From contig NZ_KB913031.1 in assembly GCF_000384155.1 (NCBI RefSeq), positions 2,846,961 to 2,910,960 on the forward strand: a DNA stretch of 64,000 bases. The letters are read 5' to 3'. Source of the DNA: Methylophilus sp. 42 (GTDB lineage: Bacteria; Pseudomonadota; Gammaproteobacteria; Burkholderiales; Methylophilaceae). Shown in pieces: positions 1 to 64,000 of this stretch (positions are counted from its first letter, which is position 1; every line of letters begins with the position of its first letter). Position numbers and translations under genes: made by a program. Below the pieces are notes generated by a model that saw only the letters and a list, made by a program, of their open reading frames with translations, had not been told where the DNA came from and did not search any database.

Positions 1-75
1 TAAAGTTTTGAGCACCCACACCGTAATAAATAATGGGACCAGTACCAGCAAACCTGTAATGAAATATTTTTTCAT
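1..75 (-). CDS. DUF502 family membrane protein (N-terminal 25 residues only)
   Basis: An open frame starts with ATG at 75 and runs off the left edge, giving 25 residues that begin MKKYFITGLLVLVPLFIT. This short charged start followed by a long hydrophobic helix containing a proline matches the first membrane segment of DUF502 proteins. It lies 12 bases after the fmdB stop on the same strand. The pair fmdB-DUF502, usually followed by aspS, is a common betaproteobacterial arrangement, so the two are probably co-transcribed. The function of DUF502 is unknown. The rest of the gene is outside the window, so the family call rests on the N-terminus and the neighbour. Confidence 0.7.
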   Translation of the reverse strand, partial: MKKYFITGLLVLVPLFITVWVLKTL

Positions 76-87
76 GCGTCTTGTTTT

Positions 88-354
88 TTAATGGCAGGCA
101 CAACCTGGGTTGCACTTGGCAGCCTCGGTCGTTGTGGCAGATTCTGTGGATTTACTGCTGCTTGTTGCCGGCTTGTTTTTGAAATCGGTCGCGTACCAGC
201 CACTACCGGTCAGTTGAAAATTAGGAGCAGACACCTGCTTGCTAAATGTCTCTTGCGCACACTTGGGGCACGCCTCAACAGAAGGCGCGGACACTTTGCG
301 CATCAGCTCTTGCTGGTAACCACACGCGGTACATTGAAAATCGTAGATAGGCAT
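88..354 (-). CDS. fmdB: FmdB family zinc-ribbon protein
   Basis: This 88-residue protein begins MPIYDFQCTACGY and has two Cys-x2-Cys knuckles (residues about 9-12 and 29-32), the zinc ribbon that defines the FmdB family. Its tail is rich in Ser/Thr/Ala and ends in a second Cys cluster (CNPGCACH) that could bind metal. FmdB was named for a proposed regulator of formamidase/amidase genes in methylotrophs, but most family members have no proven target, so regulation is a family inference. It is followed at once by a DUF502 gene on the same strand. Confidence 0.85.
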   Translation of the reverse strand: MPIYDFQCTACGYQQELMRKVSAPSVEACPKCAQETFSKQVSAPNFQLTGSGWYATDFKNKPATSSSKSTESATTTEAAKCNPGCACH

Positions 355-483
355 TTGTTAACACAACCTGAAGGGCAACTTGCTGGAAAAATTTCACCAA
401 GTGCAAATTATACCTGATTCGCGTTACAAATCACCAAAAGCACAGAGATGTATTTGAATTGAAAAGACTTTAAGGAGCACGAT

Positions 484-678
484 ATGCAACAACTCTCACT
501 CAAATTACCATTTATGCTGACTATGCTGTTTTTTCTGGGATTAGCCAGCCGCGACCTCAACATACATCACCCTATGCTGACACTTGGTAAACAAGCACAA
601 CCGGGCAAAATGGTGACATTACACCTGGCGGATTTACTCTACGCCGAACCGACACTCAAAATCAGAAAAGTGGAGTAG
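484..678 (+). CDS. Small hypothetical secreted or membrane protein
   Basis: This 64-codon ORF is preceded by a good ribosome site (aaggag, 6 bases before the ATG at 484) in a gap between divergent fmdB and convergent gcvH. The product starts MQQLSLKLPFMLTMLFFLGL, a lysine then a hydrophobic stretch like a signal peptide or single membrane helix, followed by a basic hydrophilic tail. I recognise no family. Support is the Shine-Dalgarno sequence, the signal-like start and the fit between neighbours. Without homologues it remains a candidate gene. Confidence 0.5.
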   Translation: MQQLSLKLPFMLTMLFFLGLASRDLNIHHPMLTLGKQAQPGKMVTLHLADLLYAEPTLKIRKVE

Positions 679-702
679 CCGCTGCGCCAAAAGCGCAGTG
701 AT

Positions 703-1074
703 TTAGAGCTGCGCGTCGTAAGCCGGCTGGTCCAGCAAAGACGCCACACCACTGGCATCAGGCGCCAGCTTGAATAACCAGGTAGCGTACGGATGATCGT
801 TGATCTTCTCCGGCGAAGACAGTGCTTCTTCATTAATGGCCTGTACTACGCCGGACAAAGGCGCATAAATATCCGAGCCTGTTTTGACCGACTCAATCAA
901 GCCACACACACTGAATTGTTCCACGGACTGGCCGACTTTTGGCGGATCCACAAACACCACATCACCCAGCATATTCTGTGCGTAATCAGTGATCCCGACC
1001 AACCATGCCCCATCTTCGGACTGAGCAGCCCATGTGTGGTCTTTAGAAAAGAAGTATTTCAAGCCTGCTGACAT
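703..1074 (-). CDS. gcvH: Glycine cleavage system H protein (lipoyl carrier)
   Basis: This 123-residue protein has the H-protein fold and the lipoylation motif ESVKTGSDIYAP, with the acceptor lysine at residue 64. In the glycine cleavage system the lipoyl arm carries the aminomethyl group between the P, T and L proteins. It can also act as the octanoyl/lipoyl relay during lipoate assembly. No gcvT or gcvP gene is nearby, so this is an orphan copy; its partners are either elsewhere or its main job here is lipoyl relay. Length and motif are normal for the family. Confidence 0.93.
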   Translation of the reverse strand: MSAGLKYFFSKDHTWAAQSEDGAWLVGITDYAQNMLGDVVFVDPPKVGQSVEQFSVCGLIESVKTGSDIYAPLSGVVQAINEEALSSPEKINDHPYATWLFKLAPDASGVASLLDQPAYDAQL

Positions 1075-1252
1075 ATGATTTAAAAATCAAAAGTTTAGTA
1101 GATAATTATTGTGCCACAGTCTGCGAAACGCGCCAAAACTTATTCAGGTAAGTCAAAAAGCGGTTTAATTTTTTACACGAAAAAATTGCGATAAGTGATT
1201 GACTCTGAATAATAACTGGGCAATAATGAGTCGGGTTTTCGGAAGGTTGATT

Positions 1253-2365
1253 ATGAGTTTTTACAAGCATTGCCTTAAAGTGTTGCTAATGTGTTCCATC
1301 GCTTTTGCACCTGCGGGTCAAGCCATAGCAAAGTCACCTTCTAAAAAACAGACCGTTTCTGCCGCCAAGAGCAAGAAATACAGCACGCGATCCTCACAAT
1401 ACCGCGTCAACCCGGAAAAAACCAAATCCATGCGCCCGGTTAAACTGCATGCGCATGCCAGAAAATCAGCCAGACCTGCGATTGATGCAGAAATGTTTGA
1501 TTCTTTCGAAGGTAAATCCGGTAGCCATGGCAACCTGTCCATCGCCTCCACCAAAGCGCTGGTGATGAACCAGAACACGCACGAAATCATTTATTCCAAA
1601 AATCTGGATACGCCGACACCCATCGCCTCAGTGACCAAACTGATGACTGCCATGGTGGTGCTAGATGCAAAACTGAATTTGAATGACCAGGTCTCGATTA
1701 CTGAAATGGACGTGGATTACCTGAAAGGCACCTCTTCACGCCTGCCGGTTGGCACCACCATGACGCGTGAAGATATGCTGAACCTGGCATTGATCGCTTC
1801 AGAGAATCGCGCCGCCTCTGCACTGGCAACCAACTACCCGGGCGGCAAAGCGCGCTTTATTCAAGACATGAATGCCAAGGCTGCCAGCCTGGGCATGATG
1901 AACACCCATTTTGAAGATTCTACCGGCCTCACCAGCAACAACGTGTCTACGGCCATGGACCTGGCAAAAATGGTACACGCGGCTTATCAATACCCATTGA
2001 TTCGTCAAATCACGACGACTTCTGACTACGACCTGAATGTCGGCAGCAGACGCCAGCCTATACACTTCCACAACACCAATGCGCTGGTACGTGAAAGCAC
2101 CAACAGCAGCTGGGAAATTGGCTTATCAAAAACAGGGTATATCAGCGAAGCTGGACGCTGCCTGGTGATGCAAGCAACCATTGCTGGCGAGCCACTGATT
2201 CTGGTGTTGCTGGATTCCGTTGGCAAACTGACCCGTATCGGCGATGCCCGGCGCATCAAAAAATGGATGGAACATAACTACAGCACCCTGACCTCACACA
2301 ACGACGGTGGCATTGTGCTGACTGGGCTGTCAATGAGCAAAACACTGGGCGACGAAGCCAATTAA
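1253..2365 (+). CDS. pbpG: D-alanyl-D-alanine endopeptidase (PBP7-like, serine peptidase S11)
   Basis: This periplasmic peptidase of 370 residues cuts peptidoglycan cross-links. All three penicillin-binding motifs are present: SxxK as SVTK, SxN as SEN, and KTG within LSKTGY. I place the start at the ATG at 1253 because ggaagg lies 6 bases upstream and the product then opens with a normal signal peptide (MSFYKHCLKVLLMCSIAF...AIA); a longer TTG frame from 1199 has no ribosome site. A basic linker rich in Lys and Ser follows the signal peptide. The gene ends at a strong bidirectional terminator shared with the convergent DUF3106 gene. Confidence 0.9.
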   Translation: MSFYKHCLKVLLMCSIAFAPAGQAIAKSPSKKQTVSAAKSKKYSTRSSQYRVNPEKTKSMRPVKLHAHARKSARPAIDAEMFDSFEGKSGSHGNLSIASTKALVMNQNTHEIIYSKNLDTPTPIASVTKLMTAMVVLDAKLNLNDQVSITEMDVDYLKGTSSRLPVGTTMTREDMLNLALIASENRAASALATNYPGGKARFIQDMNAKAASLGMMNTHFEDSTGLTSNNVSTAMDLAKMVHAAYQYPLIRQITTTSDYDLNVGSRRQPIHFHNTNALVRESTNSSWEIGLSKTGYISEAGRCLVMQATIAGEPLILVLLDSVGKLTRIGDARRIKKWMEHNYSTLTSHNDGGIVLTGLSMSKTLGDEAN

Positions 2366-2379
2366 TCGTCAACCGAATA

Positions 2380-2416
2380 CAATAAAAAACCCGCGAGATT
2401 CGCGGGTTTTTTATTG
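2380..2416. terminator. Bidirectional intrinsic terminator between pbpG and DUF3106 gene
   Basis: A perfect 16-bp stem (2380-2395 with 2401-2416) has a 5-base loop, a GC-rich core (cccgcg/cgcggg) and A/T runs on both sides. It can therefore end transcription of pbpG on the plus strand and of the sigma-DUF3619-DUF3106 operon on the minus strand. Confidence 0.92.
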
Positions 2417-2450
2417 TCAGCGCATTTTATTTAGCGCCACTACAGGCCAA

Positions 2451-2963
2451 CTAATGTTCAGCACCATCAAACTCAGGATCATAGCCCTCAGTAATCGCAG
2501 CTTTTTGCTTATGCTCTTTCCACTGCTTGCGTAGCACGTCTTTTTTCTCAGGGCTCAAACTCTGAAACTGCTGATAACGCTTGCGCGCATTTTCACGCTC
2601 ATACGGCGTCATGCGGCTCCATTTCACCAATTGATGCTGAATGCGCTGCTGTTTCTGCGCATCCATCTTGGGGTATTCTTTGGCAATATCCAGCATTTTC
2701 TCGCGCTGCCATGGGCGTAGCGTATCCCACTCACCACCCAAAGGCGATAACACGGCGCGCTGCTGATCAGTCAGGTGCGACCACGTCACATTGGCAGCAG
2801 GATCAGCAGGTGACAGATCATTCTTGATCGCACCGATATCCGCCATCGCCAGCCAGCGCTGGCCAGAATCATGATCAGCCGCACTGGCATGCATCGACAA
2901 GCCACCGCTTCCACACACCGCTAATACTATCCACCCTAATAAAACAGAATGATTTCGCATCAT
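2451..2963 (-). CDS. DUF3106 family periplasmic helical protein
   Basis: This 170-residue protein has an N-terminal signal peptide ending near MHASA. The mature part is almost wholly helical and charged, with a recurring pattern of Leu/Met-Thr/Ser-x-x-Gln/Glu (LTDQQRAVL, MTPYERENA, LSPEKKDVL). That pattern resembles the LTxxQ repeats of small periplasmic stress proteins such as Spy, CpxP and ZraP, though I would not assign it to those families. DUF3106 has no known function. It is the last gene of a probable operon with a sigma factor and a DUF3619 protein (69 bases after the latter) and ends at a strong terminator. Confidence 0.85.
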   Translation of the reverse strand: MMRNHSVLLGWIVLAVCGSGGLSMHASAADHDSGQRWLAMADIGAIKNDLSPADPAANVTWSHLTDQQRAVLSPLGGEWDTLRPWQREKMLDIAKEYPKMDAQKQQRIQHQLVKWSRMTPYERENARKRYQQFQSLSPEKKDVLRKQWKEHKQKAAITEGYDPEFDGAEH

Positions 2964-3032
2964 TTCTCATTGTTCCATTGACACATTATTTTCTTCATCC
3001 CGCCAAGTTTTGCTTTCAATCCAGCTGGCCAC

Positions 3033-3404
3033 TCAAATATTTTCTGAATATTGCCAGGCGTCGAATCCGCTATCGACAAAAGCCTCGACAGGCAAATCAT
3101 CGCTCAGCAACATCGCATCATCATTATTGCTGGCGGACAGGACAAATAGCCCGAGCGCAAAAAATACAGACAAGGCCGCCATACCGGCCATCCGCGGATG
3201 GCCAAAAGAGGCCCAGGACAAGGCATCTGCCCAGGCATGCCCAGACTGGCTTGATTGGGCAAATTGCGTCAATGCAGCCTGTCGTGCTTCTGCTAGGCGG
3301 GCTTCTACCTCAGCCGACAAAGGCCGATCATCTTGCTTCAGCCACTCAACACCTTCGCGCAGAGGGGTAGGCAAGTCGTCTTCTGGATGACGTTGTTTCC
3401 TCAT
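3033..3404 (-). CDS. DUF3619 family single-pass membrane protein (possible anti-sigma factor)
   Basis: This 123-residue protein has a charged N-terminal part of about 75 residues containing the family-like stretch LSAEVEARLAEARQAAL, one membrane helix (about MAGMAALSVFFALGLFVL) and a short acidic tail. It starts 4 bases after the stop of the sigma factor gene, with aaggag just before its ATG, so the two are translated together. Size, topology and position are those of many anti-sigma factors. That role is inferred; DUF3619 has no proven function and no zinc-binding anti-sigma motif is visible. Confidence 0.8.
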   Translation of the reverse strand: MRKQRHPEDDLPTPLREGVEWLKQDDRPLSAEVEARLAEARQAALTQFAQSSQSGHAWADALSWASFGHPRMAGMAALSVFFALGLFVLSASNNDDAMLLSDDLPVEAFVDSGFDAWQYSENI

Positions 3405-3408
3405 GGCT

Positions 3409-3984
3409 TTACTCCTTCTTTTGTAACTTGCGGGTTCCGATCCCGGCTTGCTCTAACAATGTAGATAACGCACTGACCGCTCTCGAACAATGCGTTTTAA
3501 CACTTCCTTCTGAACACCCCATGACCGATGCCGTTTCAGCAACATCCAACTCTTCCCAATAACGCAGCACGAATGCTTCTCGTTGACGTAAAGGTAATTT
3601 TGCCAATGCCTTTTCGATCAGGGCCATGATTTGCGACCGCTCCAATTGATCAGAAGGGTCACCGTCAGCACTTTCCACCTCTATGGTTTCCAGCGGATCA
3701 TAATCTTCGTCATCAGACTGGCCGAAAGACGAAAACAGCGTGGTCCACAGGTTACGCACCTTCTGCCGACGCCAGTAATCCCGCATGGTATTTTGCAGGA
3801 TACGCTGGAACAACATGGGGTATTCTTCAACCGGTTTGCTGGCATATTTATCAGCCAGTTTTAACATGGCGTCCTGCACAATATCCAACGCAGCATGGTC
3901 ATCACGCACCGCATACGCGGTTTGCCTGAATGCCCGCTTTTCAACCTGTCGTAAAAAATCCGATATTTCTTGCGCACTCGCCAC
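3409..3984 (-). CDS. RNA polymerase sigma factor, ECF type
   Basis: This 191-residue sigma-70 family protein has region 2 (around DALDIVQDAMLKLADKYA and MRDYWRRQKVR) and region 4 (LPLRQREAFVLRYWEELDVA followed by the helix-turn-helix GCSEGSVKTHCSRA). An acidic linker of about 30 residues separates the two. Regions 1 and 3 are missing, as in extracytoplasmic-function factors. It heads an operon with DUF3619 and DUF3106 and is transcribed away from pilS. The signal is unknown; the gene order sigma / membrane protein / periplasmic protein suggests an envelope input (inference). Confidence 0.88.
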   Translation of the reverse strand: MASAQEISDFLRQVEKRAFRQTAYAVRDDHAALDIVQDAMLKLADKYASKPVEEYPMLFQRILQNTMRDYWRRQKVRNLWTTLFSSFGQSDDEDYDPLETIEVESADGDPSDQLERSQIMALIEKALAKLPLRQREAFVLRYWEELDVAETASVMGCSEGSVKTHCSRAVSALSTLLEQAGIGTRKLQKKE

Positions 3985-4274
3985 TACAAATCCTCTTCCC
4001 CGAGATCACCAGTGTTTGCCACTGACGCACGTGCTTTTTTCGCGATATTGTTGTGAATTATGAGATGTCATCACAGAAATATGCACCGTTTTATCTCCCT
4101 GTCGCTTGCGAGTATATCAGTTTTAAATTTATTTACTGTTAGAATAAGCTCGATAGCAGCGAAAGTTCGGCCACCCTTTATGACGACCAAAAAAATAAAT
4201 TCTATCACCCTGCTCGATCCGTCGCACACACGTCACGCCTGCGCCGCCAGCCGCGCGACCACGGAGTCAGTTGC

Positions 4275-5876
4275 ATGACGGCCACCACGATCACCACCCT
4301 CGAAAAAACACCAGACAGCCAGCACCTGCGGCTTTACAGCCTGTTCCGCCTGGGCGCCTCAGGCATGCTGTTCGGCAGCCAGCTCTGGCCCTACTTTAGA
4401 AACGCCCCCTCAGAGCCTTCACTCTCATTCTGGTTACTGTTGATTTTCTTTTTGTACGCGATTGCCGTCAGCGTCAGCTTTGAATCACTGCAATGCAAGC
4501 GCGGCCTGCCATTAAAAATCCAGACCAGCCTGGATATTGTTTTTTTAGTGCTGATGATGCACTTTTTGCCAGGCAACCAGAGTGGCATCGGACTACTGCT
4601 GATTGTGAACATTATTTTTGCCGGCCTGATCAGTGATGGCCGTTTTGCCCTGTTTTATGCCGCCATTGCCACCATCGGCATCTTGCTCGAAAACACCTTC
4701 CAGATCATCCATCGCAACCTGCCACTCAATGATTTCAGCAATGCGGTGGTCCTTTCCCTAAGCTGCTTCGCCACCGCCTGGCTGGCGCAAACATTGACTG
4801 CGCGCATGCAACGCAGCGAAAACCTCGCAACGCAGCGCGGCCAGGATATTGAATACCTGGCCAAAACCAATGCGCTGATTACACAAGAGATGCCGAACGG
4901 CGTATTAGTGATTGACCAGCACCAACAGCTCAAGCACTACAACCAGCAAGCGTGCAAACTGTTAGGGCTGGAAGAGATGACGCTGCAAGCCGCCATACAG
5001 CTGCAAACCCCGCTCGCGGAGCTGATGCCTGCCGTGATGCAATTACTGCAATCCTCCCCCGCCAGCAAGCTCGCCGCGACAGACGCGACCAAACTCGGCA
5101 TCAATAACCGCGACCTGGGTATACGCTTTCACCCCATTTCAGAAAGCATTGATAATGGTGTGGTGATTTTTATCGAAGACTGGTCACAAATCCAGACACA
5201 GGCACATCAGGTGAAACTGGCGGCATTAGGCAGGCTGACCGCCAATATCGCGCACGAAATCCGCAATCCACTCAGCGCAATCAGCCACGCGACACAATTG
5301 ATGCAGGAAGACTCGCAGCAACCAGGCACGCAGCGTATGCTGCAAATCATTTCTGACAACGTGCAACGGCTGGATCAAATTATCAAGGACGTGCTGGAAC
5401 TCAACCGCCGTGACCGCACCAATCAGGAGCAGCTCAACATCAACCACTTTGTGCAAGAGTTCTACCAGCAATTCTGCGCCGTGGAAAAGATAGCCCTCAG
5501 CAACTTTACACTGGATCTACCAGCCAAAGAGAGCGCGATCGTGTTTGACCGCAGGCATATCAACCAGATTTTGTGGAATTTATGTAAAAATGGCTGGCGG
5601 CATAGCCAGCAGCATGCCCAAAGTTTGCAACTCAAGGTAGTGAGCGATAAAAGCGGTCAATTCATTCACGTGCACGTGAAAGATGACGGCAGCGGCCTCG
5701 ACCCCAAAATACAGCCGCATTTGTTTGAACCATTCATGACCACAGAAAAAACCGGCACCGGCTTGGGCTTATTTATCGCCCGCGAACTGGCCGAAGCCAA
5801 TGGCGCAAAATTAAATTACACCAGTAGTGCCAATGGCACGCAATTTTCACTGACAGTTAAAAAGGCAATCGTTTAA
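4275..5876 (+). CDS. pilS: Sensor histidine kinase PilS
   Basis: This 533-residue membrane kinase is the sensor of the PilS-PilR pair that controls type IV pilin transcription through sigma-54. About six membrane helices occupy residues 20-180, followed by a PAS-like segment (from about 200) and the kinase core. The H box is ANIAHEIRNPLSAISHATQ, with the phosphorylated His near residue 326. The N box lies around HINQILWNLCKNGWRH and the G boxes are DDGSGLDP and GTGLGLFIARE. Its stop codon directly abuts the ATG of pilR, so the two genes are coupled. The sigma-54 gene rpoN is also in this window, which fits. Confidence 0.93.
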   Translation: MTATTITTLEKTPDSQHLRLYSLFRLGASGMLFGSQLWPYFRNAPSEPSLSFWLLLIFFLYAIAVSVSFESLQCKRGLPLKIQTSLDIVFLVLMMHFLPGNQSGIGLLLIVNIIFAGLISDGRFALFYAAIATIGILLENTFQIIHRNLPLNDFSNAVVLSLSCFATAWLAQTLTARMQRSENLATQRGQDIEYLAKTNALITQEMPNGVLVIDQHQQLKHYNQQACKLLGLEEMTLQAAIQLQTPLAELMPAVMQLLQSSPASKLAATDATKLGINNRDLGIRFHPISESIDNGVVIFIEDWSQIQTQAHQVKLAALGRLTANIAHEIRNPLSAISHATQLMQEDSQQPGTQRMLQIISDNVQRLDQIIKDVLELNRRDRTNQEQLNINHFVQEFYQQFCAVEKIALSNFTLDLPAKESAIVFDRRHINQILWNLCKNGWRHSQQHAQSLQLKVVSDKSGQFIHVHVKDDGSGLDPKIQPHLFEPFMTTEKTGTGLGLFIARELAEANGAKLNYTSSANGTQFSLTVKKAIV

Positions 5877-7379
5877 ATGGCAAACTCTTATCGCTGCCTG
5901 GTCGTCGATGACGAGACCGATATCCGCGAACTCGTGGTACTGACCCTGGAACGCATGGGCATACAGGCAGAAAGTGCCAGCTCGGTGACGGACGCAAAAC
6001 ACATGCTGAACTCATTCAGCTATGACCTTTGCCTGACAGATATGCGGCTGCCAGATGGCCTCGGGCTGGAGCTGGTGCAATATATCAATGCACAATTTCC
6101 TGGCCTGCCAGTCGCAGTAATTACCGCTTACGGCAGTGCAGAAAATGCGGTTTCTGCCTTAAAAGCGGGCGCCTATGATTACATCACCAAGCCGATTTCG
6201 CTTAAACAATTACGCCCACTGGTAGAGTCTGCGCTCAAGCTGTCTTCACAAAAAGAATCGCAAGGCGCTAATACGGTAGACCTGATTGGCGCGTCACCCG
6301 CCATGGCTTACGTGCGCACCATGATCGCCAAACTGGCGCGTAGCCAGGCACCCGTTTATATCAGCGGCGAATCCGGCAGCGGGAAAGAACTGGCTGCCAG
6401 GCTGATTCACCTCAACAGCTCGCGTAAGGATCAATCCTTTATCGCCGTGAACTGCGGCGCCATTCCCGAGAACCTGATGGAAAGCGAATTCTTTGGTTAT
6501 AAAAAAGGATCGTTTACCGGGGCCATCCAGGATACGCTAGGCTTGTTCCAGGCGGCCAACGGCGGCACGCTATTCCTCGACGAAGTCGCAGATTTACCGC
6601 TGGCCATGCAAGTAAAACTGCTGCGTGCAATCCAGGAGAAAAAAGTACGCGTAGTCGGTAGTACCAGTGAAGAAGCGGTGGATGTGCGCATTATTTCCGC
6701 CACACACAAAAACCTGAATGCCATGATGGAAAAAGGCGAATTCCGTCAGGACTTATATTACCGCCTGAACGTCATTCAACTCAAAATGCCGTCCTTGCGC
6801 GAGCGGCCGGAAGATATCCCCGAGCTAACTGAACGCTTGCTGGGCAAATTGTGCTTGATGCAGGGTATCGGCATCCCCGGCATTGCAGACGAAGCCAAAG
6901 TCTACATTCAGCAATTACCTTTTCATGGCAATGTGCGTGAACTTGAAAATATGCTGGAACGTGCGCTGGCATTATGTGACGGCGTCACCATTACGGTTGA
7001 AGACCTGTCACTGGATGAGATGCCCGCCAGCCTCAGCGACAAGCCTGTGCTACCCTGGAATGCCCCCATCCTGGAAGAACCCAGCCAGCCAATCCCGGCC
7101 ATTCTCGCCGCCACCCCACCTCGCGAAAATCAGCCAGCGGTGCAGGCAACCCCGGGCAGTAGCACCATGTTGCCTATGGATATCAGCTTGTCTGATTACC
7201 TGGAAGATATTGAAAAACGCACTATTTTGCAGGCGCTGGAAAAAACCAATAACAACAAAACAGCAGCGGCTAAACTATTAGGCATCAGCTTCCGTACCCT
7301 GCGCTATCGCTTGTCCAAACTCGGGCTATCCAAAGAACAGGATGCCGACCTGGACGATGCCGAAGGCGACGAGGAATAA
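5877..7379 (+). CDS. pilR: Sigma-54-dependent response regulator PilR
   Basis: This 500-residue NtrC-type activator is the partner of PilS. The receiver domain has the acidic pocket at Asp11-Asp12 and the phosphoacceptor Asp55 in LTDMRLPDG. The central AAA+ domain has Walker A GESGSGKE and the sigma-54 contact loop in the variant GSFTGA, which is usual for PilR. The C-terminal Fis-type helix-turn-helix is NNNKTAAAKLLGISFRTLRY. A proline-rich linker of about 60 residues precedes the DNA-binding domain. The gene follows pilS with no gap and ends at an intrinsic terminator. Confidence 0.95.
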   Translation: MANSYRCLVVDDETDIRELVVLTLERMGIQAESASSVTDAKHMLNSFSYDLCLTDMRLPDGLGLELVQYINAQFPGLPVAVITAYGSAENAVSALKAGAYDYITKPISLKQLRPLVESALKLSSQKESQGANTVDLIGASPAMAYVRTMIAKLARSQAPVYISGESGSGKELAARLIHLNSSRKDQSFIAVNCGAIPENLMESEFFGYKKGSFTGAIQDTLGLFQAANGGTLFLDEVADLPLAMQVKLLRAIQEKKVRVVGSTSEEAVDVRIISATHKNLNAMMEKGEFRQDLYYRLNVIQLKMPSLRERPEDIPELTERLLGKLCLMQGIGIPGIADEAKVYIQQLPFHGNVRELENMLERALALCDGVTITVEDLSLDEMPASLSDKPVLPWNAPILEEPSQPIPAILAATPPRENQPAVQATPGSSTMLPMDISLSDYLEDIEKRTILQALEKTNNNKTAAAKLLGISFRTLRYRLSKLGLSKEQDADLDDAEGDEE

Positions 7380-7389
7380 ATAGCCAATA

Positions 7390-7419
7390 AAAAAGGGCGA
7401 CTGCATAGTCGCCCTTTTT
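7390..7419. terminator. Intrinsic terminator after pilSR
   Basis: A perfect 13-bp stem (7390-7402 with 7407-7419) has loop gcat, with A-run and T-run edges on both strands. It serves pilR and can also end the convergent antiporter gene. Confidence 0.9.
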
Positions 7420-7432
7420 AACATCTGTTTGA

Positions 7433-8443
7433 TTAACTCAACACGATCGCCAGATAGGCCAGGTAGAACAAGCCATTCACCAGCAAATGCCACACCAGCA
7501 AGCCGCCTTTGGCAATTCGGTAACGTACCCAGATTGCCGCCAGCAAAGTGATCAGGATGCCCAAGGCCACTTCCTGCCTTGGTGCCCAGTCAGTCAACAT
7601 AATACCGATGGCCGGTAACAACGTGCCCTGAAACACCATGGCGCCGGTGATATTGCCAAATGCCAGGGTATCTTTACCCTTGCGTATCCACAAAATGCTA
7701 TTCACTTTCTCCGGTAACTCGGTCGCAATCGGGATAATCAGCAAAGACAGCAGCAAAGCTGACACGCCTAAAATCGCCGCCGCCGTTTCGACCTCGTTGA
7801 TAAAGCCTTTGGCACCTGCGATCAACAGGCCCAGACCAATCAGCAATTGCAGCACGATCGTCACCATATTGGTCGGCAAACCAAGCCTGGATAACATCAT
7901 GACGTCTTCAGCCTCAGTCGCATGCCCCTCTTCTACCAGGCCTTTGGACGCTTTAATCGTCATCAGCACATACACAAAGTAGGTCAAAATCATCAGGATG
8001 CTGATGCCGTAACGCACCAATGCTTCAGTGTGCGGAATAAACATGGCGATGGTGGCGAAAATAAAGGCCAGAATAAAGAAGTTGAGGTCCCGAATCAGGC
8101 CAGTACGCTCAGGACGGATATGCCCATGCGCGCCACGACGCTTCAACACCGAGAACGCCATTAAGCTGATAGACAGCGTCGCCAGCATCAAAGGTGCGCC
8201 CAAAATGGCGCCGACACCGATATCGTGGCCGGCATGACTGTCGCCGGTCGATGAGGTGTAGGAGAAAATGGCCAGCAACGGCACCAGCGTTTCCGGCAAT
8301 GCCGTGCCCACTGCAGCAAAAATAGAGCCGGTCACCCCTTCGGAAATACCTAGCCGCTCACCCAAATGTTCCAGGGCATTGGTAAAGACTTCAGCCGCCA
8401 CCAAAATCAGCAGCAACATTAGCAATAATTGTAGAAAAACCAT
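7433..8443 (-). CDS. Sodium/calcium exchanger family antiporter (CaCA)
   Basis: This 336-residue membrane protein has two inverted halves, each with the alpha-repeat signature of the CaCA family: GTALPETLVPLLA near the N-terminus and ATELPEKVNSILW in the second half. About ten hydrophobic helices are visible, with a hydrophilic loop after residue 170. Such proteins exchange Ca2+ (or another cation) for Na+ or H+; the ion cannot be read from sequence. I start it at the ATG at 8443 (MVFLQLLLMLLL), which has agga about 8 bases upstream, rather than 14 codons earlier. Confidence 0.88.
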   Translation of the reverse strand: MVFLQLLLMLLLILVAAEVFTNALEHLGERLGISEGVTGSIFAAVGTALPETLVPLLAIFSYTSSTGDSHAGHDIGVGAILGAPLMLATLSISLMAFSVLKRRGAHGHIRPERTGLIRDLNFFILAFIFATIAMFIPHTEALVRYGISILMILTYFVYVLMTIKASKGLVEEGHATEAEDVMMLSRLGLPTNMVTIVLQLLIGLGLLIAGAKGFINEVETAAAILGVSALLLSLLIIPIATELPEKVNSILWIRKGKDTLAFGNITGAMVFQGTLLPAIGIMLTDWAPRQEVALGILITLLAAIWVRYRIAKGGLLVWHLLVNGLFYLAYLAIVLS

Positions 8444-8569
8444 GACTATTCCTGTCTGGCGGTAATCGATCTCGCATGCGGCCACCGCCTGCCCCGCATG
8501 TGCATGACAAACGTGTGCATGCGGGCGGAATCATAACGCAATTCGCCCAAATTCACCTACAATGTTCGC

Positions 8570-9118
8570 ATGTCCCAAACACCTGCCTCTGCTATTCACA
8601 TTGACTCCGCTGGCCTCGCCAGCCCGGTGCAATATATATTGTCGCCCAACCAGGATGAACGGCCACAGCCTGCCGAAGTGGATATGATCGTCATCCACAA
8701 TATCAGCCTGCCGCCCGACCAGTATGGCGGCCCGGGCATTATGCAATTGTTCACCAACCAGTTAGACCCGCAGGAACACCCTTATTATGCCGAGATTGCG
8801 CACCTCAAGGTCTCGTCACACTTTCTCATACGCCGCACAGGTGAGTTATTACAATTTGTGAGCTGTAACCAGCGCGCCTGGCATGCCGGACTCTCAAAAT
8901 GGCAGGGCCGCGAACGCTGTAATGACTTTTCAGTCGGCATAGAACTCGAAGGCAGTGACATTGAGGTGTTTGAAGATGTGCAATACATCACCTTGCAAGC
9001 ACTGATCAATGCCTTGCGACAACGCTATGCCATCAGGCACATTGTCGGGCATTCAGATATTGCGCCGGGACGCAAAACCGACCCCGGCCCATTCTTTGAT
9101 TGGCAACGAATCACATGA
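8570..9118 (+). CDS. ampD: 1,6-anhydro-N-acetylmuramyl-L-alanine amidase AmpD
   Basis: This cytosolic zinc amidase of 182 residues splits anhydromuramyl-peptides during cell-wall recycling. The zinc ligands expected for AmpD are visible as His43 (VIHNIS), His161 (GHSDIAPGRK) and Asp171 (TDPGP), with Lys169 and the GIELEG strand nearby. Length is normal. Together with anmK (38.1 kb) it points to an active recycling pathway; no ampG or ampR is in the window. Confidence 0.95.
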   Translation: MSQTPASAIHIDSAGLASPVQYILSPNQDERPQPAEVDMIVIHNISLPPDQYGGPGIMQLFTNQLDPQEHPYYAEIAHLKVSSHFLIRRTGELLQFVSCNQRAWHAGLSKWQGRERCNDFSVGIELEGSDIEVFEDVQYITLQALINALRQRYAIRHIVGHSDIAPGRKTDPGPFFDWQRIT

Positions 9119-9208
9119 TCAACAGACGCCAACCAGGCAGCGTCCGATGCGTGATGCTGGCTTTGACGGCTTGCCAGGAGTGACTGAACCGTCAGAGTGC
9201 AAAAAAGA

Positions 9209-10150
9209 TTAAGCTTTAGCAGCGCTTGCTTCGGAGATAGGCGGCGTACTCTCCAAACTCACTGCCATCACTCCCACTAACACCAAAGCGGTGCCCATAC
9301 CCTGTATCCACGACACCGTTTCGCCAAGAAATAAATACGCCAGCACAATCGTCGCGACTGGCCCAACCGCACTAATCAGTGCTGCCTTGCGGCTACCCAA
9401 CTGATGAATCCCTAGGTTCATCAACACCGCAGGCAATACCGTCGCAATCAATGCCATCAGTAAAGCCAGCACATAAACCGCTTGTGGCTGCCCGATCATG
9501 GCCGTGAATGAACCACTGGCCCCAAAGTGGCAGCCGCTGGCTAACGCCGCAAGGGTCATGGTGAGCGCCGTAAACCGGCTAGCACCCAGCTTGGGAATCA
9601 ATTGGCCACTCCCCAACAGGTAACCTGCATAGACAATCGCACTCAGTAACACCAGCCAGGCGCCATACAGCGTCTGCTGCGAGCCCAGACCTGCAAGCTC
9701 CACATCATGCAACACCACTAACACCACGCCTGCATAACTGGTCACCATAGCAAACCACTCACGACGCGTAATCGTGTGTTTGAGGAATACCGCGCTCATC
9801 GCTACCACAAGTGCGGGGTAAATAAACAGAATCACCCTTTCCAGCCCGGCCGAGACATAACGCAACCCTTCAAAATTCAGCCACATCGAGCCATAACCAC
9901 CGACGGTGGCTAACACCAGCAGAGACAGCCAGTCTTTGACGCTCATGGTCAGTGGTGTATCTTGTTGCATCGCCCACCAGCCCAACCCGATAAAAAACGG
10001 CATAGCAAACGCCATACGCAACGCAATCAAGGTCTCCGTATCAATGTGATAGACGTAAGCCAGCTTGACCATGATCGCTTTCGACGAAATGGCCACGGAC
10101 GATATCAGTACCAGCATGGCACCGTAATACGGATGGGTAGAATCTTTCAT
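9209..10150 (-). CDS. EamA-family (DMT) transporter, possible metabolite exporter
   Basis: This 313-residue protein has ten hydrophobic helices in two EamA repeats (about residues 12-150 and 160-295). Family members export amino acids or related metabolites; the type member of Escherichia coli exports cysteine and O-acetylserine. The substrate here is not proven. However, the region in front of the gene contains what looks like a cysteine-codon leader peptide and exclusive RNA helices (10151-10362), which would fit a cysteine-pathway exporter. The ATG at 10150 has a weak ribosome site (aggg) that lies inside a hairpin. Confidence 0.85.
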   Translation of the reverse strand: MKDSTHPYYGAMLVLISSVAISSKAIMVKLAYVYHIDTETLIALRMAFAMPFFIGLGWWAMQQDTPLTMSVKDWLSLLVLATVGGYGSMWLNFEGLRYVSAGLERVILFIYPALVVAMSAVFLKHTITRREWFAMVTSYAGVVLVVLHDVELAGLGSQQTLYGAWLVLLSAIVYAGYLLGSGQLIPKLGASRFTALTMTLAALASGCHFGASGSFTAMIGQPQAVYVLALLMALIATVLPAVLMNLGIHQLGSRKAALISAVGPVATIVLAYLFLGETVSWIQGMGTALVLVGVMAVSLESTPPISEASAAKA

Positions 10151-10151
10151 A

Positions 10152-10175
10152 TGAGCCCTGAATCAATGGGGCTCA
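10152..10175 (-). promoter_or_regulatory. Hairpin covering the eamA ribosome-binding site
   Basis: Read on the minus strand, tgagccc (10175-10169) pairs with gggctca (10158-10152) around a 10-base loop. The 3' arm contains the only Shine-Dalgarno-like bases (ggg of aggg) before the eamA ATG at 10150, so the folded form would hide the ribosome site. Confidence 0.5.
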
Positions 10176-10196
10176 CCGGGAAGGGTATGACAAGAT

Positions 10197-10247
10197 CAAC
10201 CGCGGAGAGCCCGCGGTTGCAAAAGAATTACGACAAGCAGCAACCGC
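10197..10247 (-). promoter_or_regulatory. Mutually exclusive helices of a probable attenuator upstream of eamA
   Basis: On the minus strand, segment 2 (gcggttgc, 10247-10240, inside the leader's Cys codons) can pair with segment 3 (gcaaccgc, 10220-10213). Segment 3 can instead form a perfect 9-bp hairpin with segment 4 (caaccgcgg 10219-10211 with ccgcggttg 10205-10197, loop gctct). This 2:3 versus 3:4 choice is the layout of leader-peptide attenuators. The 3:4 hairpin is not followed by a U-run, so it may act other than as an intrinsic terminator. Confidence 0.55.
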
Positions 10248-10323
10248 AGCACGATGTGGCGACTAGCCACAATGCCTTTCGGTTCATCACCACAACAGTA
10301 GATTGGAGGAATTGCTTGTTCAT
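10228..10323 (-). CDS. Candidate cysteine-rich leader peptide upstream of eamA
   Basis: A 31-codon frame starts with ATG at 10323 and ends with TAA at 10228; a second in-frame ATG at 10287 would give 19 codons. Codons 24-31 encode SCCGCCLS: four cysteine codons within five, just before the stop. The promoter at 10334-10362 would put the transcript start about 4-5 bases before the first ATG, making the message almost leaderless. Poly-cysteine, often leaderless, small ORFs act as cysteine-responsive attenuators in mycobacteria. Here the Cys codons form one arm of an alternative helix, and the gene downstream is an EamA-family exporter. The reading is by sequence alone. Confidence 0.5.
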   Translation of the reverse strand: MNKQFLQSTVVVMNRKALWLVATSCCGCCLS

Positions 10324-10333
10324 AAGTTTATGG

Positions 10334-10362
10334 AATTTACGTGGGTTTGGGAGAATGGTCAA
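10334..10362 (-). promoter_or_regulatory. Predicted promoter for the eamA leader
   Basis: On the minus strand TTGACC (10362-10357) and TAAATT (10339-10334) are separated by 17 bases, a fair sigma-70 match. The predicted start of transcription is near 10327. Confidence 0.5.
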
Positions 10363-10399
10363 GGGAACTGTTTAATTTATATGTGTGTTCAATACTTTT

Positions 10400-10955
10400 C
10401 TTTTCGCCTCTAGGCGAGTCACTTTCTGATGTTTGCCCCTCAGAAAGTAACCAAAGAAGAGGGCACCCAGCCATCACGGCCTGACGGCTGCCTTGCGTTG
10501 CTCAACAAAATAAGCGGTCACGAAACTCGCCCTGACAAGCCACACAGAACGTGGCTTGTTGCGGAGCTCAGACAGTCGCTCCCTCAACTCTTATTTTGTT
10601 TCCGCTACTCAGCGTGATGGGATGGGATTTGTCTCGTCAAACGACCATTAGTGAAAATTTAACGGAAGCATAATTCTTCAGCTTTGCCGATAATCACCAA
10701 GAATGGTGGCGCTCACGTGGTGTTCGGGGACCCCATCTGCCGCGCCGAGCAACGCAGGGTTGGCGGGAGCTTTCGGCCATCGGCTGTCCGAGCTCCGCAA
10801 CAAGCCACGTTCTGTGTGGCTTGTCAGGGCGAGTTTCGATGGACGCCCGGCAAGCCGAGTAGCACAGGATAAAAGCGGAAGCTGGGGTGCATTTCTTTTG
10901 GTTACTTGTTCTTTGTGCAAGCAAAGAAAAGTAACTCGCCGAGAGGGCGAAAAGC
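10400..10955. repeat. Composite inverted-pair repeat, locus 1
   Basis: This 556-base intergenic block consists of a left arm (10400-10642) and a right arm (10718-10955) in opposite orientation, around 75 unshared bases. The best-kept part is a perfect 49-bp inverted repeat, 10521-10569 with 10790-10838. The same two arms occur at 28128-28745, with an unrelated centre. Each arm carries a small tcgcc/ggcga-type hairpin at its outer end, a second outer hairpin (10421-10448; 10909-10928) and an inner hairpin acaagccac/gtggcttgt. Frames crossing it are not convincing genes. It resembles dispersed non-coding repeats seen in many proteobacteria; its function is unknown. Confidence 0.9.
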
Positions 10956-11010
10956 AGCTTATCAATCCACCCGCCAAAGAATTACTTTCCCAGCCTAATC
11001 CAGCAATCAA

Positions 11011-11544
11011 TTAAACGATCAAATTCTTTTGTAAAGTGATCAACTGCATATTCTCCACCTTCGCCTGCCACATCTCCGGCAGATAAGGAAAAGGCTTTAA
11101 TTCCCCCGTCGCCTGGTACCCAAGCCGCTGGTAAAACGCAATCAGCGCCTGCCTCACACTGACCACCGCCATTTGACTGGCAAGCGCGCCCCAGCGCTCA
11201 ACCGACAATTGCTCGGCCGCCAGAATTATCTTTTTACCATAGCCTCGATTCTGTGCCGTTGGCTCTACCGCAATCATGCCCAGATGTGCGACTTGTTCAT
11301 CCGCATGCCATTCTGCACACAGCGTGACCATCAGCGTTTCGGCGACCCAGCCAGTCAGGATCACGGCATCATGACGATTTAACAATGCCAGTACATCGCC
11401 GGTCGTCGTGCGTTTGCCATCCAGCAGATCCGCCTCCGTGGTCCAGCCTGCCCGGCTGCTTTCGCCGCGATAAGCACGATTGACCAGTGCCGAAATTGCA
11501 TCGGCATCCTGCACCTGGGCAGGTCTTATGATTAATTCAGTCAT
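11011..11544 (-). CDS. GNAT family N-acetyltransferase
   Basis: This 177-residue protein has the GNAT fold. The acetyl-CoA loop is seen in VEPTAQNRGYGKKIILAAE (the R/Q-x-x-G-x-G/A motif as QNRGYG) and the late strand-helix as LIAFYQRLGYQATGEL. The N-terminal part (IRPAQVQDADAISALVNRAY) is typical. The substrate is not predictable. It starts 6 bases after the stop of the symporter gene on the same strand, so the two are probably one operon. The right arm of repeat locus 1 begins about 55 bases beyond its stop. Confidence 0.85.
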   Translation of the reverse strand: MTELIIRPAQVQDADAISALVNRAYRGESSRAGWTTEADLLDGKRTTTGDVLALLNRHDAVILTGWVAETLMVTLCAEWHADEQVAHLGMIAVEPTAQNRGYGKKIILAAEQLSVERWGALASQMAVVSVRQALIAFYQRLGYQATGELKPFPYLPEMWQAKVENMQLITLQKNLIV

Positions 11545-11550
11545 TGAGGT

Positions 11551-12777
11551 TTATTGCACTAATTTTTCGATTCGATGTTGTACCACCAGGCTACCTATCA
11601 TGTCGCCTTCCACATTCACCGCAGTACGTACAGTATCCAGCAAGCGGTCTATCGGTAATAAAATGGCAATGGCCTCAGCGGGCAAACCCACGCTTTGCAA
11701 TACCATAACCATGGTGACCATACCCGCACTCGGGATACCCGGTGCGCCCATGGCGGCGATCATGGTGGTAAAGCACACCACCAGTTGCTGCCCGAGTGAC
11801 AAGTCAATACCAGCCAGTTGTGCAACAAACAAAGCAGCCGCGGCTTCGTACAATGCGGTCCCATCCATATTCACGGTGGCGCCCAGCGGCACCACAAAGC
11901 CTGCAATTTCAGGCTTCACCTGCATATTTTCTGTCGCGCAACGCATGGTCACCGGCATGGTGGCATTACTCGAACTGGTGGCAAATGCCGTGAGCAGGGA
12001 CTCACGCGCCCGCTGTAAAAACCACCACGGACGTTTGCCGGTAAGCAGGAATAACAATAGTGGCAGCACGACCAGACCATGGAATAAGGTGGTCCCTGTC
12101 ACCACCAGCATGAATTTGGTCAAGCTGGCAAACAGGCTCACATCCTGCGTGGCGACCAGTTTGAATAGCAACGCGGCAATGCCAAAAGGTGCCAGGCGCA
12201 TAATCCAGTTGATCATCTGCATCGCCACCGCCATGCCTTCTTCAAACACAGCCAGCAAGTGTGGGTAACGCTCGGCAGATACTACCAGCGCAATCCCCAG
12301 CAACAAGGCAAAAGCCACAATGGCCAGGATATTACCCTCAGCCAGCGCTTTGAACGGGTTAATAAAGATGCCGTGCAGAAATTGCGTGAAAAACTCAGGC
12401 AAGGTGAGTTGCTTGGTTTCAAACTGCTGCAGGGCATCGGCAAACATATTGAGGTGCAAACCTGCTCCAGGCTGGAAAAGATGGCTGGCACCCAAGCCGA
12501 TAACGACTGCAATGATGGTAGTCGTAGCAAAAAACAATAGTGTGGTTTTCCAGACAATATCAATTTGACTATGCTGGCGGAGATTGGCAATGCCGGTGAC
12601 GATGGCACAAAATACCAGCGGGATCATCACCATTTTGAGCAGGTCGATAAACAGAGTACCAATCAGATTGGCGGCGTATAAAGCGCTATCGACTTGTTTG
12701 CCATGTGCAAAAAGGCCAAGTGTCACCGCGGCGGTGGCGGCGAAAAAGATTTGTCCATTGAGTCCAATGCTTTTCAT
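11551..12777 (-). CDS. Dicarboxylate/amino acid:cation symporter (DAACS family)
   Basis: This 408-residue membrane protein belongs to the GltP/DctA family. Family marks are the serine-rich re-entrant loop (FATSSSNATMPVTM), the substrate/cation motif NMDGTALYEA and the helix MAAMGAPGIPSAGMVTM. It would import a C4-dicarboxylate or an acidic or neutral amino acid with Na+ or H+; the exact substrate is not readable. It is followed on the same strand by a GNAT acetyltransferase after 6 bases. Confidence 0.88.
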   Translation of the reverse strand: MKSIGLNGQIFFAATAAVTLGLFAHGKQVDSALYAANLIGTLFIDLLKMVMIPLVFCAIVTGIANLRQHSQIDIVWKTTLLFFATTTIIAVVIGLGASHLFQPGAGLHLNMFADALQQFETKQLTLPEFFTQFLHGIFINPFKALAEGNILAIVAFALLLGIALVVSAERYPHLLAVFEEGMAVAMQMINWIMRLAPFGIAALLFKLVATQDVSLFASLTKFMLVVTGTTLFHGLVVLPLLLFLLTGKRPWWFLQRARESLLTAFATSSSNATMPVTMRCATENMQVKPEIAGFVVPLGATVNMDGTALYEAAAALFVAQLAGIDLSLGQQLVVCFTTMIAAMGAPGIPSAGMVTMVMVLQSVGLPAEAIAILLPIDRLLDTVRTAVNVEGDMIGSLVVQHRIEKLVQ

Positions 12778-12938
12778 TTACACGACATCCTTAAAAATAA
12801 TTACATTGTGCAAAACCACCAACACGTATAAAGTTTACATACGTTAATATTCATGTCGGGAGATGAAATACCTTGCTGACAATCCTAAATCCAGAAAGCT
12901 TAATCACGCTCATGGCTAATATAGAAATAAGGATAATG

Positions 12939-13457
12939 ATGCTAATAAAAAACTACGCGATCACTTTTGCCGGATTAATTTTTCTTGCATCTTGCGCCAG
13001 TACGGGTAGTGATATTAAAGCAACTTCAGAAGTAAAACGCGGCCCCTTGGGCAATATCAATCAACTCATGATTGTTCGGCCTGAACAAAATCGCAAAGAC
13101 ATTTTGAATCATCAAGCCTACGCAGTCGCAGTAGAACTGCAACAGCAGTTGAATCACGCAGGCATTCCAGTCAGTGAATATACGGTCAAAGGATATGAAA
13201 TAAATAACTTATCCAAATTGATGGAAGCATCTCAACGGCATAAACCTAGCCATATTCTCTCCATTACGTTGGAATCAGGTAAAGTCGCTGCTGCAAAGTA
13301 TTTACAAAACTACACCGTAGATATCTGGATACGCCCTGCCACTGAATCAAGCGCTGTATGGCATTACCGCGCCGAGGTGTATGCACCGACAAGCTCCAAT
13401 CAAGAGGTTGCTGCACATGTGATCAAACAAATGCAAGCAGACCACCTGATCGAGTAA
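12939..13457 (+). CDS. Hypothetical lipoprotein
   Basis: This 172-residue protein has a lipoprotein signal: MLIKNYAITFAGLIFLASC, with the lipobox LASC and Cys19 as the lipid anchor. I choose the ATG at 12939 because aagga lies 5 bases before it; an ATG 3 bases upstream is too close to that site and a longer TTG frame from 12873 is unsupported. The mature part has no motif I recognise. It is a mixed alpha/beta protein (for example HILSITLESGKVAAAKYLQN) that could be a small periplasmic domain. It stands alone, converging with the RsmB-type gene. Confidence 0.72.
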   Translation: MLIKNYAITFAGLIFLASCASTGSDIKATSEVKRGPLGNINQLMIVRPEQNRKDILNHQAYAVAVELQQQLNHAGIPVSEYTVKGYEINNLSKLMEASQRHKPSHILSITLESGKVAAAKYLQNYTVDIWIRPATESSAVWHYRAEVYAPTSSNQEVAAHVIKQMQADHLIE

Positions 13458-13483
13458 AAAGGCTGCCCAGAGGCAGCTAATAG

Positions 13484-14761
13484 CTAAGCCGCTTTTTCAA
13501 ACACCGCTGCAAAGAAACCATCTGTGCCATGCAGATGCGGCAGTAACTTCAAATATTCACCGGTATCGAGCACGATATTCTGCTGCGCCAGCACTTCATT
13601 GGCAGGCACCAATTTAAACTCTGGATGCGCTTGTAAAAACGCTTCGGCAATGGCTTCGTTTTCGTCACGCAACAAACTGCATGTGGCATATACCACACGG
13701 CCACCTGCTTTACACAGTTTGGCGGCACGGGCGAGGATATTGGTTTGTTTGACGTTTAACTCGGCAACATCTTCTTCCGCCTGACGCCACTTCAGGTCAG
13801 GGTTACGGCGCAAGGTACCCAGGCCACTACATGGCGCATCGACCAACACGCGGTCAAACTTGCCATTGAGGCGTTTGAGTTTCAAGTCGTTTTCGTTGTT
13901 GATGAGTTGCGCTTGCAGATTAGACAAGCCGCTGCGTTTCAAGCGTTGACCCAGGTTATTCAGGCGTTTTTCAGACACATCAAACGCATATAAACGGCCG
14001 GTGTTTTTCATGAGTGCGCCCAGTGCCAGGGTTTTACCGCCAGCACCTGCACATAAATCGGCCACCATTTGCCCGCGTTTAGGCGCGACCAGGTAGCTCA
14101 ACAACTGACTGCCTTCGTCCTGCACTTCAATTTTGCCTTCGGTGAACAGGATGTGTTTGCCGATATTGAGACGTGCGCCCATGCGGATGCCCACAGGTGA
14201 ATAAGGGGTTGGGGCGATGACGTTATCTTTCACTGTGTTTTCTGCCAGCATGCGCGCCAGCACTTCTTCACGGTTGGACTTGATGGTATTCACGCGTAAA
14301 TCGAGGCTCGCTTGCTCAAACATGCTGCGGCAAATGGTCATCGCCTCAGCCTCGCCATATTGCTCGACCAGCTTGTTCCAGAACCAGTCGCGTACATCGG
14401 CCAGCACAGCTGGCGCAAAGCCTTCACTGTTTTTGCTTTTAATGGCCACTGCCCATTCTTTTTGGCGCTCATCCAGCATCTCATCTAAGTCACGAATGCT
14501 TTTGCCTTCAATCTTGAGCCACCAGGCAATAATCAGTTTACGCGTATCTTCCTGCTCGTCTGTCTCACTGACAGAGACTTCGCGCAGGTAACGATAACGG
14601 CGCAAGACACCATAAGCGGTTTCAGCCACCCATGCACGGTCTTTGGTACCTAACTCACGATGTTGGCGAAAAAATTCGCTGAGCTTGGCATCGGCCGGAC
14701 TTTCGAACTTCAGTATGTCGTTTAACAACATCGCCGTCTGGCGCATCAGGGATTGGTTCAT
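13484..14761 (-). CDS. RsmB/NOP family RNA (cytosine-5) methyltransferase
   Basis: This 425-residue SAM-dependent RNA m5C methyltransferase has the SAM site VADLCAGAGGKTLALGA and the two catalytic cysteine motifs VDAPCSGLGTLRRNPDLKW and VYATCSLLRDENEA. The N-terminal 150 residues resemble the NusB-like helical domain of RsmB, so 16S rRNA C967-type modification is likely but not certain, since this family has several branches. It is the last gene of a minus-strand series purM, DUF3108, DUF3108, methyltransferase, starting 22 bases after the DUF3108 stop. Confidence 0.85.
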   Translation of the reverse strand: MNQSLMRQTAMLLNDILKFESPADAKLSEFFRQHRELGTKDRAWVAETAYGVLRRYRYLREVSVSETDEQEDTRKLIIAWWLKIEGKSIRDLDEMLDERQKEWAVAIKSKNSEGFAPAVLADVRDWFWNKLVEQYGEAEAMTICRSMFEQASLDLRVNTIKSNREEVLARMLAENTVKDNVIAPTPYSPVGIRMGARLNIGKHILFTEGKIEVQDEGSQLLSYLVAPKRGQMVADLCAGAGGKTLALGALMKNTGRLYAFDVSEKRLNNLGQRLKRSGLSNLQAQLINNENDLKLKRLNGKFDRVLVDAPCSGLGTLRRNPDLKWRQAEEDVAELNVKQTNILARAAKLCKAGGRVVYATCSLLRDENEAIAEAFLQAHPEFKLVPANEVLAQQNIVLDTGEYLKLLPHLHGTDGFFAAVFEKAA

Positions 14762-14783
14762 CAGAATCTTTCAAATACTTACA

Positions 14784-15875
14784 TTATTCGGTGATCAACC
14801 GCGTGGCGACTTGCTCAATCACCATGCCGTTTTTCTCCAGCTTTTTAATTTTGACCGGCACATAGCGATAATCGCTGGCCAGCCATAGTTCTACTTTTTC
14901 GTCGGTATCGCCACGTGTGTGCACAATGTGCACCGTCTGAATGGTCTGGTCAGCAATCACCAGGCTATCTTCGCCTTCAAACGTATATTCATATTCACCA
15001 ACGCGCCGGCCATTGGTCAGCGTCACATGCATTTCTTGCAACGGCGGCACAAACATAAACTGGTACATAAAACTGAGGATATCTTGCGTATTGACGCGCA
15101 AATCCCGGCGCTGCTCACCCTTGGCTGTTTTCAGGGTAATCACATTGGTTTCCCAGTCAAACACAGCTTCATAAGTTTTACTGGCGCGGCTGCCAAAGGC
15201 ATAGCGATACAATTGCGGCTTCAAACCGCCTGGGCCCACTTCGCCTGAGCTTTGCTGCTCTAGCGAGGGATAGAGCAATTTTAACAGACCGCGCCCTTCC
15301 ACCAGCCAACGCAAACGATAAGTGGCCGATGTATCGCGAACATACTCAATTTCTGCGCTGCCCGCGGGCCGCTCTTCGCCGTTCACAAACACCACAAAGT
15401 CAGTCCTCACATGCTGGTAAGGCGGTGGCTGTGCATCATCCGGCACAGCCTCAGGGTGATCCATTTCATGCCAGGCATTGATTTCTGCCAACCTGGTTTG
15501 CGTCTCTTCCTCACTGATGGCTGGCGGCTCAGCATCAGCCGATGGCGCCTGCGATGTATCTGTCACCGTACTCGATTCAGTTGCTGGCGGTGGTGTAACG
15601 ACTGGCACCTGCGCAGGCGGCGGTGCAGCTTGCTTTTTGGGTGAGTTGAGCGGCGAAACGGGTTTTGCCAACGCAGTAGAGACAGGCGGTGCAGGAGGCG
15701 GTAATAATCGTGCCTGCAATACAGAAGGCGCACGCACTTCATTGTCAAACCAGTTGCGCCAATTCACTTCGCTAAACGCAAACACATGCAGTAATAACGA
15801 CAGGCAAAGCGCCAGCGCCAGTGGCCATGAAACATGCTGTTGAATCCAGTGTCGCAGAGCTGATGCTTGCATCAC
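14784..15875 (-). CDS. DUF3108 protein with TonB-like proline-rich N-terminus
   Basis: This 363-residue protein has a cytoplasmic start, one membrane helix (about PLALALCLSLLLHVFAF), a long Pro/Ala/Glu-rich linker (about residues 50-140) and a C-terminal DUF3108 beta-rich domain. The layout (anchor, extended linker, domain) recalls TonB, but there is no TonB C-terminal domain. DUF3108 has no established function. The gene lies 25 bases after a second, linker-free DUF3108 gene on the same strand, so the two may be an old duplication with different anchoring. Confidence 0.82.
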   Translation of the reverse strand: MMQASALRHWIQQHVSWPLALALCLSLLLHVFAFSEVNWRNWFDNEVRAPSVLQARLLPPPAPPVSTALAKPVSPLNSPKKQAAPPPAQVPVVTPPPATESSTVTDTSQAPSADAEPPAISEEETQTRLAEINAWHEMDHPEAVPDDAQPPPYQHVRTDFVVFVNGEERPAGSAEIEYVRDTSATYRLRWLVEGRGLLKLLYPSLEQQSSGEVGPGGLKPQLYRYAFGSRASKTYEAVFDWETNVITLKTAKGEQRRDLRVNTQDILSFMYQFMFVPPLQEMHVTLTNGRRVGEYEYTFEGEDSLVIADQTIQTVHIVHTRGDTDEKVELWLASDYRYVPVKIKKLEKNGMVIEQVATRLITE

Positions 15876-15900
15876 GCGCTTTCTCTCGCTGCAGAACCTG

Positions 15901-16617
15901 TTACTGACCGGTGATACTGGTGATCACCTGTTCCATGCGTTTACCATCATCCTGAATCACCAGCTTCACTGGCAAATAACCTTTATCCTTGGCCAGATAC
16001 AGGGTTTTCTCACCATCCGCATCTGTCAGTTTAATCACATTAAATGTCCCCGCCTCAGTCTGCAATGGCGTGGTTTCCTCAGTCACCACAAACGTATGTG
16101 GTGCCAGTTTTTTACCGTTGGCAACGGCAAAACTCACCTGCTTGTCCTTAGGCGGTTGCCACATCCAGCAATACATCACACTTAATAAATCCTGCGTGCC
16201 CTTGGATAACTTATCTGTCGCCTGCTCATCTTTAATCTGCATCTTAAGCACTTTTTTTGCCCAGTCAAAATCACTGATCAGTGCTTTATCCGGGTGCTTG
16301 GACTGACGAGACTCAAAACGATTGGGGCGCAAGGCATTGGCAACCACTTGGCCCTGGCTGGAGAGTGTGCGCTCACCCATGAGCTTATAGATTCCTTTAC
16401 CCTCAGCCAGCGATGCGATTTGATAACGGTTGCCGGTTACACTCAACTGGTCTTTGACCGTGCCGATGGTGATGCCCTGTTGCAGCAAGTCATATTTGAG
16501 CGTCAACTGCTTGGGTGCCGCTGACAACACAGGCGATAGCAACAGCAGCATCGTGGCTAACAGGCTGGCCGCGATGCGCTTGTGATTGCTGAAAAGCAGC
16601 ATTACACCATCACGCAT
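15901..16617 (-). CDS. DUF3108 domain protein, secreted
   Basis: This 238-residue protein has an N-terminal hydrophobic signal (about residues 12-33, ending in SAAPK) and a DUF3108 domain in the rest (LTLKYDLLQQGITIGTVKDQ at its start). Its ATG overlaps the purM stop as taatg, implying translational coupling with purM. In many relatives a purN gene sits between purM and this family; here it does not. The function is unknown; the signal peptide and the adjacent TonB-like paralogue suggest an envelope role (inference). Confidence 0.82.
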   Translation of the reverse strand: MRDGVMLLFSNHKRIAASLLATMLLLLSPVLSAAPKQLTLKYDLLQQGITIGTVKDQLSVTGNRYQIASLAEGKGIYKLMGERTLSSQGQVVANALRPNRFESRQSKHPDKALISDFDWAKKVLKMQIKDEQATDKLSKGTQDLLSVMYCWMWQPPKDKQVSFAVANGKKLAPHTFVVTEETTPLQTEAGTFNVIKLTDADGEKTLYLAKDKGYLPVKLVIQDDGKRMEQVITSITGQ

Positions 16618-17663
16618 TACACGACCACGGTCGGTGCTTCACCTGCTTGTTGCGCACGAATCTGGCCAATGCGGTACACCGTCTCGCCCGCGCCAGCCAG
16701 CACAGCTTGCGCCTGCTCTGCATGCTCAGCCGCCACAATCACTGCCATGCCGATACCACAGTTAAATGTGCGGTACATTTCAATCGGCTCAATATTGCCT
16801 TGTGCCTGTAACCACTGGAACAACGGTGGCAAGGTCCAGCTGGATTTTTGTACTTCCGCCGTCAAGCCTTCAGGCAATACGCGTGGAATATTTTCGGTAA
16901 TTCCGCCACCAGTGATATGCGCCATGCCTTTTACTGGCAGGGTGTCCAGCAACTTGAGAATAGACTTCACATACAACTTGGTGGGTGCCATGACCACGTC
17001 TTTAAAGCGACGTCCATGAAAATCGGATTCCATATCGATACCGGATTTTTCAATCAGTTTGCGGATCAGCGAATAGCCATTGGAGTGCGCACCACTGGAA
17101 GCCAGGCCTAACACCACGTCACCGGCTTTGATGGTAGAACCATCGATGATATTAGCTTTGTCCACGCAACCAACAGCAAAGCCCGCCAGGTCATATTCAC
17201 CGGCAGGATACATGCCCGGCATTTCGGCCGTTTCACCGCCCACCAGCGCACAACCTGACTCTTCACAGCCGAGGGCAATCCCTTTAATCACCGCGGCAGC
17301 GGTGCCAACTTCGAGTTTGCCACAGGCAAAATAATCGAGGAAAAACAGCGGCTCAGCGCCTTGCACCAGGATATCGTTCACACTCATGGCCACCAGGTCG
17401 ATACCAACAGTATCATGCTTGTCCAGTTGGAAAGCCAGTTTCAGCTTGGTGCCCACACCATCGGTGCCGGACACCAGTACTGGCTCCTTGAATTTTTTAG
17501 GCATGGCAAACAGCGAGCCAAAGCCGCCAATGCCGCCCATCACTTCCGGGCGCATGGTGCGCTTGGCAAACGGCTTGATTTGCTCGACCAAGGCATCACC
17601 AGCCTCCATATCGACACCAGCATCACGGTAGGTGAGTGAAGTTTTATCAGAAGAAGTCGTCAA
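16617..17663 (-). CDS. purM: Phosphoribosylformylglycinamidine cyclo-ligase (AIR synthetase)
   Basis: This 348-residue enzyme closes the imidazole ring of AIR in purine synthesis using ATP. Family motifs include [17 protein letters not shown] at the start, [29 protein letters not shown] and [14 protein letters not shown] favour the TTG at 17663 (giving [16 protein letters not shown]), which has gagag a few bases upstream; the frame also extends to a GTG at 17705 without a ribosome site. Its stop overlaps the next gene (DUF3108). It is divergent from the AI-2E family gene, with a 21-bp dyad between. Confidence 0.95.
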
Positions 17664-17764
17664 GATACTCTCGTTTCTTTCAATGCGATTAATCAGGTGA
17701 ACCACTGTAAGCAGCGCAGATGTTTACAACAAAGCGCGATACAGCGTTGAAATTCAGTATAATT

Positions 17765-17785
17765 TTAAAATAATCATTATTTTAA
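17765..17785. promoter_or_regulatory. Perfect 21-bp AT-rich dyad between purM and the AI-2E family gene
   Basis: Two perfect 10-base half-sites around a central C (17765-17774 and 17776-17785) lie between the divergent genes. A minus-strand TATACT and a plus-strand TATAAT sit just beside it. It could be an operator; the core AATAATCATTATT partly matches a Fur box, but the identity is open. Confidence 0.5.
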
Positions 17786-17839
17786 CGCATCTTGCCGCTT
17801 CGACCTATGCCGGATTGTGCGGATGCGTCACACACGCCC

Positions 17840-18970
17840 ATGTCAGACCAGGATCATCAGAAATCTGTCGCCACCCAATTTGTCAGCGATCATCGCTGGT
17901 GGCTTGTGACGGCGGTCTTCATCTACCTGTTTTACCTGCTGGAACCTATCCTGACCCCATTTCTGGCGGCGGCGGTGATTGCCTATATGCTGGATCCGCT
18001 GGTAGACCGCCTGAGTGAAACCGGCATTAAGGGTTGGCAAATTGGCCGCACACTGGCAACGCTGCTGGTGATGCTGGGCGTCATCCTGGTCGTTACCGGC
18101 CTGCTGCTCATTATCATCCCCTTGCTACAACAGCAATCCATGCTGATCGCTCAACGCCTGCCGCTGCTGCTTGATCACTTTCACCAGCAAGTCGAGCCCT
18201 GGCTGCTGCAACGATTCGGCATCCACCTCGACATGAATCACGCCAACGTGCAAAAGCTGATCACCGAGCACTGGCAAACCGCGGGCAGCATGATAGGCAC
18301 CTTTCTGCTCAACGCTGGCCAGAAAAGCCTGAGCCTGATTGGTATCTTTGCCAATATCTGTTTGTTACCGGTAGTGCTGTTTTATTTCTTGCGCGACTGG
18401 GATGACATGGTGGCCGAGATCGGCGAATTGATTCCGCGCGACTGGGTCGGCAGGGCCAAAAGCATGTCGGTTGAAATCGATCGTGTCGTTGCCGAATTCT
18501 TGCGCGGCCAATTGTCGGTCATGCTGTCATTATGTGTGTTTTACAGTGTCAGCTTATGGCTGGCTGGCCTGGATATGGCACTTTCTATCGGCATGATTGC
18601 CGGTTTGCTGAGTTTTGTACCCTACCTGGGGTTTGCGCTGGCATTTGTCCTCGCGGTGGTGCTGGCCTTATTGCAGTTTGCCTCGTTGCCAGAAGTCGTG
18701 CCAGTGTTACTGGTGTTTGGTGTCGGCCAGTTGGTAGAAAGCTTTATCCTCACCCCGATTCTGGTCGGTGACCGCATCGGCCTGCATCCGGTCATTGTCA
18801 TTCTGGCGTTGATGGCAGGCGGCCAGTTATTTGGCTTTGCGGGCGTATTGCTGGCCTTACCTGTCAGCGCCGCCATTGCTGTGGGGGTGCGCCACACCAA
18901 ACAAAGTTATTTGCGTAGCGAAGCTTATTTGAGCAGCCAACCGCAAATTATTCAAACCCTGGACGAGTGA
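17840..18970 (+). CDS. AI-2E family transporter (PerM-like permease)
   Basis: This 376-residue membrane protein has two helices near the N-terminus, a soluble segment (about residues 85-140), then five or six helices including LSFVPYLGFALAFVLAVV and the late motif LTPILVGDRIGLHPVIVIL that marks the family. Members export small molecules (AI-2 in one case, Na+/H+ exchange in others), so the substrate is open. I start at the ATG at 17840, where the hydrophilic leader is of usual length; an in-frame ATG at 17807 is also possible and neither has a clear ribosome site. hda follows 24 bases later. Confidence 0.87.
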   Translation: MSDQDHQKSVATQFVSDHRWWLVTAVFIYLFYLLEPILTPFLAAAVIAYMLDPLVDRLSETGIKGWQIGRTLATLLVMLGVILVVTGLLLIIIPLLQQQSMLIAQRLPLLLDHFHQQVEPWLLQRFGIHLDMNHANVQKLITEHWQTAGSMIGTFLLNAGQKSLSLIGIFANICLLPVVLFYFLRDWDDMVAEIGELIPRDWVGRAKSMSVEIDRVVAEFLRGQLSVMLSLCVFYSVSLWLAGLDMALSIGMIAGLLSFVPYLGFALAFVLAVVLALLQFASLPEVVPVLLVFGVGQLVESFILTPILVGDRIGLHPVIVILALMAGGQLFGFAGVLLALPVSAAIAVGVRHTKQSYLRSEAYLSSQPQIIQTLDE

Positions 18971-18994
18971 TTCCAGACACCTGAAACGACCGCT

Positions 18995-19594
18995 GTGAAA
19001 CAACTGTTGCTCAATATTCAACCACCGGCTGCGCCGAGTTTTGATAACTATATCGTTGGCCAAAACCAGGAGGCGCTTGCCAGTGTGCATGCCGTCCTGG
19101 CTGGCCAGGCCACCACCCGCTTTATTTACCTGTGGGGAGAATCCGGCAGTGGTAAAAGCCATTTACTGCTCGCCGCGCAAGACATGGGCGCGCACATTGC
19201 AGACGATGTGCACACACTGGATGAAGAATCACAAATCGTGCTGTTTGATACCTACAACCAGATCAAGGCCGAAGGCGGTGTATTAGTCACTGCAGGCAAC
19301 CATGCGCCTACACAAATGGGCTTGCGTGACGACCTGGCCACGCGGTTGGCCTGGGGACTGGTCTACCAGTTACATCCGCTCAGTGACGATGAAAAAGCTG
19401 ATGCCCTGCGCGCGCATGCCCGCGATCGCGGCATGAAACTGCCAGACGAAGTGATTGCTTACTGCTTGCGCTATCTGCGCCGGGACTTGCCAACCTTGAT
19501 GGCGGTGCTGGAGGCGTTGGATGAATGGTCACTGACGGCTAAAAAAGCGGTCACCGTGCAGTCACTGAAAAAGATGCTGCAAGACGTGTTCTAA
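18995..19594 (+). CDS. hda: Hda-type DnaA regulatory inactivator
   Basis: This 199-residue AAA+ protein starts with GTG. Walker A is GESGSGKS and the Walker B region is HIADDVHTL; the rest matches the DnaA ATPase/lid region (DLATRLAWGLVYQLHPLSDD). It lacks the DnaA DNA-binding domain. Hda with the sliding clamp triggers ATP hydrolysis on DnaA to prevent re-initiation. The first residues (VKQLLLNI) contain the QLLL stretch that fits a clamp-binding motif. It is shorter than the E. coli protein (about 230 residues) but typical of betaproteobacterial forms. The AI-2E permease upstream is a common neighbour. Confidence 0.88.
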   Translation: MKQLLLNIQPPAAPSFDNYIVGQNQEALASVHAVLAGQATTRFIYLWGESGSGKSHLLLAAQDMGAHIADDVHTLDEESQIVLFDTYNQIKAEGGVLVTAGNHAPTQMGLRDDLATRLAWGLVYQLHPLSDDEKADALRAHARDRGMKLPDEVIAYCLRYLRRDLPTLMAVLEALDEWSLTAKKAVTVQSLKKMLQDVF

Positions 19595-19600
19595 GTGCCT

Positions 19601-20764
19601 TTATTCTGACCCAAAACTGTAGCGGTTTTTGCCGTTTTTCTTCGAGTCATACATGGCCTTATCCGCCACATGCAGCAGCTGTTTCACATGCTTGCCATGG
19701 TGCGGATACTCGGCGATACCGATACTGACACCGATCTCCAACGGGATACCGCGTACTACCACCGGCTGCGCAAACAATCTGATCAGGCGCTCGGCTAACT
19801 GCGTCAATTCGTGGCGATATAAATAACTGCCAACCACCAGCACAAACTCGTCCCCGCCTTGGCGCGCCAGAAAGTCAGATTGCCTGAGTACTTTTTTAAA
19901 CATATCAGCCACTTCTATCAGCAACGCATCGCCTACGCCGTGGCCATATTTATCATTCACCAGCTTAAAGCCGTCAAGATCCATAAAAAGCACCGCAAAC
20001 TGCTTGGAGGTATGCCTGGCCAATTGATACGTATTGGCCAGATGCACATCGACACTGCGACGATTAGGCAAGCCGGTCAGCAAGTCGTGATCCGCCTGAT
20101 GGCTGGCTTGTTTGGCGACGGCCTGATTTTCCAGCACTTGTTCCAGCAAATGCGTCGTACTGCGATAAGAGAATAGCAATACGCCAATAATCAGCACCCC
20201 CAGTAGAATCGCACCCACCACAGAGGCAAACATGCGCTTGCGGATTTCCTGCTCAAAGCTTTCCCTCATTCGCTGCAACTTGCCATCAATCGCGTCCAGC
20301 TGATCATCAATCAGCTTCATCACCTCACGCCCCTTGTCCTTGCTCAGCGACAAATGTGGCGAAAACTCGCCTGCATGCAATTGCACCTGGATACTCTGGT
20401 CCATGACATCAAATTTCTGATGCACCAGCTGTTTGACTCTTTCCAGCTCCGGGCGTATCTCAGTCACATCGAGCGATTGCTTATCCAGCTTTGCCATGAC
20501 TTGCCTGGTCTCGATACGGCCCTGCTCCAAGGTATCCAGAAACAAGGTATGGCCTGTGAGCAAGTAGCCGCGCTGCCCGCTTTCAGCATTAGTAATGGCT
20601 TTGCCCAGCGCCACAATGTCATAGCGCTGCCGGTCGACCAGGTCTTTTTGTTCTGAATAATAGACAAGCTGATACATGGCAATAAACAGCCACACCATTG
20701 AAACGCACAAAAGTGCAGTAGCAATGATTAACGGGATAATTATTCGTCGCTTGTAATTAAACAT
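19601..20764 (-). CDS. Membrane diguanylate cyclase (CHASE3-GGDEF)
   Basis: This 387-residue protein has membrane helices at about residues 8-30 and 182-202 flanking a periplasmic helical CHASE3 domain (motif AESGQRGYLLTG), then a GGDEF domain. The active-site signature is intact (RQGGDEFVLV), and RQSD five residues before it is the inhibitory I-site RxxD. It should make cyclic di-GMP from GTP in response to an unknown signal and be product-inhibited. There is no EAL domain. It converges with hda, with 6 bases between the stops. Confidence 0.92.
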   Translation of the reverse strand: MFNYKRRIIIPLIIATALLCVSMVWLFIAMYQLVYYSEQKDLVDRQRYDIVALGKAITNAESGQRGYLLTGHTLFLDTLEQGRIETRQVMAKLDKQSLDVTEIRPELERVKQLVHQKFDVMDQSIQVQLHAGEFSPHLSLSKDKGREVMKLIDDQLDAIDGKLQRMRESFEQEIRKRMFASVVGAILLGVLIIGVLLFSYRSTTHLLEQVLENQAVAKQASHQADHDLLTGLPNRRSVDVHLANTYQLARHTSKQFAVLFMDLDGFKLVNDKYGHGVGDALLIEVADMFKKVLRQSDFLARQGGDEFVLVVGSYLYRHELTQLAERLIRLFAQPVVVRGIPLEIGVSIGIAEYPHHGKHVKQLLHVADKAMYDSKKNGKNRYSFGSE

Positions 20765-20887
20765 ACGATGTTTATATCGTCATTTTTTTGCGCAGATTAA
20801 ATCGAAGCCGAATAAAATCTATGATACGACTAGTCTGATTATAATAAAATAGAGTTTTGATAGATAACCACTATCCACGAGACCTTT

Positions 20888-22528
20888 ATGTTACGCATTA
20901 CCGAAATCAAACTGCCGCTGGTACAAGCTGAAACCCTCAAACATCAGGATGACCAGATTAAGGCGGCGATCCTCAAACGACTGGAAATTCCTGAAAGTGA
21001 ATTAATCAGTTTTGAGATTTTTAAACGCGGTGTAGATGCGCGAAAATCGCATGCGATCTTGTATGTGTATAACATTGATGCCGAAGTCAAAAACGAGGCG
21101 AAAATTTTAGCCAAGTTTAAAAAAGACCCACATATCAAACCTGCGCCGGATACCACTTATCAATTCGTCACGACCGCGCCCGAAAAGGCTGTAGAAAACA
21201 CGCATAGACCGGTAGTGGTTGGCTTTGGTCCCGCCGGCATTTTTGCTGCGCTGATTCTCGCCCAGGCGGGATTCAAACCGATTGTGCTAGAACGTGGCAA
21301 GGAAGTCCGCCAACGTACCAAAGACACCTGGGGATTATGGCGTAAACGCGAATTGAACCCAGAATCCAACGTGCAGTTTGGTGAAGGCGGCGCCGGTACA
21401 TTCTCTGACGGCAAACTCTACAGCCAGATTAAAGACACCAAACATTACGGCCGCAAAGTGCTGCAGGAATTTGTTAAAGCTGGCGCGCCAGAAGAAATTC
21501 TCTACATCAGCCATCCACACATCGGTACCTTCAAGCTGGTAAGCATGGTGGAAGAAATGCGTAGCACTATCATCAGCCTGGGCGGAGAAATCCGCTTTAG
21601 CCAGCGCGTGACCGATATTGATGTCAAAGACCAACAGGTACAGGGTGTCACCGTACATACCGGTGAATACCTGCCAACCAACCACCTGGTACTGGCCGTG
21701 GGCCACAGCGCCCGTGACACTTTTGAAATGGTGCATGAAAAAGGCATTTATATCGAAGCCAAGCCGTTCTCGATTGGCTTCCGTATCGAACATCCGCAAA
21801 GCCTGATTGACCGTGCGCGCTACGGCAAAAGTTATAGCGACGATATTCTGCAAAAGCTGGGCGCCGCGGACTACAAACTGGTACACCATGCCAAAAATGG
21901 CCGTAGCGTGTATAGTTTTTGCATGTGTCCAGGTGGCACCGTCGTCGCGGCCACTTCTGAACCTAATCGCGTCGTGACTAACGGCATGAGTCAATACAGC
22001 CGTAACGAGCGCAATGCGAATGCAGGCATTGTGGTCGGCATCACGCCTGAAGTCGATTACCCCGATCATCCATTAGCCGGCATTGAATTACAGCGTCAAC
22101 TGGAAAGTCAGGCGTTTGTGCTGGGTGGCAGCAACTATTCCGCACCCGGGCAATTGATTGGTGATTTCCTGGCGAATAAGCCGTCTACCGCATTTGGTGA
22201 AGTGACACCGTCTTACACGCCTGGCGTACATCTCACCAACCTTGAGTCTGCGCTACCCACTTTCGCAATTGAAGCCATTCGCGAGGCGATTCCAGCCTTT
22301 GCCAAACAGATTCCAAACTTCGATCTGAAAGATGGCATTCTGACGGGCGTGGAAACACGTACGTCCAGTCCTATCCGTATCAAGCGAGATGATGAAAGTC
22401 TGCAAAGTATCAATACCAAAGGTTTGTTCCCATGTGGTGAAGGCGCGGGCTATGCCGGTGGTATTTTGTCCGCCGCGGTGGATGGTATCAAAGTCGCCGA
22501 AGCGGTTTCATTGTCTTTAGTTTCCTGA
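20888..22528 (+). CDS. NAD(P)/FAD-dependent oxidoreductase of unknown substrate (COG2509-type)
   Basis: This 546-residue flavoprotein has a ferredoxin-like alpha/beta N-terminal domain of about 100 residues, then the FAD dinucleotide site GFGPAGIFAALILAQAGF, and ends with GLFPCGEGAGYAGGILSAAV, the second FAD contact typical of the family. The middle contains conserved-looking FGEGGAGTFSDGKL. The family is widespread and annotated only as FAD-dependent; the reaction is not known. It stands alone, with an intrinsic terminator 26 bases after its stop. Confidence 0.85.
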   Translation: MLRITEIKLPLVQAETLKHQDDQIKAAILKRLEIPESELISFEIFKRGVDARKSHAILYVYNIDAEVKNEAKILAKFKKDPHIKPAPDTTYQFVTTAPEKAVENTHRPVVVGFGPAGIFAALILAQAGFKPIVLERGKEVRQRTKDTWGLWRKRELNPESNVQFGEGGAGTFSDGKLYSQIKDTKHYGRKVLQEFVKAGAPEEILYISHPHIGTFKLVSMVEEMRSTIISLGGEIRFSQRVTDIDVKDQQVQGVTVHTGEYLPTNHLVLAVGHSARDTFEMVHEKGIYIEAKPFSIGFRIEHPQSLIDRARYGKSYSDDILQKLGAADYKLVHHAKNGRSVYSFCMCPGGTVVAATSEPNRVVTNGMSQYSRNERNANAGIVVGITPEVDYPDHPLAGIELQRQLESQAFVLGGSNYSAPGQLIGDFLANKPSTAFGEVTPSYTPGVHLTNLESALPTFAIEAIREAIPAFAKQIPNFDLKDGILTGVETRTSSPIRIKRDDESLQSINTKGLFPCGEGAGYAGGILSAAVDGIKVAEAVSLSLVS

Positions 22529-22553
22529 TCCGTTTTCCAAGTCACCCAAAATA

Positions 22554-22579
22554 AAAAAACCTGCCGAAGCAGGTTTTTT
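22554..22579. terminator. Bidirectional intrinsic terminator between the FAD protein and ahpF
   Basis: An 11-bp stem (22554-22564 with 22569-22579) has loop cgaa and A/T runs on both sides. It can serve the FAD protein on the plus strand and ahpF on the minus strand. Confidence 0.9.
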
Positions 22580-22592
22580 ATTGCGACTACAC

Positions 22593-24155
22593 TTACTGGC
22601 GAATCAGGTAATCAAACGCACCCAGCGCTGCATTAGACCCTTCACCCATGGCAATCACAATTTGCTTGTAAGGGATCGTAGTCACATCCCCCGCCGCAAA
22701 CACGCCTGGCAATGAAGTGGCATTATGGTTGTTAATTTCAATTTCACCATATTTGCTCAGGTTCACGCTGCCTTTTAACCAGTCACTATTCGGCACCAGG
22801 CCAATCTGGATAAACACGCCTTCCAGTGCGACATGCTTGCTCTCGCCGCTGACGCGATCCAGGTAAGTCAAGCCGTTGACACGTGTACCATCACCGGTGA
22901 TTTCAGTGGTTTGCGCGCTGGTTAAAATAGTCACGTTTTGCAGTGAACGCAACTTGCGTTGCAGCACGGCATCGGCTTTAAGCTCGGTGTCAAATTGCAG
23001 CAAGGTGACATGCCCGACCACACCGGCCAGGTCAATCGCTGCCTCAACACCAGAGTTACCGCCACCGACTACCGCCACGTGCTTGCCTTTAAACAAAGGG
23101 CCATCACAATGCGGGCAATACGCCACACCCTTGTTTTTGTATTCCACTTCACCAGGCACGTTGAGGTTTTTCCAACGTGCACCCGTGGCCAGAATCACAG
23201 ACTTGCTACGCAGGGTCGCGCCACTTTCCAGCTTCACTTCAATCAGGCCAGCATGTTTGTTGTCCTTTTGTGGCTCACTCAGACCAACCGCACGTTGCAA
23301 GGGCATGATATCCACGTCATAGGTTTTCACGTGCTCTTCAAGTGCTGCCACCAGTTTTGGCCCTTCGGTTTCTTTCACAGAAATAAAGTTTTCAATCGCC
23401 AGTGTGTCATTAACCTGACCACCAAAACGGTCAGCGACGATGCCGGTACGTATGCCTTTACGGGCGGCATAAATCGCAGCTGAAGCACCCGCCGGGCCAC
23501 CGCCAACCACCAGTACATCAAACGGTTCTCTGGCGCTGATTTTCTCAGCTTCTTTTGCGACTGCACCAGTATCGACTTTGGCCAGAAACTCTTCCACCAG
23601 CATACGGCCAGAGGCAAACATCTCGCCATTCAAGAAGGTGGCAGGCACCGCCATCACGTTGCGTGCATTGACTTCGTCCTGATACAAGCCGCCATCAATC
23701 ACCGTCACATTAATGCGCGGGTTAAATACCGTCATCAAAGTGGTTGCCTGCACCACGTCCGGGCAGTTATGGCAAGACAAGCTCATATAGACTTCAAAGT
23801 TCAAATCGCTGTCGAGCGCCTTGATCTGGTCGAGCACATCCTGCTCCACTTTGGGCGGATGGCCGCCAGTCCATAACAGAGCCAGCACCAGTGAAGTGAA
23901 CTCATGGCCTAATGGAATCGCCGCAAAACGCACGCCACGGGTCTCGCCCTCTTTAGCAATCACGAAAGAAGGTTTACGAGCATCATCTCCAGTTTCGTCC
24001 AGGCTGACTTTGTCTGACAACGCAGCAATTTCTTGCAACAACTCGCGCATTTTTACAGCATTGTCGCTGTTGTCCAGGGATGCGATCAGACGGATTGGCT
24101 GACGCAGCATGCCCAGGTAGGTTTGCAGTTGTGTCTTTAAGGTATCGTCTAACAT
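22593..24155 (-). CDS. ahpF: Alkyl hydroperoxide reductase subunit F
   Basis: This 520-residue flavoenzyme passes electrons from NADH to AhpC. The N-terminal double-thioredoxin domain has the redox pair in SCHNCPD. An FAD site ([19 protein letters not shown]), the thioredoxin-reductase-like disulfide [10 protein letters not shown] and an NADH site ([19 protein letters not shown]) follow in the usual order. It lies downstream of ahpC on the same strand, separated by 194 bases containing strong hairpins but no evident promoter. It is probably read through from ahpC at a reduced level. Confidence 0.96.
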
Positions 24156-24252
24156 TTTTTACTCTCCAAATTCACGCACTTATCTAAACCTTGCGGCAAC
24201 AACAAGCCGTGGCCATATCGTATGGCGATCAAAAGTCGTTGGGGGGAAGCTC

Positions 24253-24332
24253 GCTCAGGTAAAACCACCGCCATATTAAAAGACAACCGGGTGACTTTAC
24301 CTGAGCGCCCTGCTTGCGCAGGGCTTTGCTCA
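24253..24332 (-). promoter_or_regulatory. Competing stem-loops between ahpC and ahpF
   Basis: An 11-bp inverted repeat (gctcaggtaaa 24253-24263 with tttacctgagc 24296-24306) shares bases with a second stem, tgagc plus gccctgc (24302-24313) pairing with gcagggc (24318-24324) and gctca (24328-24332) around loop ttgc. Only one can form at a time. Neither is followed by a clear U-run. They probably limit or protect message past ahpC, giving more AhpC than AhpF. Confidence 0.5.
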
Positions 24333-24349
24333 AGTCATCTCAAAGAGAT

Positions 24350-24913
24350 TTAGATCTTACCTACCAAGTCCAAAGATGGTGTCAATGTTGCAGCACCGTC
24401 ATTCCATTTGGCTGGGCAAACCTGGCCTGGGTGAGCAGCCGTGTATTGCGCTGCTTTCAACTTACGCAAGGTTTCTTTTACATCACGGGCGATTTCGTTG
24501 CTATGTACTTCAGCTGTTTTGATCACGCCATCAGCGTTGATCACGAATGTACCGCGCAATGCCAGACCTTCTTCATCAATATGCACGTCAAATGCACGTG
24601 TCAATTGGTGTGTCGGGTCGCCAACCAATGGGAATTTTGCTTTGCCCACTGCTGGTGAAGTCTCGTGCCAAACCTTGTGGGAGAAATGCGTATCGGTGGT
24701 CACGATGTACACTTCAGCACCAGCCTTCTGGAATTCTGCGTAGTTGTCAGCTGCATCTTCAACTTCTGTCGGGCAGTTGAAAGTGAACGCTGCTGGCATA
24801 AAAATCAACACAGACCATTTGCCTTTCAAAGACTCTTCAGTCACTTCGATAAATTTACCGTTGTGGAATGCTTGCGCCTTGAATGGTTGTACTTGTGTGT
24901 TAATCAATGACAT
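24350..24913 (-). CDS. ahpC: Alkyl hydroperoxide reductase subunit C (2-Cys peroxiredoxin)
   Basis: This 187-residue peroxiredoxin has the peroxidatic Cys47 in FTFNCPTE and the resolving Cys166 in HPGQVCPAKW, so it reduces peroxides and is recycled by AhpF, encoded just downstream. Length and motifs match the AhpC1 (Prx1) group. The ATG has an excellent ribosome site (aaaggag, 6 bases away). A good promoter (24985-25013) and a LysR-type dyad (25025-25061) lie upstream. Confidence 0.97.
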   Translation of the reverse strand: MSLINTQVQPFKAQAFHNGKFIEVTEESLKGKWSVLIFMPAAFTFNCPTEVEDAADNYAEFQKAGAEVYIVTTDTHFSHKVWHETSPAVGKAKFPLVGDPTHQLTRAFDVHIDEEGLALRGTFVINADGVIKTAEVHSNEIARDVKETLRKLKAAQYTAAHPGQVCPAKWNDGAATLTPSLDLVGKI

Positions 24914-24984
24914 TTAGTTCTCCTTTATGATTTATTAAACAGGACTTAATTAAAATTTGCTGTGTTTCAACAGCGAATGGATGC

Positions 24985-25013
24985 ATTTTAAGCAACCACA
25001 TACCATATGTAAA
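24985..25013 (-). promoter_or_regulatory. Predicted ahpC promoter
   Basis: On the minus strand TTTACA (25013-25008) and TAAAAT (24990-24985) are 17 bases apart, each matching the sigma-70 consensus at five of six bases. Confidence 0.6.
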
Positions 25014-25024
25014 ATTGATTATTC

Positions 25025-25061
25025 TAATTTTATTGATAAATAATATTAATCAATAAAATTA
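25025..25061. promoter_or_regulatory. Inverted repeat upstream of the ahpC promoter (LysR-type, possible OxyR site)
   Basis: A perfect 13-bp inverted repeat (25025-25037 with 25049-25061) has an 11-base spacer and includes attgat-N11-atcaat, the T-N11-A form of LysR-type sites. It begins 11 bases upstream of the predicted -35 of ahpC, where an activator such as OxyR would bind. The identity of the regulator is inferred from the gene, not from a strict OxyR consensus. Confidence 0.5.
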
Positions 25062-25072
25062 ATGATTAAAAA

Positions 25073-25891
25073 TCAGGCCGACACCGTGACCTGACCATGG
25101 CCTTCATAACCCAGGTTATCTTGCCAGTTTACCGCAATCACATCGCCCACCTTGGCTTCTTGTATATAAAAGGTAAAGTAAGGGTTACGCGCAATGCCGG
25201 TACCGGTCTGCGCGTCAACAATCACTTGCCCATTGAGTACCACCTGCATGAGCTGCATAAAATGCGCAGGCAGCAACTGGCCATCATCGTTTTTACTGCG
25301 GCCAGTACGCATGGGATGCAAAATAATAATCTTTAGTTCAGTGACTGGCTTGCCTGGCGAACGCTCATCCATCAACCGTGCACGCATTTTCATGCTGCTG
25401 GCAAACGGCTCTTTACGTTCGCTACCGGCACAGCCATCTTCCAGCACAATCACCTGGCGTCGCTGTTGCTGAAACTGCCCATTTGCCTGCTGTGCCAATG
25501 CAATCACCTCTCCCGATTGCGCCAGTTTGATGCGAGTCACCAGCTTGGGCAACACCTGCTTCCCCAGTTCAAAACTGGCAATCAGCGGGGTCGGGTTAGC
25601 GTCCGCCAGCAAGCGCAAACTGCTCACGCTGCCTGCAGCCTGCTTGCTCGTCAATTCAACCTGCACCACCGCACCATTTTCGGCTTTTTGTGGTGCGTCA
25701 ATCTGCAAATCAGCTGACACCGGCACGGCGCTCGCTTGCAGCGCCGCCATCACTTGCGCTGTCTGCTTGGCCTCAAAGGCTTGCGTAAACCAGGTAGCTG
25801 CCTCGAGTTTGCGTGCAACCAGCCAAAACGGCATGGTGGCTAAAGCCAACCCGGCTTTCAACCACACCCGTCTTTGCATACTGTTATCCAT
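25073..25891 (-). CDS. Quinoprotein dehydrogenase-associated SoxYZ-like carrier protein
   Basis: This 272-residue secreted protein fuses a SoxY-like domain (ENGAVVQVELTS, TPLIASFELGKQVLPKLVTRIKLA) to a SoxZ-like domain (ILHPMRTGRSKNDDGQ, NPYFTFYIQEAKVGDVIAVNW). A cysteine sits in DGCAGSE at the junction, where SoxY has its C-terminal carrier Cys. The N-terminus has twin arginines (MQRRVWLKAGLALATMPF), suggesting Tat export. Such fusions occur with PQQ dehydrogenases in methylotrophs; their role is unproven. I start at the ATG at 25891, with aggggg 9 bases upstream; the gene overlaps the end of the BepA-type gene, so the two are coupled. Confidence 0.82.
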   Translation of the reverse strand: MDNSMQRRVWLKAGLALATMPFWLVARKLEAATWFTQAFEAKQTAQVMAALQASAVPVSADLQIDAPQKAENGAVVQVELTSKQAAGSVSSLRLLADANPTPLIASFELGKQVLPKLVTRIKLAQSGEVIALAQQANGQFQQQRRQVIVLEDGCAGSERKEPFASSMKMRARLMDERSPGKPVTELKIIILHPMRTGRSKNDDGQLLPAHFMQLMQVVLNGQVIVDAQTGTGIARNPYFTFYIQEAKVGDVIAVNWQDNLGYEGHGQVTVSA

Positions 25892-27452
25892 TTTTATCAT
25901 CCCCCTGCTCCAGTTTGAGTTGCAGCCTCAGCATTTTCAATCGCGCCTCTACTCTGGATTGCAGATAAAAATCGCCATCTTTGGCTTTGCTGGCGATCTC
26001 AAACTGGTCAATCGCGCGCGGCAAATCATATTTACGCACATAGCTTTCGCCCAATGCCTGATGCCGTAACATCTGCTTGCCTTGTCCTTGATAAGCCGCT
26101 GCCAGCCAGTCATACAACTTGGGATCATCGGGAAAAGCATCCAGTTGCTTTTGAATAAAGGTCACCGCTGGCGCCCATTGATTACTGCGTATTAATGACT
26201 CGGCCTGCCCTTGTGCCAGGATTCTATGTTTGGGGTACTGCTGCAAGCCCTGCACAAATTGCGCCTGTGCCTGCGGCACCTGGCCTAGCTTGGCCAAAGT
26301 CAGCGCCTTTAAGGTCACCAGGTAAGGACTCACCATACCATGCTGCACCAGCCAGTCGACCTCCCCCTGCGCATTTTTGGCCTGATTGGCCCGCAGCCAG
26401 GCATAAGCCAGGCCATAATGCTCTGCCAGTTCGTTCTGATAACGACCTTCGCTAATATTATTCTGAAACTCTTCCACCATTTGTTGCGGGGCACCCTGGA
26501 AAGCGCGGATTTTCGCCCGCATCAGGAAAAAAGTCAGACTTTCGTTAATCTGCTTGTAAGGCAGGTTTTGCACACGGTTACCAATATCGGCAATACGCTC
26601 ACTGGTCAAAGGGTGCGTACGCAAATAGCTAGGCATACTGCCGCCATCAGAAAAGCGTGTCGCACGCTGCATGGTGGTAAAAAAAGCAGGCATGGCGCGC
26701 ACATCAAATCCGGCATCCTGCAAAATGGTCAAACCCACCCGGTCGGCCTCGCGTTCATGCTCACGCGTGTAATCCAATTGCTTTTGTATCCCTGCCGCAG
26801 AAGCAGCGGTCATGGCACCCATCCCCACCTGCGGATTCGAACGCGCGATCAATAAGGCCAACGCCGTCGCCGCGATATTTTTAAACATATCGTACTTTTG
26901 TGACGCCAGCATGCGCGCCAGGTGATGCTGGGTGACGTGACCGATCTCATGCCCCAGCACACTGGCCAACTCTGACTCACTGTTCGAAGCCATAAACAAA
27001 CCGGTATGCACACCAATCACGCCACCAGGCATGGCAAACGCGTTAATGGTCTTGTCCTGCACCACAAAAAAGTAAAACTTCTGCTGGCGATCGGGGCTGC
27101 TCTCGCCCAATCGTGACCCTAATGCTTGCAGATAATCAGTGACTTCTGCGTCATCCAGCACATCCTCACTGGTCGCCACCTGCTTGAGAATCTGGTGCGC
27201 AATCTTTTCTTCATCACGCAATGACAATACGGTTTGCGAAGCATCGCCCAGCTCCGGCAATTGATTAGATGAATCTGACGGCAAACTCAAGTCCAGATCA
27301 TCCGGCTCATACGGCTTACCCGAAAACACGCCTGTTGCATAATTAGCCAGTAAGGTCGCCCCCGGCATCAACAACAGGCCGCACAACAGCAAGCCACGCA
27401 CCACGTGGCGGCCACCCTGTTGATAAGCATGTTTAATGTCTTTAAAAGCCAT
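25884..27452 (-). CDS. bepA: BepA-type M48 metalloprotease with TPR repeats
   Basis: This 522-residue periplasmic protease/chaperone has a signal-like helix near residue 20 ([20 protein letters not shown]), an M48 peptidase domain with zinc motif [10 protein letters not shown] and downstream Glu in EREADRVG, and C-terminal TPR helices (about residues 310-510). BepA helps assemble or degrade outer-membrane proteins such as LptD, which fits the lpt genes in this window. I start at the ATG at 27452 ([10 protein letters not shown]), with ggga before it, rather than 16 codons earlier. It overlaps the SoxYZ-like gene by 8 bases. Confidence 0.88.
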
Positions 27453-27566
27453 GAATCCCAGCGTTTGAAATTGCACCGCCCGATCACAGGCCTGTGCCAA
27501 CTACCCAAACTTGTTATGATAACGACTTCATCGCTTGAGTTCATCCTTTTTCACACGCGTAAACCC

Positions 27567-28055
27567 ATGACAAAATCAACCTCAGGACTCACCCATTTCA
27601 ATGCCCAAGGCCATGCCCACATGGTGGATATCGGCGACAAAGCCCATACCAAACGCATCGCCATTGCCGAAGGCCACATCACCATGCAAGCCGCCACTTT
27701 GCAAACCATCCTGCAAGGCAACGCTAAAAAAGGCGACGTGCTCGGCATCGCCCGTATTGCAGCAATCCAGGCCAGCAAAAAAACCAGTGATTTAATTCCA
27801 CTCTGCCACCCGCTCAGCCTAAGCCGGGTAGATGTCAATTTTGTGGCAGATGAAGCACAACACAGCATTAGCTGCCGCGTGCAATGTGAAACTACCGGGC
27901 AGACAGGGGTCGAAATGGAAGCATTGACTGCTGTGCAAGTGGGACTGCTAACGATTTATGATATGTGCAAGGCGATTGACAGAGGCATGACCATACAAGG
28001 GGTGAGAGTCCTGGAGAAGCATGGTGGGAAGAGTGGGGATTGGGTAGCCGTTTAA
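27567..28055 (+). CDS. moaC: Cyclic pyranopterin monophosphate synthase
   Basis: This 162-residue enzyme makes cyclic pyranopterin monophosphate in molybdenum cofactor synthesis. The signatures are all present: [32 protein letters not shown] and [12 protein letters not shown] start at the ATG at 27567, which gives the standard length; the frame is open upstream but overlaps the divergent bepA start. No other moa or mob gene is in the window. Repeat locus 2 begins about 70 bases after its stop. Confidence 0.96.
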
Positions 28056-28127
28056 GTAACGAAAGCCTATCCAAGTAAATACAAAAGAATTAAGTTTTAA
28101 AGCGACACTGACCGTATCGAGGCATTT

Positions 28128-28745
28128 CTTTCGCCTCTCGGCGAGTCACTTTCTGATGCTTGCCCCTCAGAAAGTAACCAAAGAAGAGGGCACCCAGCCA
28201 TCACGGCCTGCGGCTCCCTTGCGTTGCTCAACAAAATAAGCGGTCACGAAACTCGCCCTGACAAGCCACACACTTCGTGGCTTGTTGCGGAGCTCAAACA
28301 GTCGCTCCCTTCTCCCTTATTTTGTCTCCGCTACTCAGCGTGATGGGATGGGATTTATCTCGTCAAACTAGCTACGTAGAAATTTGGAAAGTTAGAAAAC
28401 CAGATTCGTTTATTTAAATCACCAACCGTTGCGTTTACTTGGTGTTCGGGGTCCCCATCTGCCGCGCCGAGCAACGCAGGGTTGGCGGGAGTCTTCGGCC
28501 ATCGGCTGTCCGAGCTCCGCAACAAGCCACGTTCTGTGTGGCTTGTCAGGGCGAGTTTCGATGGACGCCCGGCAAGCCGAGTAGCGCAAGGAAGAAGCGG
28601 AAGCTGGGGTGTCTTGTTCTTTGCCTTCTTTCTTATGGACAAGCATAAGAAAGAACGGTCGCCGAGAGGCGAAATAGAATTTCTCATGAAATAACCTTTG
28701 CTTCGGGCAGGCAAAGAAAAGTAACTCGCTGAAAAAGCGAAAAGC
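28128..28745. repeat. Composite inverted-pair repeat, locus 2 (extended right arm)
   Basis: The left arm (28128-28368) matches 10400-10642 and the right arm (from 28440) matches 10718-10955, with an unrelated 71-base centre. The core 28510-28558 is identical to that of locus 1. The right arm carries two successive tails: a 12-bp stem (28626-28637 with 28644-28655) plus tcgcc/ggcga (28659-28672), then ctttgc/gcaaag (28696-28716) plus tcgct/agcga (28726-28740). The last stem has a compensated base pair. The block lies between the convergent moaC and ThiO-like genes. Function unknown. Confidence 0.9.
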
Positions 28746-28776
28746 ACCATTACAACCAAAGCATCACTTTCCCAGC

Positions 28777-29787
28777 CTAATCCAACAACGCCGCAATCCG
28801 CCGCGCGCACTCCGGTGCCATAGTCACGCCATAACGGAAATGCCCTGTATTCAGGTACAAATTCTCAATCTGCGGATGCCGCCCAATACTGGGAATATTA
28901 TGCGGTGTCCCCGGCCGCAAGCCACTCCAGTGTTTGATAATCGGCTGCCCCTGCAAGGCAGGTAAGATAGCCTCAGCCTTTTGCAGCATTTCCTGCCGCA
29001 TGCTGTCGGTCACGCCTGCATCAAAACCAACATCCTCCAGGCTGCTGCCTGCCAGCAAATGACCATCCTGCCGTTGCAGCATATAGAACCCATCGCGGTA
29101 AAGAATATGCGGCAACAGGCCAGGCGTCATGTGATACAACAGCATTTGCCCGCGCATAGGTTTGATATCGAGACTGGAGGCCGTTTGCTTAAGTAGTTCA
29201 AAACTCCAGGCACCAGAGGTGACGACAAACACATCGGCAGATAAGGTTTCACCAGTAGTGGTTTGCCAGCTGGTGATGGATGCGTGACCTTCTTGCAATG
29301 GCATCAGCTGGGTCTGCTCGCGCAGCGTGACGCCATGCTTGATCAGCCAGGTTTTGAGGGATTGCAGCAGGCGCGGGTTACGGATTTGCACAACTTCGGG
29401 AATCAATAGATCAGCGCCCTGTAACACGTATTCAAGGCCAAACCGTTCACACCAGTCTATGGCTGGTTGCAGGTCAAACGGTGGCTGAATCAGCATACCA
29501 CTACGGGTACATTCGGGGTCTATACCGGTTTCGGCGTACAACTCGGCGCTCACTGCCGGATAGGCACGCGCACCAGCCAACGCCAGTTCATTGACGACAT
29601 CCTGGTAAAACCAGGGCAATAGGGGAAATGCTATGCCAGCCCCCGCCCATGAGGATTCGCCTGAGGTTTGTGCCGCAATGATGTTGCGCTCAACCAGCGT
29701 GACCGTATGGCCTTGCTTGCGCAACTGCATGGCGGTCAGGCACCCGACAATACCACCACCCACCACCACGACTGAACTGTTCGCCAT
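28777..29787 (-). CDS. FAD-dependent oxidase of the DAO family, glycine oxidase (ThiO)-like
   Basis: This 336-residue flavoprotein has the FAD site VVVVGGGIVGCLTAMQLRKQGH and ends with LRPGTPHNIPSIGRHPQI and NTGHFRYGVTMAPECA, as in D-amino acid/glycine oxidases. The stretch SSWAGAGIAFPLLPW is common in ThiO-like members. ThiO makes the iminoacetate used by ThiG for the thiamine thiazole; thiS and thiG are at 50 kb and I see no thiH, so this role fits. Sarcosine or D-amino acid oxidation is the alternative. It converges with moaC across repeat locus 2. Confidence 0.78.
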   Translation of the reverse strand: MANSSVVVVGGGIVGCLTAMQLRKQGHTVTLVERNIIAAQTSGESSWAGAGIAFPLLPWFYQDVVNELALAGARAYPAVSAELYAETGIDPECTRSGMLIQPPFDLQPAIDWCERFGLEYVLQGADLLIPEVVQIRNPRLLQSLKTWLIKHGVTLREQTQLMPLQEGHASITSWQTTTGETLSADVFVVTSGAWSFELLKQTASSLDIKPMRGQMLLYHMTPGLLPHILYRDGFYMLQRQDGHLLAGSSLEDVGFDAGVTDSMRQEMLQKAEAILPALQGQPIIKHWSGLRPGTPHNIPSIGRHPQIENLYLNTGHFRYGVTMAPECARRIAALLD

Positions 29788-29863
29788 AAGATTTTTTCTG
29801 AAATAGCATGAAAAGCCTGACAGGACGATGTGTGACCTGTCAGGACACGAGGCGTGTATTGTC

Positions 29864-31840
29864 TTACGGTTTGCGTCCGGAAATCAAATAGACTTCCATT
29901 GCGATGAGGGCGGCATTACTGCCCAGCAACACCAGGATATCGCCTTCATTCAGCATAATGTCATCCCTGGGCGCGATTGGCTCGGGCATATTCGGGCGAC
30001 GTAACTGCTTGACCTCGACGGCAAAATCACCGAACGGAATATGGTCCAGGCGCAGGCCGTGTGCATAAAAATTCTTATACACTTCCACCGAGTGCAACTG
30101 CGGTAACGAGGCAGTGGCGGTATCAGCATCGCTGACGCCGCGGAAGTAGCCCTTGAACATTTTATAGCGCTCTTCACGGAACAGGCGGATGCGTTTGACG
30201 ACACGATTAAGGGGGACGCCTAAGGTCACCAGTGCATGCGAAGCCAGCATCAGGCTGCCTTCAAGGATTTCCGGCACCACTTCTGCGGCACCGGCATCTC
30301 GCAGTGCATCCATGTCACTGTCATCATGCGTGCGCACAATCACCGGCAGGTTGGGATTCCGCTCCTGAATCACATGCAAGACCTTCATGGTACCGCGGAT
30401 TTCGGCATAACTGATGATGACGGCTTTCGCTCTGGCCAAGCCAGCGGCTTCCAGCACCGAGCGCCGCCCGGCATCACCGTAAATCACATTCTCACCCGCA
30501 GAAGCGGCTTCCTGCACACGGCTGGCATCCATATCCAGCGCGACATACGGGATATTTTCTTCGCGCAAAAAACGTCCCAGATATTGGCCGCTACGGCCAT
30601 AGCCGCAAATGATCACGTGATCACGCAGATCCTGGCTATGCTCCTGTATGGTATCCACCACTTTGATGCTGTTGCGGCTGTAGCTTTTGACCAGCGCACG
30701 CGCAATGCGGCCGTTTTTTTGAATAATAAACGGCGCCACCAGCATGGAGAGCACGGCCACAGACAACACCAGTTGCAAGGAGTCGCCATCAATCAAATTG
30801 GTTTGCAAACCCAGCGCCAGTACCACAAAACTAAACTCGCCGGCCTGGCCGAGGATGATGCCGGTACGCACACCCACGCCCATTTCAAAGCCATAGAACC
30901 TGGTCAGCAATGCAATCAGGCCAATCTTGAAGACCAGGAACAATATCAGCAGGACAGCAATCAGCCCCACATGCTGGACGAGCACAGAGACGTCTAGCAA
31001 CATGCCAACACTGATAAAGAACAGGCCCAGTAAAATATCGCGGAAAGGAGCAATATCAGATTCCACTTGGTAGCGGTATTTGGTTTCTGAAATCAGCATG
31101 CCCGCCACAAACGCCCCCAGGGCATACGATAAGCCAACAAAGTTAGTGGCCGCTGCCATTAACAAGGTCACCATCAATACATTGAGTACAAACAGCTCAC
31201 GTGAGCGCTGCTTGGCCACCAGTTCAAACCAGAAGTTGAGGATGTTTTTACCAAACTTAAACAAGAAAAACAGCAGAATTGAGGACTTGAACAAAGTCAG
31301 TCCCAATACATCCAGCCAGTTATCGCTGTGTGAGCCCAAGGTCTGGATCAGCACCAGAATCGGGATTACTGCCAGATCCTGGAACAGCAGCACGCCGATA
31401 CTTAGGCGGCCATGCCTGGAATTTAAATCAACACGTTCCATCAGGATTTTGGACACAATGGCGGTCGAAGACATGGTGATGGCGGCACCAATAATGAACG
31501 CCGAGGTTAGGCTTAGCCCTGCCAGCTTGCCCAGTACCAGGCTGGCCAGCAGCGTTAACACAACCTGACCGCCACCCAAGCCGAACAGGGTTTTACGCAT
31601 GGCATAGAGTTTAGGCAGGCTGAACTCGAGGCCGATACTAAACATCAGGAACACAATACCGAACTCGGCCACCTGGCGGCCAGTTTCTTCATCTTCCAGC
31701 AAACCCAAGGCGTGCGGGCCGAGCACAATACCGATCATGAAGTAAGCCAGCATCGCTGGCAAACCCAGGATACGGAATAAGCCGACGGCGAAGACCGAGC
31801 TGGTAAGCAACAATAATAAATGGATCAGGGAATCAAACAT
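29864..31840 (-). CDS. Monovalent cation:proton antiporter-2 (KefB/YbaL-like)
   Basis: This 658-residue protein has about 12-13 membrane helices (Na+/H+ exchanger domain, residues 5-380), a Rossmann TrkA-N/KTN domain beginning VIICGYGRSGQYLGRFL (about 410-530) and a TrkA-C domain at the end (about 575-655). It probably exports K+ or Na+ in exchange for H+, with gating by NAD(H) or a thiol metabolite at the KTN domain. It is divergent from kdsD. The ion and control are inferred from the family. Confidence 0.9.
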   Translation of the reverse strand: MFDSLIHLLLLLTSSVFAVGLFRILGLPAMLAYFMIGIVLGPHALGLLEDEETGRQVAEFGIVFLMFSIGLEFSLPKLYAMRKTLFGLGGGQVVLTLLASLVLGKLAGLSLTSAFIIGAAITMSSTAIVSKILMERVDLNSRHGRLSIGVLLFQDLAVIPILVLIQTLGSHSDNWLDVLGLTLFKSSILLFFLFKFGKNILNFWFELVAKQRSRELFVLNVLMVTLLMAAATNFVGLSYALGAFVAGMLISETKYRYQVESDIAPFRDILLGLFFISVGMLLDVSVLVQHVGLIAVLLILFLVFKIGLIALLTRFYGFEMGVGVRTGIILGQAGEFSFVVLALGLQTNLIDGDSLQLVLSVAVLSMLVAPFIIQKNGRIARALVKSYSRNSIKVVDTIQEHSQDLRDHVIICGYGRSGQYLGRFLREENIPYVALDMDASRVQEAASAGENVIYGDAGRRSVLEAAGLARAKAVIISYAEIRGTMKVLHVIQERNPNLPVIVRTHDDSDMDALRDAGAAEVVPEILEGSLMLASHALVTLGVPLNRVVKRIRLFREERYKMFKGYFRGVSDADTATASLPQLHSVEVYKNFYAHGLRLDHIPFGDFAVEVKQLRRPNMPEPIAPRDDIMLNEGDILVLLGSNAALIAMEVYLISGRKP

Positions 31841-32055
31841 GCAAAAATTCTAAAGCATTAATGTCAAGCCGTGCAGATGAATGTCTGCCAGCAAACCATA
31901 TATTATGACGTATCGTCAGTGATGCACCTTGAAACAGTCGCGTTTCAGGATGATGCATCCTGCCACAAAACACTATTTTATGCAAAAAATGTGCCCGCTA
32001 ATAAAAAATCCGTAAAAAAGCTGTGTTTCGCTTTCTTGCCGGGGGCGTCACTTGC

Positions 32056-32061
32056 TATACT
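32056..32061 (+). promoter_or_regulatory. Predicted -10 element for the kdsD-lpt-rpoN cluster
   Basis: TATACT, preceded by tgc (extended -10), would start transcription near 32068. That is only about 2 bases before the ATG at 32070, favouring the SD-preceded GTG at 32100 as the kdsD start. Confidence 0.4.
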
Positions 32062-32099
32062 AACCCGCCATGAACACAGCAAAATCAGGTGTCCACCTC

Positions 32100-33071
32100 G
32101 TGAAAAGTCCAGACATCGTGACGCGTGCACGAGGCATACTGCTGCACGAGGCAGATGAAATCCGCCAACTGGCCGACCGTATCGGCAGCGAATTTGAAGC
32201 CGCTGTCAGCATGATTCTGGCCTGTCGCGGCCGCATTGTCGTCACTGGCATGGGTAAATCCGGCCATATTGGCGGCAAAATTGCGGCTACCCTGGCCAGC
32301 ACGGGTACCCCTGCGTTTTTTATGCATCCGGCGGAAGCCAGCCATGGCGACCTGGGCATGATCACTTCTGAAGATGTCGTGATTGCCTTATCCAATTCCG
32401 GCGAAAGTGATGAAATCATCAATATTTTGCCAGCCATTCGCCGTATCGGTGCGCGTATTCTGAGCATTACCGGTAGCGAAGAGTCCACGCTATCGCGAGA
32501 GTCAGATGTGCATTTAAGTGCCGCCGTTAGCCACGAAGCGTGCCCACTGGGGCTGGCACCCACGGCCAGCACGACGGCCGCACTGGCCTTGGGCGATGCG
32601 TTGGCGCTCTGCGTTCTCGACTTGCGCGAATTTACTGCCGAGGATTTTGCCCGGTCACATCCTGGCGGCAGCCTGGGCAGACGGTTGCTGGTAAGGATTA
32701 AAGATGTCATGCGCACGGGGGATGCGATCCCCGCTATCAGCGAGCATGGCACCGTACAGGAAGCGATTGCACAGATTTCGAGCAAAGGCATGGGGTTTAC
32801 AGCGATTGTCGATAGCGCACAACACCCGATCGGCGTATTCACCGACGGCGATTTGCGTCGCCTGTTTATGCAAGGTGCCACCGATACGCAACAATCAATC
32901 AAAACGGTCATGAATACGCAGCCACGTTTATTGGGCATGCAACAAATGGCGGTTGAAGCAGTCAACCTGATGGAGCAATATAAAATTAACGGGTTTATGG
33001 CAGTGAACGAGCAGCAGCAATTAGTGGGCGCATTTAACATGCATGATTTACTCAAGGCAAAAATCGTTTAG
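32100..33071 (+). CDS. kdsD: D-arabinose 5-phosphate isomerase (KdsD/KpsF/GutQ family)
   Basis: This 323-residue enzyme converts ribulose 5-phosphate to arabinose 5-phosphate, the first step towards KDO of lipopolysaccharide. A SIS domain (VVTGMGKSGHIGGKIAATLA, MHPAEASHGDLGM) occupies residues 30-170, and two CBS repeats follow (IKDVMRTGDAIPAI and the final MNTQPRLLG region). I start at the GTG at 32100 because aggtg lies 8 bases upstream and the product aligns with family starts; an ATG at 32070 adds ten residues. It opens the cluster kdsD-lptC-lptA-lptB-rpoN, in which the usual kdsC is missing. Confidence 0.93.
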   Translation: MKSPDIVTRARGILLHEADEIRQLADRIGSEFEAAVSMILACRGRIVVTGMGKSGHIGGKIAATLASTGTPAFFMHPAEASHGDLGMITSEDVVIALSNSGESDEIINILPAIRRIGARILSITGSEESTLSRESDVHLSAAVSHEACPLGLAPTASTTAALALGDALALCVLDLREFTAEDFARSHPGGSLGRRLLVRIKDVMRTGDAIPAISEHGTVQEAIAQISSKGMGFTAIVDSAQHPIGVFTDGDLRRLFMQGATDTQQSIKTVMNTQPRLLGMQQMAVEAVNLMEQYKINGFMAVNEQQQLVGAFNMHDLLKAKIV

Positions 33072-33097
33072 GTTCACTGACGCCCTGGAACGCCCGC

Positions 33098-33730
33098 ATG
33101 CTTAAACACCCCATCTTATTGCCAATTGCGTTAATGCTGTTTTTAGCGCTGCTGACATTCTGGATTAACCAGACCGTACAGGAGCAGGCGCTGAGCTTGA
33201 GCCGCTTAAGTCGTCACGATCCGGACTACATGCTCTATAACTTTGTCAGCACGCGTACCGACGCCACTGGCAATACCAAATACGTGTTAGCTGCGGCAGA
33301 AATGCGCCATTTTCCGGATAACGACTATACCGAATTACAGCGCCCGCGTTTCACCCAGTTTGGGCAGGATAAACCTTACACGCAAATTCATGGCCAGCAC
33401 GGCAAAGTGTCAGCCAATGGTAAACTGGTCGAGTTTAGCAAGCAGGTCAAGGTCATACGCCAGGGCACGCTGGCCAAGCCTGAAATGCAGTTGCAAACCG
33501 AACATTTAACGCTGGAACCGGATACAGACCTCGCTTACACCGATTTGCCGGTCACTATCCGCCAGCTACCGGCGACGGTGATCACAGGTACCGGCATGCG
33601 TTTTGATAACAAGGCAGGCACCATGCAATTATTTAACCGGGTGCATGTACATTATGTACGCGCACCCGCAGTCGCAAAAACTGCAAGCCCGGCAGCGAAG
33701 GCGAAAACAGGCAATCACAAGGGTCGTTGA
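33098..33730 (+). CDS. lptC: LPS export protein LptC
   Basis: This 210-residue bitopic inner-membrane protein has one N-terminal helix (LLPIALMLFLALLTFWI) and a periplasmic beta-jellyroll domain (ADPs like DPDYMLYNF at the start, then repeated beta strands) that hands lipopolysaccharide from LptB2FG to LptA. Position between kdsD and lptA supports the call, as the sequence is poorly conserved. The basic Ala/Lys-rich tail is unusual but harmless. It lies 26 bases after kdsD and 15 bases before lptA. Confidence 0.88.
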   Translation: MLKHPILLPIALMLFLALLTFWINQTVQEQALSLSRLSRHDPDYMLYNFVSTRTDATGNTKYVLAAAEMRHFPDNDYTELQRPRFTQFGQDKPYTQIHGQHGKVSANGKLVEFSKQVKVIRQGTLAKPEMQLQTEHLTLEPDTDLAYTDLPVTIRQLPATVITGTGMRFDNKAGTMQLFNRVHVHYVRAPAVAKTASPAAKAKTGNHKGR

Positions 33731-33745
33731 TTCTGGAGAAATGAG

Positions 33746-34402
33746 TTGAACACGCACAAGCCATTATTTTATGCCACCTGCTTGACCTTATGGGCACTGC
33801 TATCGTGGTCAACCAGCGTGCTGGCTGAAGAGTCTGACCGTGACCAGCCGATTGAGCTGGAAGCGGATACCGTGACTGTGAATGATGCCAAAAAGATCAG
33901 TATTTATACCGGCAATGTGATCCTCAACCAGGGCACCCTACAAATCAAAGCCGACAAAATGATTGTGCGTGAAGACCAGGATGGCTTTCAGCACAGCACC
34001 TGTACCGGCAACCCGACCACATTCAAGCAAAAACGCACTGGCAAAGACGAATGGATGCAAGGCAGTGGGCAGCGTATTGAATACAACGCGCGCATGGACA
34101 AGGTACAGCTATACACCAACGCCTGGGTCAAACGTGGTGAAGACCTGGTCACCGGTGACTACATCAGTTATGACGCCAATGCAGAGTACGCCGAAGTCAT
34201 TGGCGGCACCAAGGCTAACCCCAATGGTACCGCCGGTAGCCGCGTCAAAGCGACCATTCAGCCCAAGAACAAAACCACGCCGCCTGTGATTGATAACAAG
34301 CCAACCTCGCAACAAGGGCTGCGCATGAACCGCTCACTGCAAATCAAAGTGGAACCGGCACCCGCCGACACCACTAATGAGCCTACGAAAGCGCAACCCT
34401 AA
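33746..34402 (+). CDS. lptA: LPS transport periplasmic protein LptA
   Basis: This 218-residue periplasmic protein forms the bridge carrying lipopolysaccharide to the outer membrane. It has a signal peptide (to about VLAEES) and the OstA/LptA domain ([39 protein letters not shown]). It starts with TTG at 33746, 8 bases after ggag; the nearby ATG at 33741 is in another frame that stops at once. The C-terminal 50 residues (after KATIQPKN) are a Pro/Thr-rich tail. It sits between lptC and lptB, 11 bases before the latter. Confidence 0.93.
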
Positions 34403-34413
34403 AGACCGGCCTT

Positions 34414-35160
34414 ATGCAGACAACAGTTTCACCAGATCATAACCACTTACGTGTCAGCCACCTGAAAAAAGCCTATCAGGGACGCACCGTGGTTAAAAAC
34501 ACTACACTTGAGCTACGCAGCGGCGAAGTGATTGGTTTGCTCGGCCCGAATGGTGCTGGCAAAACCACCAGCTTTTACATGATTGTTGGCCTGGTCGCAC
34601 TGGACGACGGCAGCATTACGCTGAATGGGGCAGATGTCAGCCGCGCGCCCATGCACGAGCGCGCCCGCATGGGCCTGGCTTACCTGCCACAAGAAGCATC
34701 CATTTTTCGTAAAATGACGGTGACTGATAATATTTTATCAATCCTGGAAACCCGCCCTTACACGGAAGAAGAGCGTGAAGCGCGGCTGGAGTCTTTACTG
34801 GATCAATTACATATCCAGCATATCCGTCACAGCCAGGCAGTCAGCCTGTCGGGCGGCGAGCGCCGCCGTGTAGAGATTGCGCGCTGCCTGGCCACAGACC
34901 CGAAATTCATCCTGCTGGATGAGCCATTTGCCGGGATTGACCCAATTGCGGTGATTGAGATCCAGAAAATTATCCGCTACCTGAGCAGCCAGAATATCGG
35001 CATTTTGATTACAGACCACAACGTGCGTGAAACCCTGGATATTTGTGACCGGGCGTACATCGTTAATGAAGGCGCTGTGTTTGCCGCAGGCACGCCAGAC
35101 GAAATCATTCAGAACGAAGGCGTACGTGAAGTCTATCTGGGCAAGAATTTTAGGCTGTAA
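34414..35160 (+). CDS. lptB: LPS export ABC transporter ATPase LptB
   Basis: This 248-residue cytoplasmic ATPase powers LPS extraction by LptB2FG. Walker A is GPNGAGKTT, the signature is [15 protein letters not shown] and Walker B is [16 protein letters not shown], followed by the switch His in ITDHNVRE. The motif FAGIDPIAV is characteristic of LptB. It has 6 bases to the rpoN start, so they are co-transcribed. lptF and lptG are not in the window. Confidence 0.97.
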
Positions 35161-35166
35161 CCTGAT

Positions 35167-36714
35167 ATGAAGCAAAACCTGCAATTACGCATCTCACAAA
35201 ACCTGGCGCTCACCCCGCAACTTCAGCAGTCCATCCGCCTGTTGCAGTTGTCCACGCTGGAGTTAAGCCAGGAGCTGGAAACCATCCTGCAGGAAAATCC
35301 GCTGCTGGAAATGGCAGATGGCGAAGAAGGAGAATTTGAAGATAACTCGCCATTGGCCACCAGCTCGACAGACACAGAGCAGGTGGATGCAAGTTCATTT
35401 GATGTCGCGACCCAAAACGACCTCACTCCCCCTGCAGAGAGTCTGCGTGATGAACCACGTGACGAAACGAGCGGCACTGAAGGCGAACAACCAAATCTGA
35501 ATGAAGAATTCACGCCGCCCGAGTTTGAAGATGACTACGAAGAGTTTGGCAGTGCCAGCAACTGGGACGAAGCGGGCCGCAACAACCTCGATGATGAAGA
35601 TAGCGACTTCTCTCGCCAGGACGCCAGCAACATCAGTCTGCGCGAGCACCTGATCAACCAGATGCAATTGGCACACCTGTCCAAGCGTGACATGGATCTG
35701 GTGAAATTTTTGCTCGACAGCATTAACGATGATGGTTATTTAGAGCAGGATCTACAGGAAATTGTCGACCTGTTGCCGCCAGAGCTGGAAATTGAGTTAC
35801 TGGAGCTGGAAACCGCACTGAAATTGATCCAGAACCTGGATCCGATCGGCGTCGGCGCACGTGACCTGCGTGAATGCATCTTGCTACAACTGCAAGTACT
35901 GCCGCCTGAGACACCTTATTTGCGTATTGCGATGGCGATTGCCAAAGATCACCTGGCATTGCTGGCCAACAAAGACTTTGTCAAATTGCGCAAGGTACTC
36001 ACTTGCGACGAAGCTGCACTCAAAGGCGCGCAACAACTGATTCGCCAGCAAAACCCCAAGCCAGGCAACGAGTTTGCGACCTTTAGCCATGACCACTTTA
36101 TTCAGCACGATGTCGTGGTCAAAAAAATCAAAGGCATCTGGATGGCGTCGCTCAATGATGGCGTGATCCCCAAACTACGTATCAATCAGTTGTATGCAGA
36201 TATCCTCAAGCGCAACCGTGAAAGCTCCGGCCAATATCTGCAGAGCCAGATGCAGGAAGCCAAATGGATGATTAAAAATATCCAGCAACGCTTTTCTACC
36301 ATCTTGCGTGTGTCGCAAGCGATTGTGGACAGACAGCGCAATTTCTTTGAACATGGTGAAATTGCCATGCGGCCCCTGGTATTGCGCGAAATTGCCGAAG
36401 AGCTCGACTTGCATGAAAGCACGGTTTCTCGCGTGACAACACATAAGTACATGCTCACGCCACGCGGTGTATTTGAACTTAAATACTTTTTTGGCAGCTC
36501 AGTCGCCACCGATGCAGGCGGCTCATGTTCTGCCACCGCCATTCGCGCGCTCATCAAACAAATGGTCGCTGAAGAAAACCAGAAAAAACCATTGTCCGAC
36601 AATCAAATCACCGATACGCTGGCGCAGCAAGGCATTGTGGTTGCGCGCCGCACCATTGCCAAATACCGCGAATCGCTGAATATCCCACCAGCCAATTTAC
36701 GCAAATCGCTGTAA
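35167..36714 (+). CDS. rpoN: RNA polymerase sigma-54 factor
   Basis: This 515-residue protein has the N-terminal activator-contact region (LRISQNLALTPQLQQSIRLL), a long acidic region II (about residues 50-160), the core-binding and helix-turn-helix parts, and the C-terminal RpoN box ARRTIAKYRESL that reads the -24 element. PilR in this window is a partner activator; nitrogen genes such as gltBD may be further clients elsewhere. It is the last gene of the lpt cluster and ends at an intrinsic terminator. The usual hpf and ptsN neighbours are not present. Confidence 0.97.
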   Translation: MKQNLQLRISQNLALTPQLQQSIRLLQLSTLELSQELETILQENPLLEMADGEEGEFEDNSPLATSSTDTEQVDASSFDVATQNDLTPPAESLRDEPRDETSGTEGEQPNLNEEFTPPEFEDDYEEFGSASNWDEAGRNNLDDEDSDFSRQDASNISLREHLINQMQLAHLSKRDMDLVKFLLDSINDDGYLEQDLQEIVDLLPPELEIELLELETALKLIQNLDPIGVGARDLRECILLQLQVLPPETPYLRIAMAIAKDHLALLANKDFVKLRKVLTCDEAALKGAQQLIRQQNPKPGNEFATFSHDHFIQHDVVVKKIKGIWMASLNDGVIPKLRINQLYADILKRNRESSGQYLQSQMQEAKWMIKNIQQRFSTILRVSQAIVDRQRNFFEHGEIAMRPLVLREIAEELDLHESTVSRVTTHKYMLTPRGVFELKYFFGSSVATDAGGSCSATAIRALIKQMVAEENQKKPLSDNQITDTLAQQGIVVARRTIAKYRESLNIPPANLRKSL

Positions 36715-36717
36715 AAC

Positions 36718-36743
36718 AAAAAGGCCGCAAATGCGGCCTTTTT
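36718..36743. terminator. Bidirectional intrinsic terminator between rpoN and tyrS
   Basis: A 12-bp perfect stem (36718-36729 with 36732-36743, core ggccgc/gcggcc) has A/T runs on both sides and serves both convergent genes. Confidence 0.92.
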
Positions 36744-36759
36744 TATCGGTAACGCCTGT

Positions 36760-37998
36760 TTACTGGATGGTGATTTTGGCAAACTTGCGCTTGCCCACTT
36801 GTGCCACCACGGTCACCCCTTTTGCCAATGACAGGTTTTTATCGTCAACTTTTACGCTATCCAGCTTCACGCCGCCTTGTTGCACGGCACGCATGGCTTC
36901 ACTGGTGCTTTCCACCAGGCCCACCTGTTTCAGCAACTGGCTGATACTGATGCTATCACCATCAATCGCTACTGCTACCTCAGGCACATCATCAGGAATC
37001 CCGCCTTTGGCACGGGTCTGGAAGTCTTGCAGGGCTTTTTCAGCCGCCGCCTGGCCGTGAAAACGGGCAACGATCTCCTGTGCAAAACCGACCTTGATAT
37101 TACGTGGATTGTCGCCAGCAGCCACTTGTGCTTTCCACTGGGCGATAGTTTCCAGGGTGGCAAATGACAGCAGGTCGATATAGCGCCACATCAGTTCATC
37201 AGAAATCGACATGATTTTGGCGAAAATCGTCTCAGGCGCTTCGCTGATACCAATATAGTTACCCAAAGACTTGGACATTTTATTGACGCCGTCCAGGCCT
37301 TCCAGCAACGGCATCATCAACACGCATTGCTGCGATTGGCCAGCCTGCTTTTGCAATTCACGGCCCATGAGCAGGTTAAATTTCTGGTCTGTGCCGCCCA
37401 GTTCCAAATCGGCCTGCAAAGCCACAGAGTCATAGCCCTGCAATAAGGGATACAAGAATTCATGAATCGCGATTGGCTGGTTGCCTTTGAAACGCTTGGA
37501 GAAGTCATCGCGTTCTAGCATACGGGCGACTGTATGGCTGGCTGCCAGCCTGATCATGCCCGCGGCACCGAGGTCGCTTAACCACTTGGAGTTAAACACA
37601 ATCTCAGTTTTGGCCGGGTCCAGAATCTTGAATACCTGTTCGGAATAGGTGTCGGCATTCGCCTTCACCTGTTCGACCGTTAACGGCGGGCGCGTGGTAC
37701 TTTTACCCGTCGGGTCACCAATCATGCCGGTAAAGTCACCGATCAGGAATTGAATCTGGTGCCCCAGATCCTGCAACTGGCGCAATTTGTTAATCAGCAC
37801 GGTATGCCCCAGATGCAAATCAGGTGCGGTGGGGTCAAAGCCTGCTTTCACACGCAAGGGTTTGCCGGTTTTCAGCTTTTCAATCAGTTCTTGCTCGATT
37901 AATAGTTCATCGGCACCGCGCTTGATAATCGCCAGTGCGTTCACAATCTCTGGACTCAGTGCTTCAGTCGTCACTGAAGCTTGGTTTACGTCTGTCAT
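36760..37998 (-). CDS. tyrS: Tyrosyl-tRNA synthetase
   Basis: This 412-residue class I synthetase charges tRNA-Tyr. The HIGH motif appears as HLGHT, the signature loop is KMSKSLGN, and the Tyr/ATP site is seen in GFDPTAPD and [24 protein letters not shown]-terminal S4 RNA-binding domain follows ([20 protein letters not shown]). I start at 37998 ([15 protein letters not shown]), which gives the usual length, rather than 11 codons upstream. It is divergent from anmK and ends at a terminator shared with rpoN. Confidence 0.96.
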
Positions 37999-38118
37999 AA
38001 AGGTTCTTTTTTTGAGGCGCGCGTTGCGCACGCCTCGTCATGAAAGTAAAACAGCTATTTTAACGTAATCCCATGCATTTCTGTAAGCCAGGCATGAGCA
38101 GTGTTACACTTATGCCTT

Positions 38119-39246
38119 ATGAATTTTTCTGCCCCACCCACTCAAACGCGCCTGTTTATCGGCCTGATGTCTGGTACCAGTCTGGATGGGGTGGACGCAG
38201 TCCTGGTCGCGCAACACGGTGAGCACCTGCAGCAACAAAGCCAGTACTTCCTGCCTTATCCGGCGGATGTCAGACAAATCCTGCTGGATCTGCATACGCC
38301 AGCCGTCAACGAATTACATACCGCCGCTATAGTGTCCAATCAGCTGGCCGACCTCTACGCAGCGGCAGTGCAAGGCTTATTGCAAACAGCCAATGTATCG
38401 GCAGAAGCCGTGACGGCGATTGGCTGCCACGGGCAAACCATACGCCACTGTCCTGATCTGGCCAACGGCCAGGCCTATACCTTGCAACTGGGTAACCATG
38501 CACGCCTGGCGGAACGCACTGGCATCACCGTAGTCGGCGACTTTCGTAGCCGCGACATTGCGGCTGGCGGGCAAGGCGCACCATTAGTGCCCGCCTTTCA
38601 CCAGGCAATCTTTGCAGCACCTGACACACATCGCGTCATTTTGAATATTGGCGGCATCGCCAACCTGAGCGACTTGCCGGTGAGCGGCAAGGTGATTGGC
38701 TTTGATTCCGGCCCCGGCAACTTACTCATGGATGCCTGGACCCTGCAGCACACAGGCCAGAGCTATGATGCTGGTGGCGCCTGGGCGGTACGTGGCGATG
38801 TCAATCCAGCCTTGCTGGCCGCTTTACTTGCTGACGCCTATTTTGCCCTGCCCATCCCTAAAAGCACTGGCCGCGACCTGTTTAACCAGGCCTGGCTCCA
38901 TGCACACCTGCAAGCCCATGCTGACACGCCACAGAATGTCGCCCGTACGCTGCTGGAATTGACGGCAGTGACGATCGCCAATGCCTTGAAACAGCATTGT
39001 AGCGGTGCCGCAGAAATTTATGTCTGTGGCGGCGGTGCGCACAATATTGCTTTGATAGACAGGTTACAAACCCTGTGCGGCCGACCAGTGCAACACACGG
39101 ATAGCCTGGGAATTGGCGTCGACTGGGTGGAAGCCGTTGCTTTTGCCTGGCTGGCGCAACGTTGCGTGGATCATCAACCCGGCAACCTGCCTGCCGTCAC
39201 CGGTGCAGCAGGGCCACGGGTATTAGGCGCGATTTATCCGAATTAG
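38119..39246 (+). CDS. anmK: Anhydro-N-acetylmuramic acid kinase
   Basis: This 375-residue kinase phosphorylates and opens 1,6-anhydro-MurNAc from cell-wall recycling. The family start FIGLMSGTSLDGVDAVL and later motifs (GCHGQTIRH, NIGGIANLSDLP, GFDSGPGNLLMD, VCGGGAHN) are intact. I start at the ATG at 38119; a GTG frame from 38101 adds six residues. With ampD at 8.6 kb it gives two steps of the recycling route. It sits next to tyrS, as in many Betaproteobacteria. Confidence 0.95.
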   Translation: MNFSAPPTQTRLFIGLMSGTSLDGVDAVLVAQHGEHLQQQSQYFLPYPADVRQILLDLHTPAVNELHTAAIVSNQLADLYAAAVQGLLQTANVSAEAVTAIGCHGQTIRHCPDLANGQAYTLQLGNHARLAERTGITVVGDFRSRDIAAGGQGAPLVPAFHQAIFAAPDTHRVILNIGGIANLSDLPVSGKVIGFDSGPGNLLMDAWTLQHTGQSYDAGGAWAVRGDVNPALLAALLADAYFALPIPKSTGRDLFNQAWLHAHLQAHADTPQNVARTLLELTAVTIANALKQHCSGAAEIYVCGGGAHNIALIDRLQTLCGRPVQHTDSLGIGVDWVEAVAFAWLAQRCVDHQPGNLPAVTGAAGPRVLGAIYPN

Positions 39247-39411
39247 GACTAAGACACCCTAAAGCAGTGCGAATGCACTCAACGTTTGATTTAAACTGGT
39301 GCAGGATTGAAGGCGATTTTTGAACTTTTCTCCCCTCATTTCCTTACAAGCCACCATATTCAAAAACGATTGCGTATAATTTAGACAACCTTGACTTAAA
39401 CAGAGTGCGTT

Positions 39412-40701
39412 ATGGCTACCAAAGCGACCATTACATTTGACAACGACAGTACCGCAATTGAATTGCCCGTCTTAAAGGGCAGCCTTGGCACGGATGTGAT
39501 CGATATCCGCAACCTGGGCAAACATGGCTATTTCACGTTTGACCCTGGCTTTATGTCTACGGCCTCTTGCACCTCCGGCATCACCTTTATTGATGGTGAA
39601 CAAGGGTTGCTGTATTACCGTGGCTACCCGATTGAACAGCTGGCAGAAAACTGTAACTTCCTCGAAGTTTCGCACTTACTGCTCAATGGCGAACTGCCGG
39701 ACCTGCAACAACGTGAAGCATTCGTCGACACCATCAGCCAGCACACCATGCTGCACGACCAGATGAGCAATGTGTTTCGCGGTTTCCGCCGCGATGCCCA
39801 CCCGATGGCAGTCATGATTGCGGTCGTAGGTGCCATGGCTGCGTTTTATCCCGACAATAACAATGTGGCTGATCCGGAATCTCGCCGGGTGGCCGCCATG
39901 CGTCTACTGGCCAAAGTACCTACGATTGCCGCCTGGAGCTACAAGTACAATGTAGGCGAGCCATTTATGTACCCCCAAAACAAGCTGGGATACGCAGAAA
40001 ACTTTATGCATATGATGTTTGCGACCCCTTGCGAAGAGTATGTACCCAACCCGATCCTGGCACGTGCATTTGAGCGTATCCTGATTCTGCATGCAGATCA
40101 CGAGCAAAACGCATCTACCTCTACCGTACGCCTGGTTGGCTCCAGCGGCGCCAACCCGTTTGCCTGTATCGCGGCCGGGATTGCCTCTTTGTGGGGCCCA
40201 TCCCATGGCGGTGCCAACGAAGCAACATTGAACATGCTGGAAGAGATTGGCGACGTCAGCCGTATTGGTGAATTCATCAAACGCGCCAAAGACAAAACTG
40301 ACAGCTTCCGCCTCATGGGCTTTGGGCACCGCGTCTATCGCAACATGGACCCGCGCGCCTCCATCATGCGTAAAACCTGCCATGAAGTATTGAACGAACT
40401 CGGTCTGCACGATGACCCTATGTTCAAACTGGCGATGGAACTGGAAAAAATCGCCCTGGAGGATGAATATTTCGTCTCACGCAAACTGTATCCGAATGTC
40501 GATTTCTACAGCGGCATCGTCATGCGTGCCATGGGCATTCCAAACTCCATGTTTACCGCCATATTTGCGCTAGCGCGCACCGCTGGCTGGATTTCGCAAT
40601 GGAGCGAGATGAATGCCGACCCGGAGCAAAAAATTGGCCGCCCACGCCAATTGTATGTCGGCTCTGAACGCAGGGAGTTTGTACCGCTGCACCAACGCTA
40701 G
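39412..40701 (+). CDS. gltA: Citrate synthase (type II)
   Basis: This 429-residue enzyme condenses oxaloacetate and acetyl-CoA. The catalytic histidines lie in [12 protein letters not shown] and [14 protein letters not shown], and the catalytic Asp in [13 protein letters not shown]. The N-terminal beta domain ([17 protein letters not shown]-like start) marks the hexameric, NADH-sensitive Gram-negative type. In obligate methylotrophs citrate synthase mainly feeds glutamate synthesis because the cycle is incomplete (family knowledge). A TATAAT at 39375-39380 may be its -10. The gene ends at a strong terminator. Confidence 0.97.
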
Positions 40702-40729
40702 CCACAGACTGAATCACGCCTGCAAAAAC

Positions 40730-40762
40730 AAAAGCCCGACATCAATAGATTGTCGGGCTTTT
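40730..40762. terminator. Intrinsic terminator after gltA
   Basis: A 12-bp perfect stem (40730-40741 with 40751-40762) has a 9-base loop, a GC core (gcccga/tcgggc) and T-run. It may also serve the convergent esterase gene. Confidence 0.9.
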
Positions 40763-40789
40763 CATATTCTCCGATCCTGATCGTTTCCG

Positions 40790-41449
40790 CTAACGCAACA
40801 CACCAAGGTCATGGAGCTGTTTTGTCAGTGCATCCGCCAACTCACGATAACCTTCTGCATTCGGATGCACTTGATCGGCAAGCAGCCGGCCATCTGACAA
40901 GACAGCAGACACTGCGTGAGGCACTAATAGTGCGCCAGTTGCCTCGGCCGCGCGTGCATAGAGCGGGTGATCACTGAGCGGGCCAGCCAGACTCACTTCC
41001 GGCATGGCAATCAATATAGCGGCTGCATCCGCCTGCTGTACTAAATGTACGATACTTTTCAGGTTTTCCTCGACACGCGCTGGCGCCATTTGCCGCAAGA
41101 AATCATTGCCACCCAGCTCAATAATGACCAATCGAGGTCTATGCTGCACCAATAAGCCCGGCAAGCGTGACAAACCACCGCTGGAAACATCCCCAGCAAT
41201 ACCAGCATTGATGACCTGCCAGCCGGTCTTGCGTGCCAGCAGTGTCGGATAATCCTGCGTACCATGCTCGGCGCCTGTACCGTAGCTAATGCTATCGCCC
41301 AGCACAAGTACAGTCGCGCCAGCCGGGATAGCCTGCACCTCTGCTGCATGCTTGGTACAGCCCAGGCTGATAGCCATACTCGTGACAAGTATCAGCCGGC
41401 ATAAAAAAAGCCAAGCACACGCTTGGCTTTTCTCAATCATAAAACGCAT
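40790..41449 (-). CDS. SGNH/GDSL hydrolase, TesA-like lipoprotein
   Basis: This 219-residue esterase/lysophospholipase has the four SGNH blocks: GDSISYGTG (Ser), the Gly block in INAGIAGD, GGND (Asn) and DQVHPNAEGY (Asp-His). The N-terminus is a long signal ending in the lipobox ISLGC, so it is likely a lipoprotein. The first 20 codons coincide with the terminator hairpin of erpA (41406-41431). If the start is right, its message must escape that terminator; the next in-frame ATG (41377) would leave almost no signal peptide. Confidence 0.83.
   Translation of the reverse strand: MRFMIEKSQACAWLFLCRLILVTSMAISLGCTKHAAEVQAIPAGATVLVLGDSISYGTGAEHGTQDYPTLLARKTGWQVINAGIAGDVSSGGLSRLPGLLVQHRPRLVIIELGGNDFLRQMAPARVEENLKSIVHLVQQADAAAILIAMPEVSLAGPLSDHPLYARAAEATGALLVPHAVSAVLSDGRLLADQVHPNAEGYRELADALTKQLHDLGVLR
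41403..41431 (-). terminator. Intrinsic terminator of erpA, inside the esterase signal-peptide codons
   Basis: On the minus strand an 11-bp stem (41431-41421 with 41416-41406, loop gtgt) is followed by a run of T to 41403. It begins about 33 bases after the erpA stop, yet lies within the first codons of the downstream esterase frame. Confidence 0.8.
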
Positions 41450-41464
41450 GACTGAATGCAGTCG

Positions 41465-41821
41465 TTAAACCGAGAACGAGCTACCACAACCACAAGTGGT
41501 GGTCGCATTCGGGTTGCGGATCACAAACTGTGAACCTTGCAGGCTATCGGTGTAATCAATCTCGGCACCGGCCAGATATTGCAAGCTCATCGGGTCAATC
41601 AGCAAGGTCACGCCATCTTTATCGACTTGCGTATCATCATCGTTTACTTCTTCTTCAAACGTAAAGCCGTATTGGAAACCTGAGCAGCCACCACCGCTGA
41701 CGAATACACGCAGTTTCAGGTCTGGCGTGCCTTCTTCATCAATCAGTTCTTTCACTTTTTTGGCGGCATTGTCGGTAAACACCAATGGAACGGGCATTTC
41801 AAGGGTAGCTTCTGCGGTCAT
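41465..41821 (-). CDS. erpA: Iron-sulfur cluster insertion protein ErpA
   Basis: This 118-residue A-type carrier delivers Fe-S clusters to apoproteins, notably IspG/IspH. The three cluster cysteines are visible: one in [12 protein letters not shown] and two in the C-terminal TTCGCGSSF. aggag lies 6 bases before the ATG at 41821 and 3 before another ATG at 41824; I use the better-spaced one. It follows a bactofilin gene and precedes the esterase on the same strand. Confidence 0.95.
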
Positions 41822-41873
41822 CATAGACTCCTGTCAAATTCTCAATAACAATATGGCGACGAAAGTTTTAATT

Positions 41874-42266
41874 TCAAGTCGCTTCCGGGACGGCAGCCTC
41901 AGATGGCTCCCCCAGGTAAATCAGTTTTCCTTCAATCACCGCGCCGGTGTGCATTTCAAGTGATTTATAGTACAAGTCACCCACGATTCTGGCCTTGCTT
42001 TGTAACTCAATAAACACTGAAGAGCGCACCGGGCCGCGTATCATGCCATTCAAAACAATTTTAGAAGCCTCAACGGCGCCTGTCACGGCCCCATTTTCAC
42101 TGATAATCAGTGTGCTGGGATGCTCACGTTTTTCAATCACATTCCCGGCGATCAAGCCATCGACCCTTAACCCGCCCGCAAATTGCATATTGCCATTAAT
42201 CTGTGTTTCATGGCCGATCAAGGTATCAATATGACTGTCGATTTGAACGCTTTTTTTGAAAAACAT
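41874..42266 (-). CDS. Bactofilin (polymer-forming cytoskeletal protein)
   Basis: This 130-residue protein begins MFFKKSVQIDSHIDTLIG and has the repeating short beta strands of the bactofilin helix (GLRVDGLIAGNVIEK, GAVTGAVEASKIVLNG, IRGPVRSSVFIELQSKA). Bactofilins self-assemble into filaments that place cell-wall enzymes or polar proteins. The flanking tails are short and not strongly hydrophobic. Its place between argC/coiled-coil protein and erpA is conserved in Betaproteobacteria. Confidence 0.92.
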   Translation of the reverse strand: MFFKKSVQIDSHIDTLIGHETQINGNMQFAGGLRVDGLIAGNVIEKREHPSTLIISENGAVTGAVEASKIVLNGMIRGPVRSSVFIELQSKARIVGDLYYKSLEMHTGAVIEGKLIYLGEPSEAAVPEAT

Positions 42267-42334
42267 GCTACTTCCTGTTCCGAATTAACTTAAATGGCGA
42301 TGTCCATTGAGCATCAGCCATATCATGCAGGCGG

Positions 42335-42697
42335 CTAACGCTTGGTCATATTCTTGTAAAACACCAATTCTTCTTTCAGTTTGATGCTTTCATCCTGCTG
42401 CGCCGTCAGGGTTTTGGCCAGGTTGTTACTGGTAGCCAGCTCCACTTGCAACTCCCGCTGCGAAGCAATCAGTTTTTTCTGTAATTCAATATTTTCGGTA
42501 GTCACTTGCCGCAAACGCTGGCGTATATGCTCACCATCATCATCATGCACCACCCAGTAGGCCAAGGCAAAGCCGATCACGACATAAGTCACCGCCAGCA
42601 TGCTTTGAAAATACCAGGGCCGATGTGAGCGCACTGCCACCTGCTTGGCGGTCAGGCCAAAATGGTTTCTCAGTCTTCTGCGTATCGGCCTGATCAT
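42335..42697 (-). CDS. Hypothetical membrane protein with coiled coil (possibly DUF6776-like)
   Basis: This 120-residue protein has a basic N-terminus ([14 protein letters not shown]), one membrane helix (about residues 31-49, MLAVTYVVIGFALAYWVV) and a C-terminal coiled coil (about 60-115, rich in Glu, Lys, Gln and Leu). It resembles the N-terminal part of DUF6776-type proteins found beside bactofilin genes, but is shorter; I hold that assignment loosely. Its position suggests a helper of the bactofilin. Its start codon overlaps the argC stop region. Confidence 0.68.
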   Translation of the reverse strand: MIRPIRRRLRNHFGLTAKQVAVRSHRPWYFQSMLAVTYVVIGFALAYWVVHDDDGEHIRQRLRQVTTENIELQKKLIASQRELQVELATSNNLAKTLTAQQDESIKLKEELVFYKNMTKR

Positions 42698-43743
42698 TAT
42701 GGCAACAATGGCAGCACTTGCAAACCAGCATCTGGCGCCAGGTTAAACATCAAATTCATATTCTGCACGGCCTGACCAGATGCGCCTTTGACCAGATTGT
42801 CCTGCACGACAACGATTGTGACATAATCGCCTGCCTGTGGGTATAGCGCCATCCGCAAAACATTGGCACCACGTACCGAGCGGGTTTCGGGCAGAGAGCC
42901 TGCAGGCATCACATCCACAAAAGTGGCGCCCTGGTAACGCTGCTCATAGACCTGCTGCAACACTTGTTGCTTGCCCTGTGCGTTGAGTTTTACATGCAAA
43001 GTGGTCAGCATGCCACGAATCATGGGAATCAAATGCGGCACGAATATAAGGTTGACCGCGTCGTTACCGGACAGTTTCTTTAACTGGGCCAGAATCTCAG
43101 GATGATGCCTGTGCCCGGCCACGCCGTAGGCTTTCAGGTTATCACTGGACTCAGAGAACAAGGTGCCCACTTCGGCTTTTCTACCAGCACCGGAGACACC
43201 AGACTTGGCATCCGCAATGATAGGTACGGAGAAATCAATCCAGCCCTGCTCCAGTAGCGGCGCCAAACCAAGCAATACCGTGGTCGGGTAGCAACCAGGA
43301 TTACCGATGACGTCTGCCTGCTGCACGTCAGCGGCATACAACTCAGGCAAGCCATATACAGCATCTTTCAGCACGTCAGTACAGCTATGCGGCAATTTGT
43401 ACCACTTTTCGAATTCAGCAGCATCCTGCAGACGAAAGTCAGCAGCCAGATCGATGACCTTCACCCCAGCTGCCACCAGCGCAGGCGTTTGTGCCATGGC
43501 AACGCCATGCGGCGTGGCAAAAAAGACGACATTACATTGCGTCAGATCGACCGTGGCCGGATCGCTAAACTTAAGATCAACCACGCCACGCAAGCTGGGA
43601 AACATATCGGCGACCGGCAGACCTGCCTCGCCCCTGGAGGTAATCACTTGCAATTGCACATCAGGATGTCTTGCTAACAAACGCAGCAACTCAACACCGG
43701 TATAACCCGTTCCACCTACAATGCCAACTTTGATTTTTTCCAT
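42697..43743 (-). CDS. argC: N-acetyl-gamma-glutamyl-phosphate reductase
   Basis: This 348-residue NADPH enzyme of arginine synthesis has the nucleotide site [19 protein letters not shown], catalytic Cys in [16 protein letters not shown], and HRHHPEI near the end of the active site. I start at the ATG at 43743 ([11 protein letters not shown]); the frame is open for 65 codons upstream but that part runs through the rpsI terminator and has no family match. It is separated from rpsI by that terminator, so it may have its own promoter. Confidence 0.95.
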
Positions 43744-43805
43744 ATCTTTAAACCAGATGCGCGTTCGATGACGACCCATGCATAAAAAGTAAAACAATAT
43801 AAATG

Positions 43806-43831
43806 AAAAAGGCCGCCAATGCGACCTTTTT
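43806..43831 (-). terminator. Intrinsic terminator after rplM-rpsI
   Basis: An 11-bp stem with one mismatch (43806-43816 with 43821-43831) is edged by A and T runs, 31 bases after the rpsI stop on the minus strand. Confidence 0.75.
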
Positions 43832-43861
43832 GCACAACAGGTTTGTAACAAACGTTGGAAA

Positions 43862-44254
43862 TTAACGTTTGGAGAACTGCTTACGACGACGCGCTTTACG
43901 CAGGCCGACTTTCTTACGTTCAACTTCACGTGCATCACGTGTTACGAAACCAGCGTGAGACAATGCGCTCTTCAAAGCTGCATCATAGTCAATCAACGCA
44001 CGGGTAATGCCATGACGTACTGCACCCGCTTGACCGGATTCACCACCACCATGCACATTGACCAGAATGTCAAAGCTTGCTGTGTTGTTAGTCAATTCCA
44101 GCGGTTGACGCAAAATCATGCGAGAAGTTTCGCGTGAAAAGTATGTGTCAACTGGCTTATCGTTGACCACGATGTTGCCACTGCCGGACTTCAGGAACAC
44201 ACGTGCCACTGAACTTTTGCGGCGGCCTGTGCCGTAGTTGTATTTACCGATCAT
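43862..44254 (-). CDS. rpsI: 30S ribosomal protein S9
   Basis: This 130-residue small-subunit protein has the family start [20 protein letters not shown] and the basic C-terminal tail ([15 protein letters not shown]) that reaches the decoding site and P-site tRNA. It follows rplM after 22 bases as the usual L13-S9 pair. Confidence 0.98.
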
Positions 44255-44276
44255 GTTTTATCCTAATCGTCTTAAA

Positions 44277-44705
44277 TTAGATGGTTAATGGTTGCGGTTG
44301 CTGCGCAATGTGCTCGTGCTTGTCGCCCGCATACACTTTCATTTTTTTGATCATGGCATAGCCCAAAGGACCTTTTGGCAACATGCCTTTCACAGCTTTC
44401 TCCAACGCACGACCTGGGAAACGGTCTTGCATTTTTGAGAATGAAGTCGTAGTGATACCGCCTGGGTAACCGGAGTGGCGGTGATACAGCTTGTCACCCG
44501 CTTTGTTACCAGTTACTTTAATTTTGTCCGCATTGACTACAATGATGTAGTCGCCTGTATCCACGTGTGGTGTGTAAATAGCTTTATGCTTACCACGCAG
44601 GCGATGAGCGATTGCGCTGGCCAAACGACCCAATACCAAGTCTGTGGCGTCAATCACGAACCAGTCACGTTGTACTTCATGCGATTTTGCTGAAAAAGTT
44701 TTCAT
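44277..44705 (-). CDS. rplM: 50S ribosomal protein L13
   Basis: This 142-residue protein begins [20 protein letters not shown] and contains [33 protein letters not shown] and [20 protein letters not shown], all hallmarks of L13. In other bacteria L13 can repress its own mRNA. Here a 7-bp hairpin sits just before the AUG (44708-44725), and the promoter is a near-consensus sigma-70 site at 44747-44776. Confidence 0.98.
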
Positions 44706-44707
44706 TT

Positions 44708-44725
44708 TATAACTACCGAGTTATA
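44708..44725 (-). promoter_or_regulatory. Hairpin next to the rplM start codon
   Basis: On the minus strand tataact (44725-44719) pairs with agttata (44714-44708) around the loop cggt, 2 bases before the AUG. The only Shine-Dalgarno-like bases (ggt) are in the loop, so it may control L13 translation. Confidence 0.45.
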
Positions 44726-44746
44726 GCGTATAAATTAAGAGGGCGG

Positions 44747-44776
44747 ATTATATGCCAGCATAAGAAAGCTTGTCAA
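44747..44776 (-). promoter_or_regulatory. Promoter of rplM-rpsI
   Basis: TTGACA (44776-44771) and TATAAT (44752-44747) are both perfect consensus with an 18-base spacer on the minus strand. The predicted leader is about 35 bases. Confidence 0.85.
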
Positions 44777-45045
44777 CGAAATATTCTAAAAATAATCGTA
44801 ACCAGCCTGATGGAATCAGGTTGCTGACTGAGGCAAGCTATTTTGTGGCTTTTTTGCCATCAATTAGGCAAATTACTTGATATAAAACGTGCTTTTATCA
44901 CAAACAAGCCTTGTTTTTTCAAGGATAATTGCAATCGGATGCTATATTAGCTCAAGTTTTGACTTTCTGCATCCGTTTACTTTAGATTGATTTAAACCAC
45001 AGTCACTTAATTAAACAGCAGCAACACTACTAAAAATAATTTTAG

Positions 45046-46698
45046 ATGCTTTCAGGCATATACCAGGTTAAATCACTCCGCTTTCGCGCTGCCACTGGCT
45101 GGCGAGGGCTTTGTGCTTCCGTGCTGTTTGCGTTTACATCGTTGCTGCAAGCAGCTGAATTTGGCGCACTCACGATTGAATCTGCGCCAGGCCAGCCATT
45201 ATTGGCCCAGTTGCCGCTGAGTCATGTTCAGGCAGACACAGATATCAGTTGCTTCAGCCTGAGCCAATCTTCCAAACAACCAGCGCCAGAGACCAGCCCT
45301 GTTCACCTCGAATACACGACCCTGGGTAGCCAGCAGGGCGTATTGATGCTGTGGTCTGACGCTGCCATTGCCAGCCCGCTGACACTGACCTTGACTGATC
45401 GCTGCCAGCACACGCGGCAGACTGTGACCATTCAGCCCGACAATACGGTTTCAATCGCTATTGCAGCTGCGCCACCCATCAGCAACACGACTCCTGAGCC
45501 CATTGCAGTGATTCAACCAGAAGCGGTTGAAACACTGCCCGCGCCGCCTGCCATCCCAGTAGAAGCTTATACTGCACTGCAAGCGCAAATTAACGATTTG
45601 CAGCAAAACTTCAAGCAATTACAGACAAAATCTGATGTCCTGTATGCCAGCAATCTGGCGCAGGCGGACATCCTGGCGACACTAAAAACCCAGCTTACTC
45701 ACCTGCAAAACGAAAATTATCTATTACGCACCCTGGTCATTGCCTTGGGGCTCGCGCTGATCGCCAGCGGTTTTTTCTTTGCTGACTGGCTACGCCGCCA
45801 CGCCGCCGTGCCAAAAGTGATTAAGTCACGCCGTACAGCTAAACAAAGTGACGCTGCATCTATACCTACCGATGGCACATCGGGCCCGGCGACGCGCCCA
45901 CTGAGTGGCAAACCTTTTTCAGCCACCGTCTTGCCGACTCAGCAGGCAAGCGACACACATGGCTTGAATACGCCAACACAGCCGCCTGCCACGACCAAAA
46001 CAAGCAGCCGCTTAAAATCAGTGCCCATGCATGCCAACGATGATACGGTGATGCCACACGGCGTGCCTCTGAAGGTGAGCTCGCAGCAAAGCACACAGGC
46101 GGTGATGCAAGATGCCTCGCGATTATTCACACATGGCCGGGTCAATCAGGCGATTGATCATTTGCAGCAGCATTTGGCCAAGCATCCGAAATCATCTCCC
46201 TGGATGTGGCTGTATTTGCTGGACCTGCTGTCAAAAGAAGGCAAACAGCAAGAATTTGATATTGTTGCCGGCGAATGCCGCAAACATTTCAACCTCAACG
46301 TGGAGCACGCGCCGGACTTGAAGCAACAAGGTATTGAATCCTTCCCGCGCGTCATGAAAGCCTTGCAACAAGCCTGGGGCACACCGCAGGTGATTGCCTT
46401 GATTGACGACTTGGTTTACAACACGCGTCTGGTCCCACGCATGGGTTTTGAGCGCAGCGTCTTTGAAGACCTGATGTTGTTGAAAGAAATTGCCTGCCAG
46501 ACACAAAACCTGCCAGCGGTGCCGCCTGCGCCAAAAGCGGCTGACCATGAAGAACCGATCAATGGCAACTTGCGTGAGTTGCAGCAGCTGTCAGAAGATC
46601 TTTATATTCTGGCGCCGGTTGAACACACGCCCTTCCAATACTGGACAGACTTCACCTTTGAGTTGGACGAACCTTCAACATTACGCAAGTCCGCCTAA
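45046..46698 (+). CDS. FimV-like membrane protein without LysM domain
   Basis: This 550-residue protein has a signal peptide (to about LLQAAEF), a FimV-type N-terminal domain (EFGALTIESAPGQPLLAQLPL), a Pro-rich stretch, a periplasmic coiled coil (about 180-225), one membrane helix (LVIALGLALIASGFFFADWL) and a cytoplasmic part with TPR-like FimV helices (ASRLFTHGRVNQAIDHLQQH, WLYLLDLLSKEGKQQEFDIV). Classical FimV/HubP has a peptidoglycan-binding LysM after the N-terminal domain; I see none. It may take part in pilus or pole organisation, which fits pilSR. Its last 18 bases overlap the convergent ubiA. Confidence 0.75.
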   Translation: MLSGIYQVKSLRFRAATGWRGLCASVLFAFTSLLQAAEFGALTIESAPGQPLLAQLPLSHVQADTDISCFSLSQSSKQPAPETSPVHLEYTTLGSQQGVLMLWSDAAIASPLTLTLTDRCQHTRQTVTIQPDNTVSIAIAAAPPISNTTPEPIAVIQPEAVETLPAPPAIPVEAYTALQAQINDLQQNFKQLQTKSDVLYASNLAQADILATLKTQLTHLQNENYLLRTLVIALGLALIASGFFFADWLRRHAAVPKVIKSRRTAKQSDAASIPTDGTSGPATRPLSGKPFSATVLPTQQASDTHGLNTPTQPPATTKTSSRLKSVPMHANDDTVMPHGVPLKVSSQQSTQAVMQDASRLFTHGRVNQAIDHLQQHLAKHPKSSPWMWLYLLDLLSKEGKQQEFDIVAGECRKHFNLNVEHAPDLKQQGIESFPRVMKALQQAWGTPQVIALIDDLVYNTRLVPRMGFERSVFEDLMLLKEIACQTQNLPAVPPAPKAADHEEPINGNLRELQQLSEDLYILAPVEHTPFQYWTDFTFELDEPSTLRKSA

Positions 46699-47553
46699 AC
46701 CGTAACTGACTGCCAGCCCGGCGGTCAATGCCGCACCAATCCAGACATTCTTCAGAAACGCCTTAAAGCAATCGCTAGGCTGCCGGTGACGAATCAACCT
46801 GTATTGCCGCCACAGCTGCGCAGCCGCCACTCCCCAGCCAAGCCAGAATGGCCAGCCTAGCGCCAGCACTTGCGCCACATAGCCCACAATCAGCAGCATG
46901 GCAACAAAGCAGCCCATAATCGCCAGCACATCAAAACGCCCGAAAGTGATGGCGGAAGAGCGGATGCCGATTTTGAGGTCATCTTCGCGGTCAACCATGG
47001 CATAGGCCGTGTCATAAGCCACCGACCAGCAGACATTGGCCAACAATAGCCACCAGGCGACTGCAGGCACCTGACCCTGCAAGGCAACAAAAGTCATCGG
47101 GATGCCAAAACCGAAGGCAATGCCCAGATAGGCTTGCGGAATGGCGAAAAAACGCTTGGTGTAAGGATAGCTGACGGCGAGAAACAGCGCCGGCACAGAC
47201 CATAGCACGACTTGCCAGCCCAGTGTACAAACCAGCGCAAACGCCAGTAACGACAATCCGATGGCGACCAGGTAAGCCTCTTTGACGGAGATTTCACCGG
47301 TCGCCAGCGGCCGCTTGTTTGTGCGTGCGACCGCGCCATCCCAATGCCGGTCGGCAATATCATTTAATGCACAGCCTGCCGACCGCATCAACACTGTCCC
47401 CAGCACAAATACACAGGCAACCCACCACTGTGGCTGCCCTTGCCCCGCAATCAGTAGCCCCCACAGCGTAGGCCACAATAACAGCCAGATACCGATAGGC
47501 TTATCCAGCCGCGTCAGCCGGTAATAAGCATGCCATTTGGCGAGAAATTGCAT
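46681..47553 (-). CDS. ubiA: 4-hydroxybenzoate polyprenyltransferase
   Basis: This 290-residue membrane enzyme attaches the polyprenyl tail to 4-hydroxybenzoate in ubiquinone synthesis. The first Asp-rich motif is NDIADRHWDGAVARTNKRPL and the second is DREDDLKIGIRSSA; about eight to nine helices are visible. It is preceded on the same strand by ubiC (21 bases), giving the first two committed steps. Its 3' end overlaps the FimV-like gene on the other strand by 18 bases. Confidence 0.95.
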   Translation of the reverse strand: MQFLAKWHAYYRLTRLDKPIGIWLLLWPTLWGLLIAGQGQPQWWVACVFVLGTVLMRSAGCALNDIADRHWDGAVARTNKRPLATGEISVKEAYLVAIGLSLLAFALVCTLGWQVVLWSVPALFLAVSYPYTKRFFAIPQAYLGIAFGFGIPMTFVALQGQVPAVAWWLLLANVCWSVAYDTAYAMVDREDDLKIGIRSSAITFGRFDVLAIMGCFVAMLLIVGYVAQVLALGWPFWLGWGVAAAQLWRQYRLIRHRQPSDCFKAFLKNVWIGAALTAGLAVSYGLGGLA

Positions 47554-47574
47554 AAAAAGGATTCCTGATAAGGA

Positions 47575-48129
47575 TTAACGACCAGGCGGCTGGGCGCAGG
47601 ACGGTAAAAACACTTCAGTCACCAGCAAACGATAATGCCGCAGGCAAAACAACGAGCGCCTGGCCCATAGCACCTGCCGCGTTTGCTCAGGAAAATGACG
47701 GTAAAAAGCTTTGTACAGCGGATGCGCAGACGACAGTTTTCGGTAGTGTAAACGACCACGCTGCACACTGGCATTGGCAAACAGTGCCGCACCCAACGGC
47801 ACACGCCCAATATTGCGCAATTGGCACCATGCCCCTCGCAAGTCCTTGCGGGCAATGACACTGTGCGCAAACACCTGCGGCTGCCCCTGGCCCATCAGCA
47901 TGACTTCGCGCACCCAGGCATGGGTGGCGGCAGGCAATCGTAACACTGCCTGCTCATCGACATTGGGCTTGCGCCAGCCTTGAGACAACACCTTGACTGA
48001 GAAATCCGGATATTGGCGCTTTAAGCGCGCCGTTAACGAGCCACGTTCCTGCAACCAGGGCCGCAACGGTAGCCGACCAACCACATGTGCTTGCCAGCCG
48101 TAATCTTGCCTGTCATGCATGCGGTGCAT
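47575..48129 (-). CDS. ubiC: Chorismate pyruvate-lyase
   Basis: This 184-residue enzyme converts chorismate to 4-hydroxybenzoate and pyruvate. Matches to the family include WVREVMLMGQGQPQVFAHSV, LGAALF and the final basic segment WARRSLFCLRHYRLLVTEVFL, with the active-site Glu in the last motif. It begins 5 bases after the mltA stop and ends 21 bases before ubiA. The first ATG (48129) and another three codons later (48120) are both possible starts. Confidence 0.9.
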   Translation of the reverse strand: MHRMHDRQDYGWQAHVVGRLPLRPWLQERGSLTARLKRQYPDFSVKVLSQGWRKPNVDEQAVLRLPAATHAWVREVMLMGQGQPQVFAHSVIARKDLRGAWCQLRNIGRVPLGAALFANASVQRGRLHYRKLSSAHPLYKAFYRHFPEQTRQVLWARRSLFCLRHYRLLVTEVFLPSCAQPPGR

Positions 48130-48134
48130 AGCAG

Positions 48135-49373
48135 CTAGTGTGGTAGCCGGAACGTTTTAGGCAACCACACCCACAACTGCCCTTGCTGGCGCATCGCGCC
48201 TGCCAGCTTGCCCGCAGACTCGCCCTCACCCCAATAGACATCGGCACGTACGCCACCTTTGATAGCGCCACCGGTATCTTGCGCCTGCATCAGCTGCTGC
48301 AAAGGCGCCTCCGAGTTTGGATAAGTTGTGGCCAGATAGACTGGCGCCCCCAGTGGAATATAAAACGGGTCAACCGCTATACTACGGGCGGCACTTAACG
48401 GCACGCCCAGCGCACCGAGCGGACCGGACAAACCTGCAGGCAATAATTTAAAAAACACATAGCTAGGATTCGCATCCAGCAACGCGCGTAATTGGTCAGG
48501 ATGTTGTTGCCCCCAGGTTTTAATTCCCTGCATGGAGGCTTCACTTGCCACCATCTCGCCACGCTCGACTAACAGCTTGCCGATGGATTGATATGGATGC
48601 CCGTTTTGATCCGCGTAGCCCACCGGCAATCGCTCGCCGTTTTCAAGCTCGACAATCCCCGATCCTTGCACCTGCAAGAAAAACGCTTCGACTGCATCAT
48701 TCACCCATAACAACTCGCTGCCAGCCAACGGCGATTGCGCTTGTTCGATGTCTGCGCGCGTGTAATAAGGGATGAGTGACTGTCCTTGCAGGCGGCCACG
48801 CACACGCTTGTATTTGAGCTCAGGAAACAAGCCGGACAAGTTCACCGTCACCAGGTCGGCAGGTGTTTTATACAGCGGCACCGGATAGCGTGCGCTGGCC
48901 GTGCGGGCCCCTTTTAATACCGGCTGGTAATACCCTGTCATCAAGCCTTGCGGTGCACCTTCAGGTTGCTGTGTCTGATAGACATTGAAATACTGTTGCC
49001 AGTAGGCCTGTATGGCCGCAGTGTCGTCGGCCTTGACCAGCAAAGCCACGGCACAGACGGCTTGCCAGTCAGCTTTGTTTCTGAGCCCCTGGCAGCCTTG
49101 CAGCCAGGCACGCCAGCTGGTGACCCAGTCCTCTTTGGCCAGCCCGGGCAAATCCGTCCAACTGGCGGCCTTTAACAAAGCATAAGGCTGCGTCGGCACA
49201 TTGGTCGCCGCCGGCTTTTCAGGCGCAGGTGCCACAGCGGGTTTGCCTGGCGTGGTTGGCTTAATGACTGGCGGCTTGGTCGCGGGCGGCACGCTTTGAC
49301 AACCCGCCAGAAAAAACAGGGAGGCCAGCAACATGGCCTGGCATAATTTAAAAGTATGGTTGGTGGCTATCAC
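48135..49373 (-). CDS. mltA: Membrane-bound lytic murein transglycosylase A
   Basis: This 412-residue lipoprotein cleaves glycan strands with formation of anhydro-muramic ends, the substrate stream for ampD and anmK. A lipobox (FFLAGC) near the N-terminus is followed by a Pro/Lys/Ala linker, the MltA domain (GLMTGYYQPVLKG, YADQNGHPYQSIGKLLVERG) and the 3D domain with DTGGAIKGGVRADVYWGEGE, which carries the family's catalytic Asp. The start is uncertain: a GTG at 49373 gives a plausible lipoprotein signal; the frame is open further, into apaG. apaG is upstream and ubiC downstream. Confidence 0.9.
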   Translation of the reverse strand: MIATNHTFKLCQAMLLASLFFLAGCQSVPPATKPPVIKPTTPGKPAVAPAPEKPAATNVPTQPYALLKAASWTDLPGLAKEDWVTSWRAWLQGCQGLRNKADWQAVCAVALLVKADDTAAIQAYWQQYFNVYQTQQPEGAPQGLMTGYYQPVLKGARTASARYPVPLYKTPADLVTVNLSGLFPELKYKRVRGRLQGQSLIPYYTRADIEQAQSPLAGSELLWVNDAVEAFFLQVQGSGIVELENGERLPVGYADQNGHPYQSIGKLLVERGEMVASEASMQGIKTWGQQHPDQLRALLDANPSYVFFKLLPAGLSGPLGALGVPLSAARSIAVDPFYIPLGAPVYLATTYPNSEAPLQQLMQAQDTGGAIKGGVRADVYWGEGESAGKLAGAMRQQGQLWVWLPKTFRLPH

Positions 49374-49459
49374 TGTTTTGCTTTTTGCAATGTTTATCTT
49401 TGGCAGTTTCGATATGTGACGCAGGAATGCGCCGGACTCAGCAAGCGGTATCAATACAC

Positions 49460-49843
49460 TTAGTGCAAACCGGCCGCCTGATGTAGCCAAAAGGTTGGGA
49501 TATCCACTTCAAACCAGTGACCATCTACCGCGACCATTTGATACGTGCCAAACATTTCACCGCTAGGCGTGCTGAACATGACACTACTGGTATAGCTGTA
49601 CTCAGCCTCAGGCGCCAGCAGCGGCTGGTCGCCCACCACACCCAGGCCTTTCACTTCGCGCACTTGCTGCATGGCATCAGTAATGACCCAATGGCGGCTA
49701 ATGAGTTGCACCGGCGTCTTGCCGGTATTGCGGATGGTAATGGTGTAGGCATACACATATTGCCCCGCCCCGGGCGACGATTGTGCAGTCAAATACTCGG
49801 TCACCACCGAGACTTCGCATGCATATAAGCCAGTATCCGTCAT
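49460..49843 (-). CDS. apaG: ApaG domain protein
   Basis: This 127-residue immunoglobulin-like beta-sandwich protein has the family motifs YTITIRNTGKTPVQLISRHW, GVVGDQPLLAPEAEYSYTS and GTYQMVAVDGHWFEVDIPTFWL. ApaG is linked to Co2+/Mg2+ tolerance and Ap4A metabolism in enteric bacteria, but its biochemical activity is not settled. It starts 2 bases after the thiG stop and is followed by mltA after 86 bases. Confidence 0.95.
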   Translation of the reverse strand: MTDTGLYACEVSVVTEYLTAQSSPGAGQYVYAYTITIRNTGKTPVQLISRHWVITDAMQQVREVKGLGVVGDQPLLAPEAEYSYTSSVMFSTPSGEMFGTYQMVAVDGHWFEVDIPTFWLHQAAGLH

Positions 49844-49845
49844 GA

Positions 49846-50628
49846 TTAACCTATCATGCCCGTGGTTGGTGAGCTCGGGCTGGCAGAATACAGCTTTTTC
49901 GCCATACGGCCAGCCAGGAATGACTCGCGACCGGCTTCAACCGCTTTTTTCATGGCACTGGCCATCAGTACAGGGTCACGCGCCGCAGCAATCGCCGTAT
50001 TCATCAGCACCCCGGCACAGCCCAGCTCCATGGCAATCGCAGCATCAGAGGCACAACCGACACCGGCATCGACCAGCACCGGGATCTTGGCGCTCTCAAT
50101 AATAATCTGCAGGTTCCACGGGTTTAAAATCCCCATTCCGGAACCAATCAATGAAGCCAATGGCATCACCGCCACACAGCCGATGTCTTCCAGTTGCTTC
50201 GCAATAATCGGGTCATCCGAGGTATACACCATCACCTCAAAACCTTCTTTCACCAGGGTTTTGGCAGCGGCAATCGTTTCGGTCACATTGGGATACAAGG
50301 TATTCGGGTCACCCAGCACCTCCAGCTTGACCAGTCTATGGTCATCCAGCAACTCGCGCGCCAGGCGTAATGTACGTACGGCATCATCAGCGCTGTAGCA
50401 ACCGGCCGTATTAGGCAAATAGGTAAACTCACTGGGCGGCAAATAATCCAGCAAAGAGGGTTCGTTAGCATTTTGGCCAATATTGGTCCGGCGAATGGCC
50501 ACGGTGACAATTTCTGCACCACTGGCATCAATGGCTGCACGCGTCTGCGTGAAGTCCTTGTATTTTCCGGTGCCCACCAACAGGCGGGACTGATAAGACT
50601 TACCGGCGATTACCAAAGCGTCATTCAT
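49846..50628 (-). CDS. thiG: Thiazole synthase
   Basis: This 260-residue TIM barrel forms the thiazole phosphate of thiamine from deoxyxylulose 5-phosphate, iminoacetate and ThiS thiocarboxylate. The Schiff-base lysine lies in LVKLEVLGD; other motifs are [23 protein letters not shown] and [20 protein letters not shown] start at the ATG at 50628 (MNDALVIAG) with gagag upstream; the frame is open 13 codons further. It lies 58 bases after thiS. The iminoacetate source may be the ThiO-like oxidase at 28.8 kb. Confidence 0.96.
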
Positions 50629-50686
50629 ATTCAAAAACTCTCTATTCAATGCGTTTAACTCAATCATCTATATCAGCAGTCGGTGA

Positions 50687-50890
50687 CTAGCCACCGCCAA
50701 CGGCACCCACGATTTCCAGTTTATCGTCTGCCTGCAATTGCACCTCGGCAAATTGGCTACGCGGCACAATATCGCCATTACGCTCGATGGCAATGCGCTT
50801 GCCAGTGAGCTGCATATGCTCTACCAGCGCCAGCACACTCATGGCCTCTGCAGGCAGTGGCGTAGCCTTACCGTTGACAAAAATTTGCAT
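50687..50890 (-). CDS. thiS: Sulfur carrier protein ThiS
   Basis: This 67-residue ubiquitin-fold protein carries sulfur as a C-terminal thiocarboxylate. It begins MQIFVNGKATPLPAEAM and ends EIVGAVGGG; the diglycine tail is required for adenylation by ThiF and the third Gly is common in proteobacteria. The ATG at 50890 has gaagag upstream. It precedes thiG on the same strand. No TPP riboswitch signature is visible upstream. Confidence 0.92.
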   Translation of the reverse strand: MQIFVNGKATPLPAEAMSVLALVEHMQLTGKRIAIERNGDIVPRSQFAEVQLQADDKLEIVGAVGGG

Positions 50891-51032
50891 GCCGCTCTTC
50901 ATTTTTGATTGATCAAGCCGATATTTTACGAAAAATCAGCACATTTGGCTTTCAGTTTTTCATGTGCGGTCTTTTTTCAGGCGCAATTGAAGCCCTGTCA
51001 TCCTAACAGGATTGGTATGCGTTAAGGTCATT

Positions 51033-51050
51033 AAACATGGCACCATGTTT
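51033..51050. promoter_or_regulatory. 18-bp dyad between thiS and the small ORF
   Basis: aaacatgg (51033-51040) and ccatgttt (51043-51050) are perfect inverted repeats around ca. It lies 143 bases before thiS on one side and 39 bases before the TTGACA of the small ORF on the other, so it could be an operator for either. Confidence 0.4.
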
Positions 51051-51088
51051 GCTTGTATGTTGTAGCAATACAAATATGTCGTAAGAAA

Positions 51089-51117
51089 TTGACAAGTTTG
51101 GTCATCACGGCGGATAT
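51089..51117 (+). promoter_or_regulatory. Predicted promoter for the 62-codon ORF
   Basis: A perfect -35 (TTGACA, 51089-51094) is followed after 17-18 bases by a weak -10 (ggatat/gatatc). An 8-bp hairpin (acgacgaa 51164-51171 with ttcgtcgt 51177-51184) lies in the resulting leader. Confidence 0.4.
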
Positions 51118-51225
51118 CACATTGCTGTACAAGGAACTTTTTGTTAATTTTGGCGCCACATGCACGACGAACACAATTCGTCGTTTTGTGCCCCGAATAT
51201 TGGAAATCCCAAAAGGAATATTGAA

Positions 51226-51414
51226 ATGCAAATCGCACAGTCACACCAGGCAAGTCCGTCCAAAATTTTTTTAGTGGACGAAATTTATGCACCAAGCTTG
51301 AATACCTCCGCCGCCAATCTGGCAGATGCAAAAGCGGCTATTGAAGCACAGCAACACACGAAAGCAATTAACGAGTTACACCGCTTTCTGGAATCCAGCT
51401 GCGACTGCGTTTAA
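51226..51414 (+). CDS. Small hypothetical protein, 62 residues
   Basis: This frame begins with ATG at 51226, with agga 7 bases upstream, a promoter-like site at 51089 and a hairpin in the leader. The product (MQIAQSHQASPSKIFLVDE at the start) has no signal peptide and is probably helical in its second half (AAIEAQQHTKAINELHRFLE), ending SSCDCV with two cysteines spaced as Cys-x-Cys. I recognise no family. It lies between thiS and gnd and is followed by five stem-loops. Confidence 0.55.
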   Translation: MQIAQSHQASPSKIFLVDEIYAPSLNTSAANLADAKAAIEAQQHTKAINELHRFLESSCDCV

Positions 51415-51437
51415 CTACGCATCACTCGCTGGCGCAA

Positions 51438-51578
51438 GACCCGGTAGCGGGTCACGATTTCTGGCTCAATGCAGAAACATGCATTGAGTGCCATACACTG
51501 ATCTTAATTCAGCCTGTAGCGGCCCTTGCTCCCTCCAAATCAGGGCTTTAGGCAAGGGTGATTGGCAAACCGCCAATC
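51438..51578. repeat. Four successive stem-loops after the 62-codon ORF
   Basis: Four perfect stems follow one another: gacccg/cgggtc (51438-51453), ctcaatgca/tgcattgag (51465-51488), cccttgc/gcaaggg (51523-51558) and gattggc/gccaatc (51560-51578). They differ in sequence. With the long terminator at 51604 they make a chain of five hairpins in 211 bases. No ORF there is convincing; the stretch may be a structured 3' region or small RNA. Confidence 0.5.
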
Positions 51579-51603
51579 CTAACCCAGACAAATAGTAAAG
51601 ACA

Positions 51604-51648
51604 GCACAAACAAAAAGATGGCGACCAGCGCCATCTTTTTGTTTGTGC
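51604..51648. terminator. Very long bidirectional terminator between the small ORF and gnd
   Basis: A perfect 20-bp stem (51604-51623 with 51629-51648) has a 5-base loop, a GC-rich core at the loop and A/T runs inside the stem. It sits 54 bases beyond the gnd stop on the minus strand and can serve both sides. Confidence 0.88.
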
Positions 51649-51702
51649 ATCCGACTTATCTATGCATGCTACGGGCACCATGACTGGCGCCCGGCAAAGC
51701 AC

Positions 51703-53217
51703 CTACTCAATAGCCAGTTGCGGACGACCGGCCTCAGGCCAATCCAGATGGAAGAACTGACCACGCGGCTGGTCTTTACGCTCATAGGTATGCGCGCCAA
51801 AGTAGTCACGCTGACCTTGCAACAGGTTTGCCGGCAAATCTGCACTTCTGTAACCATCATAATAAGCCAACGCGGCCGCAAAGCCTTGCGCCGGGATACC
51901 ATTGGTCACTGCCAGCGCAATCACTTTACGCCAGCCAGCCTGGCCTTCATTCATCGCATTGGTGAAGTATGGATCCAGCATCAGGTTTTTCAAGCGTGAA
52001 TTCAATGCATAGGCATCAGTGATTTTTTGCAGGAAACGCGCGCGGATGATACAACCGCCACGCCAGATCTGGGCAATTTCACCGAAGTTGAGTTTCCAGT
52101 TGTAAGCCACCTGTGCCTTGTCGATGAGCTGGAAGCCTTGTGCATAGGCGCAAATTTTGGAGCAATACAAGGCATTCTTGATCGCCTCAATAATGGCTGC
52201 TTTGTCTTTCTCTTGCACAATCGCCGGGCCTTTGAGAATCTTGCTCGCTTCGACGCGCTCTTCTTTCAGGCTGGACAAGGCTCGCGCATATACCGCTGCG
52301 GCAATCGCATTCGCAGGTGCACCCAATTCCAGTGCGTTGGCGGCGGTCCATTGACCAGTGCCTTTCTGGCCTGCCGTATCCAGGATCTGGTCAACCAGGA
52401 AGCCTTTACCGGCAGGATCTTTTTGTTGCAGGATATCAGCAGTGATTTCAATCAGGAAGCTGGACAACTCCCCTTTGTTCCACTCGGCAAACACTTTACC
52501 GATTTCGTCTGCTGGCATGCCCAGCAGGTTCTTCATCAGCCAGTAAGCTTCGCAAATCAACTGCATATCAATGTATTCAATGCCGTTGTGCACCATTTTC
52601 ACATAATGACCAGCGCCGTCCGGGCCGATATACTCGGCACAAGAGAAGCCACCCACCACCGGTTTGCCTGGTGCGCCACCTTCTAATGGAGCACCAGTCA
52701 CAGGGTCGACTTTAGCAGCGATATCACGCCAGATCGGCTCCAGGCTAGACCAGGCCTTGCGTGTGCCGGACGGCATCAGGGAAGGACCAAAACGGGCGCC
52801 GGTTTCGCCACCGGAAACACCAGAACCAATAAACTCGATGCCTTTGGCAGCCAGCTCTTTTTCGCGACGGATAGTGTCCGTCCACAAGGCATTGCCACCG
52901 TCAATAATAATGTCACCCTGCTCCAGGAAAGGCAGTAAGGCGTTAATCGTTACGTCCGTCGCACTACCGGCCTTCACCAGCAGCACAATTTTACGAGGAC
53001 GTTTGATGCTTAATACAAAAGAAGCCAGATCGGCATGACCCACCACGCGCTCGTGCGAAGGCTCATTCTTTTTGCATTCCTCGATGAAGTTCAGCATTTT
53101 CTTGGGGTCACGGTTATAGACCGCAATGGTATAGCCGTGATCCGCAATGTTAAGCGCCAGGTTTTGGCCCATCACTGCCAATCCCACCAATCCAATATCC
53201 GCATTTTTTATAGTCAT
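51703..53217 (-). CDS. gnd: 6-phosphogluconate dehydrogenase (decarboxylating)
   Basis: This 504-residue enzyme converts 6-phosphogluconate to ribulose 5-phosphate and CO2. The N-terminal Rossmann site is [20 protein letters not shown], with NRDP after the second strand suggesting NADP use. Substrate-binding motifs are [20 protein letters not shown] and the catalytic [19 protein letters not shown]. In RuMP-cycle methylotrophs this step oxidises formaldehyde-derived carbon. It is somewhat longer than the E. coli enzyme. It stands alone, with a terminator on each side. Confidence 0.96.
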
Positions 53218-53248
53218 AGTTATCTCTAATAAATGGTTAATTTAGTTG

Positions 53249-53279
53249 AAAAAAAAGCACAGGCTTTTGACCTGTGCTT
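53249..53279 (-). terminator. Intrinsic terminator after the dienelactone hydrolase gene
   Basis: On the minus strand a 9-bp stem (53279-53271 with 53263-53255) is followed by a T-run, about 110 bases after the hydrolase stop and just before gnd. Confidence 0.8.
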
Positions 53280-53387
53280 GGACTAGGGTATGTATTGAAT
53301 ACCGCATGCTCGTTGTTTTGAAATTCGCAACTGGCATGACATATTCAGCACCATAGTTTTCTTTCACTCAAGTTTGCTAGCAATCAC

Positions 53388-54128
53388 TTACTTGAGTACG
53401 TTTCCGAACATTTGCAAGGTCAACTGATACCCGAGGTTGACCAACTGCGCATCATAACGTTCACCTTCATCGCGCATAAAGGCATGTTGGCCATTAAATT
53501 CATGCCAGGTGTAATGCAAACCTGGCAAAGCCGCAAAGCGGTTATACAGCTCGGCACGCTTGTCGCCTGGGATGTGCGGATCTTGCTTGCCCCAGATCAT
53601 GAGCAATTCGCCCTTGATCTCGTTGACGCGCTCCATGCTGTGCTGGCCTGGTTTGTTTGGAATAATATTGGTATGCAAGTCGGTGGCATAGAAGCAGGCG
53701 GTGGCTTTGACTTCTGGCTGCAACGCGGCACGGAAAGCCAGGTGGCCACCGATACAGAAACCAGCAGCACCCAAATTGCCGTCATACCAGGCTTGTGCGT
53801 TCAGGTAATCAATCATGGCACGGTTGTCAGTGTCATAGGCTTGTACGTCTTTAGCCATCTTGTCAGCATTGCCTTTATCGCGGCCAGCGTCGTCATAGCC
53901 CAGCACGGTACCAATCGGGTTTAATTCATGAAACACTTCTGGCACCAGCACGGCATAACCATGGCCAGCTAAAAAGCGTGCAGCACGTTCAATCGGGCCG
54001 GTTTGCTGAAAGATTTCAGAGTAAAACAAAACCGCAGGCACCTTGCCATCGTGTTTTGGACGATGCACATAAGTACGCATCACTCCGGTTGGAGTGTTCA
54101 AATCGACGATTTCGCTTGTAATCAGCAT
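53388..54128 (-). CDS. Dienelactone hydrolase family protein
   Basis: This 246-residue alpha/beta hydrolase has the nucleophile elbow GFCIGG, with Cys in place of Ser as in dienelactone hydrolase, and the late HAFMRDEGERYD carrying the catalytic His. The middle (LLMIWGKQDPHIPGDKR) holds the Asp. Substrates in this family range from dienelactone to other small esters and lactones; nothing nearby indicates aromatic breakdown, so the true substrate is unknown. Divergent from the protease gene. Confidence 0.88.
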   Translation of the reverse strand: MLITSEIVDLNTPTGVMRTYVHRPKHDGKVPAVLFYSEIFQQTGPIERAARFLAGHGYAVLVPEVFHELNPIGTVLGYDDAGRDKGNADKMAKDVQAYDTDNRAMIDYLNAQAWYDGNLGAAGFCIGGHLAFRAALQPEVKATACFYATDLHTNIIPNKPGQHSMERVNEIKGELLMIWGKQDPHIPGDKRAELYNRFAALPGLHYTWHEFNGQHAFMRDEGERYDAQLVNLGYQLTLQMFGNVLK

Positions 54129-54281
54129 GGTAAATCCTTAAGACAATCAAAAATATCGGCTATTCTAGCGCTGTTTGCACGGCTTTTCACTGGGTTTATG
54201 GGCCGGAATGAGAATTTTTTGCATTTTTGAATCAAAAACAGATTGTAATCACGACCCGTCATCCTAATACCGGGAGTTCAT

Positions 54282-55298
54282 ATGCGCTTATTGCCTCACC
54301 TCTTTATCTTAATGACCTGCTGGCTGCTGGCACAGACAGCGCATGCCCAGCCTGACCTGGACCTGGTTTACCACCTGAAAGCCTCAGTGGTGAAAGTGCA
54401 CGCCTTGACCAATAGCGGTGGCCATGGCGTCGGCAGTGGCGTCGTGGTTGATAAAGATACGGTCGCCACCAACTGCCATGTGGTCGCGAATAGCAACGGC
54501 ATTAGCATTTCGAAGTTTGGCGACAGCATGAGTCCGGTCGAGATGATTGCCGACTGGCGACATGATATTTGCCTGCTGAAATTCAAATATCTTGAATTAC
54601 CAGCAGTCAAACTCGCTTCAGCCGCCTCGCTGCATTATGGGGATGACGTGTTTTCGATTGGCTTTCCAGGCGGCCCACCGAAACCACAAACCATCGCAGG
54701 CAAGGTGCGTGCCTTATACCCTTACGACGGCAGCCTCATTGTACGCACGGATGCTGCTTTTATTATGGGCTCCAGTGGCAGCCCAACCTTCAACCAGGCG
54801 GGCGAGCTGGTATCTCTGAGCACGTTTAAAAGCCCGGGTAAGGATGCTTATTTTTACAGTGTGCCTGTAGAGTGGATAAAAAACCTGATGCACCAGCGCG
54901 CCGCAACCACCACCGTGCCGGATGCCACCGCCTTTTGGGATTTGCCTGCGGATGCACGCCCTTATTTGATGCAAGTGGTGCAGCCTTATCAAACTGGGGA
55001 TTGGAAAATACTAGAAGGCATTGCGCGCGCCTGGCTAGCACAAGAGCCGCAATCGGCAGAAGCCAGCTTTTACCTGGGCAGTGCACTGCATGGCCAAGGC
55101 CAGGCTGCCGCTGCGCAACAAGCCTATGAACGTGCGGTGAGTTTACAGCCCGCCCACATTGATGCCTGGAGCGGTCTAGCTATCTTGGCGCAACAAACGC
55201 AACAACCCACACTATTAAGCAATGCCGAGCAGCATATCCAGCAACTGGACAGCCAGGCCTGGCCGGACATTCAACAGCGCCTGCAACAGCTTCACTAA
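54282..55298 (+). CDS. Secreted trypsin-like serine protease with TPR tail
   Basis: This 338-residue protein has a signal peptide (MRLLPHLFILMTCWLLAQ, cleaved near AHAQ) and a trypsin-like domain with the triad His66 (ATNCHVV), Asp95 (RHDICLL) and Ser165 (MGSSGSP). C-terminal TPR helices (about 230-335) follow, for example AWLAQEPQSAEASFYLGSAL. The fusion of a DegP-like protease core to TPRs, without PDZ domains, suggests a periplasmic protease with a protein-binding tail. cgggag lies before the ATG. No operon partner is evident. Confidence 0.85.
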   Translation: MRLLPHLFILMTCWLLAQTAHAQPDLDLVYHLKASVVKVHALTNSGGHGVGSGVVVDKDTVATNCHVVANSNGISISKFGDSMSPVEMIADWRHDICLLKFKYLELPAVKLASAASLHYGDDVFSIGFPGGPPKPQTIAGKVRALYPYDGSLIVRTDAAFIMGSSGSPTFNQAGELVSLSTFKSPGKDAYFYSVPVEWIKNLMHQRAATTTVPDATAFWDLPADARPYLMQVVQPYQTGDWKILEGIARAWLAQEPQSAEASFYLGSALHGQGQAAAAQQAYERAVSLQPAHIDAWSGLAILAQQTQQPTLLSNAEQHIQQLDSQAWPDIQQRLQQLH

Positions 55299-55398
55299 TG
55301 ATTTGCAGCGATTTGCACTAGCGATCTACACCAGCATGATCAAGCCTGCTCGCTCTGATAGAATACGTTTTTTTGATGTTTACCAGATTGCATAATCC

Positions 55399-56679
55399 AT
55401 GACCTCTCGCAACCAGCAATTGTTTGAAAAATCCCAGCAACTGATTCCAGGCGGTGTCAACTCGCCAGTACGCGCGTTTCGCAGCGTGGGCGGCACGCCC
55501 ATCTTTTTTAAAAAAGGCCTGGGCTCCAAACTGTGGGATGTCGATGGCAAGGAATATATCGACTACATCAACTCCTGGGGCCCCATGATCCTGGGGCATG
55601 CGCATCCTGAAGTCATCGCCGCCGTGCAGCAAGCGGCTGCCAACAGCCTGAGCTTTGGCGCACCCACCGGCCTTGAGCTGGAAATGGCCGAGCTGCTCAA
55701 CGCGCTGGTGCCTAGCATGGAACAAGTGCGCCTGGTCAGCAGCGGCACCGAAGCCACCATGAGTGCCATCCGCGTTGCGCGCGGCTTTACCAAACGCAGC
55801 AAAATCATCAAATTTGAAGGCTGTTATCACGGCCACGCCGATGCTTTATTAGTCAAAGCTGGCTCTGGCTTGCTGACCTTTGGCGAACCCAGCTCGGCTG
55901 GCGTACCCGCAGAAGTGGCTGCCCACACCTTGACGCTGGATTACAACAACACGCAAATGCTCAAAGACACCTTCGCCAGCATCGGCGATGAAATCGCATG
56001 CGTCATTCTGGAGCCTGTCGTTGGCAACATGAACCTGATCGTGCCACATCAGGAATTCTTGCAAACCCTGCGTGAACTGTGCACCCAGCACGGCACCGTG
56101 TTGATTTTTGACGAAGTGATGACCGGTTTTCGCGTGGCCCTCGGTGGCGCCCAAGCCTTGTATCGCATCACGCCTGACATGACCACCTTAGGCAAAGTCA
56201 TCGGCGGCGGCCTACCCGTCGGTGCGTTTGGTGGCCGCAAAGACATTATGGGTGTATTGGCACCACTCGGCCCGGTCTATCAGGCAGGCACGCTCTCGGG
56301 CAATCCGGTGGCGGTCACAGCAGGCCTGACCACTTTAAAACTGGTTCAAGCCCCTGATTTTTATGAAAAACTGACCGCACAAACAACCAAGCTCACCACA
56401 GGCCTGACCCAGGCAGCGCAGGCCGCTGGCGTGACGTTTAGCGCACAGAGTGTCGGCGGTATGTTTGGCCTGTACTTCAGTGCCAGCCACCCAAGCAGCT
56501 ATGCAGAGATGATGCAGGCAGATAAAAACGCCTTTAACAAATTCTTTCACAGCATGCTGGACAGCGGCATTTACCTCGGCCCATCCGCCTTTGAAGCAGG
56601 TTTTGTTTCAGCAGCGCATACCGATGCAGATATCGCGCAAACAGTACAGGCGGCGGCGATCGCTTTCGCAAGCCTGTAA
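55399..56679 (+). CDS. hemL: Glutamate-1-semialdehyde 2,1-aminomutase
   Basis: This 426-residue PLP enzyme makes 5-aminolevulinate in the C5 route to heme. The PLP lysine lies in [18 protein letters not shown]; other marks are [12 protein letters not shown] at the start, [35 protein letters not shown] and [14 protein letters not shown]. hemE is 6.8 kb downstream on the same strand. An 11-bp hairpin follows its stop. Confidence 0.97.
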
Positions 56680-56688
56680 TGCCTCATG

Positions 56689-56726
56689 ATCATGCGGCAT
56701 GCCCATCCGCCGGTGTGCCGCATGAT
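56689..56726 (+). terminator. Hairpin after hemL
   Basis: An 11-bp perfect stem (atcatgcggca 56689-56699 with tgccgcatgat 56716-56726) has a 16-base loop, 9 bases after the hemL stop. No U-run follows, so it may be a weak or Rho-assisted terminator. The rest of the gap up to 57000 is AT-rich with no clear gene. Confidence 0.5.
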
Positions 56727-57000
56727 GCAAATAAAATCAACTGACCACATAAAAGAACAAACCCCACATTGGGCGCTTAAATAAGACAATTCGAATGCGC
56801 GCCTTATTTCAAGGCATCAATCCGCAAAAACCCACTTTCCTCAATTAAAACAGCGCACATCTCATACACGGCGTGCGCAACTGCCGCCGTAAAAACCGCC
56901 AAACTTCTGTCTCTGCTGCCATTTTTCACAGGTAAATAAAAACCATTCTCAATTAAGATAAAAAAATAGATTTATCCGTTATTTAACGCAGGCTAAACAA

Positions 57001-57029
57001 TTGAAATTGCTAAACTTTAACGGTATCAT
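57001..57029 (+). promoter_or_regulatory. Predicted gltB promoter
   Basis: TTGAAA (57001-57006) and TATCAT (57024-57029) are 17 bases apart, each one mismatch or so from consensus. Transcription would begin near 57036, very close to the coding region. Confidence 0.6.
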
Positions 57030-57070
57030 TGAAGGTTCCTCCAAATGTTTTGTAAGTGAAGAATCTGGCA

Positions 57071-60000
57071 ATGGACATGCAGTCTGACAACAACGTGATG
57101 AGTGCTTCTCAAGATACCGCAACCGCTCTGGACGACCAGTTTGGTTTAGCTCCCCAATCTCAGGGTTTATACGACAGACGCCACGAAAAGGATAGCTGTG
57201 GCGTGGGCTTTGTTGCCCATATCAAAGGGCAGAAAAGCCACGATATCGTCGCCAAGGGCCTGCAATTACTGGACAACCTGACGCACCGCGGCGCAACAGG
57301 TTACGACCCGAAACTGGGTGACGGCGCTGGTTTGCTGATGCAAATGCCTGACACCTTCATGCGTGAAGAAGCCGCTAAATTAGGCATGACCCTGCCAGCC
57401 ACAGGCCAATACGCCGTGGGCCAGGCTTTCTTGCCACAAAATGCAGATAACCGCGCCAAGTGCGAAGCCATTTTTGCGCAAATCATCGCTGAAGAAAACC
57501 AAACACTGCTGGGCTGGCGCGATGTGCCTGTCGACAACAGCAATATCGCTGATGCAGCGCGCGCCGTTGAGCCAGTGATGCGTCAGGTATTTATTGCCAG
57601 CACCACCGCAGACAGCACTGCCTTTGAACGCAAATGTTTTGTCATCCGCAAACGTATTGAGCATGCGATTCGCGCGCTCAACCTGCAAGACAAAGCACAG
57701 TTTTACATGCCTTCGTTCTCTTCCCGCACCATTGTCTATAAAGGCATGCTGCTGGCAAACGAAGTAGGTATCTACTATACCGATCTGAAAGATGCGCGCG
57801 TGGTCTCGGCTTTGGCCCTGGTGCACCAGCGTTTCTCTACCAACACGTTCCCGGCCTGGGATTTGGCCCACCCATTCCGCATGATTGCGCACAACGGTGA
57901 AATCAACACCGTACAAGGCAACGTCAACTGGATGGCGGCACGCCACGAAACCATGAAATCCGCCGTCTTGGGCGAAGACCTGGAAAAACTGTGGCCACTG
58001 ATTGCCGAAGGCCAGTCTGACTCCGCCTGTTTTGACAACTGTCTGGAGTTGCTGGTCGCGGGTGGTTACAGCCTGCCGCATGCCATGATGATGCTGATCC
58101 CGGAAGCCTGGGCTGGCAATCCATTGATGGATGAAGACCGTCGCGCCTTCTACGAATACCACGCTGCGCTGATGGAGCCATGGGATGGCCCGGCTGCCGT
58201 GGCGTTCACCGATGGCAAAATGATTGGTGCGACCCTGGACCGTAACGGTTTGCGTCCGGCGCGCTACCTGGTGACTGAAGACGACATCGTGATGATGGCG
58301 TCTGAAATGGGCGTGATCACTTTCCCGCAAGAAAAAATCGTTAAAAAATGGCGCTTGCAGCCGGGCAAAATGTTGCTCATCGACATGGAGCAAGGTCGCA
58401 TCATTGACGACGAAGAAGTGAAAACTGAATTGGCGCAAGCAAAGCCTTACCGTCAATGGATTGAGCAAACGCGCTTCCACCTGACCGAGCTGCCAAATGT
58501 AGGTAGCGGAGAAGTCAGCCTGAATGCGGATTTGCTGGATACACAACAAGCCTTCGGTTATTCGCAGGAAGACCTGAAGTTTGTGCTGCAGCCGATGCTG
58601 GACAACGGTGAAGAGGGCTCAGGCTCCATGGGTAACGACGCGGCGCTGCCAGTGTTGTCCAACAAGGCCAAAACCTTGTACAACTACTTCAAGCAGTTGT
58701 TCGCACAAGTGACCAACCCGCCAATCGACCCGATTCGTGAAGAGTTGGTGATGTCGCTGGTGACATTTATCGGCCCTAAACCGAATCTGTTGGCGGTTGA
58801 CGAAACCAACCCACCATTGCGCCTGGAAAGTGGCCAACCGGTATTGAGCCTGGATGGCCTGGAAAAACTCAAACAGATCGAGTCCCTGACCAAAGGCCAG
58901 TTCAAGTCCATCGTGCTGGACCTGACTTACGATGCAGCCCTTGGTAAAGCAGGCATGAAGCAGGCCCTGGACATCTTGCATGACCAGGCCGAAAAAGCCG
59001 TGCATGACGGCTACAACGTACTGATCCTGTCTGACCGCAGTGTATCTGCCAGCCGCATTGCTATTCCGGCGTTGCTGGCCTGTTCGGCCACACACGAGTT
59101 CCTGGTTAAAGCAGGCTTGCGCACCAGCACAGGCCTGGTGATTGACACTGGCTCAGCACGTGAAGTACACCACTTTGCCCTGTTGGCAGGTTACGGCGCC
59201 GAAGCGGTTTGCCCATGGTTGGTGTATGAAACCATGAAGACCATGACCAGCGATGTTGAAAAAGCAGGCAAAAACTTCGTCAAAGCGATCGGCAAAGGCT
59301 TGTACAAAGTCATGTCCAAAATGGGCATCTCGACCTACCAGTCTTACTGCGGCGCACAGATTTTCGAAGCAATCGGCTTGAACAGCCAGTTCGTCAATGA
59401 CTATTTCACCGGCACCGTGAGCCAGATTGAAGGTATCGGTCTGGAACAGGTTGCCGAAGAAACCGTACGCTTGCATAGCCAGGCCTTTGGTACTGACCCG
59501 GTATTGTCCAACGCCCTGGAAGCAGGCGGCGAATACGCCTTCCGTGTGCGCGGTGAAGAGCACTTGTGGACGCCGCAGTCCATCAGCAAGCTGCAAAATG
59601 CTACCCGCACCGGCCAATACGACACTTATAAAGAATATGCTGCGCTGATTAACGACCAGACCCGCCGTCACATGACCTTGCGCGGCCTGTTTGAAATCAA
59701 ATCCGCTGGCAAAGCGATTCCATTAGATCAGGTTGAACCTGCCAAAGAAATTGTCAAACGCTTTGCGACTGGCGCCATGTCACTGGGCTCAATCTCAACC
59801 GAAGCACATGCCACACTGGCAGTGGCAATGAACCGTATTGGCGGTAAGTCCAACACTGGCGAAGGTGGCGAAGACGTTAAACGCTTTATTCCAGTACAAA
59901 TAGATTCCAGCATTGCCAAAGTGCTGGGTAGCGACCTGATTGAAGCCGATGTGGCCTTGAAAGCGGGCGACTCCATGCGCTCACGCATCAAGCAAGTGGC

Positions 60001-61747
60001 TTCTGGCCGTTTTGGCGTGACTGCTGAATACCTGAGCAGCGCCGACCAGATCCAGATCAAGATGGCACAAGGCGCCAAACCAGGTGAAGGCGGCCAATTA
60101 CCAGGCCATAAAGTATCGCCGTACATTGCGAAACTGCGTTTCTCAGTGCCTGGCGTAGGCTTAATTTCCCCACCGCCTCACCACGATATTTATTCGATCG
60201 AAGATTTGGCACAGCTGATTCACGACCTGAAAAACGCCAATCCAAAAGCGTCTATTTCTGTGAAACTGGTGTCTGAAACCGGTATCGGTACCGTGGCTGC
60301 CGGTGTAGCCAAAGCCAAGTCCGACCACATTGTGGTCGCAGGCCATGACGGTGGTACCGGTGCTTCCCCTATTTCGTCGATCAAACATGCCGGTACGCCA
60401 TGGGAACTCGGCCTGGCCGAAACCCAGCAGACTCTGGTATTGAACCAGTTGCGTGGCCGTGTCGTGCTGCAAGTCGATGGCCAGATGAAAACCGGCCGTG
60501 ACGTACTGATCGGCGCCTTGCTGGGTGCAGATGAGTTTGGTTTTGCTACCGCACCACTGGTGGTTGAAGGCTGTATCATGATGCGTAAGTGTCACCTGAA
60601 TACTTGCCCGGTTGGCGTGGCAACACAAGACCCTGAACTGCGTAAGAAATTTACCGGTCAACCAGAACACGTGGTGAACTACTTCTTCTTCGTTGCAGAA
60701 GAGTTACGTGAACTGATGGCCAGCATCGGTATTGCCAAGTTTGAAGACCTGATTGGCCGTGCTGACTTACTGGATATGAAAGCCGGTATTGAGCACTGGA
60801 AAATCAATGGCCTGGACTTCAGCAAGGTATTCCACTTGCCAGAAATGCCAGCCAGCGTGTCGCGCAAAAACAATGACGTGCAAGATCATGGCCTGGTCAA
60901 AGCCCTGGATAATCAACTGATTGAACTGGCAAAACCAGCATTGGAAAAAGGCGAAAAAGTCAGCATCGCGTTGCCTATCGTCAACACCAACCGTACCGTG
61001 GGCACCATGCTGTCACACGAAGTCGCCAGCCGTTATGGTCATGCAGGCTTGCCTGACGACACCATCAGCGTCAAATTCACCGGCACCTCCGGCCAGAGTT
61101 TTGCGGCGTTCCTGGCACAGGGCATTACGTTTGAGCTGACCGGCGAAGGCAACGACTACGTGGGTAAAGGCTTGTGTGGTGGTCGCATCATCATCAAACC
61201 ACCAGCGACCTTCCGCGGTTTGTCTTACGAGAACATTATTGTCGGTAATACCGTCATGTACGGCGCAACCACCGGCCAGAGCTTCTTGAGTGGCGTCGCA
61301 GGCGAGCGCTTCTGCGTCCGTAACTCCGGCGCAACGGCAGTGGTTGAGGGCGTGGGTAACCACGGCTGTGAATACATGACTGGCGGTACTGTGCTGGTCC
61401 TGGGTCCAACCGGCCAGAACTTTGCAGCGGGGATGAGCGGCGGTATTGCCTATGTTTACGACATTGATGGCAAATTTGCCCAACGTTGCAATATGAGCAT
61501 GGTGTCATTGGACAAAGTGGAAGCCGCTGAAGCCGATGTCGGTAAAGTGCAGCACCTGGGCCAGCCTGATGAAGTGATTCTGAAAGGCTTGATCGAGCAG
61601 CACCTGGCGCTGACCGGTAGTCCGCGGGCAAAAGAACTTCTGGCTGACTGGCCAGCCTCACGTGCGAAATTCGTCAAAGTATTCCCTAACGAATACAAAC
61701 GCGCACTGACCGAGATGGCTGCAGCTTCTGCCAAACAAGCCGCTTAA
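57071..61747 (+). CDS. gltB: Glutamate synthase (NADPH) large subunit
   Basis: This 1558-residue enzyme makes glutamate from glutamine and 2-oxoglutarate. The class II amidotransferase domain begins at the processed Cys of [12 protein letters not shown] after a propeptide. The central and FMN domains follow ([36 protein letters not shown]). The 3Fe-4S cysteines are in [18 protein letters not shown], and the glycine-rich beta-helix domain ends the protein. The start is unsure: GTG at 57056, ATG at 57071 or 57077; I use 57071. A 4-codon frame (57045-57059) overlaps the GTG. gltD follows after 87 bases. Confidence 0.97.
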
Positions 61748-61766
61748 TCGTTTTTGTTAATTGTAT

Positions 61767-61785
61767 GCCCCGCCTCGCGCGGGGC
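61767..61785 (+). terminator. Short hairpin between gltB and gltD
   Basis: A GC-rich 7-bp stem (gccccgc/gcggggc, loop ctcgc) is followed by cttgtt, a weak terminator. It may reduce read-through so that gltD is expressed below gltB, or protect the upstream message. Confidence 0.5.
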
Positions 61786-61834
61786 CTTGTTAAGGTTGCG
61801 TCTGTACAAAGCAACAGGGAAGAGATGATTTCAC

Positions 61835-63262
61835 ATGGGTAAAGTCACAGGTTTCATGGAATTTGACCGCCTGGCAGAAGAGAATCTGCCGGTCAAAGAT
61901 CGCGTCAAAAACTACAAAGAGTTCGTCCTGCATTTGACAGACGACCAGGCCAAACAGCAGGGTGCTCGCTGCATGGATTGCGGCATTCCTTTCTGTACCA
62001 CCGGCTGTCCAATCAACAACATCATTCCAGACTGGAATGACCTGGTCTATCACCAGGACTGGCGCAGTGCGATTGATGTATTGCACTCCACCAACAACTT
62101 CCCTGATTTTACAGGCCGTATTTGTCCGGCACCTTGTGAAGCAGCCTGTACCTTAAACATCAATAATGACGCCGTAGGCATTAAATCTATCGAGCACGCG
62201 ATTATTGATAAAGCCTGGGAAAACGGCTGGGTCACTCCGCAAATCAACCCCAACAAAACCGGCAAAACAATTGCTGTGGTAGGTTCAGGCCCTGCAGGTC
62301 TGGCAGCAGCACAGCAACTGGCTCGTGCGGGCCACAGCGTGACCGTGCTGGAGAAAAATGACCGTATCGGCGGCTTGCTGCGTTACGGCATCCCAGACTT
62401 CAAACTGGATAAATCCAACATTGACCGTCGCGTTGCGCAAATGGAAGCCGAAGGCGTGACCTTTAAGGTGAACCAGAACGTAGGCGAAAACGTCAGCGCA
62501 GCGGATCTCGAGCGTGACTTCGACGCCGTGATTCTGGCCGGTGGTGCTGAATTGCCACGTGACCTGCCAGTCCCAGGCCGCGAACTGGATGGCGTGCATT
62601 TCGCCATGGACTTTTTGACACCAAACAACAAAATGGTCGCCGGTGATACTGTGCCCAACCAGATCAAAGCCACCGGTAAACATGTCGTCGTCATCGGCGG
62701 CGGTGATACCGGCTCTGACTGCGTAGGTACCTCCAACCGTCATGGCGCCGCCAGCGTCACCCAGTTCGAATTGATGCCACAACCACCAGAAAAAGAAAAC
62801 AAATCACTGGTGTGGCCAAACTGGCCACTCAAAATGCGCACCTCCAGTTCACACGAAGAAGGCGCAGACCGCGACTGGTCTATCACCACCAAAGAACTGA
62901 TTGGTGAAAATGGCAAACTGACCGCGCTCAAAGGCGCACGCGTAGAGTGGAAAGACGGCAAAATGGTCGACGTACCAGGCTCTGAATTCACCATTCCAGC
63001 GGACTTGGTATTTTTGGCCATGGGCTTTGTCTCACCAGTACAAAAAGTACTGGACGCCTTTGGTGTCGAAAAAGACAATCGTGGTAATGCCAAAGCCACC
63101 ACCGATGGCGAAGGCTGTTACAAAACCAGCAAAGCCAAAGTGTTTGCTGCTGGCGATATCCGTCGCGGCCAGTCACTGGTGGTATGGGCTATCCGCGAAG
63201 GCCGTCAATGTGCACGCGAAGTCGATGCTTTCTTGATGGGTAGCTCGACGTTGCCACGTTAA
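61835..63262 (+). CDS. gltD: Glutamate synthase (NADPH) small subunit
   Basis: This 475-residue flavoprotein takes electrons from NADPH and passes them to GltB. The N-terminal 4Fe-4S cysteines are in [17 protein letters not shown] and [12 protein letters not shown], the FAD site is [19 protein letters not shown] and the NADPH site is [15 protein letters not shown] ribosome site (ggaagag) precedes the ATG. It ends at an excellent terminator. Confidence 0.97.
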
Positions 63263-63282
63263 CTCAGCAAAATGGCCCCCTC

Positions 63283-63313
63283 AAAAACGCCGATGAATGT
63301 CATCGGCGTTTTT
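63283..63313 (+). terminator. Intrinsic terminator after gltBD
   Basis: A 14-bp perfect stem (63283-63296 with 63300-63313) has loop atg and a T-run, 20 bases after the gltD stop. Confidence 0.93.
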
Positions 63314-63400
63314 TATTTGTCATATCGCAAAAAAACACCATTCTTTCGGGTGAAATAGCAGCTTGGCCTTTATAATCATGCTTTTACATATTGTTGACCG

Positions 63401-63419
63401 GCCTCATCACAGATGAGGC
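63401..63419 (+). promoter_or_regulatory. Leader hairpin in front of hemE
   Basis: A perfect 8-bp stem (gcctcatc/gatgaggc, loop aca) lies 12 bases before the hemE ATG and downstream of a TATAAT at 63371-63376. The 3' arm holds the only gagg, so it may affect translation. Confidence 0.4.
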
Positions 63420-63431
63420 AATTGCTATCCA

Positions 63432-64000
63432 ATGACTCAACTCCAAAACGATACTTTTTTACGCGCACTGATGCGCCAACCCACAGAATACACACCGGTC
63501 TGGATGATGCGTCAGGCCGGGCGCTATTTGCCGGAGTACCGTGAGAGCCGGAAAACCGCAGGCAGCTTTATGCAGCTGTGCCAAAGCCCGGCATTTGCCA
63601 CTGAAGTCACACTGCAACCGCTGGACCGTTACCCACAGCTGGATGCGGCCATCCTGTTTAGTGACATCCTGACCGTGCCGGATGCCATGGGATTGGGCTT
63701 GTATTTTGAAGAGGGTGAAGGCCCGAAATTTGAGCGCACTTTACAAGCGGAGGAAGATATCCTCAAGCTGGAAGTGCCGGATATGTCCAAACTGCAATAT
63801 GTGTTTGACGCGGTCAGCAGCATCCGCAAAGCACTCAATGGCCGTGTTCCACTGATCGGCTTTTCCGGCAGCCCTTGGACCCTGGCGACTTATATGGTCG
63901 AAGGCAAAGGCGGCACCGATTTCCTCAATACCAAAAAGATGGGCTATGCCAGACCGGAACTGTTGCATCGTATTCTGGAAATCACGGCACAAACCGTGAT
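63432..64000 (+). CDS. hemE: Uroporphyrinogen decarboxylase (N-terminal part, cut by window edge)
   Basis: The ATG at 63432 opens a frame that runs to the window end: 189 codons starting [20 protein letters not shown]. The family signatures are clear: [17 protein letters not shown] (tetrapyrrole-binding arginines), [17 protein letters not shown] (catalytic Asp) and [16 protein letters not shown]. The enzyme removes four carboxyl groups from uroporphyrinogen III to give coproporphyrinogen III. About the last 45 percent of a normal HemE is outside the window. It has a hairpin in its leader. Confidence 0.96.

Follow-up and report, generated by a model that had tools for sequence, protein, structure and literature searches.

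A probable ribosome-dependent switch with a conserved tryptophan codon upstream of EamA-family transporter genes in Methylophilaceae and related families

In attenuators of the E. coli trpL type the control codon lies in segment 1 of a leader transcript that can form either of two mutually exclusive helices, 2:3 and 3:4. Other leader ORFs are connected to their targets in different ways. Stalling in the E. coli toiL-topAI uORF frees a sequestered ribosome-binding site with which toiL pairs directly, in response to several classes of antibiotics (PMC12121999), and in Sinorhizobium meliloti the trpL/rnTrpL transcript starts at the ATG of a leader ORF with Trp codons and acts by transcription attenuation of trpE(G) (PMC7298713). 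The actinobacterial LEU element ties leader codons to the Shine-Dalgarno box (PMC1262725), whereas Cys codons near the stop characterize the actinobacterial cys leader ORFs (PMC1262725) and the Cys-rich uORFs of mycobacteria (PMC4633059). No conserved terminator-like hairpins are reported for the mycobacterial cys leaders (PMC1262725). In Bacillus subtilis the leader peptide BmrB controls the ABC transporter BmrCD, transcriptionally and upon induction by antibiotics (PMC4191407).

The leader described here, found upstream of an EamA-family transporter gene (eamA), shares with the trpL type the two exclusive helices and a similar computed stall profile, and its putative control codon likewise lies in segment 1. 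It differs in that the output would be translation of eamA, through a choice between the pairings L:5 and 5:6 and without a terminator in the DNA of the locus studied, in that a transporter gene rather than trp biosynthesis would be controlled, and in that the leader has one or two Trp codons. From toiL it is set apart by a relay of 2:3, L and segment 5 and by a conserved Trp codon. The proposed start of the transcript at a leader ATG recalls S. meliloti, the link between leader codons and a Shine-Dalgarno region recalls the LEU element, and Cys codons near the stop are shared with the cys leaders; the actinobacterial and mycobacterial elements precede other genes and use other codons. By analogy, the mode of action would be that of trp-type ribosome-mediated attenuation with a translational output, apparently in a new variant. 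Among the full-text matches listed, in a coverage that takes in few subscription papers, no such element upstream of EamA genes was found.

The locus was studied in a 64,000-nt stretch of Methylophilus sp. 42 (contig NZ_KB913031.1; hereafter the window), in which the whole leader and eamA lie on the minus strand. A promoter (10334..10362; TTGACC at 10362-10357, 17 nt, TAAATT at 10339-10334) is separated by 10 nt from the ATG (10323-10321) of a leader ORF of 31 codons plus stop (MNKQFLQSTVVVMNRKALWLVATSCCGCCLS; 10228..10323), of which the peptide ends in SCCGCCLS before TAA. Segment 1 (10266..10284) contains the Trp codon TGG (10269-10267), and the core of hairpin 1:2 joins GTGGC (10270-10266) to GCCAC (10260-10256). 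Segment 2 (S2; 10239..10250) has the core GCGGTTGC (10247-10240), located within the Cys codons and encoding Cys-Gly-Cys. Segment 3 (GCAACCGCGG; 10211..10220) can pair with segment 2 or with segment 4, the stretch GCAACCGC (10220-10213) beginning 7 nt past the leader stop. The 9-bp hairpin 3:4, CAACCGCGG-GCTCT-CCGCGGTTG, occupies 10219-10197 (coordinates rechecked); its closing arm is segment 4 (10197..10205), after which no T-run follows. Segment L (10206..10214), made up of GCGG and the loop GCTCT, resembles the ribosome site of eamA: the loop region reads GGGCUCU and the Shine-Dalgarno region AGGGCUCA, and either can pair with the GAGCCC element of segment 5 (TGAGCCCC; 10168..10175). The partner of segment 5 is thus L or segment 6 (AGGGCTCA; 10152..10159), the Shine-Dalgarno region of eamA (9209..10150; PF00892, E 3.9e-34). 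Searching with the EamA protein gave five named relatives, all of them Methylophilus.

The promoter, the 31-codon ORF, both alternative helices and the downstream EamA gene had been located at these same positions in a sequence-only reading, which had missed the element linking 3:4 to eamA, i.e. the loop, GAGCCC and the Shine-Dalgarno region. The window leader folds better than 200 of 200 dinucleotide shuffles (z -3.54). The promoter match by itself is within chance (3 found, 1.9 +/- 1.4 expected), and the promoter gains its credibility from the conservation of the leader across genomes, not from the motif. Since the gap between the -10 hexamer and the ATG is just 6-10 nt in 51 of 59 leader contexts (relaxed promoter-ATG pattern), the leader ORF probably starts at the 5' end of the transcript or a few bases inside it, which would make it leaderless or nearly so.

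Just upstream of the promoter, at 10394-10450, an interspersed repeat of about 50 bp is present; a query that holds it matched the genome at 29 sites, 28 of which are confined to that stretch. Nested inverted repeats extend from 10445 to 10907, with 58-nt arms that are 97% complementary (10521-10578 and 10781-10838) and 27-nt arms that are 74% complementary (10445-10471 and 10881-10907), and are perhaps a non-autonomous mobile element.

It appears very probable that the region upstream of eamA is a ribosome-dependent translational switch. A ribosome that has started at or near the 5' end of the transcript and is slow around the Trp codon of segment 1 would leave segment 2 free to pair with segment 3, so that hairpin 3:4 is prevented and loop L released. 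Released L would capture segment 5, which would open the Shine-Dalgarno region in segment 6 and allow translation of eamA (ON). A ribosome that has moved past the Trp codon would cover segment 2, upon which 3:4 would form, L would be hidden and 5:6 would shut the ribosome site (OFF). With no ribosome at all, 1:2 could hold segment 2, and 3:4 would again form (OFF). In this scheme we infer that 1:2 is a working part, and likewise the kinetics, the sign of the response, Trp as the signal and the usefulness of transport under Trp shortage. The complete model, a ribosome-mediated attenuator made up of segments 1 to 6 and acting on eamA translation, is one that we slightly favour.

The leader is found well beyond the window. 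Its DNA was matched in 18 of 101 genomes, the window's own counted, and in an alignment of 12 close genomes of the same genus the promoter, the W codon, S2 and an invariant hairpin are common to all. One of these twelve, G007 (L014), differs by 4 nt in length downstream of the first ATG, which places the Trp codon out of that frame, perhaps by an assembly error, by decay or because a later ATG is used. An EamA match at E <= 1e-45 was obtained in 44 of the 187 family genomes, and reading together with a script located the leader upstream of EamA in 33 of them. No leader was seen upstream of EamA in nine (G018, G033, G048, G025, G037, G051, G137, G039 and G181), and in G169 and G180 the gene match is partial, with the upstream DNA outside the leader count; G180 has a covariance-model match on a different contig. 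In G039 (L028) a promoter-like pattern and a nearby ATG precede EamA, by eye without a Trp codon or hairpin.

Covariance model R1, built from 21 leaders, matched 29 of the 187 genomes of the family and 18 of the 399 from the order, and R2, built from 39, matched 32 of 399 order genomes and 6 of 369 class genomes (own included), never more than once per matching genome. At 14 further loci an EamA-like ORF follows, as judged by eye (only partial in G132 and G465). Among 17 more model-matched loci, tblastn identified EamA in 9, the remaining 8 being G084 and seven weak matches with E >= 0.0019. Nine weak model matches (E 0.0019-0.0088) were dropped, none of the seven that were read having an adjoining EamA, as was G084 (E 7.3e-6), in which a leader-like match (GTG start, KRRWLPL) was present and no EamA was found. 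One good match, G874 (E 1.1e-16), lies outside the order. It has the leader (L146) and an EamA that is 52% identical to that of the window, closer than those of the members of the order in the same comparison, and horizontal transfer is possible. A search of plasmids gave no match. The leader thus recurs in front of EamA orthologues in the Methylophilaceae, in other families of the order and in one genome outside it.

For the comparison of pairing, 31 representatives with a mutual similarity below 0.80 were drawn from 57 of the 59 leaders collected, G132 and G007 being left out and the hairpins of G050 and G134 being assigned by hand. When the own partners of each helix were compared with swapped ones in 5000 permutations, none of the permutations reached the observed value for 2:3 (z -5.4), L:5 (z -6.8), 5:6 (z -6.5) or 3:4 (z -9.9). 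Six controls with unrelated regions gave z between -0.5 and 1.7 and the reversed-partner controls -1.3, -2.2, -0.9, 0.1 and 0.3, the value of -2.2 (74 of 5000) belonging to L against reversed segment 5. For 1:2, of which the 5' side hardly varies, the swap test gives no significance among the 31 representatives (z -0.3); covariation is present in its core hairpin. Words common to L and the ribosome site are longer for the leader's own site than for the sites of others (4.77 versus 3.80 nt; 0 of 5000), and the two elements change together, with GGGCUC in the window, GGGUCUU in G029 and GGACUUUA in G087. Because in 30 of the 31 segment 5 also pairs with the segment 3 arm, over 3 nt or more, and in 29 its L site and its Shine-Dalgarno site have 4 nt or more in common, the helices 3:4, L:5 and 5:6 compete. 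The Shine-Dalgarno region lies in the alternative helix 5:6, as in a translational attenuator.

In an alignment of 39 leaders, which was fitted to the structure, both sides change in 12 of 20 pairs (7.5 +/- 1.3 in shuffles, 1 of 500 reaching this number), and the covariation score of 0.238 exceeds the 0.119 of the shuffles (0 of 500) and that of every slid version. Only 70.8% of the cells of this fitted alignment are paired in helix 5:6. Synonymous recoding, a weak test with codon use pooled from the leaders themselves, marked 2:3 as unusual (p < 0.05) in only 6 of 31 (mean z -1.1; window p 0.44). In L092-L105, leaders from outside the Methylophilaceae, a central mismatch is frequent in 3:4, e.g. 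C over A, which perhaps tunes 3:4 against 2:3. Taken as a whole, the comparison of sequences supports the predicted leader, W codon, 2:3, 3:4, L:5 and 5:6.

The strong conservation of the RNA would also suit a ligand- or protein-binding RNA with an unread ORF, a reading to which we give very little credence. The frame over W is kept while the frame over S2 varies, and the spacing between promoter and ATG is retained in those 51 of 59 contexts. Neither the window nor 20 related loci gave an Rfam match at the gathering score, and at E up to 5 one chance miRNA family appeared; a known RNA family or riboswitch was rejected on this ground, which likewise speaks against a binding RNA. A transcription terminator was rejected for the window, since no U-run follows 3:4. 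In 5 of 58 leaders (G132 left out) at least four U in a row occur near the end of the hairpin, directly after the stem in G074, G394 and G247, and in those five a terminator is possible.

The conserved residue of the collected leaders is Trp, located in segment 1, rather than Cys. Each of the 59 leaders has at least one Trp, a W having been demanded by the leader-finding scripts. In the search with the relaxed promoter-ATG pattern, which made no such demand, all 51 fitting ORFs contained a W; this search is not fully independent, since the contexts had been cut around the first, W-based choice. With the same demand at collection, 41 of 41 Trp codons in the 31 representatives are no more than 3 codons away from the segment 1 position, against 0 among 665 other codons. 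G522 and G232 have another residue in place of the usual first Trp and keep the next one, and the opposite holds in several other leaders. The N-terminal part of the peptide is, by eye, not conserved, while Trp is kept. In TnaC the distance from Trp to the stop is fixed; here it ranges from 8 to 16 residues, which rules out a TnaC-like spacing. From these sequences, the signal of the attenuator would be Trp, i.e. a shortage of charged Trp-tRNA, in our estimate with a little better than an even chance.

Leu occurs in all 31 representatives and is enriched near W (29.5% versus 8.6%). It is found within positions -3 to +4 of W in 31 of 31 and before W in 27 of 31, and K and R are enriched there as well, so that Leu, or an adjacent Arg or Lys, might be the residue that is sensed, the Trp codon being held mainly through the pairing 1:2. 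We regard this as improbable: Leu is a common residue, the residue preceding W may be K, V or M, and the first base of the W codon is U in 31 of 31, although in 15 of 31 local folds it stands opposite G, with which C would form the better pair.

Cysteine had been proposed as the signal in the sequence-only reading, according to which Cys shortage would stall the ribosome in segment 2, favour 3:4 and lower expression of the exporter, and plentiful Cys would raise it. Of that proposal a leader-peptide attenuator with the mutually exclusive helices 2:3 and 3:4 ahead of eamA is supported, and neither Cys as the signal nor the blocking of 3:4 by a stop-bound ribosome is. In favour of the Cys reading, three to five Cys are kept in the 12 close relatives, and segment 2 is indeed covered when the ribosome stands on the Cys codons. 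However, the alignment of relatives that had been suggested as a check retained the 2:3/3:4 pairing, whereas the Cys codons are lost or in another frame beyond Methylophilus and its near kin. Among the 31 divergent leaders, Cys is absent from 7 and occurs once in 13 (20 of 31 with 0-1 Cys); in G031 the scripted start is probably too far upstream, and with the nearer ATG, which leaves no Cys, the Cys-free leaders become 8 of 31. Over all 59 leaders the count is 0 in 10, 1 in 17, 2 in 7, 3 in 14, 4 in 10 and 5 in 1. Of the 12 close relatives, 4 have Arg in place of the second Cys, a change that converts a G-U pair of 2:3 into G-C.

The CCGCC codons are confined to Methylophilus and near kin and are located within the 2:3 segment. 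In the window S2 (GCGGUUGC) is read as UGC GGU UGC; in some lineages it is translated, by eye, as Cys-Arg-Gly and in others as Ala-Ala-Val, with W staying in frame. Measured against the W codon, the start of the computed 2:3 duplex falls in each of the three frames (15, 12 and 4 of 31), which makes the Cys codons appear to be a side effect of S2. With the ribosome on any of the window's Cys codons (each 0.00), the computed 2:3 pairing is the same as with one at the stop (0.00-0.01), so that Cys shortage would give no contrast, and with a ribosome at the stop the computed fold still keeps 7 of the 9 bp of 3:4. The Cys model is consequently very unlikely in our view.

The effect of ribosome position was computed on transcripts truncated ahead of segment 4, in which the bound ribosome was represented by masking the stretch from -16 to +13 about the A-site codon. 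Truncated transcripts were chosen because equilibrium folding of full-length transcripts with a masked ribosome failed to separate the states. The 2:3 measure is the summed pair probability divided by the expected pairs and can exceed 1. Its mean over 31 leaders is 0.49 with no ribosome, 0.97 with the ribosome on W and 0.16 at the stop; values above 0.5 are reached in 31, 15 and 3 of 31 with the A site on W, no ribosome and the ribosome at the stop, respectively. Three footprint sizes had little effect (above 0.5 in 29, 31 and 31 of 31 on W, and in 7, 3 and 1 at the stop). E. coli trpL, treated in the same way, gave a plateau of 0.96 over K8-R12, which includes both Trp codons, and 0.10 without a ribosome.

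When the transcript extends through segment 4, 2:3 exceeds 0.5 on W in just 6 of 31, and the values for trpL with the ribosome on its Trp codons drop to 0.31 and 0.37. In full-length transcripts at least 4 bp of 3:4 persist in the minimum-energy fold in 27 of 31 without a ribosome, in 23 with the ribosome on W and in 23 at the stop. The mean Shine-Dalgarno exposure is then 0.38, 0.38 and 0.40, respectively, and moving the ribosome from the stop to W raises it in 4 of 31 and reduces it in 6. As the states are thus not resolved at full-length equilibrium, a working switch would have to be kinetic.

In the window alone the 2:3 measure is 0.77-1.04 with the A site anywhere on codons 2-22. Such a broad response is what would be expected if the leader were a general sensor of translation stress like E. 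coli toiL, in which any ribosome arrested within about the first 22 codons, e.g. by an antibiotic, would open the eamA site. EamA would in that case act in efflux, and the Trp codon would owe its conservation to something else. There are precedents in toiL (PMC12121999) and bmrB (PMC4191407), and the reading suits an exporter. We nevertheless hold it to be unlikely, though less so than sensing of Leu. Averaged over the 31 leaders, the profile has its maximum at W-3 to W+2 (0.87-0.97), stalls farther upstream giving less (0.57-0.75 at W-15 to W-6), and Trp is kept while, by eye, the N-terminal part is unconserved. From W+6 on the averaged measure is near nil (at most 0.06 at W+6 to W+12, 0.11 at W+13).

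Under the Trp attenuator that we prefer, ON at low charged Trp-tRNA would be the natural reading, which would be at odds with export of Trp. This sign fits uptake or exchange, or else an efflux pump induced by translation stress. The eamA product has a predicted fold (mean pLDDT 79.1) that matches DMT proteins, the best PDB matches being SLC35B1, the choline importer LicB, 5i20, which we take to be YddG, and other DMT proteins. A sequence search with the product found LicB only (E 0.012), and the NCBIfam matches are weak for YddG (30.6 bits; cut-off 300) and amount to 67.8 bits for TIGR00950 (cut-off 230.2). A dedicated Trp permease (PF03222) was found in none of the 25 genomes of the genus and family that were searched and scored above the cut-off in 1 of 41 overall, an uninformative result.

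Finally, we tentatively suggest that these leaders form a new family of Trp-responsive attenuators in the Methylophilaceae and related families, in which a loop copies the target ribosome site, competes with it for one strand and switches on a DMT/EamA transporter at Trp shortage. If so, the transporter would serve uptake or exchange of Trp or a related compound and would not be the exporter that had been assumed earlier. The leader is a compact and well-supported RNA switch that has no match in the copy of Rfam searched, and a loop imitating the ribosome site may be a way to relay ribosome stalling to the translation of the next gene. It also offers a handle on the substrate and direction of an EamA/DMT transporter, as the starving signal should point to the cargo.
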